From: Bacteroidia bacterium
GTDB taxonomy: Bacteria > Bacteroidota > Bacteroidia > AKYH767-A > OLB10
Direction: 5' to 3'
NCBI GenBank assembly: GCA_016788165.1
Contig: JAEUTH010000015.1
Span: 1 to 64,000, forward strand
Length of the DNA stretch: 64,000 nucleotides
The notes beneath the pieces were generated by a model that saw only the letters and a program-made list of their open reading frames with translations, was not told the DNA's origin and searched no databases. The translations under genes and the position numbers were made by a program. How positions within the stretch are numbered: the stretch's first letter is position 1; each line of letters opens with the position of its first letter. Positions 1 to 64,000 of this stretch are shown piece by piece.

Positions 1-946
1 TTGCCTGATACTTTACCTCATCGCTCAGGGTAGCAAAGCTGCCTTGCTCGGTAACTATTTCGGCCATGCGCTGATTGTTACAATCGGGGCAGGGTACTTC
101 ACAATCGTTAACCTGTGTGCCATAAGGTAAGGATACAAAACTTGTAGGAAACTTTTGAATTGTAGTTAGTTTGTAAGGCAAACCCGTTGCACCGTTCCTA
201 ACATACCAAGTAGGATTAGGGCAGGTTAAATCGTTTCTAAACGCAAAGTAATTACTTGTAGGGAAATGCCAGGTGTTTTCTTGAGCAGCGGTAAGAGAAC
301 CTTGTGTGCCAATATCGCTGTTGTTAGTAAAGTGTACACCTGCCCGGCAGGTGTCTATTTGGTTGCAATGCACGGTATTGGCTTGCGTGGTGTTGTAAAA
401 ATAAATACCCACAGTTGATGAATTACATTGGATGGTATTATGATGTATATTTATTTGATTATAATTAATAACGTTTTCATAAGCAGCAATACCATAACCG
501 GCAGGCTTGGTAGTGTTTAAAACCGGATGCATATAAACGTAATTATGATTACACATTATTTGCAATGAGTTTTTATTATCTATAAGCTGTATGCCATAAC
601 TCGAAGCACTTATAAAATTATTATTTAGGAGCGTTTGGTAAGGGTATTTACTGTTTACAACTTTAACGCCACCAATGCAACTCATGATGTTGTTATAAAT
701 GTTATTGGCATTGCTACGTGAATTTATGCCCAAATGACAATTTATAAAATCACTTGCCTGTAAGCCAAATGAAGTTAACGGAAAAGGTATGTTAGGGTTG
801 GTGCCGTTTACCACGCAAGTAGCATTTCCTAAGCCCCCAAATGCATATACTGCTGTACGTGCATGTTTATATACATTTGAACGATAGAAGGAATATGATT
901 TGATTTCATTTTTTTTAATGGGATAAAATTTAAATCTCGTTTGCAT
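1..946 (-). CDS. Parallel beta-helix repeat surface protein, 3' part outside window
   Basis: The frame is open from the left edge up to an in-frame stop at 1061-1063. The first ATG in that frame is at 946. The translation is rich in Asn and short hydrophobic strands (NNIYNNIM, NINIHHNTI-like rungs, YNTTQANTVHCN), the pattern of right-handed parallel beta-helix (NosD/pectate-lyase-like) proteins. Such proteins are usually exported in Bacteroidota and often end in a T9SS sorting domain, but that end is not in the window. No signal peptide is visible at the candidate start, so the 5' end may be eroded or the real start may be missed. The neighbouring lipoprotein gene lies upstream on the same strand, with a weak terminator-like hairpin between them. 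The fold assignment is an inference from composition; no catalytic residues can be named. Confidence 0.6.
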   Translation of the reverse strand, partial: MQTRFKFYPIKKNEIKSYSFYRSNVYKHARTAVYAFGGLGNATCVVNGTNPNIPFPLTSFGLQASDFINCHLGINSRSNANNIYNNIMSCIGGVKVVNSKYPYQTLLNNNFISASSYGIQLIDNKNSLQIMCNHNYVYMHPVLNTTKPAGYGIAAYENVINYNQINIHHNTIQCNSSTVGIYFYNTTQANTVHCNQIDTCRAGVHFTNNSDIGTQGSLTAAQENTWHFPTSNYFAFRNDLTCPNPTWYVRNGATGLPYKLTTIQKFPTSFVSLPYGTQVNDCEVPCPDCNNQRMAEIVTEQGSFATLSDEVKYQA

Positions 947-1039
947 TTGCCTAAATAACTTTAATTTATTTGAAATACAAAAATGCTTCAACGCTGCATT
1001 AACGGTTGCAGGCACTATAAGGTTTATGCTTGTATGTAA

Positions 1040-1073
1040 AAAACAAAAAGCCTCAGGAATTTAAAACCGGCTT
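1040..1073 (-). terminator. Weak intrinsic terminator after the lipoprotein gene
   Basis: Read on the minus strand, AAGCC pairs with GGCTT (1069-1073 with 1048-1052) and is followed by a run of T with one G. The stem is only 5 bp with a long loop, so this is a tentative call. It fits just downstream of the stop at 1082. Confidence 0.35.
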
Positions 1074-1081
1074 GCTGTTTA

Positions 1082-1753
1082 TTAATAAACGCTGTAAGGT
1101 ATGGTAAAATACAATCTGCGTTTTTGTGCTTTTGTGGTATCGGCATTTAAATCAAGTGGTTTAATTTCATCTATAAACCCCCTTAAATTAAACGCCCCCC
1201 TTTTATTAACCTTGGCAGTAAAAGTTTGCATACGTGTTTTATTGCCCGGTAACATCATATCCGAGCCATCGTCATTAACAAGGCTTACTTGTATGTAGCT
1301 GTTTTCAAAAACAGGAGCCGTTAAATAAAAAACGGCATTTAAATTTTCGTTTAATGGAATAGCAGATGTATCGAGCCCGATGGTAAAAAAATTACTTTGA
1401 CTCAAATTGGTATCAACACCATTTTTATTAAATCTAATAACCCTATTCATGTATATGGTTGTATCGGTTAAGTTTATAAACTCGCGCTGCGCTTGCATTG
1501 TACCATCAGCTCTAAAATATGTATGCCAACCAATGGCAATGGTATCTTGTAAAAAATGGCCGGCTTCTACCAACGTATTTTGTGCATCATAACAATTGCA
1601 ACTGTGTTTGGTATATAACCCTTGCATACCTGTGTAAATACAATCGTAGGTTTTATCTCCTATCTTATCTTTAAAATTAACCGGTCCATGAATTGTTTTT
1701 TTATTGCATGCAATGAGGCTTATCAGCAACAGAAATAAAAGTTTGTGATACAT
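1082..1753 (-). CDS. Hypothetical lipoprotein with a YwqK-like segment
   Basis: This encodes a 223-residue protein whose N-terminus, MYHKLLFLLLISLIAC, is a lipoprotein signal peptide with lipobox LIAC. It is therefore expected to be lipid-anchored in the envelope. The ATG at 1753 is preferred over an upstream TTG at 1771 because it starts the signal peptide cleanly. Residues around 60-95 carry a G-W-H-T-Y-F-R-A-D-G pattern, which resembles the MORN/YwqK-type repeats common in Bacteroidota proteins. The rest, rich in beta strands, is not recognised. Function is unknown. It lies upstream of the partial beta-helix gene on the same strand. Confidence 0.7.
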   Translation of the reverse strand: MYHKLLFLLLISLIACNKKTIHGPVNFKDKIGDKTYDCIYTGMQGLYTKHSCNCYDAQNTLVEAGHFLQDTIAIGWHTYFRADGTMQAQREFINLTDTTIYMNRVIRFNKNGVDTNLSQSNFFTIGLDTSAIPLNENLNAVFYLTAPVFENSYIQVSLVNDDGSDMMLPGNKTRMQTFTAKVNKRGAFNLRGFIDEIKPLDLNADTTKAQKRRLYFTIPYSVY

Positions 1754-1836
1754 AATTAGCGTTTGATGCAAACCTAAAAAAATGGTGCTTTAAATATGCC
1801 TGCATGCAGGTTTAATAATTTTCTGATGCTAAATAT

Positions 1837-1844
1837 TACTTTTG
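1837..1844 (+). promoter_or_regulatory. Putative -7 element (TACTTTTG) before the hydrolase gene
   Basis: TACTTTTG matches the Bacteroidota -7 consensus TAnnTTTG exactly and lies 42 bases before the ATG at 1887. A clear TTTG -33 box at the right distance is missing; only T-rich sequence lies at 1811-1823. This is a motif match only. Confidence 0.4.
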
Positions 1845-1886
1845 GCGCTTTAAATTAAAAATGGGATACACCCAATAAAATTACAC

Positions 1887-2912
1887 ATGAAATTAGTAAC
1901 TTACAAAAACCCAACACCACAGTTAGGCATATTGGTTGCAGATAAAATTTATAATTTATCGGCAGCAGCACAACAAAGCGGTTTTACACTAATGCCCGAT
2001 AACATGCGCCAGTTTTTACAAGGTGGCCAAGCACTGATGCAAAAAGCAAAAGATATTGATGCCCAAATAAAATCAGGCGCTCTTCAAATAAGCAGTGTTG
2101 TTTTTGCCGATTCGATTTTAGATGCACCCGTTAACGAAGCTACCAGTTGCAGGGATGGATATGCTTTCAGACAACATGTGGCCGCAGCCCGCAGAAACCG
2201 TAAAGTGGACATGATTGCAGAGTTTGACCACTACCCCATTTTTTATTTTACCAACCACAATGCTTTACAAGGCCCCGGCAATATTTATTGCATGCCCGAC
2301 CATTTTAATAAGCTTGATTTTGAATTGGAAGTGGCCGTTGTTATTGGCAAAAAGGGCATCAACATTAAAGCGCATGAAGCGGATGATTACATTGCCGGTT
2401 ACATGATTATGAACGATATGAGTGCCCGTACTTTGCAAATGGAAGAAATGCTTTTAAACCTGGGCCCTGCAAAAGGCAAAGACTTTAGTACCGTTATTGG
2501 CCCTTGTTTAGTTACGCCCGATGAGTTGACACCTTATTTAATTCCGGCTAAAAACAAACACACAGGCAACAACCATAACTTAAATATGAAGTGTTGGGTA
2601 AATGATGTGTTAGTATCGGAAGGCAATGTTGGCGATATGGATTGGACCTTTGCCGAGATTATTGAACGTTGCGCTTACGGTGCTTATATTTTACCGGGCG
2701 ATGTTATTGGTAGTGGTACTGTTGGTACAGGATGTTTTTTGGAGTTAAACGGCACAGGCCTTTTAAACGATGCCCATTACAAACCACAGTGGTTGCAACC
2801 CGATGATGTGGTAACCATGGAAATTACCGGCTTAGGCAAATTAACCAATACCATTAAAAAAATGGATAGTACTTTTTCAATACTTGAAGAAAAGAAAAAA
2901 TTTATCCAGTAA
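1887..2912 (+). CDS. Fumarylacetoacetate hydrolase family protein
   Basis: This is a 341-residue cytosolic enzyme of the FAH superfamily, which hydrolyses or decarboxylates C-C bonds in acylpyruvate-type substrates. The metal-binding signature is present: the acidic pair in LDFELEVAVVIG (Glu146, Glu148) and Asp177 in MNDMSAR, matching the Glu-x-Glu and Asp ligands of fumarylacetoacetase. The FAH domain fills roughly residues 75-330. The length fits the single-domain bacterial subfamily rather than the longer eukaryotic tyrosine-pathway enzyme. No other tyrosine-degradation gene is in the window, so the substrate is uncertain. The stop is followed after 13 bases by kdsA on the same strand, so the two are probably co-transcribed. 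Confidence 0.85.
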   Translation: MKLVTYKNPTPQLGILVADKIYNLSAAAQQSGFTLMPDNMRQFLQGGQALMQKAKDIDAQIKSGALQISSVVFADSILDAPVNEATSCRDGYAFRQHVAAARRNRKVDMIAEFDHYPIFYFTNHNALQGPGNIYCMPDHFNKLDFELEVAVVIGKKGINIKAHEADDYIAGYMIMNDMSARTLQMEEMLLNLGPAKGKDFSTVIGPCLVTPDELTPYLIPAKNKHTGNNHNLNMKCWVNDVLVSEGNVGDMDWTFAEIIERCAYGAYILPGDVIGSGTVGTGCFLELNGTGLLNDAHYKPQWLQPDDVVTMEITGLGKLTNTIKKMDSTFSILEEKKKFIQ

Positions 2913-2925
2913 TACTACCAAAAAA

Positions 2926-3747
2926 ATGCAAGATATTTTAGCTCAGATTCCACAATTGCAACATACACAAAGCGGCAATTTTTTTTTAATGGCCGGCCCT
3001 TGTGTTGTAGAGGGCGAAGACATTGTTTTCGAAACAGCACAACGCATTAAAACCATAACCGATGCTTTGCAAATTCCACTAATTTTTAAAGCAAGTTACC
3101 GTAAAGCCAACCGCAGTCGTATTGATTCTTTTACAGGCATTGGCGATGAAAATGCACTTCAGATTATTGCCCGTGTTGGCAAACAATTAGGCATACCCAC
3201 CGTAACCGACATTCACGAAAGCCACGAAGCAGCATTAGCCGCTGCTTATGTAGATGTGTTGCAAATACCGGCCTTTTTATGCCGCCAAACCGATTTGCTG
3301 ATTGCTGCTGCAAAAACAGGCAAAACCGTAAACATTAAAAAAGGCCAATTTTTATCGGGCGAAGCCATGCAACATGCCGTACAAAAAGTGCGTGATGCAG
3401 GCAACAAGCAAGTAATGCTTACCGAGCGCGGTACTACTTTCGGCTATCAGGATTTGGTGGTTGATTACAGGGCCATACCCGCTATGCAACAATTTAATGT
3501 ACCCGTAATAATGGATTGCACCCATTCATTACAACAACCCAATCAAAGCAGCGGTGTAACCGGTGGCCAGCCGGCACTTATTGGCACCATTGCCAAAGCA
3601 GCCATAGCCGTAGGTGCCGATGGACTTTTTATTGAAACACATCCCAATCCGGCTAAAGCTAAATCGGATGGTGCCAATATGTTACACCTCGATAATTTGG
3701 AGGCCTTGCTTAAAGGTTTGATAAAAATAAGAAAGGCTATTGTTTAG
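2926..3747 (+). CDS. kdsA: 3-deoxy-8-phosphooctulonate (KDO-8-P) synthase
   Basis: This is a 273-residue enzyme that condenses phosphoenolpyruvate with arabinose 5-phosphate to give KDO-8-phosphate, the precursor of the inner-core sugar of LPS. Family motifs are visible: MAGPCVVEG near residues 22-30, FKASYRKANRSR, KKGQFLSGE, MLTERGTTFGY, MDCTHSLQQPN and FIETHPNP. Cys26 in GPCVVE occupies the position that is Cys in the metal-dependent class and Asn in the E. coli non-metal class, so this is probably a metal-dependent KdsA. The ATG at 2926 gives the family's usual length; an upstream in-frame TTG at 2884 would overlap the preceding gene. It probably shares a transcript with that hydrolase. 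Confidence 0.95.
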   Translation: MQDILAQIPQLQHTQSGNFFLMAGPCVVEGEDIVFETAQRIKTITDALQIPLIFKASYRKANRSRIDSFTGIGDENALQIIARVGKQLGIPTVTDIHESHEAALAAAYVDVLQIPAFLCRQTDLLIAAAKTGKTVNIKKGQFLSGEAMQHAVQKVRDAGNKQVMLTERGTTFGYQDLVVDYRAIPAMQQFNVPVIMDCTHSLQQPNQSSGVTGGQPALIGTIAKAAIAVGADGLFIETHPNPAKAKSDGANMLHLDNLEALLKGLIKIRKAIV

Positions 3748-3792
3748 ATTTAATGCCTTTAGTTTAAATTAAGCCAATAGAACTATTAGTGG

Positions 3793-3883
3793 TTAGTGGA
3801 TAGTTGAAAAATGTGTTAGACCGAAATAGATAGAAATTACATTGACGCAGAATGCAATTGTTTAAATCGAAATGGCGATTTAA
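3793..3883. other. Convergent intergenic spacer with short repeat and weak hairpin
   Basis: The 178 bases between kdsA and the convergent CotH gene hold no gene. There is a 12-mer TTAGTGGATAGT at 3793-3804 that recurs at 42371. There is also an 8-bp hairpin, TTAAATCG paired with CGATTTAA (3862-3869 with 3876-3883), without a T tract. It may be a weak transcription stop for either gene. Confidence 0.3.
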
Positions 3884-3925
3884 GTAACGGATACAGACTT
3901 AAACAAAAATCATGTATAATTTACT

Positions 3926-5989
3926 TTATTGCTTTACAAACTTGCTGTTGCTAACTACAAAATCGTTTTCTATTAATTGTAAAACATACATACCGGCATG
4001 CAAATGGTTAACAGGTATGTTATACGCAATATCCTGATAAGCGATACTTTGCAATGGTTTAATCAAAACACAGGCACCATAAGCATTGTAAATTTTTATT
4101 TGCAAACTTCTAGTATGGGCTGTAGCATAGTTAAAATGCAATGCATCCGTTACCGGATTGGGATAAGTTATTACTTCAATCTTAGGTACTTCGGTAATGC
4201 CTGCAGGGTTGCAAATACCCGGCAAATTATTATCCATCCAGGTAAGGCGTGCAGCAATCCAGTTTTTGGTTTGTTGTATTTCTTCGGCATAGGTATTTGC
4301 CAATGGAGACGGGTTTGGCCAAACATAGGAGCCCAATATTTGCCAAGTATTAAAATGCCTGTTGGCAGCCACACCAATATAATTTACCATCGAATCCATC
4401 ATGCCAAAAATGTTGGTGGTGTCTAAAACTGTGGTTCTTAATGTAAGCCACCTGCATTTCATTTTATTTTTATATTGACTATCCAACATTAAACGTTTCC
4501 ACCAAAACGATAAATCGGCACTACAATTATCGGTTATACGATATGCCCAACCGGTTGTGGTTTCGTTGTTGCAATAGTCTGCATTGTGCCAGGCTAAGTT
4601 ATAATCCCAGGGAGGTCCCATTTTAATTTTGCCGCCCTTGCTGTCTTTATCTTTATGAAAAAAAGTAGAAAGCCTGTATCCATCAACATTCTTACTTAAT
4701 TCATTTATAAAAAAATAATCCATAAAACTTTCGTCATCGGCATATTTACGCCAACCGGTTGTTAGGTTAAAAAACTGCAACGAAGCCATGGCTGTTTCAA
4801 AACTATCTACATACTGTTGTATATAATCAAATTGAACAGGCAATATTTCAGCTGCATCCGGTTCGGTACATTGGTACTTCATTACATTGTTATCGGGATT
4901 GGTTTGATCGGGCGGGAAACTTGAATTCCAGTAGGGGCCACCAATGCGATCAATTTTTACAATGTAGCCACCGGTAAGCTCATCGCCCACAGTATCGGCC
5001 GGTGTAATTTTGGCAATATCCAATCTGTTTTTATCACGCTTAATCGTTTCGGTTAATTCATAAACGCCCATGTAATTTCCATTTAAAACCATTTCGCAGT
5101 AACGTCCTTTAATAGCCCATAACCCCATTTGGTTACTGAGTTCATAAGTTAGGCGGTTACGCATTAAACTTTTGTCGGTATAGGGCGCATATAAAATCCA
5201 GTCGTTATCGGTAGCCATGCCCAATAAACTCACATCTAAATTATTACCTAAACTATCGCGTGTTTCAACAGCGTATTGCTTTTGCGGAAAGCCTGCCGAA
5301 CTGCTGCCTCGTACTTCAATTCCAATAAAACCATTGTACGTATTGGGTGTATCGGTAAGCTGATTCATGATGCCGGGGCCATTGTAAATAATGCCCATTT
5401 GTGCAGTTAGTTTGGGGTCGTTAGGTATGGTTTGTCCGTTGGTGTTTATAATAACAATAGGCAAATGCGATTGTTTAAACGGGTTGGCATAAGCCGGGTT
5501 GTTGCCAAAGGTTATATTCCAATCAATCAAATCACCATCATCGGCAAAGGGATAGGTGTCTAATATATGTAATGTCCAATTGCCATTCGGGTTTTGCGTG
5601 TTGTTTACATTACCCAATATACCCATAGGTTTAAAAGTGCCTGTAAATGGTGCATTGCCTTGCGTTATGGGTGCCGTAGCATTTTGATTAAAACAAGTAT
5701 TCGTAAAATTATTGCCGCTGCCACCTACAGAGGCTGCCAAAATAATTTGTGTGCCATCGGGTGCAATTAATGCTATATCCAAATCGGCATCGTAAGAATG
5801 TGTGAGGTTGATGCAAACCGTTTCTACGCCAAACCCTGAGTCAATTACACTGGGTAAACCATTAACCGGAATTACAAAATCAACACTGTTACCATTATCG
5901 GGTATGGCACCACCGGTACCGTTAAATGTTTGTGCTTGTGCAGTTAAATGGAAATAGAAAAAGCAAAAGCTCAGTACTTTTTTAATCAT
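3926..5989 (-). CDS. CotH kinase family protein with P-domain and T9SS sorting signal
   Basis: This is a 687-residue secreted protein with three parts. After a signal peptide ending near AQAQ, residues about 20-165 form a proprotein-convertase P-domain (SYDADLDIALIAPDG, NPNGNWTLHILDT). Residues about 175-590 form a CotH protein-kinase-like domain, with EVRGSSSAGFPQKQYAVE, MRNRLTYELSNQMG and the catalytic-region GPPWDYNLAWHNADYC. The C-terminal 80 residues are a T9SS type A sorting domain (TYPNPVTDALHF ... GMYVLQL), so it should cross the outer membrane by the type IX route. CotH proteins phosphorylate other secreted or spore-coat proteins; the target here is unknown. It stands alone between convergent kdsA and divergent DinB. 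Confidence 0.88.
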   Translation of the reverse strand: MIKKVLSFCFFYFHLTAQAQTFNGTGGAIPDNGNSVDFVIPVNGLPSVIDSGFGVETVCINLTHSYDADLDIALIAPDGTQIILAASVGGSGNNFTNTCFNQNATAPITQGNAPFTGTFKPMGILGNVNNTQNPNGNWTLHILDTYPFADDGDLIDWNITFGNNPAYANPFKQSHLPIVIINTNGQTIPNDPKLTAQMGIIYNGPGIMNQLTDTPNTYNGFIGIEVRGSSSAGFPQKQYAVETRDSLGNNLDVSLLGMATDNDWILYAPYTDKSLMRNRLTYELSNQMGLWAIKGRYCEMVLNGNYMGVYELTETIKRDKNRLDIAKITPADTVGDELTGGYIVKIDRIGGPYWNSSFPPDQTNPDNNVMKYQCTEPDAAEILPVQFDYIQQYVDSFETAMASLQFFNLTTGWRKYADDESFMDYFFINELSKNVDGYRLSTFFHKDKDSKGGKIKMGPPWDYNLAWHNADYCNNETTTGWAYRITDNCSADLSFWWKRLMLDSQYKNKMKCRWLTLRTTVLDTTNIFGMMDSMVNYIGVAANRHFNTWQILGSYVWPNPSPLANTYAEEIQQTKNWIAARLTWMDNNLPGICNPAGITEVPKIEVITYPNPVTDALHFNYATAHTRSLQIKIYNAYGACVLIKPLQSIAYQDIAYNIPVNHLHAGMYVLQLIENDFVVSNSKFVKQ

Positions 5990-6155
5990 AGTTTAAATAG
6001 TGTAAATCTGTTGAACAGGCACAAAGCTAAATTATAATTGATAGTTTATTTAACTGAAAGCAGTAAGACTTGCCTGTTGTTTTAAAATTGCATTCATGTT
6101 ACAACCTGCTTTTATTGAAATTTTATTACTTAGCCATTCAACTATTTTTAATAAA

Positions 6156-6671
6156 ATGATAACACGTCCATTAACTATTACCTATCCACCCTATTACAGC
6201 AAATACATTCAATTGGTGCCCGAAACATCGCCAACAGAAACATTGTTGCATCAGATGCAAGCGGTTATTCAACTGTTTAACAGCTTAACGCAAACACAAT
6301 TACTATTTAAGTATGCGCCTGAAAAATGGAGTGTTAAAGATGTGCTGCAACATATTATGGACTGCGAGCGTGTATTTGCATATCGCATGTTGCGTATGGC
6401 TCGTTTTGACGGAACCAATTGTGCAGGCTTTGAAGAAAATGATTATGCAAAAAATGCAGGTGCCGATAACAGAAACGTGGTTGAAATGCTGGACGAATAC
6501 AAGGCTATCAGAAACGGTTCAATAGCACTTATAAAATCACTAAACCCACAACAATTAGATTTTATAGGCAGTGCCAATAACATGCAAATTACTGCACGTG
6601 CATTGGTATTTATTATGGCCGGGCATGAAAAGCATCATCTGAATATACTACACGAGCGATATGGTATTTAA
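6156..6671 (+). CDS. DinB family protein
   Basis: This is a protein of 171 residues from the ATG at 6156; an in-frame ATG at 6096 would add 20 residues that look less like the family. The start MITRPLTITYPPYYSKYI is typical of Bacteroidota DinB-like proteins. The four-helix DinB/YfiT fold is indicated by WSVKDVLQHIMDCERVFAYR and by the late MAGHEKHHLNIL. The metal-ligand histidines are present: His in LQHIMD and the HEKHH pair. Members are thiol- or metal-dependent transferases or hydrolases, mostly of unknown substrate. It is a single gene, convergent with the thioredoxin gene (10 bases between stops). Confidence 0.85.
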   Translation: MITRPLTITYPPYYSKYIQLVPETSPTETLLHQMQAVIQLFNSLTQTQLLFKYAPEKWSVKDVLQHIMDCERVFAYRMLRMARFDGTNCAGFEENDYAKNAGADNRNVVEMLDEYKAIRNGSIALIKSLNPQQLDFIGSANNMQITARALVFIMAGHEKHHLNILHERYGI

Positions 6672-6681
6672 TAGCTAACCA

Positions 6682-7212
6682 TTAATGCTGCTGCTTTAAC
6701 GAATCGCTGTAAACCGTAAAATTTTGATGTAAGTAAATATTGCTGCCAAAGTATTTGAGTATGGGCATCAGTTGTTCCGGTGTTTGATAACCCGGTATGG
6801 GCGAAAGTAATTGCACTTTTTCATCCATAACTACAAATGTAGGATAACTCATTTTTTCGTTTAGTAATGATAGTGCCAGGGCATTGGCTTTACGTTCGGG
6901 TACATACACAAAATTATGACCTTTATATACTACGGTATCCTTGCTTTCGGCATTGTACTTAACAGCATAATAATAGGTGTTCATATAATTGGCTACTTCA
7001 TCATTCATAAAGGTGCTTGCATCCATTTTTTTACACCAGCCACACCAGTCTGTATAAATATCAATAAATATTTTTTTTGGTGCCTTTTCATTTGCTGCTA
7101 TTGCCTGCTCAAAAGTGAGCCATTTAATTTTTTGGCCTGTATGTACACTTTGTCCGCTACATGCAGTTATACAAAAAGCAACTAAAGCTAAAATACCTGC
7201 GTATATTTTCAT
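6682..7212 (-). CDS. Thioredoxin-fold lipoprotein (CGWC)
   Basis: This is a 176-residue protein with a lipoprotein signal (lipobox ITAC, Cys18) followed by a thioredoxin-like domain. The redox motif is Cys57-Gly-Trp-Cys60 in FIDIYTDWCGWCKKM, the form seen in the thioredoxin_7/DUF255-related group. A second family mark is SYPTFVVMDE, with the cis-proline. It is expected to act as a periplasmic disulfide reductase or isomerase. Its start lies 13 bases after the OPT transporter stop on the same strand, so it is probably the last gene of the ogt-DUF4199-OPT run. Confidence 0.88.
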   Translation of the reverse strand: MKIYAGILALVAFCITACSGQSVHTGQKIKWLTFEQAIAANEKAPKKIFIDIYTDWCGWCKKMDASTFMNDEVANYMNTYYYAVKYNAESKDTVVYKGHNFVYVPERKANALALSLLNEKMSYPTFVVMDEKVQLLSPIPGYQTPEQLMPILKYFGSNIYLHQNFTVYSDSLKQQH

Positions 7213-7225
7213 TTTAAAGTTTGAA

Positions 7226-9286
7226 TTAATGTGAAGGAGATTGATTTTTATTGGTAGCTACTTTAAAAAGGATAAATGCCATTAATAAAAACATAGCTAT
7301 ACCCAATAACATAAATGCATCCTTACCAATTGAAGCGATAATACCTTCGCTAAAATCAACAGCCGTCATGGTTTCTCTAACCGATGGAATAACCCAAAGC
7401 AAAGCCACCAAAACACCGGCTAATGCACCACCTGCAACCAAACCGGTTGCAAACAAACTGCCGCGGCCTAACTCAGCATCTTCTTCGGTAACACCAGACT
7501 TGCGTTGTTTATAATCAACAGCAGCTTTTAAAACACCGCCTGCAAAAATGGGTAAGGTGGTTGATAAGGGCAAATATGCGCCCACTGCAAACGATAACGA
7601 TTTTACACCACAAAGTTCCATGGTAATTGATAAAAATATACCTACTAAAATAAAACTCCAATCTAAATTATACGACAACAATCCTTTAATAAGCGTTGCC
7701 ATTAAGGTTGCTTGTGGTGCCGAAAAACCTTTGGTACCAATTGCATGTTCTATGCCCTGCGCCTGCATTTCTGGTGTGGGTGTATCTAACAATTTTACAG
7801 TTAAACCAATTACAACACTGGCTACAATAGCACCAATAAATAATGCCAGTTGTTGATACCTTGGTGTGGCGCCAATAATATAACCGGTTTTTAAGTCTTG
7901 CGAAGTTGCACCGGCATTAGCTGCAGCAATACAAATCATGCTACCTACTACCAAAGCCATAGGTTCGTAGTACACACCTGTCCAACCAACACTAATAAAA
8001 ATTAAACTGGTGCCCATAATTGTGGCAATTGTCATACCCGAAATGGGACTTGAACTACCACCAATAATACCCACAATGCGACTGCTAACAGTAACAAAGA
8101 AAAATCCAAACACAACTACCAACAATCCTAACAACAACTTATTTAAAAAACTATCGCCCGGAATTTGTGGCATTACCATTACCAAAAACATTAAAACAGC
8201 ACATCCGATTAATACCACTTTAAACGACAAATCATTTTCGGTACGTGCGGTTTGTTTATTATCGTTACCCGATTTCATACTGGCCATACTTTCTTTAAAA
8301 GATGAAACTATGGTCGGTATTGTTTTTAATAAAGTAATAAAGCCCCCTGCTGCAACTGCTCCGGCACCAATTTGTTTAATGTAAGCAGTATATAATGCAT
8401 CGGCAGTATCGGCAAAGGTTTTGGTAACCGGGTCCCAATTACCTGCGCCACCGGCCGTATTCAAATCGGCCAGCTTACCCAATTTTACCAATTGCATTGC
8501 AATGGTTTCCATTGGAATTATGGATGCCAGAAGCGGGTTTAAAACTAACCAGGCCAATATACCACCGGCAACCAATTCGCAGGCAATTTTTGGTCCGATA
8601 ATGTAACCAACGCCTAAGTACTCAGGTGTAATTTCAGACTCAACTTTAGCTGACGGAAAAAACTTATTAGCCTGTGCAGTTGCAACTGATGGCAGATCGG
8701 TAATTACATGAAATACTTTTTGTAATGCTGCATAAACAAAAGCAACACCCAGACCCATATACGCAGTTTTAGCAAAGTTGCCACCTTTATCGCCTGCAAT
8801 AAGTACCGATGCACAGGCAGTTCCTTCGGGGAAAGGCAATACACCATGTTCTTTTACTATGAGTGAACGCCTGAGTGGAATCATCATAAACGTACCTAAC
8901 ATGCCTCCTAAAATGGCAAGTGTAAGTATGGTCCAATAATTAAAATAACTAATACCTACACTTTGCCCATCAACTACACTTAAAAATAAAAAGCCCGGCA
9001 ATGTAAATACTACACCACTTGCTATTGACTCGCTTGCCGAACCTGTTGTTTGAATAATATTGTTTTCGAGTATAGTAGTTTTAAAAAATTTACGTCCTAT
9101 AGAAATGGAGAGCACAGCAATGGGTATAGAAGCACTTACCGACAAACCCGCTCGTAGTGCAAGATATACTGTGGCTGCACCAAATATTACTCCAAAACAT
9201 GCACCTAATAAAATGGCCTTTAAAGTAAACTCAGGCATACTATCGGTAGCCGATATGTATGGTTTAAATATTTTTTTTTCATTCAT
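7226..9286 (-). CDS. OPT family oligopeptide transporter
   Basis: This is a polytopic inner-membrane protein of about 686 residues with some 14-16 hydrophobic segments, belonging to the oligopeptide transporter (OPT) superfamily, which imports peptides or metal chelates by proton symport. Typical features are the N-terminal EFTLKAILLGACFGVIFGA, LPFPEGTACA after the third helices, and the glycine-rich SSPISGMTIATIMG segment. The ATG at 9286 (MNEKKIFKPYI) is preferred over the TTG/ATG-like extension to 9328, because homologous proteins begin near this KxxKPY motif. Substrate cannot be told from sequence. Downstream gene: thioredoxin lipoprotein, 13 bases away. Confidence 0.92.
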   Translation of the reverse strand: MNEKKIFKPYISATDSMPEFTLKAILLGACFGVIFGAATVYLALRAGLSVSASIPIAVLSISIGRKFFKTTILENNIIQTTGSASESIASGVVFTLPGFLFLSVVDGQSVGISYFNYWTILTLAILGGMLGTFMMIPLRRSLIVKEHGVLPFPEGTACASVLIAGDKGGNFAKTAYMGLGVAFVYAALQKVFHVITDLPSVATAQANKFFPSAKVESEITPEYLGVGYIIGPKIACELVAGGILAWLVLNPLLASIIPMETIAMQLVKLGKLADLNTAGGAGNWDPVTKTFADTADALYTAYIKQIGAGAVAAGGFITLLKTIPTIVSSFKESMASMKSGNDNKQTARTENDLSFKVVLIGCAVLMFLVMVMPQIPGDSFLNKLLLGLLVVVFGFFFVTVSSRIVGIIGGSSSPISGMTIATIMGTSLIFISVGWTGVYYEPMALVVGSMICIAAANAGATSQDLKTGYIIGATPRYQQLALFIGAIVASVVIGLTVKLLDTPTPEMQAQGIEHAIGTKGFSAPQATLMATLIKGLLSYNLDWSFILVGIFLSITMELCGVKSLSFAVGAYLPLSTTLPIFAGGVLKAAVDYKQRKSGVTEEDAELGRGSLFATGLVAGGALAGVLVALLWVIPSVRETMTAVDFSEGIIASIGKDAFMLLGIAMFLLMAFILFKVATNKNQSPSH

Positions 9287-9355
9287 TACTATTGATTTTT
9301 TAAGTGTGAATATTGAAGCTATGCGCAAGCTTTTGCTTTTAAGATTTGAACTAAT

Positions 9356-9868
9356 CTATACCGACAAATTTTTACTTCTTAAAAACAAACCTGCAACGGC
9401 ACTAACCACTATTCCTATCGAAGCAAAAAACACAGCCAGGTTTAAATGGGCACTTAAACTACCGCTATACATTTGCCGGTAGGCATCAATTTGTTGATTG
9501 GCCATTTTTACATCAGTGGTTTCTTTAATTATTTCTGCTGTCAGATACTGCAATTTGGCATCGCCATAACCGGTGTTTATATTGTTTACATATAACCACA
9601 AAAATGCTGCAATTAACAGCGAAGCAATTAATGCCACAGGCATACCGCAACGTATGGCCTGCCCCCAGGTAAGCTGTCCGTTTTGTAATTGATGTTTTCG
9701 TTTATAAATAGCCAGTACAATAAAAACCCAGGGAATAAAACCGCCAAGCATTTCAGTGTATTGTGCCAAATTCATATGGTTATTATGTATGCCCGTAGCA
9801 AATTCGAGCAGGCACCAAATGGCAAAAGCAAATGCAGCCATAAAAGCATGTTTAACTTCGTTATTCAT
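9356..9868 (-). CDS. DUF4199 domain membrane protein
   Basis: This is a 170-residue protein with four predicted membrane helices. The early part AFAIWCLLEFATGIH and the central LTWGQAIRCGMPVALIASLLIAA match the DUF4199 family found across Bacteroidota. The function of the family is unknown. It sits 12 bases after ogt and upstream of the OPT gene on the same strand, suggesting co-transcription. Confidence 0.85.
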   Translation of the reverse strand: MNNEVKHAFMAAFAFAIWCLLEFATGIHNNHMNLAQYTEMLGGFIPWVFIVLAIYKRKHQLQNGQLTWGQAIRCGMPVALIASLLIAAFLWLYVNNINTGYGDAKLQYLTAEIIKETTDVKMANQQIDAYRQMYSGSLSAHLNLAVFFASIGIVVSAVAGLFLRSKNLSV

Positions 9869-9880
9869 CGCTATAAATAT

Positions 9881-10423
9881 TTATCCGTTAAAATTTAATT
9901 CAAAATTTGGTAATACACCTTCATGCTGCAATAACCATTTTTTTCGCCACAAGCCACCTGCATATCCAATTAAATTTCCATTACTGCCAATTACCCTATG
10001 ACAAGGTATTGCAATGGCTAATGGATTTTTACCGTTAGCGCTTGCTGCAGCCCTTATACATTTAACATCGCCAAGTAATAGCGCCAATTTTCTATAACTA
10101 ATGGTTTTGCCAAATTCTATTTGTTGCAATTGCTGCCAAACGTGCATCTGAAAGTTAGTGCCGGATAAATCAATCGGAAAAGTAAATTGTTTCAAATGCC
10201 CATCAAAATATTGCTGCAATTCCATGCAGGCTAATTGTATGTGTTTGCTCGAATTGAAATCTGTATGGCCAGCATCTATCGCATCACACACATCGCTTTT
10301 TAAACTTAAACCGGAATTATCATAATTCGTATCATCAACATAGCCAATACCTGTAACACCTTGTTGGCTTGCTGTTACCATTAGATTCCCGATTGGAGAT
10401 TTAAAAAACTGATTGGCTTTCAT
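9881..10423 (-). CDS. ogt: Methylated-DNA--protein-cysteine S-methyltransferase
   Basis: This is a 180-residue suicide DNA-repair protein that moves the methyl group from O6-methylguanine to its own cysteine. The acceptor is Cys141 in IAIPCHRVIGSNG, the family signature. The recognition helix is RAAASANGKNP, and the DNA-binding C-terminal domain covers about residues 90-175, with a ribonuclease-like N-terminal domain before it. Length matches the Ogt/Ada-C type. It is the first gene of a leftward cluster (DUF4199 follows after 12 bases) and is divergent from the GIN lipoprotein gene. The gene name is by family; ogt and ada C-terminal forms cannot be separated strictly here. Confidence 0.93.
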   Translation of the reverse strand: MKANQFFKSPIGNLMVTASQQGVTGIGYVDDTNYDNSGLSLKSDVCDAIDAGHTDFNSSKHIQLACMELQQYFDGHLKQFTFPIDLSGTNFQMHVWQQLQQIEFGKTISYRKLALLLGDVKCIRAAASANGKNPLAIAIPCHRVIGSNGNLIGYAGGLWRKKWLLQHEGVLPNFELNFNG

Positions 10424-10494
10424 TCAAAACAAATTAAACAATGTAATTTGTATTTTACACCTTATTATTACCAAATAAATTAAAACAAACAGAT

Positions 10495-11199
10495 ATGATG
10501 CAACGTGTTTTTACGCTTTTGATTCTGATACTATTTTGTTGGGGCTGCAATAAAAAAATTGATGGTGTTGGCCCCATTGTTCGTACACAAAAAAATGTGG
10601 AGCATTTTACAAAAATCATTTTAGAAACCGAAGGCACTTTATTGATAAAACAAGGTGCCGTACAATCAGTTACCATTATTGCACAACAAAATATTGCCGA
10701 TGCATTATATACAGTTGTACAAAATAACAGGCTGAAAATTTATACTGATAAATGGTTAACTACCGATAAAGATATTGTTTATGAAATTGTTGTGCCGCAA
10801 ATAACAGGCATGGAACTGGCAGGCAGTGGGAAGTTTAAAACCACTGAAACCATAAAAACATCGAAATTAGATATAACGGTTTCGGGCTCGGGGCAGATGG
10901 AAGTTGATGTGGTTACAAATGAATTGGAATGCGATATTATGGGTTCGGGTAACATTGCTATTAAAGGAAGCAGCAATAAAACAGATTTAGAAATAAGCGG
11001 TAGCGGTGCCTATCATGGATTTGAATGTTATACTGCTAACTGCGATGCATCCATTAGTGGCAGTGGTTTAGCCGAAGTTAGCGTAAGCAATAGTTTAAAA
11101 GCTTCGGTATCGGGTAGCGGTGTAATTAATTATACAGGTAAACCTAAAGATGTAAAAAAATCAATTAGCGGCAGTGGTGCTGTAAATGCACTTAATTAG
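10495..11199 (+). CDS. GIN/DUF2807 domain lipoprotein
   Basis: This is a 234-residue protein with a lipoprotein signal peptide (lipobox FCWGC) and a DUF2807 putative adhesin head GIN domain. The domain shows the usual regular Gly-Ser-Gly motifs roughly every 18-22 residues (LAGSGKF, VSGSGQM, IMGSGNI, ISGSGAY, ISGSGLA, VSGSGVI, ISGSGAV), each probably one turn of a beta-helix. It is expected in the envelope; the role in adhesion is only presumed from the family name. Its stop codon abuts, with no gap, the stop of the convergent sulfatase-fold gene. A second GIN protein lies on the other side of that gene. Confidence 0.88.
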   Translation: MMQRVFTLLILILFCWGCNKKIDGVGPIVRTQKNVEHFTKIILETEGTLLIKQGAVQSVTIIAQQNIADALYTVVQNNRLKIYTDKWLTTDKDIVYEIVVPQITGMELAGSGKFKTTETIKTSKLDITVSGSGQMEVDVVTNELECDIMGSGNIAIKGSSNKTDLEISGSGAYHGFECYTANCDASISGSGLAEVSVSNSLKASVSGSGVINYTGKPKDVKKSISGSGAVNALN

Positions 11200-13038
11200 T
11201 TACTGCCCGCAATTTAAAAAGTGCGTGTAAACTTGTTGCGTGTAAATTTTTGCTCGATTTAAAACTGTGTCAGGCACAATGCGGTTTTCAAAATCTACTT
11301 TTTGTTGCGTTAAGTTGTAATGAAACGTTACACTATCGGAAACCCAAGCCAAGCCATCATCATAACACAGGTATGCAAAGTTTGACTGTGTTTGCATCAC
11401 ATCTTTCGAAAACTTAAACGAAGTGCCATTCATTTTAAACTGACTACAAATAAATGCAGGCACATCATGTTGTGATATGGTGTGATTTACTTGTTTGCCA
11501 TGCCGGTTTTTATTTAATGCACCTCCGGTTATAATTAAGGGTATGCGATGGGTATAGGGATCGTAAAATGGTCGTTGACGCGGTAGCCGATGACCATGAT
11601 CGGCAACAATAACTATTAAAGTGTTTTTATACCAGGCTTTTTGTTTTGCTGCAGTTATAAAACTACCCAAGCAGCTATCGGTATAATAAGCAGCGCTTTT
11701 AAAAAGTTGCGCCTCATTGCTATTACCAAATTTATAAGGTGTGGGCAATTCAAATGGTTCGTGCAAGCTTAAGGTTAACAAAGACGTAAAAAAGGGTTGC
11801 TGTTGTTTGTCTAAATCGGTTAATAATTTATCAAATGCAAAGCCATCATGCGCCCCCCATTTGCTGTTTAGCTGTTGGGGTTTGAAGTTATTTTTATCAA
11901 TTAATGCTTTAAATCCGCTTTGTACCAAATAGCTTTTCATATTGGCAAAGTTCATTTCGCCCGCATAATAAAATGCGTTGTGGTAATTATGTGCAGCAAA
12001 CATTTTGGGTAAATGAGGTAATGCATGCACTTTATCGCTGTGGCGTATAATACTGTTGTTATTTTGAGCAGGAAAACCACTAAACAACGAAGGCAACATC
12101 TGGTCCGTTCGAAAGCCGCTGGCATAACATTGTGTAAACGTTAATGCATCGTTTTTAATAATGGCATCCATGCAAGGCGAATTGCCGCTATCGCCTCCTA
12201 ATGCTGCTACTACATCTGCTGTATGACTTTCGAGAATAATAAACAACAGATTAGCATTGCCGGAAATTAGCTGTTGTGTATCGGCTGCAATATGCATCAT
12301 GGCATTAAACTGCTTTTCGTTTTCAGAAGCCGGATTAAATGCCAGCGGATTACTACCTGCCCTGCCTGCCAATTGCATGTTTCGTATAAAGTACCATTGC
12401 GGGTTAACCGCTGCATGATTACTTACGGTGTTGTTACTGAAATAAGCTGCACTTTCATTTATGGGTATAACCTGCAAACCACCACGAATAAAGTAAAACG
12501 TAATAAAACCCAATGCGGGTAGTAATGCCATTCGCAACAAAATGTTGGGCAAAACTTGCAATGGCTCATTAATTTTAAAATACAATGCAACAATTGCACT
12601 AACGGAAATTACAAAAAATGCAATAAACATAATGGCTTGCATGCCATTTACCGATGCCAATATTTCGTTAGGGTCGGCTAAAAACTGAATAGCCCTGTAG
12701 CCCAACAATTGCAACCAGAACTTATATAAAACGGTATTGGCAACACTAATAAGCACGGATAAAACAATAACAGCGATAAAATAAATTTGAGTAAGCTTAT
12801 TTAAAAAGGATGCATGCCAATATTGATGCACGATTAAAATTAAAACCGGAAATGAAGTAAGATATGCCGCTGCCGAAAAATCTAACCCTAAAGCATGAAA
12901 AAAAATACGTAGCACATGCACCGTATTTAAATTTTCGAAAAGCGAATGGTTATAAATAATAAAAAACAAACGGCCAGCCGCAAAAACAATCAACCAAAAC
13001 AAATACCACCTGCCTACTATGTTAATCACTGCTTTCAT
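11200..13038 (-). CDS. LTA synthase-like sulfatase-fold membrane enzyme
   Basis: This is a 612-residue protein with five or so N-terminal membrane helices (residues about 8-185) and a periplasmic alkaline-phosphatase/sulfatase-fold domain (about 262-600), the architecture of LtaS and phosphoethanolamine transferases. Glu270 in IILESHTAD and Thr311 in SGFRTDQ fit the metal ligand and Thr nucleophile of this family. HEPFELP and IVIVADHGHRLPR supply the later metal and phosphate ligands. In Gram-negative bacteria such enzymes transfer phosphoglycerol or phosphoethanolamine to glycans or lipids; the exact acceptor is not known. It starts one base after the stop of the upstream GIN gene, in a three-gene leftward operon headed by a PagL-like deacylase. 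Confidence 0.87.
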   Translation of the reverse strand: MKAVINIVGRWYLFWLIVFAAGRLFFIIYNHSLFENLNTVHVLRIFFHALGLDFSAAAYLTSFPVLILIVHQYWHASFLNKLTQIYFIAVIVLSVLISVANTVLYKFWLQLLGYRAIQFLADPNEILASVNGMQAIMFIAFFVISVSAIVALYFKINEPLQVLPNILLRMALLPALGFITFYFIRGGLQVIPINESAAYFSNNTVSNHAAVNPQWYFIRNMQLAGRAGSNPLAFNPASENEKQFNAMMHIAADTQQLISGNANLLFIILESHTADVVAALGGDSGNSPCMDAIIKNDALTFTQCYASGFRTDQMLPSLFSGFPAQNNNSIIRHSDKVHALPHLPKMFAAHNYHNAFYYAGEMNFANMKSYLVQSGFKALIDKNNFKPQQLNSKWGAHDGFAFDKLLTDLDKQQQPFFTSLLTLSLHEPFELPTPYKFGNSNEAQLFKSAAYYTDSCLGSFITAAKQKAWYKNTLIVIVADHGHRLPRQRPFYDPYTHRIPLIITGGALNKNRHGKQVNHTISQHDVPAFICSQFKMNGTSFKFSKDVMQTQSNFAYLCYDDGLAWVSDSVTFHYNLTQQKVDFENRIVPDTVLNRAKIYTQQVYTHFLNCGQ

Positions 13039-13776
13039 TTAATTGCCTTTAATAAGGTTACCGGTACCGTTTCGTTTCAAATTAACTGTTTGCGGATTAC
13101 CGTAATAGTATATGTTACCAATTGCTTCAATTTCGGCATCTAAATGATTCTGTGTTTTAACATAACAATCGTTGGTGCCCGAACTACGTATATAGGTGTA
13201 ATGATTTTTCATATTTCTTGTATCAATAAAACCCTGTCCATTGGAATAAAAATAATTTACAGTTGAATTTCCGGCAACGGTTACATCGGCTACACCTGTG
13301 TTTAAAACTATGTTTAACACCCTAACATTTACATTGGCTATAATACTACCTGCCCCTGTACCACTAAAAATAAATAATGAATCGGTAGCAAAGCCGGCAG
13401 CCAGCGTTAAGTTTCCTGATGATGCATACTGAATTTCCTGCAGGTTTTTTACGTGCAACTCAACCTGAAATGCATTTTTATAACTACGCAACCAATTACA
13501 TTTATTGTTATTGGTAATTGATAATGATTTTTGCGTTTGTGTAAATACTATTCCATCCAACAAATTTTTTCCTGCAGTTACTTTGGCGTAACATACCGTA
13601 TCGGTAACAATGGTTGTAGTAATATTTTTATCAACCGTTAGTTTTGTAAAATCATCAAGTATAACCTTAGTATTACCAATGCTGCCTGTACTTTTTAAAC
13701 AATTACAGGTTTCGTCCTTGCAACTGTAAAAGCAAAGCAACATGAGTGAAAGTATCATTTTTAATTTACCATTCAT
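13039..13776 (-). CDS. Second GIN/DUF2807-type lipoprotein
   Basis: This protein of 245 residues from the ATG at 13776 overlaps the upstream gene's stop by 11 bases. That overlap and the lipobox FYSC after a hydrophobic stretch decide the start. The rest is beta-rich with a DUF2807-like layout (LDDFTKLTVDKNITTTI, then rungs such as IQYASSGNLTL, FSGTGAGSII, IRSSGTNDCYV, LIKGN). The Gly-Ser-Gly motifs are weaker than in the paralogue at 10495-11199. It is expected to be envelope-anchored. It is the middle gene of the operon PagL-like, GIN, LtaS-like. The DUF2807 assignment is fairly secure, the function is not. Confidence 0.78.
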   Translation of the reverse strand: MNGKLKMILSLMLLCFYSCKDETCNCLKSTGSIGNTKVILDDFTKLTVDKNITTTIVTDTVCYAKVTAGKNLLDGIVFTQTQKSLSITNNNKCNWLRSYKNAFQVELHVKNLQEIQYASSGNLTLAAGFATDSLFIFSGTGAGSIIANVNVRVLNIVLNTGVADVTVAGNSTVNYFYSNGQGFIDTRNMKNHYTYIRSSGTNDCYVKTQNHLDAEIEAIGNIYYYGNPQTVNLKRNGTGNLIKGN

Positions 13777-14863
13777 ATCCCAAACCTGCCTCAAAAAAAT
13801 CGGCCTTTGCAAAATGCGTTTTTAAATTACCGCAAACAAACCAATGTTTTACGATATGATATCGGATACCCATTCGAGTGTATAAAAAAGGATCGTCATC
13901 TAAATTACCCAGTAAATACACACCGTTTTCGAATAAAAAATCGCAGGCTTCAACCGTAAGCATATAATTTCCATGTATGCCTAACCGCCATGCATCCAAT
14001 GTAGTTGGCATTTCACCGGTACGTCTTAAACTTTCGCGTATGCTGGCATTGTAAAATACATCAACGCCAAAGCCCCAGTTATTTTTACGGCTTACTGCTT
14101 TACTCATATTAGCGCTATAGGTCGAAACAAAATATTTTTTACCATCGGCCGGATATATTTCCTTAAAAAAAGCGGCTGCGTAAACCGATTTACGCCAATG
14201 TATTTTATGTGGTGATAAGGGCTCGGTATTGATTTTATTTTTTTTCCCAAATATCTGTTGATAGCCAAAACCAACCGTAGTAACATTTATGCCCAAGTTG
14301 GGTGTTTGGGTGCTTGCATTGCTCCAGTGTGTAAGGCCCCACGATGCCAACAGCTTACTATTTTCGGAAACTGCCCATTGAAAATCGGCACGCAATGCCA
14401 TAACACCATTTAAATAAGAACCTATGGCAAAATTTTTAAAATTATCATACCTGTTAAACGGATTTTGTACCACACCTAACCCCCACCCTACACGCAAATT
14501 AAAATCAAAATGCTTTTTATCAATTAACCTGAAACCAATAAACGGATAAACGGCATGCGCAGCACCCATAACGCCATTACCCACATCAAAAACACAATAA
14601 CTAAAACCCACATCAGGCATACGAAATGCGCGCTGCCACTGCCTGTTACCATTAACCATTTTTACAGCATTAACTTCAATACCTTTTGTATGACCGGTAA
14701 CCAATGCAATCATAGTTGGTTTATGTTGTACTAAAAAGCCGGTATGCAACTGTACATTAATTGCAAAACTACCCAAAGTACTATCTAACACCTGTGCATA
14801 CATGCCATAGCTTATAAAACTAAAAACTATTATCCAAAAACAATTTTTAAAAAAGTATGCCAT
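13766..14863 (-). CDS. Acyloxyacyl hydrolase (PagL-like lipid A deacylase)
   Basis: This is a 365-residue protein with a signal peptide ending near MYAQ and a barrel-type body with alternating strands. The region GLTHWSNASTQTPNLGIN contains His179-x-Ser181, equivalent to the catalytic His-x-Ser of PagL, which removes the 3-O acyl chain of lipid A in the outer membrane. The protein is longer than PagL itself (about 170 residues), as is usual for the Bacteroidota acyloxyacyl hydrolase family, which has an N-terminal extension. It heads a leftward operon with a GIN lipoprotein (11-base overlap) and an LtaS-like transferase, suggesting shared work on envelope lipids. Confidence 0.82.
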   Translation of the reverse strand: MAYFFKNCFWIIVFSFISYGMYAQVLDSTLGSFAINVQLHTGFLVQHKPTMIALVTGHTKGIEVNAVKMVNGNRQWQRAFRMPDVGFSYCVFDVGNGVMGAAHAVYPFIGFRLIDKKHFDFNLRVGWGLGVVQNPFNRYDNFKNFAIGSYLNGVMALRADFQWAVSENSKLLASWGLTHWSNASTQTPNLGINVTTVGFGYQQIFGKKNKINTEPLSPHKIHWRKSVYAAAFFKEIYPADGKKYFVSTYSANMSKAVSRKNNWGFGVDVFYNASIRESLRRTGEMPTTLDAWRLGIHGNYMLTVEACDFLFENGVYLLGNLDDDPFLYTRMGIRYHIVKHWFVCGNLKTHFAKADFFEAGLGYEW

Positions 14864-14903
14864 GTACTACAGCAGCAAATCTTTATAATTTAAACCCTAA
14901 AAT

Positions 14904-14911
14904 TACCTTCG
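14904..14911 (+). promoter_or_regulatory. Possible -7 element variant before mazG
   Basis: TACCTTCG resembles the -7 box TAnnTTTG with one change and lies 17 bases before the mazG ATG. The same TAnnTTCG form precedes rpsF, the E2 gene, hpt and the glycosyltransferase at 61664. No TTTG box stands at the expected distance upstream. Confidence 0.3.
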
Positions 14912-14928
14912 CTGGCAAATGTAAAATT

Positions 14929-15693
14929 ATGAAGGAAAAATTACAGGCATTTGAACGGCTGCTGCTTATTATGGACGAATTGCGCGAGCAATGCCCATGG
15001 GATATGAAACAAACCTGGCAAACATTAAGGCACCTAACCATTGAAGAAACTTATGAACTGGCCGATGCAATAATTAATAACGACACTACAGAAGTAAAAA
15101 AAGAACTGGGCGATATAATGCTGCACATGGTTTTTTATGCTCGCATTGCTTCCGAAGAAAAATTGTTTGACATAGCAGATGTGCTGCATGCTATTTGTGA
15201 TAAGTTAATTGCCCGTCACCCGCATATTTATGGCGATGTAAAAGTTGCCGATGCCGATGAGGTTAAAAAAAACTGGGAGCAGTTAAAATTAAAAGAAGGT
15301 AAAACATCGGTACTTGCCGGTGTGCCTGTTTCATTGCCATCATTGGTTAAAGCCATGCGCATTCAGGAAAAAGCGCGCGGTGTTGGTTTTGATTGGGATA
15401 ATAAAAACCAGGTTTGGGATAAGGTGTTGGAGGAACTTGCCGAGTTTAAGCGTGAAGCCGATGCCGGCAATCAGTTAAAAATGCAGGACGAATTTGGCGA
15501 TTTACTTTTTTCGCTGATTAATTATGCGCGTTTCATAGATATTAACCCCGAAGAAGCTTTAGAACGAACCAATAAAAAATTTATTAAGCGTTTTACTTAT
15601 CTCGAATCACAGGCAACCATTAACGGCCTGAAATTATCGGAAATGACGTTAGAACAAATGGATGTTTATTGGAATGAAGCCAAAAAACTGTAA
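14929..15693 (+). CDS. mazG: Nucleoside triphosphate pyrophosphohydrolase MazG
   Basis: This is a 254-residue enzyme that hydrolyses NTPs/dNTPs to NMP and pyrophosphate, a house-cleaning and stringent-response-linked function. The conserved N-terminal CPWDMKQTWQTL is followed by the metal-binding EETYELADAI and KKELGDIMLHM of the first MazG domain (about residues 20-100). The second domain has KVLEELAEFK and DEFGDLLFSLINYAR. The ATG at 14929 begins the family's normal start (MKEKLQAFERLL); the in-frame upstream extension to 14857 runs into the divergent gene's start and is not conserved in character. Confidence 0.94.
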   Translation: MKEKLQAFERLLLIMDELREQCPWDMKQTWQTLRHLTIEETYELADAIINNDTTEVKKELGDIMLHMVFYARIASEEKLFDIADVLHAICDKLIARHPHIYGDVKVADADEVKKNWEQLKLKEGKTSVLAGVPVSLPSLVKAMRIQEKARGVGFDWDNKNQVWDKVLEELAEFKREADAGNQLKMQDEFGDLLFSLINYARFIDINPEEALERTNKKFIKRFTYLESQATINGLKLSEMTLEQMDVYWNEAKKL

Positions 15694-15746
15694 CCATTAC
15701 TTACTACTTATTTTACTTACTAATTAATAAACTATTAAAATAATTT

Positions 15747-16211
15747 ATGATAAAAATTGGACAACAAGTACCTCCGTTTAGCATGTACGATACCGATAAG
15801 AATTTAATAACCAACGAAACCATTAAGGGCAAACAAACCGTTTTACTTTTTATACCAGCTGCTTTTACTAGTGTATGCACCAAAGAGTTTTGTAGTGTAA
15901 GCGATAGCTTAGATGCATACAGTAAATTAGATGCGCAAGTAATTGGCATAAGCACCGACAGCGTTTATGTATTACGCAAATGGAAAGAAATGGAACAGAT
16001 AAAATTTACACTGGCATCGGATTATAACAAAGAAGTAACAGCAGCATTTGGTATTGGTTACCAAACTTTTAATTTTGATATGAAGGGAACCAGTAAACGA
16101 GCTGCAATTGTTATAAATGCACATGGGATTTTAACCCATGCCGAAGTGCTTGAAAATGCCGGATTAATGCCCGATTTTGAAGCGGTCCTAAAAGTCCTGA
16201 TGCCGGCATAA
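15747..16211 (+). CDS. Peroxiredoxin
   Basis: This is a 154-residue thiol peroxidase of the AhpC/TSA superfamily. The active-site PxxxTxxC is PAAFTSVC, with peroxidatic Cys44. A second cysteine five residues on (Cys49) is where BCP-type peroxiredoxins place their resolving cysteine. VIGISTDSVYVLRKW is the usual following strand-helix. It reduces hydroperoxides in the cytosol. It lies between mazG and an MFS exporter, all rightward, with intergenic gaps of 53 and 96 bases. The BCP/AhpE subclass is an inference from cysteine spacing. Confidence 0.9.
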   Translation: MIKIGQQVPPFSMYDTDKNLITNETIKGKQTVLLFIPAAFTSVCTKEFCSVSDSLDAYSKLDAQVIGISTDSVYVLRKWKEMEQIKFTLASDYNKEVTAAFGIGYQTFNFDMKGTSKRAAIVINAHGILTHAEVLENAGLMPDFEAVLKVLMPA

Positions 16212-16307
16212 ATTTGTTCACGCTACTCAAATACAAACAACATATAAAAAATACTTTGTCGAAGTTAACCTGTTTAAAGTTTAATAATCATTTATAAAAA
16301 CTTCCTG

Positions 16308-17528
16308 TTGAAAAACCCCATTCTGTTTATATTCATTACGGTATTGATTGATTGCGTTGGCATTGGTATTATTTTTCCGGTGGCAGCCAGCATTGTAACC
16401 GAAGTTAGCGGATTGACTGTTAACGAAGCCACAACCTATAGTGGATATATGATGGCCTGTTATGCATTAATGCAATTTATTTGTGCTCCAACTTTAGGTG
16501 GCTTAAGCGATAGTTATGGCCGCAGACCTATTTTACTTATTTCCTTGTTGGGATTAGGTATTGATTACTTGTTTTTAGCGGTTGCCAATAGCCTGCCACT
16601 ACTCTTTTTAGGGCGCATTTTAGCCGGTATTTGTGGTGCCAGTTTTACTACAGCTTTTGCATATATAGCCGATGTAAGTAAGCCCGAAAAACGTGCACAA
16701 AATTTCGGTTTGGTTGGTGCTGCTTTTGGTTTGGGATTTATTATTGGCCCATTAATTGGCGGCATTGCCAGCCAATGGGGTGTGCGTGTTCCGTTTATTG
16801 TTGCAGCGTGCTTTTCGCTGCTAAACTTTTTTTATGGCTACTTTATTTTACCCGAATCGTTACAACCTGTAAACCGCAGAAAGTTCGATTTTAAACGTGC
16901 TAATCCGTTGGGTGCATTTGCACAACTACGGCAAAACAAAAACATTCGTACACTGGTGTTTGGCTTGTTTTTAATTTACTTAACAGGCCAGGTTATGCCA
17001 GCTATCTGGACATTTTATACCAAGTACGTATATAACTGGAGTGATACACAAATTGGCTATTCATTAGCATACGTGGGTGTGATGGTAGTAATTGTACAAG
17101 GCTTTTTAATTAAAAAAGTTCAAAAAATATTGGGTAGTGTTAACACCATTTACTTTGGGCTTATATGTTATTTTATTGGCTTGGTATTGTTTGCATTTGC
17201 TACCAAGCCTTGGATGTTGTATGTTTTTACAACCATTTATTGTTTGGGTGGTGTAGCACCCCCATCATTGCAAGGATTGTTATCAAACCGTGTACAAGCT
17301 AATGAACAGGGCGAATTACAAGGCATGATGACTGCATTAACCAGTTTATCAACCATACTATCGCCACTAATAATGACGCAACTTTTTTACACTTTTACAA
17401 AGCCCGATGCTATTATCCATTTTGCAGGCGCACCTTTTGCAGCAGCGGCAATATTTGTAATTGCTGCTGCTTATGTTACCCATTTGGATTTGCAAACACC
17501 TGAAGTTGCAACAATTAAAAATGAATAA
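16308..17528 (+). CDS. TCR/Tet-type MFS transporter
   Basis: This is a 406-residue inner-membrane protein of the major facilitator superfamily with 12 hydrophobic segments. The first helix, ILFIFITVLIDCVGIGIIFPV, and the loop 2-3 motif GGLSDSYGRRPILL are characteristic of the drug-proton antiporter TetA-like group. The second MFS signature, IIGPLIGGIASQ, is in helix 5. The start is a TTG at 16308, because the first membrane helix begins directly after it and no ATG is available. It probably exports drugs or metabolites; the substrate is unknown. Its 3' end overlaps the convergent ZIP gene by 14 bases. Confidence 0.88.
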   Translation: MKNPILFIFITVLIDCVGIGIIFPVAASIVTEVSGLTVNEATTYSGYMMACYALMQFICAPTLGGLSDSYGRRPILLISLLGLGIDYLFLAVANSLPLLFLGRILAGICGASFTTAFAYIADVSKPEKRAQNFGLVGAAFGLGFIIGPLIGGIASQWGVRVPFIVAACFSLLNFFYGYFILPESLQPVNRRKFDFKRANPLGAFAQLRQNKNIRTLVFGLFLIYLTGQVMPAIWTFYTKYVYNWSDTQIGYSLAYVGVMVVIVQGFLIKKVQKILGSVNTIYFGLICYFIGLVLFAFATKPWMLYVFTTIYCLGGVAPPSLQGLLSNRVQANEQGELQGMMTALTSLSTILSPLIMTQLFYTFTKPDAIIHFAGAPFAAAAIFVIAAAYVTHLDLQTPEVATIKNE

Positions 17529-18264
17529 AAGCCAAACTGGCCCCTAATAAAACCACCAGTAATTTTTTCAGATTAAAACGGTGATCGTGGTCGGTTTCGA
17601 AAAGTATGGTAGTTGATACATGCAAAAATATCCCAATTACAATTGCTTGAATTTTGGGTGCAAAATCAGCAATCATCCAAATTTCCGATTGGCTTATAAA
17701 GCCGCTAACCATAGCACCTAAAGGGGGCATAGCCGCAAATATTATTAAACAAATTATTGACTTAACGCGGCTTATATGCGATGCAACCAACATGCTCATT
17801 AATGCAATGGCAATAGGTATATGATGCAATACAATAGCAAAAAGCAAATTATCACCACTGTGATGCATACTTGCTAAAGGCATGGCTTCTAAAAACGAAT
17901 GGATACACAAACCCAACATCATCGTAAACGGAAACTTGTTTTCATTATGCGCATGCACATGTATATGCCCATGCTCAATCCCTTCACTTAAAAATTCAAG
18001 CAGCAGTTGTGAAAAAAAACCAATCAGAATATATAAACCAATGTGGCTATCGGCTTCATATACTTCGGGTATCATATGCATTACACACAATGCAAATAAA
18101 AACGAACCGGTAAAACTTAACATCAGTTTTAAATTGGCCGGCTTTATTTCTTTAAAAAATAAAAAACCAAGGCCACTTATCAAAACCACCAAAAACAGGG
18201 CGCTATACCCCATCCATCCTATATGTGCTGCTACCTGCGTAGCTACTTCTCCATGTAATAGCAT
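17515..18264 (-). CDS. ZIP family metal transporter
   Basis: This is a 249-residue membrane protein with about eight hydrophobic helices and a His-rich loop (EHGHIHVHAHNENK, near residue 100) between helices 3 and 4. The metal path motifs of the ZIP family are present: HSFLEAMPLASM and VLHHIPIAIALMSM. Members move Zn2+ or other divalent cations into the cytosol. Its ATG overlaps the upstream methyltransferase stop (shared A in the ATG/TAA junction), suggesting translational coupling. The 3' end overlaps the convergent MFS gene. Confidence 0.9.
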   Translation of the reverse strand: MLLHGEVATQVAAHIGWMGYSALFLVVLISGLGFLFFKEIKPANLKLMLSFTGSFLFALCVMHMIPEVYEADSHIGLYILIGFFSQLLLEFLSEGIEHGHIHVHAHNENKFPFTMMLGLCIHSFLEAMPLASMHHSGDNLLFAIVLHHIPIAIALMSMLVASHISRVKSIICLIIFAAMPPLGAMVSGFISQSEIWMIADFAPKIQAIVIGIFLHVSTTILFETDHDHRFNLKKLLVVLLGASLAFIHF

Positions 18265-18989
18265 TACTTCTTTGCAATTATTATTAACCGGTCCGAATCG
18301 GTTGGTACAAAACTATTCAAATCGTAATCGCCAAAAATAGAATCAATTTTTAAACCGGCATTTTTGAAATAAATTTCAAACTGGTTTAAAGTTAACGCTT
18401 GCACACGCTCATAAAAATACTTCTCTATATTATCATCATTTACTTTAATTGTTTTGGTGATGTATCCATTTTCAAACGATTTAGAAATATTGAAACCAAT
18501 GCCATCAATTTGTTTTGTTTGATGAGGTACCAACTGCATGGCAATTTTTTGAACATTAAAAAAATCAATTACCAATTTACCACCGGACTTTAAAGCTGCG
18601 GCCCAGGCATTTATGGCCATTGCATTGTGGTGTTGTCTTTCAAAATAGCCAAAACTTGTAAACAGGTTGAGCAACAAATCAAAACTGTTGGTTCTGAATA
18701 ATCTGCGCATATCATGTACATAAAAATGCAACGATGGATTTTCAAATTGTTTACTATGTGCAATGCTGTTGTCCGACAGGTCAATACCGGTTACATTAAA
18801 ACCAAGTTTATTCAGGTAAATAGCATGCCGGCCTTTACCACAAGCTACATCTAATATTTGCGCTTGCGGCTCTAAACCAAGTTGTTTAACCAATGTATCT
18901 AAAAAGTGCTTGGCTTCTAAATCATCTCTCTTGTTATACAACAAGTCGTAATAACGTGTGCCAAACCATTTGTTATACCAATTCACCAT
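18264..18989 (-). CDS. Class I SAM-dependent methyltransferase
   Basis: This is a 241-residue cytosolic enzyme with a Rossmann methyltransferase fold. The SAM-binding motif I is ILDVACGKGRHAIYLNKLG, with motif II acidic residue in VTGIDLSDNS and FDLLLNLFTSFGYF as motif IV. It belongs to the Methyltransf_25/11 type, with a C-terminal beta sheet (YFYERVQALTLNQFEIYFKNAGL). The substrate is not known. It is translationally coupled to the following ZIP transporter gene. Confidence 0.88.
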   Translation of the reverse strand: MVNWYNKWFGTRYYDLLYNKRDDLEAKHFLDTLVKQLGLEPQAQILDVACGKGRHAIYLNKLGFNVTGIDLSDNSIAHSKQFENPSLHFYVHDMRRLFRTNSFDLLLNLFTSFGYFERQHHNAMAINAWAAALKSGGKLVIDFFNVQKIAMQLVPHQTKQIDGIGFNISKSFENGYITKTIKVNDDNIEKYFYERVQALTLNQFEIYFKNAGLKIDSIFGDYDLNSFVPTDSDRLIIIAKK

Positions 18990-19124
18990 ATATGTTACAG
19001 CATAAATGCCCTATTCAATTAATTTTAATGCAAATCAAATAAAATGGTCAGTATTCATAACTATATTAAACCTACTATTTCTACAATTTGCAAAGCCTTA
19101 TTTTAGCACCAAATATTTTGCAAC

Positions 19125-20252
19125 GTGGCCGTCAAGAAAAAATCAAAACGTACTAAAAACAAGGTGGTGCATCACACACCACCCGGCACTTCGCCCGGCA
19201 CTATTGTGGTTGCCGATGATGCTTCAAAACCCAAACTCATATTGTATGGCTACAACACCGAGGTTTTCGAAACCATAGCTGACATTTCAATAAACACGGC
19301 AGTAACTTTAATTAAAGCAAACCCGGCTCATAACTATTGGTTACAAATAAAAGGCATTGGCGATAAGCAATTGCTCGAAACCATAAGCAGTGCATTTGGT
19401 ATTCATCCCCTCGAAATGGAAGATGTTACCAAGTTGTATCAGCGGCCTAAGTTTGAAGAACACCAATCACATTTATTTATTATCGCTCGTTTATTAGGCA
19501 GAAGTGAAGAAGGTTTATTACAAAACGACCAGTTATCAGTTTTTTGTGGAAACAATTTTGTTATCACCCTGCAAGCAAACTATGACTCTGTTTTTGAAGT
19601 AATCGTTAATCGTTTAAAAGCCGGACGCGGGATGATGCGTACTGCCGGAAGCGGCTATCTTACCTATGCTATTAACGATGCAATTGTTGACAGCTACTTT
19701 CCATTACTTGAAAAAATGGGTGATGCTTTAGATGAATTAGAAGATGAGTTATTGACAAAGCCTACAAAACTATCAATGGAAAAAATTCAAATTATTAAGC
19801 GCGATTTAATTTTATTCAGACGTGCTGCATTTGCCGAACGCGATAAGGTAAACGATATACTAAGAAGTCATAATGACTTTATTAATGTTTCGGTTAGTCC
19901 ATATTTAAAAGATACTTATGATCATATAATTCAGGTTTTAGATATGGTAGATAGTTACAAAGAAATTACGGCAAGTTTGATGGATATTTATGTATCGAGC
20001 ATGAGCAATAAATTAAATATTGTAATGAAAATAATGACCGTGTTTTCAGCAGTGTTTATGCCACTTACATTTATTGTAGGTTTATATGGGATGAATTTTG
20101 CAAACCAAAACCCTGTTACAGGTAAACTACTTCCGCTAAACATGCCCGAACTTTACAGCCCTTACGGATACATAGGTTGCATAGTTGGTATGTTTTTAAT
20201 AGTGGCAGTTGAACTTTGGTATTTTACCCGTAAAGGATGGTTAAGTAATTAA
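19125..20252 (+). CDS. corA: Magnesium/cobalt transporter CorA
   Basis: This is a 375-residue CorA channel. The N-terminal cytosolic domain (about 1-300) ends in the long stalk helix and is followed by two membrane helices; the selectivity motif YGMNF follows the first one. The family features EMEDVTKLYQRPKFEEH and PLTFIVGLYGMNF are clear. The start is the GTG at 19125, since no ATG lies at the right place and the Lys-rich N-terminus (VKKKSKRTKNK) begins there. It mediates Mg2+ influx as a pentamer in the inner membrane. The RNA methyltransferase gene follows after 18 bases. Confidence 0.94.
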   Translation: MAVKKKSKRTKNKVVHHTPPGTSPGTIVVADDASKPKLILYGYNTEVFETIADISINTAVTLIKANPAHNYWLQIKGIGDKQLLETISSAFGIHPLEMEDVTKLYQRPKFEEHQSHLFIIARLLGRSEEGLLQNDQLSVFCGNNFVITLQANYDSVFEVIVNRLKAGRGMMRTAGSGYLTYAINDAIVDSYFPLLEKMGDALDELEDELLTKPTKLSMEKIQIIKRDLILFRRAAFAERDKVNDILRSHNDFINVSVSPYLKDTYDHIIQVLDMVDSYKEITASLMDIYVSSMSNKLNIVMKIMTVFSAVFMPLTFIVGLYGMNFANQNPVTGKLLPLNMPELYSPYGYIGCIVGMFLIVAVELWYFTRKGWLSN

Positions 20253-20270
20253 GATTAATACAAAACAGTA

Positions 20271-21446
20271 ATGAATCAAAACACATTCGAAATGATAGCA
20301 AAAACATTTTCAGGTATGGAAGATGTTTTAATGTATGAGTTAGAAAATTTAGGCGCAACCAACTGCACCAAACTAACACGCGCAGTTTCTTTTACAGGCG
20401 ATAAAGCTTTAATGTATAAAGCCAATTTATGGTGCCGTACCGCATTACGTATTTTAGTACCATTTAAAAGTTTTGAAGTAAGTAATGAGCAATCATTATA
20501 CGATGAAATACAAAAAATTGATTGGTCGGTTTGGCTTACAACCGAAAGTACATTAGCCATTGAAACCACCTTAAACCAAACGGTTTTTAACCACTCGCAA
20601 TTTGTATCACAAAAAATTAAAGACGCCATTGTAGATCAGTTTCGTGCCCGATTTGATAAACGCCCCAGTGTTGATTTACGACAACCCGATTTGCGCATAC
20701 AAGCGCACATATACGATAATAAATGCACTTTGTCATTCGATAGTTCGGGCGAAAGTTTACACAAACGCGGCTATCGCGATTTAACCAACGAAGCCCCCAT
20801 AAACGAAGCTTTAGCTGCCGGCATTATTAAGTTAACCGGTTGGAAAGGAGATAGCCCCTTTGTAGATTTTATGTGTGGCAGTGGCACTTTTTTAATAGAG
20901 GCAGCAATGATTGCACGCAATATGGCACCTAATAAATTTCGTAAACAATTTGGTTTTCAACGTATGCCCGATTATGATGAAGAACTATGGCAAAATATTT
21001 ATGATGATGCTTTGATTGGTGAAAAAGAAAGTATTGATTTTGAAATTTCGGGGGGCGATAAAAATGGAATGGTTTTACAAAAAGCGCAACAAAATATAAA
21101 CAATGCAGGGTTGCAGCACGATATTAAATTAACAAAAACACGTTTCGAAAACTTTATGCCACCTGAAGATGCCGGCATTGTTATTACCAACCCACCCTAT
21201 GGTTTGCGCTTACAGGAAAACGATTTGATGCAGATGTATCAGGAAATTGGCAACACATTAAAACAACAATATGCAGGCTGGCAAGCCTGGGTGTTTACCG
21301 GCAACTTAAACCTGTTTAAATTTATTGGCCTGCGCCCTACCCGAAAAATACATTTGTACAACGGAGCTGTTGAATGCAGGTTGTTACGTTTTGATATGTA
21401 TAGTGGTACAAAACGTATTCATAAATTCAGAAACGACATTGCTTAG
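20271..21446 (+). CDS. THUMP domain RNA methyltransferase (RlmL N-terminal-like)
   Basis: This is a 391-residue protein with a THUMP RNA-binding domain (about residues 45-165) and a class I SAM methyltransferase domain. The catalytic motif is TNPPYGLRL, the N-P-P-Y motif of base-amino methyltransferases. VDFMCGSGTFLIEAAMIARN is the SAM-binding motif. It resembles the N-terminal half of RlmL, which makes m2G2445 in 23S rRNA; the RlmK half (m7G2069) is absent, as in Bacteroidota homologues. The stop is three bases from the priA start, so they are co-transcribed. Confidence 0.9.
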   Translation: MNQNTFEMIAKTFSGMEDVLMYELENLGATNCTKLTRAVSFTGDKALMYKANLWCRTALRILVPFKSFEVSNEQSLYDEIQKIDWSVWLTTESTLAIETTLNQTVFNHSQFVSQKIKDAIVDQFRARFDKRPSVDLRQPDLRIQAHIYDNKCTLSFDSSGESLHKRGYRDLTNEAPINEALAAGIIKLTGWKGDSPFVDFMCGSGTFLIEAAMIARNMAPNKFRKQFGFQRMPDYDEELWQNIYDDALIGEKESIDFEISGGDKNGMVLQKAQQNINNAGLQHDIKLTKTRFENFMPPEDAGIVITNPPYGLRLQENDLMQMYQEIGNTLKQQYAGWQAWVFTGNLNLFKFIGLRPTRKIHLYNGAVECRLLRFDMYSGTKRIHKFRNDIA

Positions 21447-21449
21447 CCT

Positions 21450-23900
21450 ATGTATGTTGATGTGGTATTGCCCCTGGCATTAAATAAAACATTTACCTAC
21501 AGCGTACCTGCGCATCAGCAAAACGATGTTGCTATAGGTAAACGCGTATTGGTGCACTTTAAGGGCAATAAAATTTATGCAGCCATTATTTTAAATTATC
21601 ATAAAAATGCACCCGTTACTTATGAAGCACACGATATTATTGACATTATTGATTTAATGCCTGTAATAAACAATAAGCAGTTATTGCTTTGGCATTGGAT
21701 GGCAGGTTACTACCTGTGTACTTTAGGCGAAGTAATGGCCGCTGCTTTACCGGCAGCACTAAAATTATCGAGCGAAAGCGTGGTGCAACTACACCCCGAT
21801 TTTGTTGAAACACAGCATATACTTACCCAGCGGGAATTTGTATTGATTGAAGCCTTACATCAAAAAAGTACACTTACACTATATGAAGTTTCTAAACTTT
21901 TAGGCGGCAAAGTTGCACACCGTATGTTACAGCAGATGGTTGATAAGCAAATGGTAATTATCAGCGAAGCCATTTTAAAAACAACAGCCGTAAAAACTAT
22001 AACACATATTGGCTTACACAGCAGGTGTGAAGACGAAAACATGATGCGTGAAGTGTTTGATAGGCTTGAAAAAAAATCGCCCAAACAGTTTAATTTACTT
22101 TTGCACTATCTTAACCTGACTGCAGGCAGCGAGTTACGTTTTGTTACTAAAATCAAACTGCTAAAAACATCGGGCAGCACAACAAATGCATTAGCGCAAC
22201 TCATAAAAAAAAATATTTTAGTTAGTTATGATTTAGAAGCACACTTGTTACCTGTTACAGCGTTTAACAACCATAAACTGGCCACACTATCCGAAAAACA
22301 GCAAGAAGCATTACAGCAAATAAAACAATGGCATGAGCAAAAAAATGTGGTGCTTTTACATGGTGTAACATCGAGCGGCAAAACCGAAATTTATATGCAG
22401 CTCATACTGGAGCAATTACAAAAAGGCAAACAGGTTTTATACCTGTTACCCGAAATTGCGCTAACCACACAAATGATTTTCAGATTGAAAAAACGTTTTG
22501 GTGATAAAGTGCTTGTATACCATTCGAAATTTAATGACAGCGAACGCTTAGTTACCTGGAATACTTTATTAAATCAACAAACGCCCTTTATTATAGTTGG
22601 TGCGCGTAGTGCCGTGTTTTTACCCTTTAACAACCTCGGATTAGTAATTGTTGATGAAGAGCATGAAAGCGCTTATAAGCAGTATCAACCTGCTCCCCGT
22701 TACCATGCCCGCGATGCCGCTATTATACTGGCATCACACCATAATGCCAAAACCATATTAGGTACTGCAACACCTGCAATCGAAACCTATTACAATGCAC
22801 AACAACAAAAATTCGGTTTGGTATCGTTACAACAACGATATGCTGAAATTGAATTGCCACATGTACATGTAATTGATTTAAAAGAAGCTTACAGACGCAA
22901 TCAGGTAAAGCACAATTTAAGTCAGCCTTTAATTAATGCCATGCAGCAGGCTTTGCAGCAAAACGAGCAAATTATATTGTTTCAAAACAGACGTGGCTTT
23001 GCTACCCTTATGGAATGCAGAAGCTGCGGATGGGTGCCGCAATGTATTAACTGCGATGTATCGTTAACCTATCATAAATCGTCAAACAATTTACAATGTC
23101 ATTATTGCGGTTTTAGCCAACAAATACCGGTAGCATGCCGTGCATGTGGTAATACTACATTACAATTGCATGGCTTGGGCACACAACGTATCGAAGCCGA
23201 TTTAGAACAGTTGTTTCCCGATAAAAAAGTAACACGATTAGATTTAGATGTGGCACGCTCTAAAAATGCCTATCAGCAAATAATAACTGATTTCGAAAAC
23301 AGGGTTACAGATATATTAGTGGGTACACAAATGATAACCAAAGGCCTCGACTTCGAAAATGTGAGTACCGTTGGTATTATAAATGCCGATGCATTATTTA
23401 ATTATCCCGATTACCGAAGCAATGAACGCAGCTACCAACTAATGAGCCAGGTAGCAGGCCGCAGCGGGCGTAAACACAAGCAAGGACATGTATATATTCA
23501 AACATACAGTCCACAGCATCCCGTACTCAATTTTGTAGAAACCCATAACTATGCGGGTTTTTACAAGTACGAGTTAGCCGAACGGTTGAAATTTTCGTTT
23601 ACGCCATTTTTTAAAATCATTCAAATAGAAATACGCTGCAAAAATGAATTACTGCTAAACCGTGCATCGGAAGCATTTTCGGTACACTTACGACATGTTT
23701 TTGGCAATCGGGTGCAAGGGCCAATTCAACCCGATGTGGCGCGCATCAACCTGTATTACATCAATTGTTTTATGCTTAAAATTGAAAAGGAAGCCAGCCT
23801 CAATCAAACCAAAAAAATGTTGCAACAAGTATTTGAGTTGTTTTATGAGGCTGTTGAATTTGCTTCGGTTAAAATTGTAGCCGATGTTGATCCGGTTTAG
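21450..23900 (+). CDS. priA: Primosomal protein N' (replication restart helicase)
   Basis: This is an 816-residue 3'-5' DNA helicase that reloads the replisome at stalled forks. An N-terminal DNA-binding domain is followed by superfamily 2 motifs: Walker A GVTSSGKTE (about 307-315), Walker B DEEHES, GTATPAIET and QVAGRSGR. Between the helicase lobes the zinc site is complete, with four CxxC pairs (CRSC, CINC, CHYC, CRAC). Length is normal for Bacteroidota PriA. It is preceded by the RNA methyltransferase with a three-base gap. Confidence 0.95.
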   Translation: MYVDVVLPLALNKTFTYSVPAHQQNDVAIGKRVLVHFKGNKIYAAIILNYHKNAPVTYEAHDIIDIIDLMPVINNKQLLLWHWMAGYYLCTLGEVMAAALPAALKLSSESVVQLHPDFVETQHILTQREFVLIEALHQKSTLTLYEVSKLLGGKVAHRMLQQMVDKQMVIISEAILKTTAVKTITHIGLHSRCEDENMMREVFDRLEKKSPKQFNLLLHYLNLTAGSELRFVTKIKLLKTSGSTTNALAQLIKKNILVSYDLEAHLLPVTAFNNHKLATLSEKQQEALQQIKQWHEQKNVVLLHGVTSSGKTEIYMQLILEQLQKGKQVLYLLPEIALTTQMIFRLKKRFGDKVLVYHSKFNDSERLVTWNTLLNQQTPFIIVGARSAVFLPFNNLGLVIVDEEHESAYKQYQPAPRYHARDAAIILASHHNAKTILGTATPAIETYYNAQQQKFGLVSLQQRYAEIELPHVHVIDLKEAYRRNQVKHNLSQPLINAMQQALQQNEQIILFQNRRGFATLMECRSCGWVPQCINCDVSLTYHKSSNNLQCHYCGFSQQIPVACRACGNTTLQLHGLGTQRIEADLEQLFPDKKVTRLDLDVARSKNAYQQIITDFENRVTDILVGTQMITKGLDFENVSTVGIINADALFNYPDYRSNERSYQLMSQVAGRSGRKHKQGHVYIQTYSPQHPVLNFVETHNYAGFYKYELAERLKFSFTPFFKIIQIEIRCKNELLLNRASEAFSVHLRHVFGNRVQGPIQPDVARINLYYINCFMLKIEKEASLNQTKKMLQQVFELFYEAVEFASVKIVADVDPV

Positions 23901-24018
23901 TTTTCCCTTCCGGTATAAATGTTTCTGATTGTAAAGCACCGTTTTATTTAACCCAATGTTATCATACATAACATTGCCTTAACCTGTTGCTCCTGTTTTA
24001 CGCACTTCTAAACAATAA

Positions 24019-24210
24019 ATGCAGGAGGTTACGCAGCGCTTTTTAAAAAATGGAGAAATTAAATTATCGGTAAGTGATATTTTACAACAACCATATAATT
24101 TCTTTCAGGATGAAAATGATAATAATAAATATGACCATGCATCTGATAAGGTTATTTGGAAAATAAAACCGGGCATGAGTTATTCGCTTAGTGTAAGTTA
24201 CCTCTTTTAA
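24019..24210 (+). pseudogene. C-terminal remnant of an outer-membrane TonB-type beta-barrel gene
   Basis: The 63-residue reading frame ends in IKPGMSYSLSVSYLF, an alternating barrel strand with terminal Phe. It begins RFLKNGEIKLSVSDILQQPYNFFQ, then a DENDNNKY loop. This is the last two strands typical of Bacteroidota TonB-dependent receptor/outer membrane beta-barrel proteins of 800+ residues. An in-frame TAA (24016-24018) stands directly before the ATG, and the 118 bases up to priA contain no further receptor-like sequence. I read it as the remnant of a deleted receptor gene. It is unlikely to be a functional protein. A strong terminator follows. Confidence 0.72.
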
Positions 24211-24224
24211 GGTTATTCGTAATT

Positions 24225-24263
24225 AAAATAAAAGGGCTGCAACCATTGCAGCCCTTTTATTTT
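24225..24263. terminator. Strong bidirectional terminator
   Basis: There is a perfect 18-bp inverted repeat (24225-24242 with 24246-24263) and a 3-base loop. The GC-rich core GGGCTGCAA is flanked by A and T tracts on both sides. It lies between the TonB-receptor remnant and the convergent exonuclease gene and suits both strands. Confidence 0.9.
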
Positions 24264-24277
24264 ATATCATTTTGATT

Positions 24278-25048
24278 TTATTTTTTTGATGCTAACTGTC
24301 GCAAACGAATGGCTGTAATAACCTGTTTGGTGTGATTGGTAAAATCGCCTTTCATCATCCAATCATAGTAAGACGGTTCTTCATTAAAAACCATTTCAAC
24401 ACTGCGCCCCTTGTGCTTTCCAAAATTAAATATCTCCTGTCCTTTATCATTAAACACCATTCGCCCTGCAAAATCTACTGTGTTACCATACGATGAAAAC
24501 TCGGCTAAACCATCAACCGTTTCGCTTAAAGTATATCGTTGCAGTTGTGCTAAAAACACATCATAGGTTGCTGTTATATCGGCTTCGGCACTGTGTGCAT
24601 TTGTTATTTCCTTATTGCAGTAAAACTTATAAGCTGCAGCCAAAGTACGTTGTTCCATTTTATGAAAAATATTTTGCACATCAATCATCCTTCTCGATTT
24701 CATTTCGAAATTTACTTCTGCTCTAAAAAACTCTTCTACCAATACAGGTACATCAAATTTATTACTGTTATAGCCGGCTAAATCGGCATTGTCAATAAAC
24801 TGCAAGAGCTCATGTGCCAATTGTTTAAAGGTTGGTTCATTTGCAACATCAGCATCATATATACCGTGTATGGCCGATGCACCTGTCGGTATAGGCATTT
24901 GCGGATTAATGCGTTTGGTTTTTACTACTTTGCTTCCATCGGGCATCAGCTTTAAAATACTTATTTCAACTATTCTATCCGACCCTACATTTACACCGGT
25001 GGTTTCTAAATCAATAAAAGCAAGTGGTTTGGTAAGTTTTAAATTCAT
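24278..25048 (-). CDS. 3'-5' exonuclease (DnaQ-like)
   Basis: This is a 256-residue exonuclease with the DEDD fold. Exo I is AFIDLETTGVNVG, Exo II is DLAGYNSNKFDVPVL, and the later HSAEADITATYDVF carries the His and Asp of the DEDDh type. After the nuclease domain (about 1-180) a C-terminal extension FNFGKHKGRSVEMV...YYDWMM resembles the exodeoxyribonuclease X C-terminal/DUF3820 module. It is therefore likely a DNA or RNA trimming enzyme rather than the polymerase III epsilon subunit itself, though the epsilon role cannot be excluded. Confidence 0.87.
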   Translation of the reverse strand: MNLKLTKPLAFIDLETTGVNVGSDRIVEISILKLMPDGSKVVKTKRINPQMPIPTGASAIHGIYDADVANEPTFKQLAHELLQFIDNADLAGYNSNKFDVPVLVEEFFRAEVNFEMKSRRMIDVQNIFHKMEQRTLAAAYKFYCNKEITNAHSAEADITATYDVFLAQLQRYTLSETVDGLAEFSSYGNTVDFAGRMVFNDKGQEIFNFGKHKGRSVEMVFNEEPSYYDWMMKGDFTNHTKQVITAIRLRQLASKK

Positions 25049-25063
25049 TGAAGCGTTATTAAA

Positions 25064-25092
25064 AATAAAGCATCGCTATGCGATGCTTTATT
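25064..25092 (-). terminator. Terminator after the PD40 gene
   Basis: There is a perfect 13-bp stem (AATAAAGCATCGC at 25064-25076 with 25080-25092) with a 3-base loop, in the 62 bases between the PD40 gene's stop and the exonuclease start on the minus strand. Read leftward it is followed by T-rich sequence. Confidence 0.75.
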
Positions 25093-25110
25093 ACAAATGA
25101 GGTTACTTAT

Positions 25111-26709
25111 TTATTGCTGTAATGTAAAGGTCTTATACATTTTTGTTGCATCTGATGTTACCGTAAGTGTATCATCAAATTTACCTAACTTTTCGGTACG
25201 GATGGCCACATCATAATCGCCCGGAGGCAACACCAGCGTAAAACTTCCATTTGATGCATTGGTCATCAATTCGGCCATGGTGCTGCCTGTTGATTTTTTT
25301 GTTATGGTTATGCGTGCATTTTTTGATGCAGTTAATGTAGCGCCAACTACAACATTACATTTTACTACTACCACATTTGAATTAAACAAAGGTTTGTCTA
25401 ATGTAAATTTGTATATATCTGTATTACCAAAACCATCGGCAGTTATTCGCGCAACATAACCTTTTAGCCCACTGGGCAAAATTGCAATACCTGTATTATC
25501 GTCTGTTGTATTAAGTGGGTAGCCGATATTTACAGGAGCACTCCAACCACTGTTTTCATCAGGGCGTGTACACATAAATACATCATAACCGCCCATACTT
25601 TTATGGCCTTTCGAAGCAAAAAATAAAACTTTACCATCTGCAGAAATTGATGGGTAGTCTTCGTCATATTTTGTATTTATAGATGTACCCATATTTACCG
25701 GTGCTGCCCAACTTCCATTGTCATTTAAAGTAGCTGTGTACAAATCTTTAGCTCCGGAACCGCCTTTTATAGCACTTGAAAAAACAATCATTTTTCCATC
25801 GGGCGATAAGCATGCGCCTGTTTCAACATCTTTGGTTTCGAAGGTCTTACCTAAACTAACAGGTTTTAACCATGATTTACCTTTTAATTCACTTTTTAAA
25901 ATATCTCCATTTATTTCCTGATCCCAACGCATTACCAGCAATTGGTCGGCTGCAACATTTAAGCCGCACGGCTCGTCATAACCTTCGCCATTTAAAATGA
26001 TACCTGGATTTTTTGCTTTGGGTTTAATAGAATCGCTTTGGGTAAAAAACCAGATGTCGGTATAGTTTTCGCCCATTTCGTCTTGTTGATTACCCATATT
26101 ACCTTTACGGTTCGATGCAAAAAATACTACTGAATCATCAGCACTTACCACCGGCCTGTAATCGGCAAATGGGCTGTTTATATTCTTACCTAAGTTTTCA
26201 AACTTTACGTTTAAAGGTGTTTTGGTTAAGTCTTTTGCATTGTAAGCCCACTCCATAGCTTGTGCCACATCTAATTTTGCATCGGGCTTACCGGCCTTAA
26301 ACTTTTCGAAAGCAGCAATGGCTGCTTCGTAATTACCACTGTGCAAATTGGCCATGCCTAACCAGTATTGTGCATCTTTAGGCGCATCTTTTTGTTGGAC
26401 TACAAACTCTAAATAATCGGCAGCTTTTGTTTTATCGGCATTTGAATTTAGTAAACTATATCCGGCACGGTAGTTCATTTCTGTACTTTGCGATTCGGCC
26501 TTTGCCAGGCGCGAATATAAAATAGATGCTTCGTAATAATTTTTGCCTTTAAAAAAATCGGCTGCTGTTTTTTTCATTTCAGCAATCTCATCCTTCGTTA
26601 ATGCTTTCTCAGTTACATTTTTCTTTTGGCCCAATAGGTTTGCACTTATAAACAACAATGCAAAAGCAATGGCAAAATTTCTGCTTTTATATTTCTTTAA
26701 TTGATACAT
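25111..26709 (-). CDS. TPR and PD40 beta-propeller envelope protein
   Basis: This protein of 532 residues starts at the ATG at 26709 (a GTG lies just before). A signal peptide ending near LLGQ is followed by TPR-like helices (about 35-150: FFKGKNYYEASILYSRLA, YWLGMANLHSGNYEAAIAAFEKF). Then come several PD40 repeats of the TolB-propeller type (DDSVVFFASNRKGNMG, DGKMIVFSSAIKGGSG, DGKVLFFASKGHKSMGGYDVF). The C-terminal 85 residues are a carboxypeptidase-regulatory-like domain. The N-terminal order matches PorE, a T9SS component, but the C-terminal OmpA peptidoglycan-binding domain is missing. Its gene is 33 bases after the E2 gene on the same strand. Confidence 0.82.
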   Translation of the reverse strand: MYQLKKYKSRNFAIAFALLFISANLLGQKKNVTEKALTKDEIAEMKKTAADFFKGKNYYEASILYSRLAKAESQSTEMNYRAGYSLLNSNADKTKAADYLEFVVQQKDAPKDAQYWLGMANLHSGNYEAAIAAFEKFKAGKPDAKLDVAQAMEWAYNAKDLTKTPLNVKFENLGKNINSPFADYRPVVSADDSVVFFASNRKGNMGNQQDEMGENYTDIWFFTQSDSIKPKAKNPGIILNGEGYDEPCGLNVAADQLLVMRWDQEINGDILKSELKGKSWLKPVSLGKTFETKDVETGACLSPDGKMIVFSSAIKGGSGAKDLYTATLNDNGSWAAPVNMGTSINTKYDEDYPSISADGKVLFFASKGHKSMGGYDVFMCTRPDENSGWSAPVNIGYPLNTTDDNTGIAILPSGLKGYVARITADGFGNTDIYKFTLDKPLFNSNVVVVKCNVVVGATLTASKNARITITKKSTGSTMAELMTNASNGSFTLVLPPGDYDVAIRTEKLGKFDDTLTVTSDATKMYKTFTLQQ

Positions 26710-26741
26710 CACTTTAATTCAATAAAAAATTAAGTTAGGAT

Positions 26742-28064
26742 TTAAATTTCGCGATTGGGGTCAAACTGTTCCAGGTAATCGGCAACGCGTCTTACAAAAG
26801 TACCGCCAAGGGCGCCATCAACTACACGATGGTCGTAACTGTGCGACATAAACATCATGTGCCTGATAGCAATTGCATCACCCTGTTCGGTTTCGATAAC
26901 AGCAGGCCTTTTCCTGATAGCGCCTATGGCCATAATTGCTACTTGTGGCTGGTTAATAATGGGTGTACCCATTACATTGCCAAAGGTACCTACATTAGTC
27001 ATGGTATAAGTACCACCTTGAATATCGTCAGGGTTTAATTTGTTGTTGCGTGCACGGTTGGCTAAATCGTTTACGGCTTTAGTTAGTCCCAGTAAGTTTA
27101 GTCTATCAGCATTTTTAATCACAGGTACAATTAAATTGCCTGTTGGCAATGCAGTGGCCATTCCAATGTTAATATTCTTTTTTACAATAATTTTTGTACC
27201 CTCAACGCTAACATTAATCATCGGAAAATCTTTAATGGCTTTGGCTATTGCTTCGATGAAAATAGGTGTAAATGTTATTTTTTCTTTTTCTCGTTTTTCA
27301 AATGTCCCTTTTATTTTATCGCGCCAACGCACCAGATTGGTTACATCAACTTCAACATAAGAGGTAACATGTGGCGATGTTTGTTTACTCATAACCATGT
27401 GGTCGGCAATGAGTTTGCGCATACGGTCCATTTCTACAATTTCATGGTCGCCAGTGTAGGCAACAGCAGGGCTTGTATTGGTGGTTGTGGTTGTGGTTAC
27501 GGCTGGTTTTGGGGTATCGGCAACGGTTTTTACCGGTTGAGTTGCAGTTGAAACAGTACCTGATTTTTTTTGTGCCACGTAATTTAATATATCATGTTTG
27601 GTAACACGACTTTCGGCACCGGTACCAACAATAGCATCCAATTCAGCTTGCGAAATTTTTTCCTCAGTAGCTATACTTTTTACTAAAGGCGAATAAAATT
27701 TATTGGCTGTTGATGCAATGGCTGTTGTTGCTTGTATGTTATGTTTTACTGTTTCAACAGTTGCGCTAACAGGGGCTGCAACAGTGGTAGTTTGAGGTGG
27801 TGCTGCAACCGGTGTATCGGCAGCACTGTCGCCAATTAATGCAATTACACTACCCACTTGCACCACGTCACCTTCGTTAAACATGCGCTTAAGTAATTTA
27901 CCTGCAACCGGTGCCGGTACTTCGCTGTCAACTTTATCAGTTGCAATTTCTAAAACGGCTTCTTCTGCTTCAATATGATCGCCTTCGTTTTTTAGCCATT
28001 TAATAATTGTTGCTTCGGCAACACTCTCGCCCATTTTGGGCATTTTCATTTCGGTTTGCGACAT
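26742..28064 (-). CDS. Dihydrolipoamide acyltransferase (E2 of 2-oxo acid dehydrogenase)
   Basis: This is a 440-residue E2 subunit of the pyruvate/branched-chain type. The lipoyl domain (1-80) has Lys44 in EIATDKVDSEVP as the lipoylation site. A long Thr/Ala/Pro-rich linker surrounds the E3-binding domain (FYSPLVKSIATEE...VTKHDIL, about 135-170). The catalytic domain follows, with the active-site His and Asp in SYDHRVVDGALGG. It transfers acyl groups to CoA. The E1 and E3 genes are not in this window. The start at 28064 (MSQTEMKMPKMGES) matches the usual E2 start. Whether it serves acetyl, branched-chain or succinyl substrates cannot be settled here. Confidence 0.9.
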   Translation of the reverse strand: MSQTEMKMPKMGESVAEATIIKWLKNEGDHIEAEEAVLEIATDKVDSEVPAPVAGKLLKRMFNEGDVVQVGSVIALIGDSAADTPVAAPPQTTTVAAPVSATVETVKHNIQATTAIASTANKFYSPLVKSIATEEKISQAELDAIVGTGAESRVTKHDILNYVAQKKSGTVSTATQPVKTVADTPKPAVTTTTTTNTSPAVAYTGDHEIVEMDRMRKLIADHMVMSKQTSPHVTSYVEVDVTNLVRWRDKIKGTFEKREKEKITFTPIFIEAIAKAIKDFPMINVSVEGTKIIVKKNINIGMATALPTGNLIVPVIKNADRLNLLGLTKAVNDLANRARNNKLNPDDIQGGTYTMTNVGTFGNVMGTPIINQPQVAIMAIGAIRKRPAVIETEQGDAIAIRHMMFMSHSYDHRVVDGALGGTFVRRVADYLEQFDPNREI

Positions 28065-28088
28065 GTGTCTGATGCTTTTTATTGGCAA

Positions 28089-28096
28089 CGAAAGTA
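28089..28096 (-). promoter_or_regulatory. Possible -7 element variant before the E2 gene
   Basis: On the minus strand the sequence is TACTTTCG, one change from TAnnTTTG, 24 bases before the ATG at 28064. No clear TTTG box lies 19 bases upstream. Motif match only. Confidence 0.3.
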
Positions 28097-28193
28097 GAAA
28101 AATATTATTGGCTGATTATTTTTTTGATGCCTACTTGAGTGCTCTTTTAATACTTTTTTTACGCAGTCGGAATTTAAAAATCATTCGAATAAA

Positions 28194-29975
28194 TTAATCA
28201 ACCACTTCGTTTGCGTATATTTTACGAACCAGGTGTTGGTTGTTTGCTAAAATTATTTTTCGTTTTAATTTTAAAGTTGGCGTTAATTCGCCCGAAGCTA
28301 CAGTCCATTCTTCGGGTACGAGTTCGAAATTTTTTACTTTTTCGGTTTTGCCATACTCTTTATTTATATCCTCAATTTCTTGTGTTATGCGTTGGCGTAC
28401 TTGCTCATTGGTATAAACTTCGGCTTTAGTTTTTACAGGTATGGTTTTTATTTTACACCATTGCAGTATATGGTCAACAGCCGGATAAATAAGTGCAGCC
28501 GGAAAATTATGCCCCTCACCAATAATCATTATGTTTTCGATAAACATGGATTCTTTAAAACGGTTTTCCATTGGTTGTGGTGCAAGTGTTTTGCCACCAC
28601 TTGTTTTCAAAAGTTCTTTCTTTCTATCTGTAATTTTTAAAAATCTGCCTTCTTCCATCACACCAATATCACCGGTTCGGAACCATCCATCGGCTGTAAA
28701 TGCTTCATCTGTTTGCTCTTTGTTTTTATAGTAGCCACTCATTACACTTGGGCCCTTTACTAAAATTTCGCCATCGTCTTCAAACTTTACTTCCACACCG
28801 GGTATCACCGGGCCAACGGTTCCAAATCGTGTGCGATCTTTGTCAATGCAGTTTAATGCAATTACAGGCGATGTTTCGGTTAAACCATAACCTTCAACTA
28901 CCAATATTTGCGCAGCCCAAAATACCCGAGCCAAGCGAGGTTGTAAAGCAGCACCACCTGAAACTATAATTTGAGTATTGCCACCTAAGGCTTCACGCCA
29001 TTTATTAAAGATTAATTTGTTGGCCAATTTCAACTGCGTATCATACCACCAGCCATTTTCGCCATTTAAGCGATAGCGATAACCCAGGTTTAGCGCCCAA
29101 AAGAAAAGTGCACGTTTTATGCCCGTTAGCTCGCGGCCCTTTGCAACAATTTTATTAAAAACTTTTTCAAGCAAACGTGGCACAGCTGAGAAGGCATGCG
29201 GTTTTACTTCGCGTATGTTGTCGCCAATTTTTTCGATGCTTTCGGCATAATAAATACTAACGCCAATGTACATGTACAAATAGGTAAGCATGCGTTCATA
29301 CACATGGCATAATGGTAAAAAGCTTAAAACTTTTTGATTTTTATTTATAGGCGCAAGCTCCTTACAGGTTTTAAAATTACTTACCAAATTAAAGTGCGAT
29401 AGCATTACACCTTTAGGGTTACCCGTTGTGCCTGATGTGTAGATTAAGGTGGCTAAATCTTTTTCATTTACTGCATTTTTTAATTGCTGTAATTTATCTG
29501 TTTGTACATTACTTTTTCCCAAGTCTAACAAATCGCTCCAATGTTTAAAACCGGGTACTTTATCAAAGGTAAAAATTTCGATGCCCGGCTTTAGTTGGCT
29601 AATAATGTTTTTCATCTTGTTAGCCAAATCAGCATCGCTTACCATTATTAATTTTACATCGGCATCGGTAAGAATAAATTTGTAGTCGTTTTCGCTAATG
29701 GTTGGATAGATGGCTACTTGCACTGCGCCCACTTGCAAAATTCCAAAATCAAACATGTTCCATTGTGGTCGGTTATTACTTATGGTGGCTATCTTATCAT
29801 CTTTGCTGATACCCATTGCCATTAACGCATAGCTAACCAAATTTGCCGTGTTTAAAAAATCATCAGTCGAATAAGTTATCCATTGATCGTTTTCTTTACC
29901 GGCTAATGCTACATTATTGTAGCACTTTAATTTTTGGTATGGCAGTATATCGAATATTCGTGTTACGTTAGTCAT
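28194..29975 (-). CDS. Long-chain fatty acid--CoA ligase (AMP-binding)
   Basis: This is a 593-residue ANL-superfamily enzyme that activates fatty acids to acyl-CoA through acyl-AMP. The ATP-binding motif is LIYTSGTTGNPKGVMLSH (about 178-195). The A5-type motif is VEGYGLTETSP and the hinge region is GWFRTGDIGVMEEGRFLKITDRKKE. The overall length and the FAA1-like pattern FDKVPGF...VLSFLPLCHVYERM match the long-chain type. Transcription is leftward, towards the E2 gene, which starts 129 bases downstream. Confidence 0.93.
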   Translation of the reverse strand: MTNVTRIFDILPYQKLKCYNNVALAGKENDQWITYSTDDFLNTANLVSYALMAMGISKDDKIATISNNRPQWNMFDFGILQVGAVQVAIYPTISENDYKFILTDADVKLIMVSDADLANKMKNIISQLKPGIEIFTFDKVPGFKHWSDLLDLGKSNVQTDKLQQLKNAVNEKDLATLIYTSGTTGNPKGVMLSHFNLVSNFKTCKELAPINKNQKVLSFLPLCHVYERMLTYLYMYIGVSIYYAESIEKIGDNIREVKPHAFSAVPRLLEKVFNKIVAKGRELTGIKRALFFWALNLGYRYRLNGENGWWYDTQLKLANKLIFNKWREALGGNTQIIVSGGAALQPRLARVFWAAQILVVEGYGLTETSPVIALNCIDKDRTRFGTVGPVIPGVEVKFEDDGEILVKGPSVMSGYYKNKEQTDEAFTADGWFRTGDIGVMEEGRFLKITDRKKELLKTSGGKTLAPQPMENRFKESMFIENIMIIGEGHNFPAALIYPAVDHILQWCKIKTIPVKTKAEVYTNEQVRQRITQEIEDINKEYGKTEKVKNFELVPEEWTVASGELTPTLKLKRKIILANNQHLVRKIYANEVVD

Positions 29976-30091
29976 GGTTTATTTTTTGTGTAATATGATA
30001 AAAGCAAGTAATGTTACGAAATGAACAAATAAAATCCTTTTTGGCATAAAAGAAAATGTGTGACTACAAATTTGAAATGTAATATAAATAT

Positions 30092-31102
30092 ATGCAAACA
30101 TCCTTTAGCAATTTAGTAGCAATTAAATACCCAATAATAATGGCACCCATGTTTTTAGTGAGTAACGAAGCGATGATACAGGCTGCCATGCAAAATGGCA
30201 TATTGGGCACTTTCCCTACCTTAAACTATCGAAATGAAGGTGCATTAGCGAAGTTGCTCGACAACTTAAATCACTTTAAAAAATCAGGCTGCACAGGTAA
30301 TTATGGCGTTAATTTAATTGTTCAGCAATCGAACCCTTTGTATGAAAATCATTTAGCAATATGTGTTGCCAAACAAGTACCTGTATATATTACATCGTTA
30401 GGAAATCCTAAAAAAGTTATTGAACAAGCCAATAGTTATGGCGCTAAGGTTTTTTGTGATGTAACCAATGTTATGCATGCGCAGAAAGCTTTTGATGCCG
30501 GATGTCATGGTTTTATTGCCGTTGGACAGGGAGCAGGCGGCCATGCCGGAAATTTTCCATTAAGTATTTTAATTGAAACCTTAAAGCAAAAATTTAATTT
30601 ACCGGTAATTGCAGCCGGTGGCATTGCAACAGGCACAGGCATATGCAGTACTTTATGCATGGGTGCCGATGCCGTATCAATTGGCACGCGCTTTATTGCC
30701 AGCAATGAAGCAACAGTAAGTAATGCTTATAAAGATGCTATTGTAAATGCCGGCATGGCCGATGTGGTTTTAACCGAACGGTTATCGGGGACGCCTTGCA
30801 ATATTATCAATACAACTTATGCCCAAAAAATTGGTTTTAAACAGAATGCATTGGAACGGTTTTTAAATAAAAACGCTACCACTAAAAAATATTTTAAAAT
30901 GTTGGTTCAGTTGCAAGGTCTTAAAAAATTAGAAGCGGCTGTAAAGCCAGGCAACTACAATAATTTATGGTGTGCGGGCCAATCGGTTGAATTGATAATT
31001 AATATAAAACCTGTTGCGCAAATAATTGAAACGTTACTTACTGAAACCAAAATGGCGCAAACTTTACTGCAACAAAAATTAATTCAAAACAGCTTGATTT
31101 AA
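30092..31102 (+). CDS. Nitronate monooxygenase / NPD-family FMN oxidase
   Basis: This is a 336-residue TIM-barrel flavoprotein of the 2-nitropropane dioxygenase family. Key segments are IIMAPMFLVSN at the N-terminus, GFIAVGQGAGGHAG with the conserved His, the phosphate-binding VIAAGGIATGTGICSTLCMGADAVSIGTRF, and a C-terminal barrel-closing region. Members oxidise alkyl nitronates or act as enoyl-reductase-like flavin enzymes. It is a single gene, divergent from the acyl-CoA ligase and convergent with the BtuF-like gene (13 bases between stops). Substrate is an inference from family. Confidence 0.88.
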   Translation: MQTSFSNLVAIKYPIIMAPMFLVSNEAMIQAAMQNGILGTFPTLNYRNEGALAKLLDNLNHFKKSGCTGNYGVNLIVQQSNPLYENHLAICVAKQVPVYITSLGNPKKVIEQANSYGAKVFCDVTNVMHAQKAFDAGCHGFIAVGQGAGGHAGNFPLSILIETLKQKFNLPVIAAGGIATGTGICSTLCMGADAVSIGTRFIASNEATVSNAYKDAIVNAGMADVVLTERLSGTPCNIINTTYAQKIGFKQNALERFLNKNATTKKYFKMLVQLQGLKKLEAAVKPGNYNNLWCAGQSVELIINIKPVAQIIETLLTETKMAQTLLQQKLIQNSLI

Positions 31103-31115
31103 TTAAACAAGCTTA

Positions 31116-31910
31116 TTAGCTGATGTTTGCAATTAGTTGATTAAAGTAATCAGGGGCATTAATTAAATGTGAGCCATACCAAGAAAAAGTTTCGCCATTT
31201 ACCAAACAAATTTTTGCATGTGGAAAAAGTTTTTGGTAGAGATTTAGATGCTTTTGTGTAAACGGAAAAGGTTCTGACGAAAGCATTACCAAATCAACTT
31301 GCAAAGTTTGTATTTCAGGTGTTACATACCTTTGATAAGCTGCCGCAGCATTATCAAATCCACAATGATGGAGCATGCTGTCAATAAAAGTATGGCTTGC
31401 AGCAACCATTATCGGGTTATGCCAGATTACATACAAAACCTTTAAGGGTTTATCGGTTTTTGGTTTTTTAATTTGATTAAAAGCAGTTTCGATTTTTGAA
31501 ATTAACAATTGGGCTTTCGATTCTTTGTTTACCAAATTACCTATGTTGCTTATCATTTGCAAGGCATCCTTTAAGTTATAAATATCGCTAACCCATACCT
31601 TATACGTTTGCATAAGGCGCTCCAATGAATTTTTATCGTTCTCTTCTTTATTGGCTATTATTAAATCAGGCTGCAATGCGGCAATCTTATCAAAGTTGTA
31701 TTGTTTGGTACCACCAATTCTTGTTTTGGTTTTAAACCAAACATGCGGATGGATACAAAACTTGGTTATACCTACAACTTCATCTTCTAAACCCAAATAA
31801 TGCAACAGTGCAGTTTGCGAAGGCACCAATGAAATAATCCGCTGCGGTTCGGAATTTAAACAGACCTCGCGTTGCAACTGATCAATAAACCTTTTAGGAT
31901 AAACAGCCAT
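31116..31910 (-). CDS. BtuF-like helical-backbone metal receptor without signal peptide
   Basis: This is a 264-residue protein matching the cluster of periplasmic substrate-binding proteins for cobalamin and Fe chelates. It has RIISLVPSQTALLHYLGL, GITKFCIHP and RIGGTKQYNFDKIAALQPDLIIANKEEN, with the two lobes joined by a helical backbone. It lacks any hydrophobic N-terminus (MAVYPKRFIDQLQREV), so as annotated it would stay in the cytosol. No ABC permease or ATPase is nearby. It could be a non-transport homologue, or the exported form could need another start; none with a signal peptide is visible upstream. The outer-membrane-like gene upstream ends 32 bases away. Confidence 0.78.
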   Translation of the reverse strand: MAVYPKRFIDQLQREVCLNSEPQRIISLVPSQTALLHYLGLEDEVVGITKFCIHPHVWFKTKTRIGGTKQYNFDKIAALQPDLIIANKEENDKNSLERLMQTYKVWVSDIYNLKDALQMISNIGNLVNKESKAQLLISKIETAFNQIKKPKTDKPLKVLYVIWHNPIMVAASHTFIDSMLHHCGFDNAAAAYQRYVTPEIQTLQVDLVMLSSEPFPFTQKHLNLYQKLFPHAKICLVNGETFSWYGSHLINAPDYFNQLIANIS

Positions 31911-31942
31911 ATCTATTAACTCAAAAAGTTTAATTGTAACAA

Positions 31943-32749
31943 TTAAAAATGCAAACCTATGCCCACTGTTACTAAATACGATTGCAGCGATACCTGATGT
32001 GCATCAATTTGTTGTATGGCCTGATTACCATTAAATTGTGTTTCGTCAATTTCAACACCGGTATCAAACAGGCAATTAAAATCGCCCAGTACAGAAAAAC
32101 TTCGGGTAAAGTGAATTTCGGCACGGCCTACTAAAAACGCTCCCACACTGCTTGCTTTCTGATTATAAATGGAGGGCGTTTCTTCAAGGGTTTGATTGAG
32201 CGAATCATAGCTGTTACTAAAATACGATTGTTTAACACTTAACAAATTGGTTGATAAGCCGCCACCCAGGGCTAACTGCCAACCAAGTCCAGTATTGGCT
32301 TTATAGGGTTTAAGGGCATACATGATGTATGCTTTTATGGTAATTCCCTTAACTAATTCTTCTACCCTGTCGTAAACAATGGTTTGGTTTGAGCCATTGA
32401 TAACCGTATCATTTATAAAGTAGCCTACAATATTAGTTGCAGGTATGCCATGCATGCCCACACCTATTAAAAAACGGGGATACAAACTATATTCAAAACC
32501 CAAATTTAATACCGGTGCTTTGCCTGATCGGTTATCGGGTGCACCGCCAATAATTAGGTTGTCGTTAAAATAGACCAAACTACCTTGTAAAAGTTTTTTG
32601 GCAAATTGTTTCGAAATTACTTCGTCAATGCTCACTGAGTTAAAGCCTACTTGTGTATTAAAATGAAACCGCCTGAAACGATTTTCATTTTGTTGTGCAT
32701 TTAAGTAACTCCAAAATACACTTAGCAGGATAATCAGTGCCGTGCGCAT
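31943..32749 (-). CDS. Putative outer-membrane beta-barrel protein
   Basis: This is a 268-residue protein with a signal peptide ending near LNAQQ and alternating-hydrophobicity strands through to a C-terminal LVTVGIGLHF ending in Phe, the usual barrel signature. Strand-like segments include VLNLGFEYSLYPRFLIGVGMHG and GWQLALGGGLSTNLL. It is expected in the outer membrane. No specific family is recognised. It lies 11 bases after the cystathionine beta-synthase stop on the same strand, and upstream of the BtuF-like gene. Confidence 0.65.
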   Translation of the reverse strand: MRTALIILLSVFWSYLNAQQNENRFRRFHFNTQVGFNSVSIDEVISKQFAKKLLQGSLVYFNDNLIIGGAPDNRSGKAPVLNLGFEYSLYPRFLIGVGMHGIPATNIVGYFINDTVINGSNQTIVYDRVEELVKGITIKAYIMYALKPYKANTGLGWQLALGGGLSTNLLSVKQSYFSNSYDSLNQTLEETPSIYNQKASSVGAFLVGRAEIHFTRSFSVLGDFNCLFDTGVEIDETQFNGNQAIQQIDAHQVSLQSYLVTVGIGLHF

Positions 32750-32760
32750 ATTTATTACCC

Positions 32761-34128
32761 TTATCGTGTTAGTGCATTTAATACATCACTGCGGGTAATG
32801 ATATAGGTTTTATCAATTTTAAAATCGCGTACCAAAACCGCATCATGCTCGGCCGATAACATTTGCGACAATGCATCTATAGGTGTGCTTATATCCACAA
32901 ACGGAAATGCCGGTTTCATAATCGTATCTATAGCTTTCGATTTTACTTCGGGATTGGCAACTATGGCGCGGTAAATATCTGTTTCGTTTAGCGAACCAAC
33001 CATGCGTTTTGCAGTTGTAACCGGTATTTGCGAATAGCTCATTTTTTCCATCAGCTTTAATGCATCTTCAATGGTTGCTGTACTTTCTAATGAAGCTACT
33101 TCGCCTTTTTGCGATGTAACTAAGTCTTTGGCTAACAATCCCTTTTTATCAAAATATCCTTTTTCGCGCATCCAATCGTCATTAAACATTTTGCCCAAAT
33201 AACGTGTTCCATGGTCATGAAAAATTACTACAACAACATCGCCTTCTTTAAACTGATTGGCTAATTGCATTAAACCGGCCATTGCACTGCCGGCACTGTT
33301 GCCTGCAAAAATTCCTTCTTGCTTTGCAATTTCGCGTGTCATTAGGGCTGCATCCTTATCTGTAACTTTTTCGAATAAATCTATCAGGTCGAAGTTTACA
33401 TTTTCAGGTAAAAAATCTTCGCCAATACCTTCGGTTACGTATGGGTAAATTTCATTCTTATCAAATATGCCGGTTTCTTTATATTTCTTAAACACCGACC
33501 CATAAGTATCAATACCAAATATTTTTATGTTCGGATTTTTCTCTTTCAAATACTTTGCTGTGCCGCAAATGGTGCCACCAGTACCAACGCCAACTACTAA
33601 GTGTGTAATTTTGCCATCGGTTTGGTCCCAAATTTCGGGGCCTGTGCTTTCGTAATGTGCTTGTGCATTGGATGGGTTGTCGTATTGATTGGGTTTCCAT
33701 GAATTGGGCACTTCGTTTACCAACCTTGACGAAACGGAGTAGTAACTGCGTGGGTCCTCAGGGTCAACATTGGTGGGGCATACAATTACATCGGCACCAA
33801 ACGCACGTAAGGCATCAAATTTTTCTTTCGATTGTTTATCGGTTGATGTGAAAATACATTTGTATCCTTTAATAACCGATGCAATGGCAAGGCCCATACC
33901 TGTATTGCCCGAAGTGCCTTCGATAATAGTGCCACCGGGTTTTAAGCGACCATCTTTTTCGGCATCTTCAATCATTTTTAAGGCCATCCTGTCTTTAATT
34001 GAATTACCGGGATTGGTAGTTTCAATTTTTGCATAAACGGTTGCTTTTAGGCCTTTGGTTATATTGTTGATACGAACCAAAGGTGTATTACCAATGGTTT
34101 CTAAAATATTGTTGTAAACGCGTTTCAT
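32761..34128 (-). CDS. Cystathionine beta-synthase
   Basis: This is a 455-residue PLP enzyme. The PLP-binding Lys45 is in NPGNSIKDRMA, the substrate loop is EGTSGNTGMGLA, and the phosphate-binding loop is GVGTGGTICGTAKYL. Residues about 335-455 form a pair of CBS domains (SYSQIPVTTAKRMVGSL, DIYRAIV, HDAVLVRDFKIDKTYIITRSDVL). Segments such as SWKPNQYDNPSNAQAHYE resemble eukaryotic-type cystathionine beta-synthase more than bacterial cysteine synthase, which lacks CBS domains. It would join homocysteine and serine in transsulfuration. No heme-binding N-terminal segment is present. A cysteine-synthase role is the main alternative. Confidence 0.88.
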   Translation of the reverse strand: MKRVYNNILETIGNTPLVRINNITKGLKATVYAKIETTNPGNSIKDRMALKMIEDAEKDGRLKPGGTIIEGTSGNTGMGLAIASVIKGYKCIFTSTDKQSKEKFDALRAFGADVIVCPTNVDPEDPRSYYSVSSRLVNEVPNSWKPNQYDNPSNAQAHYESTGPEIWDQTDGKITHLVVGVGTGGTICGTAKYLKEKNPNIKIFGIDTYGSVFKKYKETGIFDKNEIYPYVTEGIGEDFLPENVNFDLIDLFEKVTDKDAALMTREIAKQEGIFAGNSAGSAMAGLMQLANQFKEGDVVVVIFHDHGTRYLGKMFNDDWMREKGYFDKKGLLAKDLVTSQKGEVASLESTATIEDALKLMEKMSYSQIPVTTAKRMVGSLNETDIYRAIVANPEVKSKAIDTIMKPAFPFVDISTPIDALSQMLSAEHDAVLVRDFKIDKTYIITRSDVLNALTR

Positions 34129-34168
34129 AAATATTGTAAAGTTTAATCAGTTAAATTTTGTGCGGGGT

Positions 34169-34176
34169 CAAAAGTA
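34169..34176 (-). promoter_or_regulatory. Putative -7 element before cystathionine beta-synthase
   Basis: On the minus strand TACTTTTG is an exact TAnnTTTG match, 40 bases before the ATG at 34128. A TTTG box is present but only 7 bases upstream (34184-34187), too close for the usual spacing of about 19. Confidence 0.35.
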
Positions 34177-34231
34177 TGAAAACCAAATAACGGGATGGTA
34201 TCTTCATGCTTATGTTTTAAACAGGTAATAC

Positions 34232-34263
34232 ATAAAAAACGGCTGCAGTAACCTACAACCGTT
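34232..34263 (-). terminator. Terminator after gcvT
   Basis: On the minus strand AACGGTTG pairs with CAGCCGTT (34256-34263 with 34238-34245) with one mismatch and a 10-base loop, and is followed by a T-rich run (TTTTTAT). It lies 21 bases downstream of the gcvT stop. Confidence 0.7.
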
Positions 34264-34283
34264 GTATAAATAGTTGATTTGTT

Positions 34284-35375
34284 TTATTTCACAAATGGTA
34301 GTTTGGTAATGCTAGCTTTTAAATTTTTATCGCGTACTTGAATAAAAATTTCCATGCCGGGCTCGGTAAATGCTTTGGCTACATAGCCCATACCTATTGC
34401 TTTGCCTACCGTTGGTGCCTGTGTGCCCGATGTTACGTAGCCAATGGCATTCCCATTCAAGTCATTTATAACATAGCCATGCCGGGCTATACCTTTATCT
34501 ATCATTTCAAAACCAACGAGCTTGCGATTTACACCGGCTTCTTTTTGTGCTTTTAAAGCATCGCTGTTAGTAAATGGTTTTGTAAATTTAGTTATCCAAC
34601 CCAAACCGGCTTCTATGGGCGAAGTTGTATCATCAATATCATTACCATATAAACAAAAACCCATTTCGAGGCGCAACGTATCTCTGCATCCTAAGCCTGC
34701 AGGTTTGATATTAAACGCTGCACCGGCTTGCATAATGGCATCCCAAAAAGTAAGTGCATACTGGTTTTCGAAATACACTTCGAAACCACCTGCACCGGTG
34801 TAACCTGTGTTTGATATAAGTACATTTGGAATGCCACAAAAAACGCCTTTCATAAAAGTATAGTAAGGCATATCGGCTAACGGTAAATCGGTTAGTTTTT
34901 GTAAGGTATTAATAGCTTTAGGACCTTGTACTGCAAGCAACGATGTTTTGTCTGAAATGTTATGCATCTCAACACCTTGTGTATTGTTTTGCATAAGCCA
35001 CTCCCAATCTTTTTGAATATTGCCTGCATTAACTACCAGCATATACGTTTGTTCATCAATACAGTAAACCAGCAAATCGTCAACAATACCTCCTGTAGCA
35101 TTGGGCAAACAAGAGTACTGCACTTTACCTGCTGTTAGTTTTGATGCATCGTTACTGGTAGTTCGTTGAATTAAATCTAAAGCATGCTGGCCTTTTAAAA
35201 TAAATTCGCCCATGTGCGATACATCAAACATACCAACAGCATTGCGTACGTTATGATGTTCGATGGTTAATCCCTCATATTGAATGGGCATATTGTAGCC
35301 TGCAAAAGGTGCCATTTTTGCACCTAATGAAATATGTTTTTGTGTAAGTGCCGTTTCTTTAACCTCTGTGGTCAT
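34284..35375 (-). CDS. gcvT: Glycine cleavage system T protein (aminomethyltransferase)
   Basis: This is a 363-residue enzyme that takes the aminomethyl group from lipoylated H protein and gives methylenetetrahydrofolate and ammonia. Family features are [45 protein letters not shown] and the C-terminal barrel [21 protein letters not shown]. The length is that of the single-chain T protein. The gcvH and gcvP genes are not in the window. It is followed by a terminator and a 155-base gap before the next minus-strand gene. Confidence 0.95.
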
Positions 35376-35406
35376 AAATAAAAATGTTTTAAATTTTAAG
35401 TGTGTT

Positions 35407-36492
35407 TTATGAAGATAATATTTGTGTTGTGCAGTTTAAATAATTTTGCTGCTGCGAATGTATAGAATACTTTTCTATGACTGTTTGCCTTGCTGCCTTA
35501 CCCATTTTTTGCCGCAACTGTGGTTGATTAATAAGGGCCAGTATTTTTTCGAACCACATGTTTTCGTCTTCGGCTAAGTAACCATTTACACCCTCAACAA
35601 TTATTTCGGTATTTACACCTACAGCAGCCATAACGGTAGGTATTTCTAATGCCATGTATTGCAAGCCTTTTAAGCCACATTTACCCTTACTCCATTCATC
35701 GTTTGGCAAAGGCATTATACCAATATCAATTTCGCTTAAGTCGTCAATTTCAGTGGCTTCATTCCATTTAATGCCCTGTATTTCCAAAGCCTCATTTAAG
35801 TATGTATCATCTCCAATTACTTTAAAATAAATGTTATGGCCACAATGTTTTTTTAAGCGTTCCAAAACCGGTACAGCCAATATAAAATGCTTAATAGTAG
35901 TTACGCTTCCACTCCAGCCAATACATATTCCGGACTTGGTACGAGGTACAGCTTTCTTTATATAATTATTTGTGTCGATGGTTGTTGGTATTATCAACAC
36001 TTGCTGATTGTATTGCAGGGCATATTGTTTCAAATAATAATTACCGGCAATAACCAAATCGCTCATGGCAATTATCTGAGCTGTTTTTTGAGGACGTTTA
36101 AGCAAGGCAAACTTCTTATTGGCTTCGCTTACATCATGATGCCAAATTGCATCATCAAAATCGTAAATTATTTTAGCGCCACTTCGTTTAAATTGCTTTT
36201 CGAAAAAGGTAGTGCCTGTCATAAACGCTTCGCGTTGAATAAAAACAATATCATAAGCCGATGATTGTATTACATGCTTTAACCTGATAAATAATAAATT
36301 GGCAAACAATAATGCTTTCCGAAAAAGGCTGCTGGGGTGATAAAAAATTGTATCGGTATGTTCGCTGATTAACGGGGCCATTGTGCAACGGTAACCGGCT
36401 TGCTGCCATATACGGATATATTGCTCGAACCTGAACCGCTGGCTGGGTGCTCGGTTGCTGCGATGCGGTACCACAAACAATATGCTGGGCAT
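35407..36492 (-). CDS. Glycosyltransferase family 4-type protein
   Basis: This is a 361-residue GT-B fold enzyme. The C-terminal nucleotide-sugar domain shows [22 protein letters not shown] and the donor-binding segment [18 protein letters not shown]...[17 protein letters not shown], with the usual acidic residue for sugar binding. The N-terminal half ([20 protein letters not shown]) is the acceptor domain. It probably adds sugars to a surface polysaccharide or glycolipid. No other glycan genes adjoin it, so the acceptor is unknown. It lies 31 bases upstream of gcvT on the same strand. Confidence 0.88.
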
Positions 36493-36650
36493 AATAGATT
36501 TTAAAATGGGATGCGAAGTTGGAAATTATTGCCAAATATTTATCCACTCGAAGCAGGTACACCTACACTATATTTTTTACAGTTTCTAAATCAAGCTAAC
36601 CTGCATTTTTTACCTTGCTGCACTTAAAAAATAATACTACACTAAAGCCT

Positions 36651-38576
36651 ATGAATTTATTCAGAAAAAAATCAGTGGATAATATACTTGCCGATGCCGC
36701 CAAAGGCTATAGCGATGGCGAACATAGTTTGGGTAAACACTTAGGCGTGCGCGACTTAACTGCCTTTGGTATAGCTGCTATTATTGGTGCCGGCATATTT
36801 TCTACCATAGGTAATGCCAGTGCAAATGGCGGCCCTGGTGTAGTTTTCTTATTTATTTTTACTGCTATTGCATGTGGTTTTAGTGCCTTTGCTTATGCCG
36901 AGTTTGCCAGTATGGTGCCAGTATCGGGTAGCGCCTACACTTATAGTTATGTTGCATTTGGCGAAATTACTGCCTGGATAATTGGCTGGGCATTAATTAT
37001 GGAGTATGGCGTTGGCAACATTACCGTTGCCATATCGTGGAGTGATTATTTTACCGGCTTTATGGATTACCTGGGTGTACACATACCACATTGGGCTCGT
37101 ATGGATTATTTCACGGCCAAAAATGGTTTTGATGAAGCCACCAAACTTATGGCAACAGGCCGCCCTTTTGAGCAACTCAGCGGTAATTTACGCGAGGCGC
37201 TAACAGCCTGGAATGAGGCTCCCTTAATAGGCAGTTTTCATGTAATTTTTGATATACCTGCAATTGCTATGACCATACTGATTTCGACCCTGGTTTATAT
37301 CGGAATAAAAGAATCGCGTAATGCCAGTAATATTATGGTGGTTATAAAAATATTAATTGTGCTATTGGTTATTGCCGTGGGTTTCTTTTATGTGAAAGGC
37401 GAAAATTATACACCCTTTTTGCCCAATGGTATGGGTGGTGTGCTTAAAGGCGTTTCGGCCGTGTTTTTTGCTTACATCGGTTTTGATGCCATAAGCACTA
37501 CTGCCGAAGAATGTAAAAACCCGCAAAAAGACTTACCTAAAAGTATGATGTATGCAATATTGATATGTACTGCATTATATATTCTCATTTCGTTGGTATT
37601 AACAGGCATGGTACCTTATTACGAATTGGCCGTTGGCGACCCATTGGTTTTTGTTTTCGAAAAATTAAATATTGGTTGGATGATAGGTATTGTTGGCCTT
37701 AGTGCTGTTGTTGCTATGGCTAGTGTATTTTTAGTTTTTCAATTGGGACAACCGCGTATTTGGATGAGTATGAGTCGTGATGGCCTGCTTCCTAAGGCTT
37801 TTAGCCGCATACATCCCAAATATCAAACACCCAGTTTTGCTACCATTGTAACTTGTTTGGTTGTAGCTATACCTGCACTATTCTTAAATATGACATTTGT
37901 AACCGATATGGTTAGCATAGGCACCTTGTTTGCCTTTGTGCTGGTATGTGGCGGTGTACTTAAACTTCAAACCGACCCCAATGCACCACGCAGCAAATTT
38001 AAAACTCCTTATATAAACGCGCAATACCTTATGCCTTTATTAGTAATTCTTTGCATAACCATAGCTTTTACCAAATACAAAGCCGAAACCATGGCTTTTA
38101 TAAGTAATGAAGGCCAAATGTATAGTGCCACTGAGTTTGTAAACCACCTATCGCAAAAAGATTTAAGCGATGTAACCTACCAGCTAAGTTTGGCCAACCC
38201 AAAAGCTTTTGATGAAGCAGGCCGCGATTTACTTGCATACCTTGAAACTATGGACAACCAAACCTATAGCCAAAACATTATGCAGCTAAATCTGGATAAT
38301 CACTTAAAAATAGAAACAGGCTGGCAATTATTTAAACACAAAATACCTACTTGGATATTCCTACTGATAACATTTATACTTACTTACTTGGCATTTAAAC
38401 ACAAACTTTCATTAATTCCACTTTTAGGTTTAACGTGCTGCTTATATATGATGAGTGAACTGGGTTATAAAAACTGGCTATATTTTGGGGCCTGGTTGCT
38501 TATTGGTTTGATAATTTATTTTGGCTACAGTTATAACAACAGTAAACTACAAGCAAAACCTACCTTACAAAGTTGA
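36651..38576 (+). CDS. Amino acid permease (APC family) with long C-terminal loop
   Basis: This is a 641-residue inner-membrane transporter of the cationic-amino-acid (CAT) type. The first helix has the substrate-binding GIAAIIGAGIFSTIG, then FAYAEFASMVPVSGSAYTYSYV and FFAYIGFDAISTTAEECKNPQ, the latter typical of CAT/YfnA transporters. Twelve core helices end near residue 480. A polar segment of about 85 residues (KYKAETMAFIS ... KIETGWQLFKHKIP) follows, and then three more hydrophobic helices. The start is the ATG at 36651 (MNLFRKKS), with the positive-inside N-terminus; an upstream in-frame TTG is not needed. Substrate is not known. Confidence 0.9.
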   Translation: MNLFRKKSVDNILADAAKGYSDGEHSLGKHLGVRDLTAFGIAAIIGAGIFSTIGNASANGGPGVVFLFIFTAIACGFSAFAYAEFASMVPVSGSAYTYSYVAFGEITAWIIGWALIMEYGVGNITVAISWSDYFTGFMDYLGVHIPHWARMDYFTAKNGFDEATKLMATGRPFEQLSGNLREALTAWNEAPLIGSFHVIFDIPAIAMTILISTLVYIGIKESRNASNIMVVIKILIVLLVIAVGFFYVKGENYTPFLPNGMGGVLKGVSAVFFAYIGFDAISTTAEECKNPQKDLPKSMMYAILICTALYILISLVLTGMVPYYELAVGDPLVFVFEKLNIGWMIGIVGLSAVVAMASVFLVFQLGQPRIWMSMSRDGLLPKAFSRIHPKYQTPSFATIVTCLVVAIPALFLNMTFVTDMVSIGTLFAFVLVCGGVLKLQTDPNAPRSKFKTPYINAQYLMPLLVILCITIAFTKYKAETMAFISNEGQMYSATEFVNHLSQKDLSDVTYQLSLANPKAFDEAGRDLLAYLETMDNQTYSQNIMQLNLDNHLKIETGWQLFKHKIPTWIFLLITFILTYLAFKHKLSLIPLLGLTCCLYMMSELGYKNWLYFGAWLLIGLIIYFGYSYNNSKLQAKPTLQS

Positions 38577-38645
38577 TATGGGGTATTTTTAAAACCTTAG
38601 GATTTTTGAACGAAGCATTTGGTTTGCAGTTTCGAAAGAGATTAC

Positions 38646-38653
38646 TACTTTCG
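38646..38653 (+). promoter_or_regulatory. Possible -7 element variant before rpsF
   Basis: TACTTTCG matches TAnnTTTG with one change and lies 42 bases before the rpsF start. Several TTTG boxes stand upstream (38615, 38628, 38633) but none at the ideal 19-base spacing. Confidence 0.35.
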
Positions 38654-38695
38654 CGCTCCATTTTTTATAAACTATATAAATAAAACAGGTAAACA

Positions 38696-39055
38696 ATGTT
38701 AAAACAGTATGAAACTGTGTTTATTCTGAACCCTGTCTTGTCTCAGGATCAGCTAAACGAAACAGTTGAAAAATTCAAGAGAATCCTCACCGAAGGTGGT
38801 GCCAAAATTGTTTTTGAAAACAATTGGGGATTACGCAAACTGGCTTACCCTATTCAGAAAAAGAATACCGGTTTTTATTACCTTATCGAATTTCAGGCCC
38901 CGGGCGAATTAATTGCCAAGCTTGAAGTGGAGTACAAGCGTGATGAAAGAGTAATGCGTTTCCTTACAACAGCGTTAGACAAGCATGCTGTGGCATACAA
39001 TGAAAAGAAACGTAAAAATGCTGTCACTAAAGCAGCCGAAACAACTAACGCTTAA
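38696..39055 (+). CDS. rpsF: 30S ribosomal protein S6
   Basis: This is a 119-residue S6 protein. The N-terminal [28 protein letters not shown] and the internal [23 protein letters not shown] are the classic S6 strands. The C-terminal tail is basic ([14 protein letters not shown]), as in Bacteroidota. It binds 16S rRNA with S18 in the platform. It heads the rpsF-rpsR-rplI operon, with a 10-base gap to rpsR. Confidence 0.96.
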
Positions 39056-39065
39056 TCAAAACAAA

Positions 39066-39347
39066 ATGGCTACAGAACAATCACCAAACAACAGCGAAAT
39101 CAGGTACTTAAACCCGGTTAACGTTGACACAACCCGTAAAAAGTATTGCCGCTTTAAAAAATTAGGCATTAAGTATATTGATTATAAAGACGAAAAGTTT
39201 TTAATGCGTTTTGTAAATGAGCAAGGCAAAATGTTGCCACGTAGAATTACAGGCACATCACTTAAGTTTCAACGCAAAGTTGGCCAGGCTGTAAAACGTG
39301 CCCGTCATTTATCATTATTACCATACATTGGCGATATGCTTAAATAG
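39066..39347 (+). CDS. rpsR: 30S ribosomal protein S18
   Basis: This is a 93-residue protein that pairs with S6. The signature [20 protein letters not shown]...[31 protein letters not shown] is typical and complete. The ATG at 39066 gives the normal length; the frame extends further upstream into rpsF but that part is not S18-like. It lies between rpsF and rplI. Confidence 0.95.
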
Positions 39348-39401
39348 TAAAACGTTATTGTACATTTCAATAACACACTTAAACATCAAAAATTAAAAAA
39401 G

Positions 39402-39860
39402 ATGCAAGTAATATTAAAAGAAGACGTAAAGAATTTGGGGTATAAAGATGATGTAGTAACGGTGCGTAACGGTTATGGTCAGAATTTTTTAATACCTAAA
39501 GGCATAGCTGTTATAGCTAACGATACCAATAAAAAAATACATGCCGAAGTGGTTAAACAACGTGCCCATAAAGTAGCCAAACTTAAAATGGATGCACAAG
39601 GTATTGCCGATGCAATAAGCGGTTTTACCATTACACTTACTGCCAAAGCTGGCGAAAACGGTAAACTGTTTGGTAGCGTAACTTCGCAACAATTGGTTGA
39701 CAAGTTGAAAAACATGGGTTACACAATTGATAAAAAACAAGTAGTAATGCCTGCCGACCATATTAAGCAAGTGGGACAATACAGTGCCGAGCTGGTTTTG
39801 CACCGCGAGGTTAAAGGCAAAATTCAATTCGAAGTGGTAGCTGCCGAAGGCAACCAGTAG
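39402..39860 (+). CDS. rplI: 50S ribosomal protein L9
   Basis: This is a 152-residue L9 protein. The N-terminal rRNA-binding domain MQVILKEDVKNLGYKDDVVTVRNGYGQNFLIPKGIA and the C-terminal domain (GKLFGSVTSQQLVDKL...VQVGQYSAELVLHREV-like segment) are joined by the long helix. It ends the rpsF-rpsR-rplI operon and is followed by a terminator. Confidence 0.96.
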   Translation: MQVILKEDVKNLGYKDDVVTVRNGYGQNFLIPKGIAVIANDTNKKIHAEVVKQRAHKVAKLKMDAQGIADAISGFTITLTAKAGENGKLFGSVTSQQLVDKLKNMGYTIDKKQVVMPADHIKQVGQYSAELVLHREVKGKIQFEVVAAEGNQ

Positions 39861-39883
39861 ATACAATATCAAAATCAATCATT

Positions 39884-39915
39884 AAACCCTCAGCAAATTT
39901 TGTTTGAGGGTTTTT
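39884..39915 (+). terminator. Terminator of the rpsF-rpsR-rplI operon
   Basis: AAACCCTCA (39884-39892) pairs with TGAGGGTTT (39905-39913) around a 12-base loop and runs into a T tract. It lies 24 bases after rplI and before efp, so efp is probably transcribed separately or by read-through. Confidence 0.85.
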
Positions 39916-39940
39916 ATTTAAACCATAAAAACATAATACA

Positions 39941-40498
39941 ATGAATACAGGCGATGTAAGTGTAGGAACCATACTAAGATATAATGGCGAATTGTGTCAG
40001 GTTATTGAGTGGCAACACCGCACACCGGGTAACTTACGCGCATTTTACCAAGGCAAAATGCGAAATTTATTAAGCGGTAAATTAGTCGAAAACCGTTTCC
40101 GTTCGGGCGAGGAAGTTGAAATTGCGCGTGTTGAATACCGCGAATTACAATACCTGTACCGCGATGGGTCGTTTTTGGTATGTATGGATAACGATACCTT
40201 TGAACAGTTTTCGGTTGGCGAAGACTTGTTTGGCGATAAGGTGGATTTTGTAATTGAAGGAGCCACGGTTAAAGTAGCATTCGAAGGCGATAATATTTTA
40301 CTTGCCGAACCGCCAACATTTATTGAAGTTGAAATTACCTATGCCGAACCGGGCGTAAAAGGCGACACCGCTACCAATACCTTAAAACCGGCTACCGTTA
40401 GTACAGGCGCTGTTATTAATGTACCTTTATTTGTAAATCAGGGCGAGCGCGTTAAAATTGACACCCGCACTGGTGCTTATGTTGAAAGAGTAAAATAA
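39941..40498 (+). CDS. efp: Elongation factor P
   Basis: This is a 185-residue three-domain translation factor that relieves stalling at proline runs. Domain I carries MNTGDVSVGTILRYNGELCQV, domains II/III carry LYRDGSFLVCMDNDTFEQF and the C-terminal signature with DTATNTLKPATVSTGAVINVPLFV and GERVKIDTRTGAYVERV. The loop tip, usually Lys (E. coli, beta-lysylated) or Arg (rhamnosylated), reads RTPGNLRAF, placing Asn31 at that site, with Arg33 two residues on. No epmA, epmB or earP gene is nearby. The identity as EF-P is sure; the modification state is unknown. Confidence 0.96.
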   Translation: MNTGDVSVGTILRYNGELCQVIEWQHRTPGNLRAFYQGKMRNLLSGKLVENRFRSGEEVEIARVEYRELQYLYRDGSFLVCMDNDTFEQFSVGEDLFGDKVDFVIEGATVKVAFEGDNILLAEPPTFIEVEITYAEPGVKGDTATNTLKPATVSTGAVINVPLFVNQGERVKIDTRTGAYVERVK

Positions 40499-40518
40499 AA
40501 CTTTCAAATTTTTTAATC

Positions 40519-40556
40519 AAACAGCAACGGCTGCCCAAGGGCAGCCGTTGCTGTTT
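40519..40556 (+). terminator. Strong hairpin after efp
   Basis: There is a perfect 18-bp GC-rich inverted repeat (40519-40536 with 40539-40556) with a 2-base loop, 20 bases after the efp stop. Only three T follow, so it may act as an mRNA-stabilising hairpin as much as an intrinsic terminator. Confidence 0.75.
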
Positions 40557-40568
40557 CCACCGCCACCT

Positions 40569-40615
40569 CCTTTCAACTAACAACTAACAACTAACCCCCC
40601 TTTCAACTCTCAACT
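40569..40615. repeat. Tandem CAACTAA heptamers with flanking CTTTCAACT repeats
   Basis: CAACTAA is repeated three times without gap (40574-40594) and is followed by C-rich sequence and a second CTTTCAACT copy at about 40600. This is non-coding spacer between efp and the frameshifted gene. Such simple repeats are common spacer material in Bacteroidota; no function is assigned. Confidence 0.6.
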
Positions 40616-40676
40616 CCTTTTTTATCTATACCACTTCTAAAATCAAGTTTCCCTTAACCCTTTAATTTTATCTATT

Positions 40677-41034
40677 ATGAAAAAATTATCATTTGTGAAA
40701 AAATCACACACACACAACAATATTCAGCAGTTGTGCAAGTAAAATCTTATTTATTTTAATGCTGATGGCAAGGCAACTGCAAGGCCAACCGGCAACACTA
40801 AACCTTAATAACTTTAATTGCGATAACCCGCAAGCCGTTACTTTGCAATGTTACGATGCTACAGGCAGGGCAATGGATATACTGGCTGTAACCAAAGCAG
40901 ATAGCACTGAATATGGCACCTTGCTTTATATAGAAAAAACCAATCTTACTTACGATGGTTTGCTTTTGGTAAAAGTAATGTACCAGGGTTTTACCTTGGG
41001 TACTATTGGAGTACTAACCCTAAAAAACAAGTAA
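40677..41034 (+). pseudogene. Small secreted protein, frameshifted in its signal peptide (possibly phase-variable)
   Basis: An ATG at 40677 begins MKKLSFVKKSHTHNNIQQLCK and meets a TAA at 40740. One base later in another frame a hydrophobic stretch KILFILMLMARQLQGQ continues into a 91-residue mature part (from 40759) ending at 41034. Removing one base at the junction would restore MKK...CKK-ILFILMLMA, a good signal peptide. So the gene appears frameshifted by +1. A (CA)6 tract at about 40704-40715 lies inside the signal region; one extra CA unit would also restore an open frame throughout. The mature part (TLNLNNFNCDNPQAVTLQCYDATGRAMDI) has a beta-sandwich look with no known family. The T9SS gene follows after four bases. 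Confidence 0.6.
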
Positions 41035-41038
41035 GGCC

Positions 41039-42370
41039 ATGGAACGCATACTTACTTTGGCTATGTTGTTTTCACTAAACGGTATAGCACAGCCACAAAT
41101 TACATGGCTTAAATATTTGAATACATCTACAAATTCTAATACTTGTGAATCAATTCTACAATTGCAGGATAGTGGTTTTATTTTATCTTGCAGGTGGCCT
41201 CCGCAAAATGGATATGTTGCTCGTATTTATAAAACTAATAAATATGGTGATACCCTACATAGCGCATTAATAAACACTTGGTGTAATATTATTCAAACGT
41301 ATGATAAAAATTTTGTTTATGTAGGTGGCAACTTACTTCAAGGCCCAGGAAGTTTAACAAAAATTGACTCCAATTTAAACCAAATTTGGACGCAATCATA
41401 TCCACAATTTTTATCATTACGTTTAACCCTTTCCAACGACAGCGGCTTTATTTTAAATAGCAGCAGCACAGTAATTAAAACCGATAGCTTAGGTGTAATT
41501 CAATGGACGCAATCATTTATTGGCATCATACGTAAAGTAATACCCTGCAAAAATGGCGATATATTGGTAGTGGGCTATGGTGCCGGTTATAATGCAACCT
41601 ACAGGGCCATGCTACTTTCAGCAACTGGCCAATTATTATGGCAACGCCAACATGGTGTGGTAGAAGAAGATTGGGGCACCATAAAGGAATTTGGCATTAA
41701 CGATGCCGTAGAATTGCCCGATGGTAATTTTTTAGCAGCAAGTGGCAGCTACCATCCGCACTTTGGCGATAGTGCCGGTTGGGATATGATTAAGTTAGAC
41801 CGCGCCACTGGCGATACCCTACAAACCTACGTCTTTGATACCATTACCGGGTCACCGCAATATTTGATACACATGACGAATGCCAAAGATTCCAATATAC
41901 TAATATGTGCTGATGGGCGGTTAATAAAAATTAAACAAGACGGCAGTCTTATCTGGTATAAACATGCAGATTTTGAACCGTGGGATTTAATAAGTTGCAG
42001 CGATAATGGATTGGCTATAGCTGGTGTAAAATATACGTGGCTACCTGGTAGCGGTAATTTCAAAAAAAAATCAACCTACGCCAAATTAGACAGCTTAGGC
42101 AATATTTATAATTACCAGGGCATACCCTATATACAACCCCAATTGGTAAGTGTGTACCCCAACCCGGCAAGCAATCAATTAACAATTGATAATTTACAAT
42201 TAACAAATAAACCGTTTACCCTTACTGTATATGATGTTTTGGATAAAATGCACTTAACGCAAAATACCCATACCACAACAATAGATATCAGCACACTAAC
42301 ACCGGGCTTATACGTACTGCGTTTGCAGCAAGGTGATAAAATGTATTATGGCAGGTTTGTGAAAGAGTGA
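41039..42370 (+). CDS. T9SS type A sorting domain protein, beta-repeat type
   Basis: This is a 443-residue exported protein. The signal peptide is MERILTLAMLFSLNGIAQ. The body (about 20-360) carries loose repeats of the form D-S-G-F-I-L and W-x-x-x-x-x-G with INDAVELPDGNFLAASGSY, a delta-60/propeller-like pattern also seen in the 57293 gene. The C-terminal 75 residues are a T9SS sorting domain (VYPNPASNQLTIDNLQLTN ... GLYVLRL), so it should be surface-exposed or released. Function is unknown. Gene context: four bases after the frameshifted secreted-protein gene, suggesting one transcript. Confidence 0.82.
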   Translation: MERILTLAMLFSLNGIAQPQITWLKYLNTSTNSNTCESILQLQDSGFILSCRWPPQNGYVARIYKTNKYGDTLHSALINTWCNIIQTYDKNFVYVGGNLLQGPGSLTKIDSNLNQIWTQSYPQFLSLRLTLSNDSGFILNSSSTVIKTDSLGVIQWTQSFIGIIRKVIPCKNGDILVVGYGAGYNATYRAMLLSATGQLLWQRQHGVVEEDWGTIKEFGINDAVELPDGNFLAASGSYHPHFGDSAGWDMIKLDRATGDTLQTYVFDTITGSPQYLIHMTNAKDSNILICADGRLIKIKQDGSLIWYKHADFEPWDLISCSDNGLAIAGVKYTWLPGSGNFKKKSTYAKLDSLGNIYNYQGIPYIQPQLVSVYPNPASNQLTIDNLQLTNKPFTLTVYDVLDKMHLTQNTHTTTIDISTLTPGLYVLRLQQGDKMYYGRFVKE

Positions 42371-42448
42371 TTAGTGGATAGTGGTGAGAGATGAAATGTG
42401 AAACGACAATTTGCTTAAGCCCCAAAGCCCATTAGCAAAAAACAATAA

Positions 42449-43492
42449 TTAAAGATTATTTAAAAAATCTAAGGTGTTTATACCATCGGCATAATCATTA
42501 ATAAGCGGTTTTTGCAAGGTACCCAAAGGGTGTAATTTTAAACTTGCATGTGGCCATTCATTCACATCAGCAACGGCAATACATTGTAACAATTCTTTAT
42601 TGTCAAACAAATGGGCCAGTAGCTTGTGGGCATCGTTGTAATACTGATAGTGTAAAACCGAAACGGGTGTACTCCAGGCCTCGGCTTCTTTAATGATTAA
42701 AAAATTATTAGTCAAAAAAGGAATCAACTCCAATAGGTATAAAGCCTTATGATATTCATAGTTATTACAATATTTATTATGCTGTAACAAATCGTGCCCA
42801 TATTGTTGTATGCTTTCAAAAAAGAAATCAAAAGTATAGCCTTCGGGTACAAATACTTTCGAAATACTACGGCATCCCAAACCAAAATACATAAATAAAT
42901 CATCGGCAAGCGCATGCATTTGTGTTACAGTTTCGTTGCCCGTTAGCAGTGCAACACTGTTTCTGTTTTTTCGGAAAATGTGTGGATACTTTCCAAAGTA
43001 ATAATCAAAATAACGAAAGGCATTGTTACTACCGGTGGCAATTATGGCATCGGCATTTTTTAAACGCTCAACAATGGTTATACTTTGTTTTAAGTCAGGA
43101 TTAACTTCACACAACAGTTCACATATAAAAGTCATCAACACCGTATCATCACCCGACAACTTTAATACTGCCCGATGCCCACTATATAAAACACACCATA
43201 AATCATGAAACGCTACCAACGGAATATTGCCTGCACAAATAATTCCAATATTTTTAGGGTTAACAACCTTAACTTCGGCAGGCAACAGCGCTAAACTGGC
43301 AGGTTGCAACATGCTAATAATGCCTTGCAAAGCATGCACACTCATATCGGCAGTAAACCATTTATTGGCTATTTCGGCTTGATGCAATACAGCTTCAAAT
43401 TTTTGGTTTTGCGAATCAGACTTATTTTGAAAATCAGTGATTATTCTTTTCAAACGCTCGCTTAATGCAATGCCGGTTTCAGTAATATTCAT
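42449..43492 (-). CDS. Acyl-CoA reductase (LuxC family)
   Basis: This is a 347-residue protein of the LuxC/acyl-CoA reductase family, which reduces fatty acyl-CoA or acyl-enzyme to aldehyde with NADPH. It has KNIGIICAGNIPLVAFHDLWCVLYSGHRAVLKLSGDD, the NAD(P)-binding-like segment, and ATGSNNAFRYFDYYFG near residue 155. FGLGCRSISKVFVPEGY contains the conserved Cys expected as catalytic nucleophile. No other lux genes are present, so light emission is not implied. It is divergent from a dicluster ferredoxin gene 92 bases away, an arrangement that may share a promoter region. Confidence 0.85.
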   Translation of the reverse strand: MNITETGIALSERLKRIITDFQNKSDSQNQKFEAVLHQAEIANKWFTADMSVHALQGIISMLQPASLALLPAEVKVVNPKNIGIICAGNIPLVAFHDLWCVLYSGHRAVLKLSGDDTVLMTFICELLCEVNPDLKQSITIVERLKNADAIIATGSNNAFRYFDYYFGKYPHIFRKNRNSVALLTGNETVTQMHALADDLFMYFGLGCRSISKVFVPEGYTFDFFFESIQQYGHDLLQHNKYCNNYEYHKALYLLELIPFLTNNFLIIKEAEAWSTPVSVLHYQYYNDAHKLLAHLFDNKELLQCIAVADVNEWPHASLKLHPLGTLQKPLINDYADGINTLDFLNNL

Positions 43493-43584
43493 AGGTTGTT
43501 TATAAGAGTTCTAAATAAAAACGATAAAAGCTGTAATTGAAAAAATGCTTTATCATTGTCGCAAAATTATAAAACCACATCATT

Positions 43585-43932
43585 ATGGCTATTACTATTA
43601 CAGATGAATGTATAAACTGCGGTGCATGCGAGCCCGAATGTCCTAATAATGCCATTTACGAAGGCGGTGCCGAATGGCGCTTTTCCGATGGCACATCTAT
43701 ACGCGGTGCATTTAACCGCTTAAATGGCGAAAGTATTGAAGCCGATGCACCACAAGCGCCTGTGTATATGGACCACTACTACATTGTACCCGATAAATGT
43801 ACAGAGTGCGTAGGTTTTCATGATGAGCCACAATGTGCCTCTGTATGTCCGGTTGATTGCTGTGTGGATGATGAGAATGTACGCGAATCGCAGGAAGATT
43901 TATTAAGCAAGAAACAGCGGATGCATGCCTAA
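43585..43932 (+). CDS. 4Fe-4S dicluster ferredoxin
   Basis: This is a 115-residue cytosolic electron carrier. Two clusters are indicated by [16 protein letters not shown] near the N-terminus and by [22 protein letters not shown] (about residues 72-93). The second motif has the widened spacing of YfhL-type ferredoxins. It could supply electrons to the divergent acyl-CoA reductase or to another partner; the pairing is inference. A clear terminator follows 21 bases after the stop. Confidence 0.92.
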
Positions 43933-43953
43933 ACTCATGTATTTAAAAATGAG

Positions 43954-43979
43954 AATCCGGTGCATAGCCGGATTTTTTT
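43954..43979 (+). terminator. Terminator after the ferredoxin gene
   Basis: AATCCGG (43954-43960) pairs with CCGGATT (43968-43974) around a 7-base loop, followed by a run of T. Confidence 0.85.
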
Positions 43980-44030
43980 ATTTCTAAAAGATCCCAAAAA
44001 ATTAACTACCGATAATTGCGTTTATTCAGA

Positions 44031-44921
44031 ATGAAAACGATAATGGCTTTTTGTTTAACCGCGTCACTGGCTCTTGGTCAATCAAACCCATCGCTTCACA
44101 TTAATGTATCACAAATCGAACAAAGCACCATAACATTACAGGCTTATGCCGATAGTATTCAAAAAGGAAGTACCGATAGCATTCGAATTTCTTATAACCG
44201 TGATTTTATAAATGCTCTGGCAAGTTTACTTAAGTCACCCAATACATTTAATTACCATTTCGACTCGTTAAAAACCATTTCGAAAATTAAAAGCAATGAC
44301 GAATTGCTGCGTATATACACCTGGTTATTACCAACAGACTCGGGACGCAGGTACAACTACTTTGGTTTTTTGCAATACTATGATTCGAAACATAAAAACT
44401 TTAAGTGTATAATGCTAAACGAAACCGACACATTTCCTATAAAGAAAACTGTAAAAGCGGCAAATTGGCCATCGGCTATTTATTATAAAATTATAGAAAC
44501 AAAAGATAAATCAAAAACCTACTACACTTTATTAGGCTGGCATGGACATAACCAAGGCACTACCCGAAAAATTATTGATGTGCTTACCTTTAAAAACAAT
44601 GAACCGGTTTTTGGTGCCGCTATTTTTAAACTAACCAATACTACACAGTACCGCATGCTTTACGAGTTTAATGCTAACAGTAGTATGCTGTTGCATTATG
44701 ATGCCGCAGAAAAAAAAATCGTGTTCGACCATTTAGCCGCTATAAATGGATTTAAAAACGACAAAAGTTCTTATGGAGCCACTTTAATTTACGATGCTTT
44801 TAACTGGAAAAAAGGACAATGGCATTATATGCACGATATTGATGTAAGAAATAAGCAGGCACCTGCTAACAATCAAAAAACAAATCAAAAAAAACGGGAC
44901 TTTTACACACCTCCAAAATAA
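44031..44921 (+). CDS. Hypothetical exported protein
   Basis: This is a 296-residue protein with a signal peptide (MKTIMAFCLTASLALGQ) and a C-terminal basic tail (NNQKTNQKKRDFYTPPK). The body is a mixture of helix and strand, with TYYTLLGWHGHNQGTTRKIIDVL and GYNATYRAM-less features that do not match a family known to me. The ATG at 44031 is preferred over a TTG at 44016 as it begins the signal peptide. It lies between the ferredoxin and serC on the plus strand, with a terminator before it and an apparent serC promoter after it, so it is probably a single-gene unit. Confidence 0.7.
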   Translation: MKTIMAFCLTASLALGQSNPSLHINVSQIEQSTITLQAYADSIQKGSTDSIRISYNRDFINALASLLKSPNTFNYHFDSLKTISKIKSNDELLRIYTWLLPTDSGRRYNYFGFLQYYDSKHKNFKCIMLNETDTFPIKKTVKAANWPSAIYYKIIETKDKSKTYYTLLGWHGHNQGTTRKIIDVLTFKNNEPVFGAAIFKLTNTTQYRMLYEFNANSSMLLHYDAAEKKIVFDHLAAINGFKNDKSSYGATLIYDAFNWKKGQWHYMHDIDVRNKQAPANNQKTNQKKRDFYTPPK

Positions 44922-44967
44922 CGGCAACAAAAATTTAACTGCAATAAACCATTGGTAAAAGGCTTTA

Positions 44968-44998
44968 TTTGCGCTCCAATTGAAATCGGATACATTTT
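44968..44998 (+). promoter_or_regulatory. Bacteroidota-type promoter for serC
   Basis: TTTG at 44968-44971 and TACATTTT at 44991-44998 are separated by 19 bases, the ideal Bacteroidota sigma-A spacing; the -7 box differs from TAnnTTTG only in its last base. The serC ATG lies at 45017, leaving a very short leader. Confidence 0.6.
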
Positions 44999-45016
44999 AG
45001 AATCAACCTAAGCAAA

Positions 45017-46096
45017 ATGAGCCAAACCATAAAGCATAACTTTGGTGCCGGGCCCGGCATATTAGCGCCACAGGTTTTACAACAAGCAGCACAAGGCATA
45101 CTTAATTTTAATAATACAGGTTTAAGTATTCTCGAAATTTCGCACCGAAGCAAATCGTTTTTACAGGTACTCGATGAAACGGTTTTGCTTGTGAAAGAAC
45201 TTCTAAATATTCCCGGAAATTATCAGGTTTTATTTTTGAGTGGTGGTGCCAGTATGCAGTTTACAATGGTGCCACAAAACTTTTTAAAAACAAAAGCTGC
45301 TTATGTGGCTTCGGGTGTTTGGGCCAATAAAGCCATTGCCGAAGCACAACTTATAGGGCACACCCAAACCCTGGCAAGCAGTGCCGATAAAAACTACAGC
45401 TACATACCTACAAACTACACGGTACCGGCCGATGTTGATTACCTGCATTTATGCAGCAACAACACCATATATGGCACACAAATGAAATCGTTGCCTAATA
45501 GCACAGTGCCTATAGTTTGCGATATGAGCAGCGATATTTTTAGTAAAACAATTAATGTTGCCGATTATGATTTAATTTATGCTGGCGCACAAAAAAACAT
45601 GGGGCCTGCAGGTGCAACTTGTGTAATTATTAAAAACGAATTTTTAAGTAAAGCCAATACGCATTTACCATCTATGATGCGCTATGCCATACATGCCGAA
45701 AACGGAAGCATGTACAATACGCCACCTTGTTATGCTATTTACGTTTGTATGCTTACAATGCAATGGTTAAAGTCAATTGGTGGTGTTGCTGCCATTCAAA
45801 AAACAAACGAAACCAAAGCAGCATTACTTTATCAGGAAATAGACAGAAACGCTTTGTTTACTGGTAATGTACAGGTTGATGCACGCTCACTTATGAGTGT
45901 GTGCTTTAGTGCTATTAATACCGATGTTGAAACAAAATTTAAACTAGCTGCCGAACAAGCCGGCATGGTTGGTTTGGCAGGCCACCGTTTATCGGGTGGG
46001 TTTAGGGCATCTATATACAATGCCATGCCTGTAAGCAGTGTTGAAGCATTAATTACGTGCATGCAACAATTTGAAAACAATTATAAATCCAATTAA
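45017..46096 (+). CDS. serC: Phosphoserine aminotransferase
   Basis: This is a 359-residue PLP enzyme that makes 3-phosphoserine from 3-phosphohydroxypyruvate and glutamate. The N-terminal HNFGAGPGILAPQVLQQA and SILEISHRSKSF are family hallmarks, with LSGGASMQFTMVPQNFL at the PLP phosphate site and the PLP lysine in YAGAQKNMGPAG. It ends with GHRLSGGFRASIYNAMP. It is followed by DUF1015 with 37 bases between; the usual serA (3-phosphoglycerate dehydrogenase) is not between them nor elsewhere in the window. Confidence 0.95.
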   Translation: MSQTIKHNFGAGPGILAPQVLQQAAQGILNFNNTGLSILEISHRSKSFLQVLDETVLLVKELLNIPGNYQVLFLSGGASMQFTMVPQNFLKTKAAYVASGVWANKAIAEAQLIGHTQTLASSADKNYSYIPTNYTVPADVDYLHLCSNNTIYGTQMKSLPNSTVPIVCDMSSDIFSKTINVADYDLIYAGAQKNMGPAGATCVIIKNEFLSKANTHLPSMMRYAIHAENGSMYNTPPCYAIYVCMLTMQWLKSIGGVAAIQKTNETKAALLYQEIDRNALFTGNVQVDARSLMSVCFSAINTDVETKFKLAAEQAGMVGLAGHRLSGGFRASIYNAMPVSSVEALITCMQQFENNYKSN

Positions 46097-46133
46097 AGTA
46101 TATTATACAGGTTACCAAAATTACACAAACATT

Positions 46134-47378
46134 ATGGCTATATTAAAACCATTTAAAGGGATAAGACCCAAAAATGAATTTGTTCAACAAGTTGCTTCAA
46201 AACCTTACGATGTATTAGACGAAAAAGAAGCAAAAGCAGAAGCAGGTGATAACCAACTCTCATTCTATCATGTAATTAAACCCGAAATTGATTTACCGGC
46301 AGATGTAGATCACTACGCTTTTGAAGTTTATGATAAAGGCAAAACCAATTTTATAAACATGGTACAACAAGGGGTGTTTTTTCAAGATGAAAAACCTTGC
46401 TACTATATATATCAGCAAACCATGAATGGCCGTAAACAAAACGGCATTGTTGGTGGTGCATCGGTTGAAGATTATTTTAATAACGTCATTAAAAAACATG
46501 AACTAACACGCCCCGATAAGGAAGAAGACAGACGCAACCATGTACGCGTAAGTAATTTAAATTATGAGCCTGTGTTTTTTGCATACCCGCAACATGCTGC
46601 ATTAGATGCTATTGTAAATAAAGTTGTAGCCGGAAAAGCGGAATATGATTTTACAACTGACGATGGCATTGGCCATGCATTTTGGGTGGTAAATGATGAT
46701 GCTACCATTGCCTCAATAACTAAATATTTCGCTGAGTTACCTGCAACCTACGTAGCAGATGGGCATCACCGTACCGCTGCTGCAGCAGGTGTAGGTAAAG
46801 AAAGACGTGAGGCCAACCCAAATCATACAGGCAACGAAGCTTATAACTTTTTTTTAGCGGTACATTTTCCCGATAATCAGTTGGCTATAATGGATTATAA
46901 CAGAGTAGTAACCGATTTAAATGGCTTAACGGATGCAGCTTTTATAAAAGCCCTAAAGCAAAACTTTATTGTAACTGATAAAGGCAGTAAAGTTTATCGC
47001 CCCTCAAAACTACATGAGTTTGGCATGTACTTAAGTGGCAAATGGTATGCATTACAAGCAAAAAAAGGCACCTATAATGATGCCGACCCTGTTGATGTTT
47101 TAGACGTTTCGATATTGAGCAAACAAATATTGGAACCGGTTTTAAATATTACCGACCTACGTACCGATACACGCATACAATTTGTGGGTGGCTTACGTGG
47201 CTTAGGCGAATTAGAACGCAGGGTAAACAGTGGCGAAATGAAAGTGGCATTTGCACTTTTCCCTGTTAGCATGAAACAACTTATTGACATTGCCGATAGT
47301 GGCAATATAATGCCACCTAAAGTAACCTGGTTCGAACCAAAACTGCGTAGTGGTTTGGTGTTATATGAATTAGCATAA
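46134..47378 (+). CDS. DUF1015 family protein
   Basis: This is a 414-residue protein of DUF1015, from the ATG at 46134 (MAILKPFKGIRPKNEF), which is the usual family start. The conserved core is YVADGHHRTAAAAGVG around residues 207-222. Its D-G-H-H-R motif resembles the phosphate-handling D/E-G-x-H-R of the ParB/sulfiredoxin superfamily, which includes free-serine kinases. PFKGIRPK and LPATYVADGHHR are family-wide landmarks. Directly after serC, it may act on serine or phosphoserine, but this is inference from neighbourhood and motif. A terminator overlaps the stop. Confidence 0.85.
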   Translation: MAILKPFKGIRPKNEFVQQVASKPYDVLDEKEAKAEAGDNQLSFYHVIKPEIDLPADVDHYAFEVYDKGKTNFINMVQQGVFFQDEKPCYYIYQQTMNGRKQNGIVGGASVEDYFNNVIKKHELTRPDKEEDRRNHVRVSNLNYEPVFFAYPQHAALDAIVNKVVAGKAEYDFTTDDGIGHAFWVVNDDATIASITKYFAELPATYVADGHHRTAAAAGVGKERREANPNHTGNEAYNFFLAVHFPDNQLAIMDYNRVVTDLNGLTDAAFIKALKQNFIVTDKGSKVYRPSKLHEFGMYLSGKWYALQAKKGTYNDADPVDVLDVSILSKQILEPVLNITDLRTDTRIQFVGGLRGLGELERRVNSGEMKVAFALFPVSMKQLIDIADSGNIMPPKVTWFEPKLRSGLVLYELA

Positions 47379-47410
47379 AAAAAGGCTGCTCATGCAGCCT
47401 TTTTTTATGC
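47373..47410. terminator. Bidirectional terminator between DUF1015 and purK
   Basis: A 17-bp stem (47373-47389 with 47394-47410) with a 4-base loop, of which GGCTGC/GCAGCC is the core and A7/T7 tracts flank it on both sides. The left arm includes the DUF1015 stop codon. It serves both convergent genes. Confidence 0.9.
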
Positions 47411-47425
47411 GTAAAACCTGATGAA

Positions 47426-48559
47426 TCAGGATACTACTTTAATGGTTTGCAAGGCAAGTTTTGCATTGGTAATTGCCGCATCCACACTTTTGTTTACTAC
47501 CGTTACATGCCCCATTTTGCGGAATGGCTTTGTTATTTTTTTGCCATACAAATGTAGGTAGGCACCGTCAATTTTCAGCAGTTCATGTAAGCCTTCATAT
47601 TTGGCTTCGCCTGTATAATTTTTTTCGCCTAATACATTAATCATGGCAGCAGGATTTACAATTGCAGTTTCGCCTAACGGCAAATTAAATATAGCCCGCA
47701 GGTGTTGTTCGTATTGCGATGTAACATTACCCTCAATCGTGTGATGGCCACTGTTATGTGGCCGTGGTGCAATTTCATTAACCAATACATCACCATCAGT
47801 TGTTACAAAAAACTCAACGGCTAATATGCCAACCAGTTGCAATTGATTTATTAATTTGGTTGCTATTAAATGCGCCTTGCTTGCAATTACTTCTTTTATA
47901 TCAGCAGGCGAAAACAACAACTCAACTAAGTTTGCTTCACTGTTAAATTGCATTTCTACAGCCGGAAAACAGGACACTTCTCCACTTTCATTGCGTGCAA
48001 CTATTACAGCTATCTCTTTCTGAAATGGTATGTAGGTTTCGATAACACATGCCTCGTCAAAAGCTATCTGAACATCGGCTACATTATTTAATTTTTTAAC
48101 GCCTTTGCCATCATAACCGGCTGTACGCGTTTTTTGTATCAGCGGAAATTTATCGGTTTTTATTTCTGATTTCGATTCGACCAAATAAAACGGTGCTGTT
48201 GGTATATTATGCTCCTGGTAAAACAGTTTTTGCAAACCTTTATCCTGCACCATTTTTAAAATAGCCGGTTGCGGATATACTTTTTTACCCCATTTTTCAA
48301 GTTCTGAAAGTGCTTCTGTGTTTACATGTTCAATTTCAACGGTAATAATATCGCAGTGTTTGCCAAACTGCATTACGGCATCATAATCCTTAAAACTTGC
48401 ATTAATAAATTTGGCACATAAATCTTTACTGGGCGCATTGCTATCGGGGTCAATAACATGGGCAGTAATATTAAAATCGGCTGCTTTTTGTAACAACATT
48501 TTTCCCAATTGTCCACCGCCTAATATGCCTAAGGTGCGGTTCAAAGTATTTGAATTCAT
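47426..48559 (-). CDS. purK: 5-(carboxyamino)imidazole ribonucleotide synthase
   Basis: This is a 377-residue ATP-grasp enzyme of purine biosynthesis that makes N5-CAIR from AIR, ATP and bicarbonate. The N-terminal LGILGGGQLGKMLLQKAADF and DIITVEIEHVN, the central KTRTAGYDGKGV, and EIAPRPHNSGHHTIE are specific to PurK. It is a single gene, divergent from hpt and convergent with DUF1015 through a shared terminator. No purE lies in the window. Confidence 0.94.
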   Translation of the reverse strand: MNSNTLNRTLGILGGGQLGKMLLQKAADFNITAHVIDPDSNAPSKDLCAKFINASFKDYDAVMQFGKHCDIITVEIEHVNTEALSELEKWGKKVYPQPAILKMVQDKGLQKLFYQEHNIPTAPFYLVESKSEIKTDKFPLIQKTRTAGYDGKGVKKLNNVADVQIAFDEACVIETYIPFQKEIAVIVARNESGEVSCFPAVEMQFNSEANLVELLFSPADIKEVIASKAHLIATKLINQLQLVGILAVEFFVTTDGDVLVNEIAPRPHNSGHHTIEGNVTSQYEQHLRAIFNLPLGETAIVNPAAMINVLGEKNYTGEAKYEGLHELLKIDGAYLHLYGKKITKPFRKMGHVTVVNKSVDAAITNAKLALQTIKVVS

Positions 48560-48652
48560 GGTGCAATGATAGGTTTAAAAAACTTTTATGTACGCTTTTA
48601 GTTTAAACAGCATTTATAGCCAAACAACATTTATAGGCAAAGACAAAACAAC

Positions 48653-48660
48653 TATATTCG
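48653..48660 (+). promoter_or_regulatory. Possible -7 element variant before hpt
   Basis: TATATTCG, one change from TAnnTTTG, 55 bases before the hpt start. No clear TTTG box at the right distance. Confidence 0.25.
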
Positions 48661-48715
48661 CCAGCCTTAAAAACAGTATGCAATAATTGGTGTTATTGAT
48701 ACGGCAAACATTTAT

Positions 48716-49258
48716 ATGCAAGAAGTAACCATACACGATAAAACTTTTGAGGTATTAATCGCAGCCAACGATATTCAACAACGTGTGGCACAAATTGCTG
48801 CCGACATAAACGAAAATTACGCTGAAAAAAAGCCTTTGTTTTTAGGTGTACTTAATGGTGCATTTTTATTTGCTGCCGATTTATTTAAAAACATTTCAGT
48901 ACCATGCGAAATTTCATTCATTCGGGTTTCAAGTTATCAGGGTACACAATCCAGCGGTAAAGTAAAAAGCCTGATAGGCCTTAACATGGATATTAATAAC
49001 CGCCATATAATTGTTATTGAAGATATAGTTGATACAGGCGATACCATGCAATATTTATTGGCCGAACTGGCACAAAAAAATCCGGCATCGGTAAAATTAG
49101 CAACTATGGTTTTTAAACCTGAAGCATTAAAGCACCCATTACAGCCCGATTTTATTGGGTTTACCGTACCCCCTGATTTTTTAGTGGGTTATGGTTTAGA
49201 TTATGATGGCTTGGGCCGCAACCTCAACGATATTTTTATTTTAAAAAACAACGCTTAA
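48716..49258 (+). CDS. hpt: Hypoxanthine phosphoribosyltransferase
   Basis: This is a 180-residue purine salvage enzyme that joins hypoxanthine (or guanine) and PRPP. The PRPP-binding motif is IIVIEDIVDTGDTMQYLL. GVLNGAFLFAADLFKNI and PDFLVGYGLDYDGLGRNLNDIF are the family's other landmarks. It heads a plus-strand run hpt, adk, PNPOx-like, obgE, PAP2 with very short gaps or overlaps. Confidence 0.94.
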   Translation: MQEVTIHDKTFEVLIAANDIQQRVAQIAADINENYAEKKPLFLGVLNGAFLFAADLFKNISVPCEISFIRVSSYQGTQSSGKVKSLIGLNMDINNRHIIVIEDIVDTGDTMQYLLAELAQKNPASVKLATMVFKPEALKHPLQPDFIGFTVPPDFLVGYGLDYDGLGRNLNDIFILKNNA

Positions 49259-49274
49259 AAGTAAGTTACAAAAC

Positions 49275-49844
49275 ATGCGCAACATCGTATTATTCGGCCC
49301 ACCCGGTGCGGGCAAAGGCACACAAAGCAGCAAACTAATCAGCAAGTATCAACTTATACATTTATCAACAGGCGATTTGTTGCGTAGTGAAATAAGTGCC
49401 GGTACGGCTTTGGGTTTAGAAGCAAAAGGACTTATGGATAAAGGACTTCTGGTACCTGACGAAGTGGTTATTGGTATGATTGCTGCGAAGTTAGATGCAA
49501 ACACCAATGCTGCCGGTTTTATTTTTGATGGCTTTCCGCGCACACATGCACAAGCTGCAGCACTTGACGCACTTTTAGAAGAAAAGCACACCAACATTCA
49601 GGTAATGCTAAGTTTAGAAGTATCGAACGAGGAGTTGATGAAACGTTTGTTGTTACGTGGTAAAGATTCGGGCCGTGCCGATGATCAGAACCCCGAAATT
49701 ATTGGCAAACGTATTGAAGAATACAATGCCAAAACCAAACCTGTTGCTGCATATTACCAAGCTCAAGGCAAATTAAAAAACATACCGGGCATGGGCTCGG
49801 TTGATGAAATTTTTGATGCCTTATGCATAGCCATTAATGGGTAA
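49275..49844 (+). CDS. adk: Adenylate kinase
   Basis: This is a 189-residue enzyme with the P-loop LFGPPGAGKGTQ at the N-terminus, LIHLSTGDLLRSEI, FDGFPRTHAQAAAL, and a short LID region (LRGKDSGRADD) without the zinc-finger cysteines. It interconverts ATP, ADP and AMP. The stop overlaps the next gene by 8 bases, so translation is coupled. Confidence 0.95.
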   Translation: MRNIVLFGPPGAGKGTQSSKLISKYQLIHLSTGDLLRSEISAGTALGLEAKGLMDKGLLVPDEVVIGMIAAKLDANTNAAGFIFDGFPRTHAQAAALDALLEEKHTNIQVMLSLEVSNEELMKRLLLRGKDSGRADDQNPEIIGKRIEEYNAKTKPVAAYYQAQGKLKNIPGMGSVDEIFDALCIAING

Positions 49845-50394
49845 AGTTTTTAATGAAATATTGCCCGAGCATGCTGCCTTTATTAAAAAACAACACTTGT
49901 TTTTTGTAGCAACGGCACCTTTAAATCCCCAAGGACATGTAAATGTATCACCCAAAGGTTTGCATGCATTACACCTGTTATCGCCTACTGAAGTTGTTTA
50001 CTTAGACTTAACCGGTAGCGGCAACGAAACATCAGCACATTTGCAAGAAAACAACCGTATTACTTTTATGTTTTGCAGTTTCGATAAAGTGCCCAATATT
50101 TTAAGACTGTACGGCAGCGGACAAACTATTTTACCATCACATAAAACATATAAAGACTATTCGCAATATTTCGAAATGCCCATAGGTGTGCGTCAATTTA
50201 TTTATTCAAAAATTCACAGGGTACAAACATCATGTGGCTATGGTGTGCCTTTATTTGATTTTGTGGCCGATAGAAATACACTTAACCAATGGGCCGTAAA
50301 CAAAGGCAATACCTTACATCAATATCAACAAGAAAAAAACCTGATTAGCATTGATGGTTTACCCACTGCTTTAAACCTAAACCATGGAAAATAA
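49837..50394 (+). CDS. Pyridoxamine 5'-phosphate oxidase family protein
   Basis: This is a 185-residue flavin-binding split-barrel protein. The pattern [20 protein letters not shown] near residues 23-42 is that of the PNPOx-like/general FMN-binding family, with [26 protein letters not shown] next. The role is probably a flavin oxidoreductase of unknown substrate rather than vitamin B6 synthesis. It overlaps adk by 8 and obgE by 11 bases. Confidence 0.85.
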
Positions 50395-51400
50395 TTTTAT
50401 TGATTATGTAAAAATAAATTGCCGCAGTGGCAAAGGAGGCAGTGGTTCTATGCACTTACACCGCGATAAACTTACAGCAAAAGGCGGCCCCGATGGTGGC
50501 AATGGCGGACGTGGCGGACATATAATTATACGCGGCAACAAACAGTTATGGACTTTACTGCATTTAAAATACCGAAAACATGTTTTGGGCCATGATGGGC
50601 AAAGCGGGCAATCGGCTAATAAAACCGGTGCCGAAGGCAAAGACGAAATTTTAGAAGTACCCTTAGGTACCATTGCTCGCGATTTTGAAACCGGCCAGCA
50701 ATTGTTCGAAATTAATAACGATGGACAAACCGAAATATTAATGCATGGCGGACGTGGCGGCAAAGGCAATGCTTTTTTTAAATCATCAACCATGCAAACA
50801 CCACGCTTTGCACAACCGGGCGAACCGGGCCAAGAAGGCTGGAAAATTTTAGAACTTAAACTTATGGCCGATGTGGGCTTGGTAGGTTTTCCGAATGCCG
50901 GCAAAAGTACCTTGCTCAGTGTGGTTTCGGCAGCAAAACCCGAAATTGCAAACTACCCATTTACCACACTGGCGCCAAACTTAGGCATGGTATATTATCG
51001 CCATAACCGATCGTTTATTATGGCCGACATACCGGGCATTATCGAAGGTGCCCATTTGGGTAAAGGTTTAGGCTTACGGTTTTTACGGCACATCGAACGT
51101 AACAGTGTTTTATTATTTCTGCTGCCTGCCGATAGCAATAATTTAAAGGATGAATATAAAATTCTGAAAAAAGAACTGCGTTTGCATAATCCCGATTTAA
51201 TGCAAAAGCGCAGACTTATTGCTATTACTAAATGCGATATGCTTGATAATGAACTTTTGAAAGAATTAAAAAAGGAAGTACCTAAAGATAAAAATAAGGA
51301 TGGCAGTAAGGTTGATGTTTTATTTATTTCAAGCGTTGCCCAACAAGGCATTGAAGCATTAAAAGATGCCGTTTGGAATGCTATTAATGCCGATGTTTAA
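50384..51400 (+). CDS. obgE: Obg-type GTPase
   Basis: This is a 338-residue GTPase tied to 50S ribosome assembly and stress control. The glycine-rich Obg fold spans about 1-160 ([28 protein letters not shown]-type runs). The GTPase domain has P-loop [11 protein letters not shown], switch [25 protein letters not shown] and the base motif ITKCD. The C-terminal OCT domain is absent, as is common in Bacteroidota. It lies in the hpt-adk-obgE run, three bases before the PAP2 gene. Confidence 0.95.
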
Positions 51401-51403
51401 AAT

Positions 51404-51952
51404 ATGTGGCAACAAATAAATACTAAACTTTTATTGTGGATTAATAGCCATAATCAGCCCATATTAGATTGGATAATGATTTTGGCAAGCAATCGTTTTA
51501 TTTGGATACCATTATATGCATTGCTGTTTGTACTGTTTATTAAACAATACCAAAAAAAAGTTTGGCTACTGTTGTTATGCGTGGTGCTGTTAATTGTATT
51601 GTGCGACCAATCGGCTAATTTGGGCAAAGCCTATTTTAAACTATTGCGGCCATGTCATCATCCCGAACTTTTTAATTTACTACACCTGGCCGATGGCTGT
51701 GGCGGTGCCTACGGTTACATATCATCACATGCATCAAATAGTATGGGTTTATTACTGCTTACATACTTAACCATCGGACGCAATTATAAATGGCTTTTGC
51801 CTGTCTTACTCTTTTATGTTTTTATAATAGCTTATAGTCGTATTTACTTAGCAGCACATTATCCGTTTGACGTATTGCGAGGCTGGTTGGTTGGTACAAT
51901 AATGGCCATTATTGTAGCGCGGTTTTTTCGGGTAGCGTTGCAAAAAGTTTGA
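51404..51952 (+). CDS. PAP2 family membrane phosphatase
   Basis: This is a 182-residue membrane protein with about five helices. The three phosphatase motifs are KAYFKLLRP (KxxxxxxRP-like), SSHASNSMG (the usual P-S-G-H replaced by S-S-H), and SRIYLAAHYPFDV. Such proteins remove phosphate from lipid phosphates, such as undecaprenyl diphosphate or phosphatidic acid. It is the last gene of the hpt-adk-obgE run. Confidence 0.88.
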   Translation: MWQQINTKLLLWINSHNQPILDWIMILASNRFIWIPLYALLFVLFIKQYQKKVWLLLLCVVLLIVLCDQSANLGKAYFKLLRPCHHPELFNLLHLADGCGGAYGYISSHASNSMGLLLLTYLTIGRNYKWLLPVLLFYVFIIAYSRIYLAAHYPFDVLRGWLVGTIMAIIVARFFRVALQKV

Positions 51953-52091
51953 AACTTTTTAATACAAATTAAAAACGTCCTACACCAATTATTGCAACTT
52001 ATGCTTGATGCATAGCAATAAATAATTTGTTATTTATAAACTTGATGCTTGCCTATTAGTTTGTTACTTAGCCTGACTAAAAACAGAAATA

Positions 52092-53708
52092 ATGAAAAAA
52101 ATAATATGGTTGCTATTGTTGATTTATCAAAGCATACAGGCCCAAACAATAAATAAATCAGAAACCAAATTAGTAGTCGGAATTATTGTTGACCAGATGA
52201 AATACGACTATGTTTTCAGGTACTGGGATAAATTAGGCAACGATGGTTTTAAACGACTGATGCAACATGGCTATTTTTTAAACGAAGCCTATTACAATTA
52301 TGCGCCAACCATAACAGGGCCGGGCCATGCTTCGGTTTATACAGGTACCACACCGGCCACACATGGCATTATTAGTAACGATTGGTATGAAAAACAAAGT
52401 AAACAAAGCATGTATTGTGTACAAGACAATAACCATAGAGCTGTGGGAGCAATGCCCGGTGACACATTAAACAACATGTCGCCAAACAATTTATTGGTTA
52501 CCACCATTGGTGATGAGTTACATATCAGCAACAATTTTAAAAACAAAGTAATAGGTGTTGCCATAAAAGACAGAGGTGCCATACTGCCGGCCGGTCGTAG
52601 TGCCAATGCAGCTTATTGGTGGGATTGGAAAAGCAAAAACTTTATAACCAGTACTTACTACATGCAAGCACTACCCAATTGGGTAAAAGAATTTAACGCA
52701 CAAAAATTGCCTGATACTTATTTTAAAGAAGGTTGGAAATTAAAAAACGCAGGCTCATCCTACTCCTCAAGCACGGCTGATAATACCCCTTATGAAGGAT
52801 TATTTAAGGGCGAAAAAGCACCTGTGTTTCCACACCTTATAGCCGACTCAAATACCATTGATGCACTAAAGTTTATGCCACAGGGCAATGACCTTACATT
52901 GCAGTTTGCAATGGCTGCCATTAATAATGAAAATTTAGGAAACAACGGCCTTACCGATATGATAACCATCAGTTTTTCGAGCACAGATTATGCAGGCCAT
53001 CGCTATGGCACACATGCTGTTGAGATAGAAGATATGTATATAAAACTTGATGAAAATATACACACACTGATTGATTTTTTAGAACGTAAAATTGGCAAGG
53101 ATAAAATATTGCTTTTTCTAACAGCCGATCATGCTGCAATACCCAATGCCCAATACTTAGCCGACCATCATATTAATGCTGGCTATTTTAACTTTAAACA
53201 ATTTGCATCGGCATTAAGAGCAGATGTGCAACTAAACCATGGCGATAGTAACCTGATAGAAAAGTTTGATAACGATATGATATATATCAACCGTAGTTTA
53301 TTAAAAAACAAAAATCAATTAAACGATGTAACAGCTACTATATATGACTTTTGTTTGCACTACAAAGGCATTAGCCATGCATTAACTGCTGCACAAATTC
53401 AAAATAATGTATATACCGAAGGTGCTAAATCGCTGATGCAAAAAGGCTTTCATACACAAAAATGTGGCGATTTGGTTTATCAGTTAGATGCCGGTTTGGT
53501 TGAGTATGGCAAAACAGGTACCACACACGGTTCGGCATATCCCTATGATACACATGTACCCGTATGGTTTTATGGAAGTAAAGTTGCTCCGGGGGTTTGT
53601 AACCGTAAAACAAGCATTACAGATATTGCACCTACAATTTGTAATTTACTACAAATTGAACGCCCTAACGGATGCACCGGAGTGGCCATACCCGAAGTGC
53701 TAAAATAA
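52092..53708 (+). CDS. pafA: Alkaline phosphatase PafA-type
   Basis: This is a 538-residue secreted phosphatase of the alkaline phosphatase superfamily. Following the signal peptide (ending near SIQAQ), VDQMKYDY supplies a metal Asp and TITGPGHASVYTGT the nucleophile Thr75. Asn96 in SNDWY and the Lys159/Arg161 pair in IKDRGAILPAG match phosphate-binding residues of Elizabethkingia PafA. HGSAYPYDTHVPVWFYG and TADHAAIPN carry the later metal ligands. It releases phosphate from monoesters in the periplasm. It ends six bases before the helicase gene. Confidence 0.92.
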   Translation: MKKIIWLLLLIYQSIQAQTINKSETKLVVGIIVDQMKYDYVFRYWDKLGNDGFKRLMQHGYFLNEAYYNYAPTITGPGHASVYTGTTPATHGIISNDWYEKQSKQSMYCVQDNNHRAVGAMPGDTLNNMSPNNLLVTTIGDELHISNNFKNKVIGVAIKDRGAILPAGRSANAAYWWDWKSKNFITSTYYMQALPNWVKEFNAQKLPDTYFKEGWKLKNAGSSYSSSTADNTPYEGLFKGEKAPVFPHLIADSNTIDALKFMPQGNDLTLQFAMAAINNENLGNNGLTDMITISFSSTDYAGHRYGTHAVEIEDMYIKLDENIHTLIDFLERKIGKDKILLFLTADHAAIPNAQYLADHHINAGYFNFKQFASALRADVQLNHGDSNLIEKFDNDMIYINRSLLKNKNQLNDVTATIYDFCLHYKGISHALTAAQIQNNVYTEGAKSLMQKGFHTQKCGDLVYQLDAGLVEYGKTGTTHGSAYPYDTHVPVWFYGSKVAPGVCNRKTSITDIAPTICNLLQIERPNGCTGVAIPEVLK

Positions 53709-53714
53709 ACAACC

Positions 53715-56700
53715 ATGAAAACACTAACCATTTATAAATCATCAGCAGGTTCGGGCAAAACCTATACGCTGGTGTTTGAATATTTAAAATTAGTGTTACA
53801 AAATCCAGCTGCATATAAACATGTTTTGGCAGTTACTTTTACCAACAAAGCAACTGACGAAATGAAGCAACGCATAGTTGCAACGTTAATTGATATAACC
53901 AACCTGAAACAACAGGCACTGGTAATTGTTTTAGCCCAACAAACAGGCATTGATGAAACTCAAATTGTAACAGCAGCACAGGCAGTACTAAATTTAATTT
54001 TGCATAACTACGATGCATTTGCTATTCAAACCATTGATAGTTTTTTTAGTAAAACTACCAAAGCCCTGGCACGCGAATTAAATTTACCTCTTGATGCAGA
54101 AACAGAACTGAATCAAAAAAAAATACAACAACAAATAACTTCAAGCTTAATTGATGAAGTAGGTAAAAACGAATTGGTTTCAAAAATTCTGATTGACTTC
54201 GTAAAAAACAATATCGAAGAAGATAAAGACTGGAACGTATCAAACCGCATTTCGGATGTATCTGATGAGTTGTTTAAGGAAAATTACGATACGAAACAAA
54301 AACTCATCAGTTTTGAAAAAATTGATGAGTTAAAAGCATTTAAAAAATCGTTTGAAAAGGAAATGGCACGCTTGGGCCAACTGTTTTTAACCACTATAAA
54401 AAACCAAAACCTTACCATTAGTGATTTTAAGCATAAAGGGAATGGCGTTGCAGGTTACTTTGTAAAAATTAGTAAACGCTGCGAGCCTGATGATTATACG
54501 CCAGGTGTAAGGTTTTTAGCTGCTTTAAATGATGATGTTTGGTTTGCGAATTCGGCTGGTGATAAATCGGAAATCGACACCAAACCGTTTAACCAAATTG
54601 CAAAACAAGTATCTGATTACTATGATGCACATGCAACCAATTATTTTACCACCGTTTGTATTTTAAAACTGGCACTTTTTAGTTTGGTTTTAGATGCATT
54701 AAATACACATCTTAAAACATATCGCGCTAAAAACAATATATTGCTTATGCACGATATCAATAACACTATTGCCCATTTTATAAGTGCAAGCGACACTCCG
54801 TTTATTTATGAAAAAACAGGCAACCGGTACCAACATTTTCTTATTGACGAGTTTCAGGATACCAGTAATATTCAATGGAATAACTTTTTGCCACTCATCG
54901 AAAATGCAATGAGTATGGGCTATAAATCGTTGGTGGTGGGCGATGTGAAGCAAAGTATTTATCGTTGGCGTGGCGGCAATATGCAGTTGCTGCATAAAAA
55001 AATATTTAGCGATATGCAGCACATGTCGCATAGTATTGATATAAAAAATCTTAATACCAATTACCGAAGTAAAGAAGCCATTGTTCAATTTAATAATAGC
55101 TTATTTGCCGGAGCGCCTGCTGCTTTTAGAAATTTTATACACCCAAACTTAAGCGACTTGTTAAACGACACCTACTATAAAGAACAAGTTTACCAGCAAA
55201 CAGCAGAAAAGAATATAGTAGGTGGATATGTGAACATTTCGTTTCTTAATTTGAAAAACAACAGCCATAACGATGATGTCGATAACGAAGCCGAAACAAC
55301 AAACTTTGTAAACACGGCTTTAGAAAGTATGTTAAATAATATACATGCTTTACAAAAACAAAATTACACATTGGGCGATATAGCTATATTGGTTAGAACC
55401 AATTCCGATGGCGAAAAAGTTGCAGAATTTTTACTAAGTAACGGTATTGAAAAGGTAATCACATCCGATTCATTATCACTTAAAGGCAATAGTAAAGTTG
55501 AATTGCTAATTGCTGCTTTACAATACGCATACACCGATAACGAAGTGGCTTTACACACACTATACATACATTACAATCAATGCCGCGAGCAATTTACAAT
55601 GCCTGATTTTTCAAACACATCAGACATCAGTCATTTGCTAAACTTTATAGAAACCCAAAAACAACTGCACCTGTATAGTTTTTTCGAAAACGTTGCTGCC
55701 TATACAGGCTTGTTTAATACGGCCGATGTATATGTACAAAGGTTGTTAGATGTTGTACTAGCTTTTTGTGAAACCAATCTGCCCATACCACAATTATTTT
55801 TAGATTATTGGCAAAAGAGCGATGCAAAAGAATTAAATGTAGTATTGCCTGCCGATGCAAATAGTATAAACATCATTACATTACATAAATCAAAAGGGCT
55901 TCAGTTTCCGGTAGTTTTAATGCCCTTAATCAATTACAGTATAAAACCCAAACACAAGGAAATTATTTGGGCGCCCATATCTGCTGCACCCTTTAATGAT
56001 GTGGATATATATCCGGTTTATGCAATCAAGCTTACTGAGCAATCGCACTTTCAAGATAAATATGCGCAAGAAAAATCGCTGATGCTGATTGATAATATAA
56101 ACATGTTATATGTAGCATTTACACGAGCCGAACAACAACTATTTATTACTGCCCAAAAAACAAAAGATCCAAATACTTTATCGCTTGCAGGCTGCTTGTT
56201 AGAACTTTTAATTAGGCAGCAACCTGAATGGCATAATCAAATTCAAGAAAACAACACACTTGAAATAGGCAAGCCTTTTGAAAATGCCGACAAAAGGAAA
56301 ATAACCAAACTGCAGTATCTCCCCCATTTCTTGCATCAGCCATTTTACCAAAATCTATCCGTTAGATCATCAACACCAAATAATTTGGTTTTCGAAAATG
56401 CAGAAACAGGTAAAGTTATACATGCAATATTAGCAAGCATTAAGACTGTAAGTGACATTAAACCGGCTATTGAAAAAAGTAAACTTGATACATCAGAAAA
56501 AATCCGAATCAGAAAACAAATTGATGCGATTTTAAATTTGCCCGAAACAGCAAATTGGTTTGATGGCAGCATGCAAGTATTTAACGAGCAAGAAATAGTT
56601 TTGCCGGATGGACAAATAAAACGACCCGATAGATTAATGCTTAAAAACAACAACGTAATTGTGGTTGATTACAAAACGGGCTTGCAACAAAACACACACA

Positions 56701-56804
56701 TAAAACAAATTGCCGACTACGATTACACCTTGCAATTAATGGGATACAATGTTAGCGAACGATACCTGCTCTATTTATCACCACTTTCATTAGTCAGATG
56801 CTAA
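53715..56804 (+). CDS. UvrD-type helicase with C-terminal PD-(D/E)xK nuclease (AddA/RecB-like)
   Basis: This is a 1029-residue protein of superfamily 1A. Motif I is YKSSAGSGKTYTLV (about 7-20), Ia is AVTFTNKATDEMKQRI, II is IDEFQDTSNIQW, III is GDVKQSIYRWRGG, V is ITLHKSKGLQFPVVL and VI is LYVAFTRAEQQLF. The C-terminal nuclease domain has RPDRLM, VVDYKTG and YTLQLMGY, the D-x-K and Q-Y motifs of RecB-family nucleases. It would be the helicase-nuclease of double-strand break repair. The usual partner AddB-type gene is not adjacent. The C-terminus is close to the family's normal end. Confidence 0.9.
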   Translation: MKTLTIYKSSAGSGKTYTLVFEYLKLVLQNPAAYKHVLAVTFTNKATDEMKQRIVATLIDITNLKQQALVIVLAQQTGIDETQIVTAAQAVLNLILHNYDAFAIQTIDSFFSKTTKALARELNLPLDAETELNQKKIQQQITSSLIDEVGKNELVSKILIDFVKNNIEEDKDWNVSNRISDVSDELFKENYDTKQKLISFEKIDELKAFKKSFEKEMARLGQLFLTTIKNQNLTISDFKHKGNGVAGYFVKISKRCEPDDYTPGVRFLAALNDDVWFANSAGDKSEIDTKPFNQIAKQVSDYYDAHATNYFTTVCILKLALFSLVLDALNTHLKTYRAKNNILLMHDINNTIAHFISASDTPFIYEKTGNRYQHFLIDEFQDTSNIQWNNFLPLIENAMSMGYKSLVVGDVKQSIYRWRGGNMQLLHKKIFSDMQHMSHSIDIKNLNTNYRSKEAIVQFNNSLFAGAPAAFRNFIHPNLSDLLNDTYYKEQVYQQTAEKNIVGGYVNISFLNLKNNSHNDDVDNEAETTNFVNTALESMLNNIHALQKQNYTLGDIAILVRTNSDGEKVAEFLLSNGIEKVITSDSLSLKGNSKVELLIAALQYAYTDNEVALHTLYIHYNQCREQFTMPDFSNTSDISHLLNFIETQKQLHLYSFFENVAAYTGLFNTADVYVQRLLDVVLAFCETNLPIPQLFLDYWQKSDAKELNVVLPADANSINIITLHKSKGLQFPVVLMPLINYSIKPKHKEIIWAPISAAPFNDVDIYPVYAIKLTEQSHFQDKYAQEKSLMLIDNINMLYVAFTRAEQQLFITAQKTKDPNTLSLAGCLLELLIRQQPEWHNQIQENNTLEIGKPFENADKRKITKLQYLPHFLHQPFYQNLSVRSSTPNNLVFENAETGKVIHAILASIKTVSDIKPAIEKSKLDTSEKIRIRKQIDAILNLPETANWFDGSMQVFNEQEIVLPDGQIKRPDRLMLKNNNVIVVDYKTGLQQNTHIKQIADYDYTLQLMGYNVSERYLLYLSPLSLVRC

Positions 56805-57292
56805 GCAAATTGAATAGCACCCAATCATCAATAAGTTCAGCGTAATTCATTTATCAGCCAATTTAAAAGTTTGCAAATCATAGCTTTATTCATTATTGCT
56901 TACAACGCTTCAACACTTTATTCCTACAAAAAACAAACCTGCTTTATAAGTGACTGGTACTACTCCCTTTTTACTTTCATCTTATAAATTAACGTTTGTG
57001 CAACGCTTACTTTATGTTGCTTATGTAATACCAACGTTTGCATTATAATTGGCTTAAAGCAAACAATCAAAAAATCATTTTTGTTTAAGCTCTATTCAAA
57101 TTTTTAGCGGTTTATAGCAATGTATGTTGTTAAATTGCAACAGCGATGTAAATTTATTACAACCTATATAAATCTTGTTTAACCCTAGTTTAAACTTTAG
57201 TTGTTGGTATAGCTTTTGTGTGGCAATTTATTATATTAAATTTGCAATCCATTTTAACCCCCGCATTTTATTAACAAATAAAAAAATTGACG
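56805..57292. other. AT-rich intergenic region of 488 bases
   Basis: No gene, repeat array or structured RNA is visible. The sequence is very AT-rich, with no terminator-like hairpin of note after the helicase gene. Its right end holds a good promoter (57215-57244). The remainder appears to be spacer. Confidence 0.5.
57215..57244 (+). promoter_or_regulatory. Bacteroidota sigma-A type promoter for the T9SS cargo gene
   Basis: TTTG (57215-57218) and TAAATTTG (57237-57244, exact TAnnTTTG) are separated by 18 bases. The gene starts 48 bases downstream at 57293. This is the best promoter match in the window. Confidence 0.7.
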
Positions 57293-58891
57293 ATGAAATT
57301 GAGACATGTAATTGCATTAGTTTTTGTATTAACAATTAGCAAAACCTATGCACAACAAAGTTGGACCACACCACCCTTACAATGGGAGCAAAATTATGGA
57401 GGTACGGCAAACGACAGAGCAAATGATGTTATACCCACATCAGATGGTGGATTTATAGCTGTAGGCAATTCGATGAGTGATGATGTTGATCTTACCAATA
57501 ACTTTGGATTAAACGATGTTTGGGTAGTAAAAACCGATGGTAATGGACAGGTACAGTGGCAACGCAATTACGGTGGCGATGACGAAGATTTTGGTTTATC
57601 AATTGCTCAAACTTTTGATGGTGGCTATATTATTGGAGCCACTACATTTTCGAACAATAATAATGTAAGTGGCAATAATGGGTTTTCAGACTTTTGGGTT
57701 TTAAAAATTGATAGCGTAGGCGTTATTGAATGGTCGAAAGTTTATGGAGGCAGTTTATTAGAAAGTTTATTTCAGGTAAAACAATTACGCGATAGCAGTT
57801 ATGTGGCCGTAGGCAGTACCGATTCGAACGATGGTGATGTATCGGGCAACCATGGCGAATCGGATTATTGGGTGGTGCGGTTAAACTTAGCCGGTGATAC
57901 CATTTGGACACAATGTTATGGTGGACTAAAAACAGATGTTTGCCGCGATATAAGCCAATTGGTTAACGGCAATTTTGTGTTAGCCGGATATTCGAATTCG
58001 AACGATGGTGATTTAACCAGCAACAATGGTGGTTATGATTATTGGGTGCTACGCATTGATCATAATTTTAAAAACATTATTTGGCAATACAACTATGGTG
58101 GCAGTTATGATGACAGAGCCTATTCGTTAACCCTTAACTCCGCATTGGGATATTTAGTTATTGGTAGTTCGTATAGTAACGATATAAATGTATCAGGGCA
58201 TAGTGGTAGTGTGGGCCCAACGGGCAATGCCGATGTTTGGGCATTAAAACTTACCAACCTGGGCATAATTGACTGGGAAAATTCATTAGGCGGCTTAGCT
58301 GACGATTTTGCTTTTGATGCAGTACAATTGGCCGATAGCAGCTATACTATTGCAGGCTACACATCCAGCTTATTAGCAAATACCAGCCCCAATAACGGTT
58401 TAACTGATTATTGGTTGATTAATGTAAACCGTTTTGGAAACAGGCAATGGGGTATGGTTTATGGTGGCTCGAAGGCTGATTTTTGTTTTGCTATTGATAC
58501 CCTATCAAGTTTTACATACATTATAGGAGGTGGTTCTTTCTCAAACGACTCGGTTGTAGGTGGCAATTATGGCGGCAGCGATTATTGGCTGCTTAGATTA
58601 GACTCAGCAAAAAACACAACTGCTTTGCCTGATGTTTCGGCAGATGGAAATCAATTAACCATATATCCTAATCCGCTTCGTACACAATCTACCATATCAA
58701 TTAAAACCAACCACACCGATAAACAGTTGTTGAATATTTATAATAATATTGGTCAGATAATTAAATCAATTGATGTTACCGGTGTAACAAGCCTTGATAT
58801 CCATCGAAATAATTTTCAAGCCGGAGTTTATCACTACACACTTGGTTATGAAAATAAAATTTTAACGCGCGGTAAATTTGTTGTTGAATAA
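57293..58891 (+). CDS. Repeat-rich T9SS type A sorting domain protein
   Basis: This is a 532-residue exported protein. The signal peptide (ending near KTYAQ) is followed by about seven repeats of roughly 60 residues: W-x-x-x-Y-G-G-x-x-x-D, a V-I/P-T-x-D-G-G-F/Y-I-x-x-G segment, S-N-D-G-D-V, N-x-G-x-x-D-x-W-V-V-x-x-D-x-x-G. This is a beta-propeller-like, delta-60-type array. The last 75 residues (IYPNPLRTQSTISI ... AGVYHYTL) are a T9SS sorting domain. It is the longest cargo here with its own promoter. The ATG at 57293 begins the signal peptide; a TTG at 57287 is not needed. Function is unknown. Confidence 0.88.
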   Translation: MKLRHVIALVFVLTISKTYAQQSWTTPPLQWEQNYGGTANDRANDVIPTSDGGFIAVGNSMSDDVDLTNNFGLNDVWVVKTDGNGQVQWQRNYGGDDEDFGLSIAQTFDGGYIIGATTFSNNNNVSGNNGFSDFWVLKIDSVGVIEWSKVYGGSLLESLFQVKQLRDSSYVAVGSTDSNDGDVSGNHGESDYWVVRLNLAGDTIWTQCYGGLKTDVCRDISQLVNGNFVLAGYSNSNDGDLTSNNGGYDYWVLRIDHNFKNIIWQYNYGGSYDDRAYSLTLNSALGYLVIGSSYSNDINVSGHSGSVGPTGNADVWALKLTNLGIIDWENSLGGLADDFAFDAVQLADSSYTIAGYTSSLLANTSPNNGLTDYWLINVNRFGNRQWGMVYGGSKADFCFAIDTLSSFTYIIGGGSFSNDSVVGGNYGGSDYWLLRLDSAKNTTALPDVSADGNQLTIYPNPLRTQSTISIKTNHTDKQLLNIYNNIGQIIKSIDVTGVTSLDIHRNNFQAGVYHYTLGYENKILTRGKFVVE

Positions 58892-58910
58892 GTAAAACCA
58901 AAACGTTGTA

Positions 58911-58947
58911 AAAAAAGCCTGCTCCAAATAAATGAGCAGGCTTTTTT
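58911..58947. terminator. Bidirectional terminator after the T9SS cargo gene
   Basis: AAAAAAGCCTGCTC (58911-58924) pairs with 58934-58947 around a 9-base loop, giving T6 tracts on both strands. It lies between the convergent T9SS cargo and TlpA-like genes. Confidence 0.9.
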
Positions 58948-58972
58948 GTTTTATTATTTACAAGTTATAAAA

Positions 58973-60367
58973 CTATTTCAAATCCGTTTCATGCTTTAAA
59001 AAGTCGCCAAGTTGTGTAACATCTAATTTTTTGGCTCTTATAATTTTATCCTTATCTAAAACAAAAACCTGAGGTGTGGTAGCAACATCAAAATCATATC
59101 TGAAATTATCGCGTAAATTCGGATCGGCAACATTAATCCATTGCAAGTTATTTTCTTTAATAAATGCTTTCCATTTATCCATTTCAATTTCATTACATAC
59201 GGCAAATATTTCAACCCCCTTTTTATGCCATTCATTATAAAACTCAATAAGCTTAGGCATTGATTTTTTGCAATGACCACAATCAGGGTCCCAAAAAAAT
59301 AAAACAGTCCACGGTTCTTTTATAGCATAAAGCGATTGTGCAAAATTGTTCGAATCGGTAAGCACAATATTTCTAGCCTTTTTACCTAACAAAATAGGGT
59401 CGAGTTGTTTGGCCCTGTCCTGTATTTTAAATAGCGAAGCATCGTCTAACCAATAAGCCTTATCGCGCGTATAATACTTTTTAACCATATGACAAAACAC
59501 AGCATCCATGCCCATAATTTTTGATGTTTCGAACTCATGAGTAATATACCAAACTGTGTATTTAAATACCTCTGTATCTTTTTCGGCAAGGGCAACCAAC
59601 TTATCGGCTTCGGCTATAATGCTATCCGGTTGCTGTAAAACCAGTTTATGCATATAATAGTCTAATTTTTGATGAAAAATTGGCGTACGTAAAAGTCTGG
59701 CATCTCCAAAGTTTATATTATCGAAATAGTGATTACGATAATAGTAAAATTGAAATGTTGAATCCTTTAAACCATTGGCAAGTATTGGTGCATCCGGAAT
59801 ATCAATTTCGCGTGTTGCCAGATAAATAGCGCTTAAAAATGATTTTGGTTTTTCATCTATATATTTTTGCTGATAGGTTTCAATTTCTTGCTCAATTTGT
59901 TTTAGGTGCTTGAATTCTGCTGAGTTGCTTCTTTGCGATTCGGGTAACAGGTTGTATGCATTACGCGTTTTTTCCATATCGGCTCGCTTATCATTTATAT
60001 AGGTTAGCCAATTATAAAACTCAGTATTTTCAACAGATCCGCTAAATGAAATTTTTGATGGATTGAGCGATGAATCGGCTTTGATGCTAAACTGAAATGT
60101 TTGGTCTAAAACAATTTCGAAATAACGCTTATTGGGTAATACAATTAAGTACATGCCACGGCTTAATGTTTTTTCGCCTTTAAATTCAAAATTGCCCTTT
60201 GCATCGGCCTTGCAACTGTCTTGCAGGTATTGCTTATCTCCAAAATGATTAGCTAAAAAGCACATAGAGTCGGGAATACCCGGCACCTGCACTTTAATTG
60301 AATACATGTTTTTGGCTTGAACATTTGCAGCAAAAAGGATGCTAAAAAATACAATAAATTTTTTCAT
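58973..60367 (-). CDS. TlpA-type thiol-disulfide oxidoreductase with DUF4369
   Basis: This is a 464-residue protein with a signal peptide ending near VQAK. Residues about 20-110 form the beta-rich DUF4369 (CKADAKGNFEFKGEKTLSRGMYLIV). A helical DUF5106-like middle follows, and then a thioredoxin domain from about 325. The redox motif is CGHC in FFWDPDCGHCKKSMPKL, and VATTPQVFVLDKD gives the cis-proline. It should reduce disulfides in the periplasm. No cytochrome c maturation genes are nearby. Confidence 0.88.
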   Translation of the reverse strand: MKKFIVFFSILFAANVQAKNMYSIKVQVPGIPDSMCFLANHFGDKQYLQDSCKADAKGNFEFKGEKTLSRGMYLIVLPNKRYFEIVLDQTFQFSIKADSSLNPSKISFSGSVENTEFYNWLTYINDKRADMEKTRNAYNLLPESQRSNSAEFKHLKQIEQEIETYQQKYIDEKPKSFLSAIYLATREIDIPDAPILANGLKDSTFQFYYYRNHYFDNINFGDARLLRTPIFHQKLDYYMHKLVLQQPDSIIAEADKLVALAEKDTEVFKYTVWYITHEFETSKIMGMDAVFCHMVKKYYTRDKAYWLDDASLFKIQDRAKQLDPILLGKKARNIVLTDSNNFAQSLYAIKEPWTVLFFWDPDCGHCKKSMPKLIEFYNEWHKKGVEIFAVCNEIEMDKWKAFIKENNLQWINVADPNLRDNFRYDFDVATTPQVFVLDKDKIIRAKKLDVTQLGDFLKHETDLK

Positions 60368-60452
60368 ATGATTAAATGCGTTGATGCGTGCAATTTAAAT
60401 TGAAGCATTTAAATTTTTGATGATTTAAGTAGTTATTAAGAAATCAAAACAA

Positions 60453-61463
60453 TTAATGTAGCTTGCTAAAACACCTTATGCGTTTTATATAGTATTTCCA
60501 AACGATACTGTGTTTGTATATATTTTTTCTATTGTGGTAAACTACCATGCTTTGCGTTATGCTACGCTGCTTTTGAATTGAAAAAATATTTGAATAAAAA
60601 AACATGTGTGCTTTAAATACAGCCAAAAAATGTTGCCAACCATTGCTAAACAAAAACTTAACCGATGCGATACCATCTAAAGTCATTTTAGCAAATAAGG
60701 TACTAAACAACAGATGACCGGGCAGGTTTTTATGCAGCATTAATAAATTGTTTCTGAAATTGAGGTAGGTTTTGCGTGGGCTAGTTACAGCCAACGTGCC
60801 ACCACCAACATGATATACTACTGATTGTGGAACAACCATCAGTTTATAACCTGCGTTTTGTATGCGCCAACACAAATCAATTTCTTCCATGTGTGCAAAA
60901 AACATTTCATCGAAACCGCCTAAATCATCAAATATTTTTTTACGTATCAGCATACAAGCACCCGTTGCCCAAAACACTTCTATGGGTTGATTATACTGGC
61001 CATTGTCTGCTTCAATCGAATCGAAAATCCGGCCTCTGCAAAAAGGAAATCCCAGGCAATCAATAAATCCGCCACATGCACCTGCAAATTCAAACTTAGT
61101 TTGGTTTTTATAATCCAAAATTTTGGGCTGTACAGCAGCAACCTCGGGGTTAATGTCTAAATAATTTTGTAATGGCTCAATCCAATTTTCAGTAACCAAT
61201 ACATCGCTATTCAATAATAAAACATATTCGGCATTTACATGCCTGAGGCATTGGTTATAACCGGCAGCAAAACCACCGTTTACTTTATTAACAATAAGCG
61301 CTACTTGTGCAAATTCATTTTTCATAAAAGCTACCGTATCGTCATTGCTGCCATTATCGGCAACTATCACATGAGCCGAAGTACTGTGTTGTATAACAAC
61401 AGGCAAAAACTGTTGCAGCAATGTACGTGTGTTGTAGTTTAATATTACTATGGCTGTTTTCAA
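60453..61463 (-). CDS. Family 2 glycosyltransferase
   Basis: This is a 336-residue GT-A glycosyltransferase. MKTAIVILNYNTRTLLQQFLPVV, ADNGSNDDTV, LLLNSDVLVTENWI (the DxD-like metal site) and FFAHMEEIDLCWRIQNAGY (ED and acceptor-side motif) match the rhamnosyltransferase/GT2 subgroup. The start is a TTG at 61463, since the canonical N-terminus begins exactly there and no ATG is in reach. It probably builds a surface glycan. It is divergent from another GT2 gene. Confidence 0.88.
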   Translation of the reverse strand: MKTAIVILNYNTRTLLQQFLPVVIQHSTSAHVIVADNGSNDDTVAFMKNEFAQVALIVNKVNGGFAAGYNQCLRHVNAEYVLLLNSDVLVTENWIEPLQNYLDINPEVAAVQPKILDYKNQTKFEFAGACGGFIDCLGFPFCRGRIFDSIEADNGQYNQPIEVFWATGACMLIRKKIFDDLGGFDEMFFAHMEEIDLCWRIQNAGYKLMVVPQSVVYHVGGGTLAVTSPRKTYLNFRNNLLMLHKNLPGHLLFSTLFAKMTLDGIASVKFLFSNGWQHFLAVFKAHMFFYSNIFSIQKQRSITQSMVVYHNRKNIYKHSIVWKYYIKRIRCFSKLH

Positions 61464-61634
61464 TGCGGGTGCCGCTTAAATATCTGATGATGAAAAAATT
61501 TACAAAGGCCGGCAAAGCTAAATAAACACCGTAATTTTACTACTTAAATTAAACGTTGCATGAAGCAACTACCCCAAAACTGCCATGTTAATATCTTGCA
61601 TAGAACTGCATCAGAAAAAAGGTACAAAATAATA

Positions 61635-61642
61635 TACTTTCG
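61635..61642 (+). promoter_or_regulatory. Possible -7 element variant before the second GT2 gene
   Basis: TACTTTCG, one change from TAnnTTTG, 21 bases before the start at 61664. No TTTG box at the right distance. Confidence 0.3.
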
Positions 61643-61663
61643 CCCGCCTTTCCCTAAAAATTG

Positions 61664-62809
61664 ATGGAGCTGTTTTCATTACCATATACTTTTGATTTTT
61701 TAATTTTTTGCCAAGTACTTTTTGGAGTATTTGTAGCTGGATTTACAATTCAGTTTATTTTTTTATTGTTCGTTTTTTTAAGGCTTGCATTATTTAAGCC
61801 CGTCAATAACGAGCCCGCTACCGAACCCGTGTCGGTATTAATTTGTGCGCGTAACGAAATGAAAAACTTACGGCAACATCTCGAAATTATTTTAAACCAA
61901 AATTATGGCACTTACCAAGTGGTTGTAGTAAATGATTGCAGTTGGGATGATACCGGTTTGTATTTAGAAGTAATGGAGCAACATTATCATCACCTTAAAG
62001 TGGTAACAATTAAAGAGCAAGAGCGCTACCAGCATGGAAAAAAATTTGCATTAAGCCTGGGCATAAAAGCTGCCATACATAACCGATTGTTATTTACCGA
62101 TGCCGATTGCTTACCTGCTTCCGAAGATTGGATTAAGGAAATGATGATGGCTTACACCAACCAAACTGAAATAGTTTTAGGGTATGGAGCTTATCAAAAA
62201 TCGAAAGGGCTGTTAAATAAATGGATACGGTTTGATACGGTTTTTAATGCAATACAATATTTAAGTTTTGCATTATTAAAGTTGCCATACATGGGTGTAG
62301 GACGCAATTTGAGTTATACCAAAGAATTATTTTTTAAGCGCAAGGGGTTTGCCTCACACCAACATATTTTGTCGGGCGATGATGATTTGTTTGTAAACGA
62401 ACATGCTACAAAACATAATGTTCGGATATGTATAAAACCATATGCATTTACAGTTTCAATACCTAAAAAGAATTGGAACGATTGGTTTAAACAGAAAAAA
62501 AGACACTTAAGTACATCAGCGTATTACCGTGCAAAACACAAACTGCTATTAGGCATATATCACTTATCGGCATATTTGTTTTTTATAGCCGCTCCAGTAC
62601 TGCTTGCCATACAATATCAATGGATGACTATCACTGTATTATTGGTTTTACGTTATCTGTTACAAATATTTATTTGGCAAAGTTGTTTTAAGAAATTAGG
62701 CGAACAAGACCTGATTTGGATGGCACCTTTTTTAGAAATTTTCATGCTTTTTGTTTATCCTTTTACTTTGATTTCTTCGAGATTTCAGAAAAATCAAACC
62801 TGGAAATAA
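61664..62809 (+). CDS. Membrane-bound family 2 glycosyltransferase
   Basis: This is a 381-residue protein with an N-terminal membrane helix (about 15-40) and three C-terminal ones (from about 290). The GT-A domain has EPVSVLICARNEMKNLRQHL, QVVVVNDCSWDDTG, LLFTDADCLP (DxD), and SGDDDLFVNE, and a KRHLS segment in place of the QxxRW motif. It is probably a processive or lipid-carrier sugar transferase for a surface polysaccharide. The ATG at 61664 follows a TTG used only as an alternative start. Confidence 0.88.
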   Translation: MELFSLPYTFDFLIFCQVLFGVFVAGFTIQFIFLLFVFLRLALFKPVNNEPATEPVSVLICARNEMKNLRQHLEIILNQNYGTYQVVVVNDCSWDDTGLYLEVMEQHYHHLKVVTIKEQERYQHGKKFALSLGIKAAIHNRLLFTDADCLPASEDWIKEMMMAYTNQTEIVLGYGAYQKSKGLLNKWIRFDTVFNAIQYLSFALLKLPYMGVGRNLSYTKELFFKRKGFASHQHILSGDDDLFVNEHATKHNVRICIKPYAFTVSIPKKNWNDWFKQKKRHLSTSAYYRAKHKLLLGIYHLSAYLFFIAAPVLLAIQYQWMTITVLLVLRYLLQIFIWQSCFKKLGEQDLIWMAPFLEIFMLFVYPFTLISSRFQKNQTWK

Positions 62810-62908
62810 TTTATTGGATAACGGTATCATCAGATATTTTCGTTTTGGTAATTTCCTTATTGCAACACATCAATCAAAGTTAATTTTAAGCTGCGCCTTA
62901 AAAAAAAC

Positions 62909-62941
62909 AGCCGTTTCAAAAATCAATCTGAAACGGCTTTT
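62909..62941. terminator. Bidirectional terminator between GT2 and tRNA-Ala
   Basis: AGCCGTTTCA (62909-62918) pairs with TGAAACGGCT (62929-62938) around a 10-base loop. On the minus strand it is followed by G and a T8 run, suiting the tRNA gene; on the plus strand four T follow. Confidence 0.9.
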
Positions 62942-62944
62942 GGA

Positions 62945-63020
<76 letters not shown>

Positions 63021-63110
63021 ATTGCTGTAATAAGCGGGTGCAAATAAAATAATATTCAATACACTATTTCTAAATTTTTTATAAATAATTGAATTATTAA
63101 ATCAAGTGTA

Positions 63111-63836
63111 TTAAATTGATTCAATTTGTGTTTGAAAAAATTGCCAAAGTGCATCAGGCGGTACTTGCGCAACTATCCGAACCGTTTCTTGCTTTACAGG
63201 ATGTGTAAACTCAAGCATACGTGCATGTAATGATATGCTTCCATCGTCATTGCTTCGGTCGAAACCATATTTTAAATCACCTTTTATAGGCATTCCTTTA
63301 GATGAGAGTTGAACCCTGATTTGATGATGACGCCCCGTAATCGGATTAACCTGAAGCAAATAATATCTATCGCTTTGTGCTATTAACTTATAATCTAAAG
63401 TTGCCCATGTTGCCCCGGTTACTTGATAGGTAACTCTGCTTTTGTTTTTGGCTGTATCTTTTATTAAATAGTTTTCTAAACGTGCTTCATATACTACTGG
63501 CTGTTGTTTTACGATAGCCCAATATGTTTTTTTTATTGATCGTGCTTTAAATTGAGCCGACATACGCTCTAATGCTTTACTGGTTCGGGCAAATAAAACA
63601 ACACCACTTACCGGCCTGTCTAAACGATGGATAACACCACAAAAAACTTCACCTGGTTTATTGTACTTCTTTTTTATGTAGTGTTTTAACAGGTCGGGCA
63701 AAGTAAAATCTTGTGTTGCATCGCTCTGTACCAATTGACCCGATTTTTTATTTACTGCTATCAGATGATTGTCTTCATAAATCACATCTAAAGCGGGTAA
63801 CAAATCATCTAAAAATGCTTGACTAAATTTTTCCAT
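63111..63836 (-). CDS. RluA family pseudouridine synthase
   Basis: This is a 241-residue enzyme that isomerises uridine in rRNA or tRNA. The catalytic Asp lies in VIHRLDRPVSGVVLFARTSKAL. The N-terminal IYEDNHLIAVNKKSGQLV and the later YKLIAQSDRYYLLQVNPITGRHHQIRVQLSSKGMPI are family marks. No N-terminal S4 domain is present, as in the shorter RluA/TruC-like members. Its start lies 29 bases from the stop of panB on the same strand, suggesting co-transcription with panB. Confidence 0.92.
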   Translation of the reverse strand: MEKFSQAFLDDLLPALDVIYEDNHLIAVNKKSGQLVQSDATQDFTLPDLLKHYIKKKYNKPGEVFCGVIHRLDRPVSGVVLFARTSKALERMSAQFKARSIKKTYWAIVKQQPVVYEARLENYLIKDTAKNKSRVTYQVTGATWATLDYKLIAQSDRYYLLQVNPITGRHHQIRVQLSSKGMPIKGDLKYGFDRSNDDGSISLHARMLEFTHPVKQETVRIVAQVPPDALWQFFQTQIESI

Positions 63837-63865
63837 TACACTAACTACACTAAAAATTTTAGTGC

Positions 63866-64000
63866 TTAATATTGCTCTTTTTCATTCGGAAAATCATTGC
63901 TCTTCACATCGCTTATATATGCTTGTGTAGCTTCTAAAATTACCTGGTGCACATTTGCATATTTCCGCAAAAAACGTGGATGAAACTCATTGTTAATGCC
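63866..64000 (-). CDS. panB: 3-methyl-2-oxobutanoate hydroxymethyltransferase, C-terminal end
   Basis: The last 44 codons of a minus-strand gene that enters from beyond the right edge. The sequence HPRFLRKYANVHQ...YISDVKSNDFPNEKEQY matches the conserved C-terminus of PanB, which makes ketopantoate in coenzyme A synthesis. The rest, including the active site, is outside the window. Confidence 0.82.
   Translation of the reverse strand, partial: GINNEFHPRFLRKYANVHQVILEATQAYISDVKSNDFPNEKEQY

Follow-up and report, generated by a model that had tools for sequence, protein, structure and literature searches.

A CA repeat within a shared signal-peptide leader: candidate slippage-driven phase variation of T9SS surface proteins in an uncultured Bacteroidota genome

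When the signal peptide of a secreted protein lies one frame away from its start codon, is the gene broken, or is it a gene that may be switched on and off? The question is raised by a short locus in the window, a stretch of 64,000 nucleotides of contig C22 from an uncultured member of the Bacteroidota, where the ATG at 40677 opens the sequence MKKLSFVKKSHTHNNIQQLCK and, after 21 codons, runs into a TAA stop (40740-40742), and where the hydrophobic core of the signal peptide, SKILFILMLMARQLQGQ, and the mature part of the protein lie in the next frame, ending at the TAA of 41032-41034. The whole locus, 40677-41034, measures 358 bases (3 x 119 + 1). An earlier note, made from the letters alone, had described this arrangement, and the sequence confirms it in both respects; the (CA)6 tract that it placed at about 40704-40715 is likewise there, although one base further to the right, at 40705-40716. 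The start ATG and the signal core of the window copy are both intact, and in the assembled sequence this copy represents the off state. The next gene, here called B (the split gene being A), begins at 41039, four bases past the A stop, and its sorting domain scores above the curated cut-off, in keeping with its earlier description as a cargo of the type IX secretion system (T9SS). Throughout this work signal peptides were assigned by eye. The parts of the locus are collected in Table 1, and the reading favoured below, to which we give a probability of roughly 0.8, is that the locus belongs to a contingency family of T9SS surface proteins which would undergo slippage-driven phase variation behind a shared leader.

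Table 1. Parts of the locus, in positions of the window.
Feature	Position	Strand	Basis or remark
Inverted repeat AGCAACGGCTGCCC..GGGCAGCCGTTGCT	40519..40556	.	BLAST match of the window to itself, inverted; probably a hairpin that terminates the elongation factor P gene upstream
Leader, conserved upstream part TATCTTTACCAC...CAAGTTTC..TTAACCCTTTAATTTTATCT	40600..40676	+	80-89% identity in about 19 copies, with near-invariant columns; presumed promoter and 5' UTR
Start ATG and n-region in the frame of the tract, 21 codons and TAA (off state)	40677..40742	+	
(CA)6 putative slippage tract	40705..40716	+	n = 5 to 18 in paralogues
Constant part 3' of the tract and signal-peptide core (..SCASKILFILMLMARQLQGQ), in the frame of the body	40717..40788	+	Paralogue alignment; open in the frame of the body in long copies
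Gene A, mature part, about 80 residues	40789..41034	+	Protein matches; dN/dS 0.13-0.17
Gene B, 443-aa secreted protein with T9SS type A sorting domain (PF18962 / TIGR04183)	41039..42370	+	

The sequence around the start of A is repeated across the genome. When positions 40600-41100 were searched against the window's own genome (3,343,951 bases, or 3.34 Mb, in 46 contigs), 23 matches were found, and about 19 of these sites are copies of a 200-base leader, mostly 77-91% identical to the window over its length, which spans about 40600-40790 and comprises a putative promoter, the ATG, the (CA)n tract and the signal-peptide core. Two further matches, on C28 and C33, are short and doubtful. The copies are named here after their contigs: C22 (the window), C18, C3, C10, C20, C15, C13 start (C13s), C13 end (C13e), C42, C8, C43, C5, C31, C37, C24 at 66 kb (C24a), C24 end (C24e), C39, C38 and C4. 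An element of the Bacteroidota type, resembling TAnnTTTg, may be present in the conserved part upstream of the ATG.

Each leader copy has a different chromosomal gene upstream and a secreted-protein operon, consisting of A and then B, downstream. The gene ahead mostly lies on the same strand; it is elongation factor P (EF-P) in the window, and by eye we take the genes ahead of other copies to be serine dehydratase, metK, an ABC-F ATPase, der and clpC. Since the similarity of the upstream flanks is confined to the 35-130 bases directly ahead of the leader, the copies represent separate chromosomal sites. The copies inspected, with their differing flanks and no transposase seen, give no indication of a mobile element. 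The hairpin at 40519-40556 (GGCTGCCC..GGGCAGCC, with GCAAC/GTTGC flanks) also precedes the leader copies of C10, C42, C43, C5 and C24 end, as if the terminator had travelled with the leader or were a genome-wide repeat.

The number of CA units varies from copy to copy. It is 5 in C18, C10 and C3 (the last with one CG), 6 in C22, C20 and C15, 7 in C13s (one CG), 8 in C24a, 9 in C13e and C4, 11 in C8 and C5, 12 in C42, 14 in C43, 15 in C31 (one CG) and C37, 16 in C38 and 18 in C24e, and the tract of C39 is interrupted, with one GA among its 10 units. Such tracts occur nowhere else in the genome: 86 overlapping matches to (CA)6 collapse into 15 tracts, all 15 inside leader copies, whereas about 0.6 tracts of at least six units would be expected genome-wide under a dinucleotide model of the window, so that their concentration in the leader goes beyond chance. 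The length differences among homologous copies, as seen between paralogues and not between strains, are concentrated in the tract, where, in this comparison of paralogues of one genome, indels follow the 2-base unit. Outside the tract, most indels between the ATG and the mature part are multiples of three (-18, -9 and -9), the others being single-base losses in C18 and C3 and, beside the tract, in C24a. Steps of two bases within the tract, together with mostly triplet indels outside it, are therefore the mark of a coding sequence that carries a slipping repeat.

The tract is so positioned that a change in unit number shifts the frame in which the following gene is read. The core, SCASKILFILMLMA, and the body lie in one frame wherever a copy keeps both, and in the standard leader this core and the mature protein are in frame with the start only if n mod 3 = 1. 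Where n is divisible by three, the standard leader ends in QLCK-stop (C22, C20, C15, C42, C31, C37 and C24e); where the remainder is 2, it ends in SYL(F/L)-stop or an equivalent (C10, C8, C43 and C5), and the same applies to C13s and C24a, which have one base fewer next to the tract. Only C38 and C39, two of the 15 assessable copies, are in phase: the former (n = 16) reads through as a single secreted ORF of 880 aa (MKNLSFIKKSHTHTHTHTHTTKISSCARKILFILILMAAGSFTHAQ...), and the latter is a 42-codon remnant. This proportion does not fall significantly short of one third (P = 0.08), but with only two copies in phase, and one of them a remnant, several members of the family may be dead. Taken together, the approximately 19 paralogous leaders, the range of n from 5 to 18 and the in-phase C38 lend strong support, at the level of sequence comparison, to the slippage-controlled reading that the earlier note had put forward.

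A plain pseudogene, which that note had listed as an alternative, would not, if old, be expected to keep its body. The body of C42 is open for 893-899 codons and that of C24a for 1089-1092 codons though both copies are off, and this openness out of phase over 893-1092 codons disfavours plain, old decay in the long copies. Pairwise dN/dS values among the out-of-phase copies C42, C8, C43, C24e and C20 range from 0.07 to 0.35, and those of the window A body are 0.17 against C18 and 0.13 against C3 (86 codons); with such values against two paralogues, the window body is not an old pseudogene either. The coding region past the tract is intact despite the wrong phase, the exceptions being C18, C3, C5 and C39. 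Judged by these ratios, the out-of-phase bodies bear the signature of purifying selection at the protein level.

It is nevertheless conceivable, if unlikely, that the window copy in particular is dying or dead, its A gene having lost a large body and been frozen out of frame, with only B, which has its own start and signal peptide, still of consequence and the tract a relic. The mature part of the window A, about 80 residues, aligns at 49-51% identity with the C-terminal 80 residues of the A translation of C42, which is 909 residues long; the window gene therefore represents an A without its large body, reduced to a signal peptide and this end. It has no match in Pfam or NCBIfam, a profile comparison of its end with the B sorting domains gave no support for a sorting domain, and its single-sequence fold is of low confidence (pLDDT 52). 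In keeping with a dying gene, the nearest paralogues, C18 and C3, lack both a standard start codon and the signal core, and the tract counts only 6 units, a length that would probably slip more slowly than the 11-18 units of other copies. The window copy, on the other hand, has kept its start and core, and its body differs from those of its paralogues mostly at synonymous sites, so that any decay must be recent. As to the closest paralogues themselves (C18, L009, about 900-1070; C3, L010, about 430-610), both retain the end of A and the start of B, and possibly only B is still made there. The B genes of C5 (L019, 6091-7274) and C39 (L024, 1-1208) are broken up by stops or across frames; some members of the family are thus decaying.

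Could the frames simply be wrong? The assembly is of a short-read type, paired contig ends share identical terminal 127-mers, and many breaks fall within the family: 30 of the 92 contig ends lie within 3 kb of some part of it, fifteen near the leader or A gene and fifteen near the end of B. The family parts at contig ends explain much of the fragmentation of this genome, and some copies are consequently incomplete or could be misjoined. The ends of three small contigs, C32, C40 and C41 (L105, L112 and L113), appear to be masked, since each terminal 127-mer is identical to its own reverse complement, the result that a run of N would give. However, the window copy lies well inside a 168-kb contig, tracts of 10-36 bases fit within a normal read length, and 13 of the 15 assessable copies, each with flanks of its own, are out of phase. 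The last point also disfavours the sequencing error that had been considered for the window, and an artefact in tract lengths or frames is regarded as highly improbable.

Translation might instead bypass the tract altogether. Initiation at the internal ATG at 40759 had been offered as another way out, and is disfavoured because ATA stands in place of this ATG in roughly half the copies, which is what one would expect if the codon simply encodes a hydrophobic residue; as a family-wide start it was rejected, the ATG not being conserved and most of the signal peptide being lost from such a product. A related explanation holds that the short frame across the tract encodes the functional product, a leader peptide whose stop position tunes reinitiation at internal ATGs or the translation of B. 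QLCK-stop is indeed the commonest phase (seven of 15 assessable copies, to which two cut copies with n = 9 may be added), copies of the other off phase that keep the internal ATG have a stop overlapping it (TAATG), and B starts 4-6 bases past the A stop in C22, C18, C3 and C42. This explanation is nonetheless considered very unlikely, for the length of the leader peptide is not constant, a start at 40759 would yield a protein without its full signal peptide, and the body is kept open in the frame of the signal core. The spacing of the genes (in C38, B starts about 40 bases before the A stop) suggests that translation of B may be coupled to that of A, in which case the two would be switched together.

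The products of the long copies are of differing kinds. Among C42, C38 and C24, the A body of the first resembles beta-propeller repeats (an NCBIfam SBBP-type match, below the cut-off), that of the second has a NosD-like match and a weak match to the T9SS sorting domain, below the curated cut-off, and that of the third is Ig-like and carries a T9SS sorting domain above the curated cut-off. All complete B genes examined (window, C38 and C24) have a T9SS type A sorting domain above the curated cut-off, and the window B body has a weak beta-propeller-like match. From these domains, both secretion and display at the surface would be expected to proceed through T9SS. Elsewhere in the window (57587-58180), a repeat-type protein in a frame of 538 codons is 35% identical to the long A of C42; the genome scan gave no CA tract of at least six units there.

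B genes are conserved at their ends and diverge in the middle, as in the window and C31, which share 84% nucleotide identity at the end and 48-59% in the middle. Two copies, moreover, look like recombinants. C15, near a contig end, diverges from other A bodies after about 70 codons. On the minus strand of C13 start (L014), near 250-350 and likewise close to a contig end, a C42-type mature beginning is joined at a shared TTACGATG to a window-type A end, and A continues in one open frame into B. Conserved leaders and B ends around divergent middles, these chimeric copies and the fact that a single long copy is in phase would also suit a silent archive of cassettes, in which one or a few copies are expressed, the leader serves mainly as a homology anchor for body swaps, and the frame of silent copies is irrelevant. 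Each copy, however, has its own promoter-like region and start, and out-of-phase bodies are under selection at the protein level, so that an archive of this kind is rather improbable.

According to the favoured reading, that is, slippage-driven phase variation, a shared leader has been placed before about 19 operons of two genes each, whose products are secreted surface proteins delivered by T9SS. Translation would begin at the ATG 5' of the CA tract, and only where the unit number leaves a remainder of 1 on division by three would the core and the mature protein follow in frame, other lengths leading to one of the two early stops. As the frame is set by the unit number, slipped-strand mispairing within the tract, which presumably takes place in living cells, should turn the A protein of each operon on or off independently of the others, B possibly being switched along with A by translational coupling, and different cells would then present different surface sets. 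Such variation might serve in the escape from phage, predators or immune recognition, or in changing adhesion. Whether the family as a whole acts in this way, with one start cassette copied before about 19 operons, a combinatorial T9SS surface set per cell, operons switched as units and bodies exchanged by recombination between conserved ends, is a broader proposal to which we assign about even odds.

How widespread is the arrangement? Relatives of the A and B proteins are present in all 23 other genomes of the family, whereas the leader is absent from these 23 apart from a single chance-like match of 40 bases. CA tracts of at least seven units were found in three of the 23, and none of the four tracts concerned lies at a signal-peptide start. 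The pattern ATGA-N(2-30)-(CA)8 occurs in one of 42 genomes of the order, namely that of the window, and in four of 395 genomes in a sample of the phylum, three of which, besides that of the window, have a single match each; no other of these 395 genomes has a multicopy ATG-(CA)8 leader. An exact-pattern scan of wider genome contigs gave no match, near records possibly falling outside such a scan. The genus is represented by the window's genome alone, a comparison of EF-P (74% identity) gives uncultured Bacteroidota MAGs as its nearest named relatives, and none of 79 loci fetched around relatives has an orthologous operon behind elongation factor P.

The switching of surface proteins by repeat slippage is textbook knowledge for host-adapted pathogens, Helicobacter, Neisseria and Haemophilus among them, and here a family-wide candidate for such a system sits in an uncultured member of the Bacteroidota. 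If switching is confirmed, it would extend slippage bet-hedging to the type IX secretion pathway and would indicate strong fluctuating selection on the cell surface, be it by phage, predation or a host. In a literature search of limited coverage, at the level of titles and abstracts, neither phase variation of T9SS nor repeat-driven phase variation in Bacteroidetes was found. Genomes of Bacteroidetes strongly avoid dinucleotide repeats (-4.00 in the corresponding table), and long repeats correlate with host dependence (PMC4060949), which makes the CA-tract family more telling as an exception.

Phase variation of the cell surface is nevertheless familiar within the same phylum, where in Bacteroides it has been reported as DNA inversion (PMC11868660). 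The invertase systems of capsule promoters and of SusC/SusD families resemble the present case in phylum and in acting at the surface (PMC11868660), but rely on site-specific inversion, whereas repeat slippage is proposed here; a slippage family on T9SS cargo would thus differ from the Bacteroidota switches in the literature consulted for this comparison, all of which are DNA inversions. In mechanism, the proposed system is closer to the repeat genes of Neisseria, Haemophilus and Campylobacter, in which slippage of a tract inside or close to the coding region changes the frame (PMC11868660, PMC6321876), although those involve other repeat units and gene families, and the organisms that carry them are host-associated.

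The closest known geometry is found in the Hop family of Helicobacter pylori. Besides oipA, the Hop-family genes sabA, babB and hopZ carry CT repeats in the code for their signal sequences. The oipA gene is switched by CT repeats within the region for its signal peptide (PMC10564699), and as the geometry is the same, this gene is the closest known case. As in the Hop family, a dinucleotide tract is embedded in the part of a surface-protein gene that encodes the signal peptide, close to the start (for oipA, PMC10564699), the number of repeats decides in which frame the rest of the signal peptide and the body are read, and several paralogues have tracts of their own. The two differ in the repeat, which is CA here and CT in the Hop genes, and in the cargo, the Hop proteins being beta-barrel outer membrane proteins in contrast to the T9SS cargo predicted here for a member of the Bacteroidota; unlike the Hop genes, moreover, those described here form two-gene operons, in which one leader has been copied to about 19 loci ahead of differing bodies.
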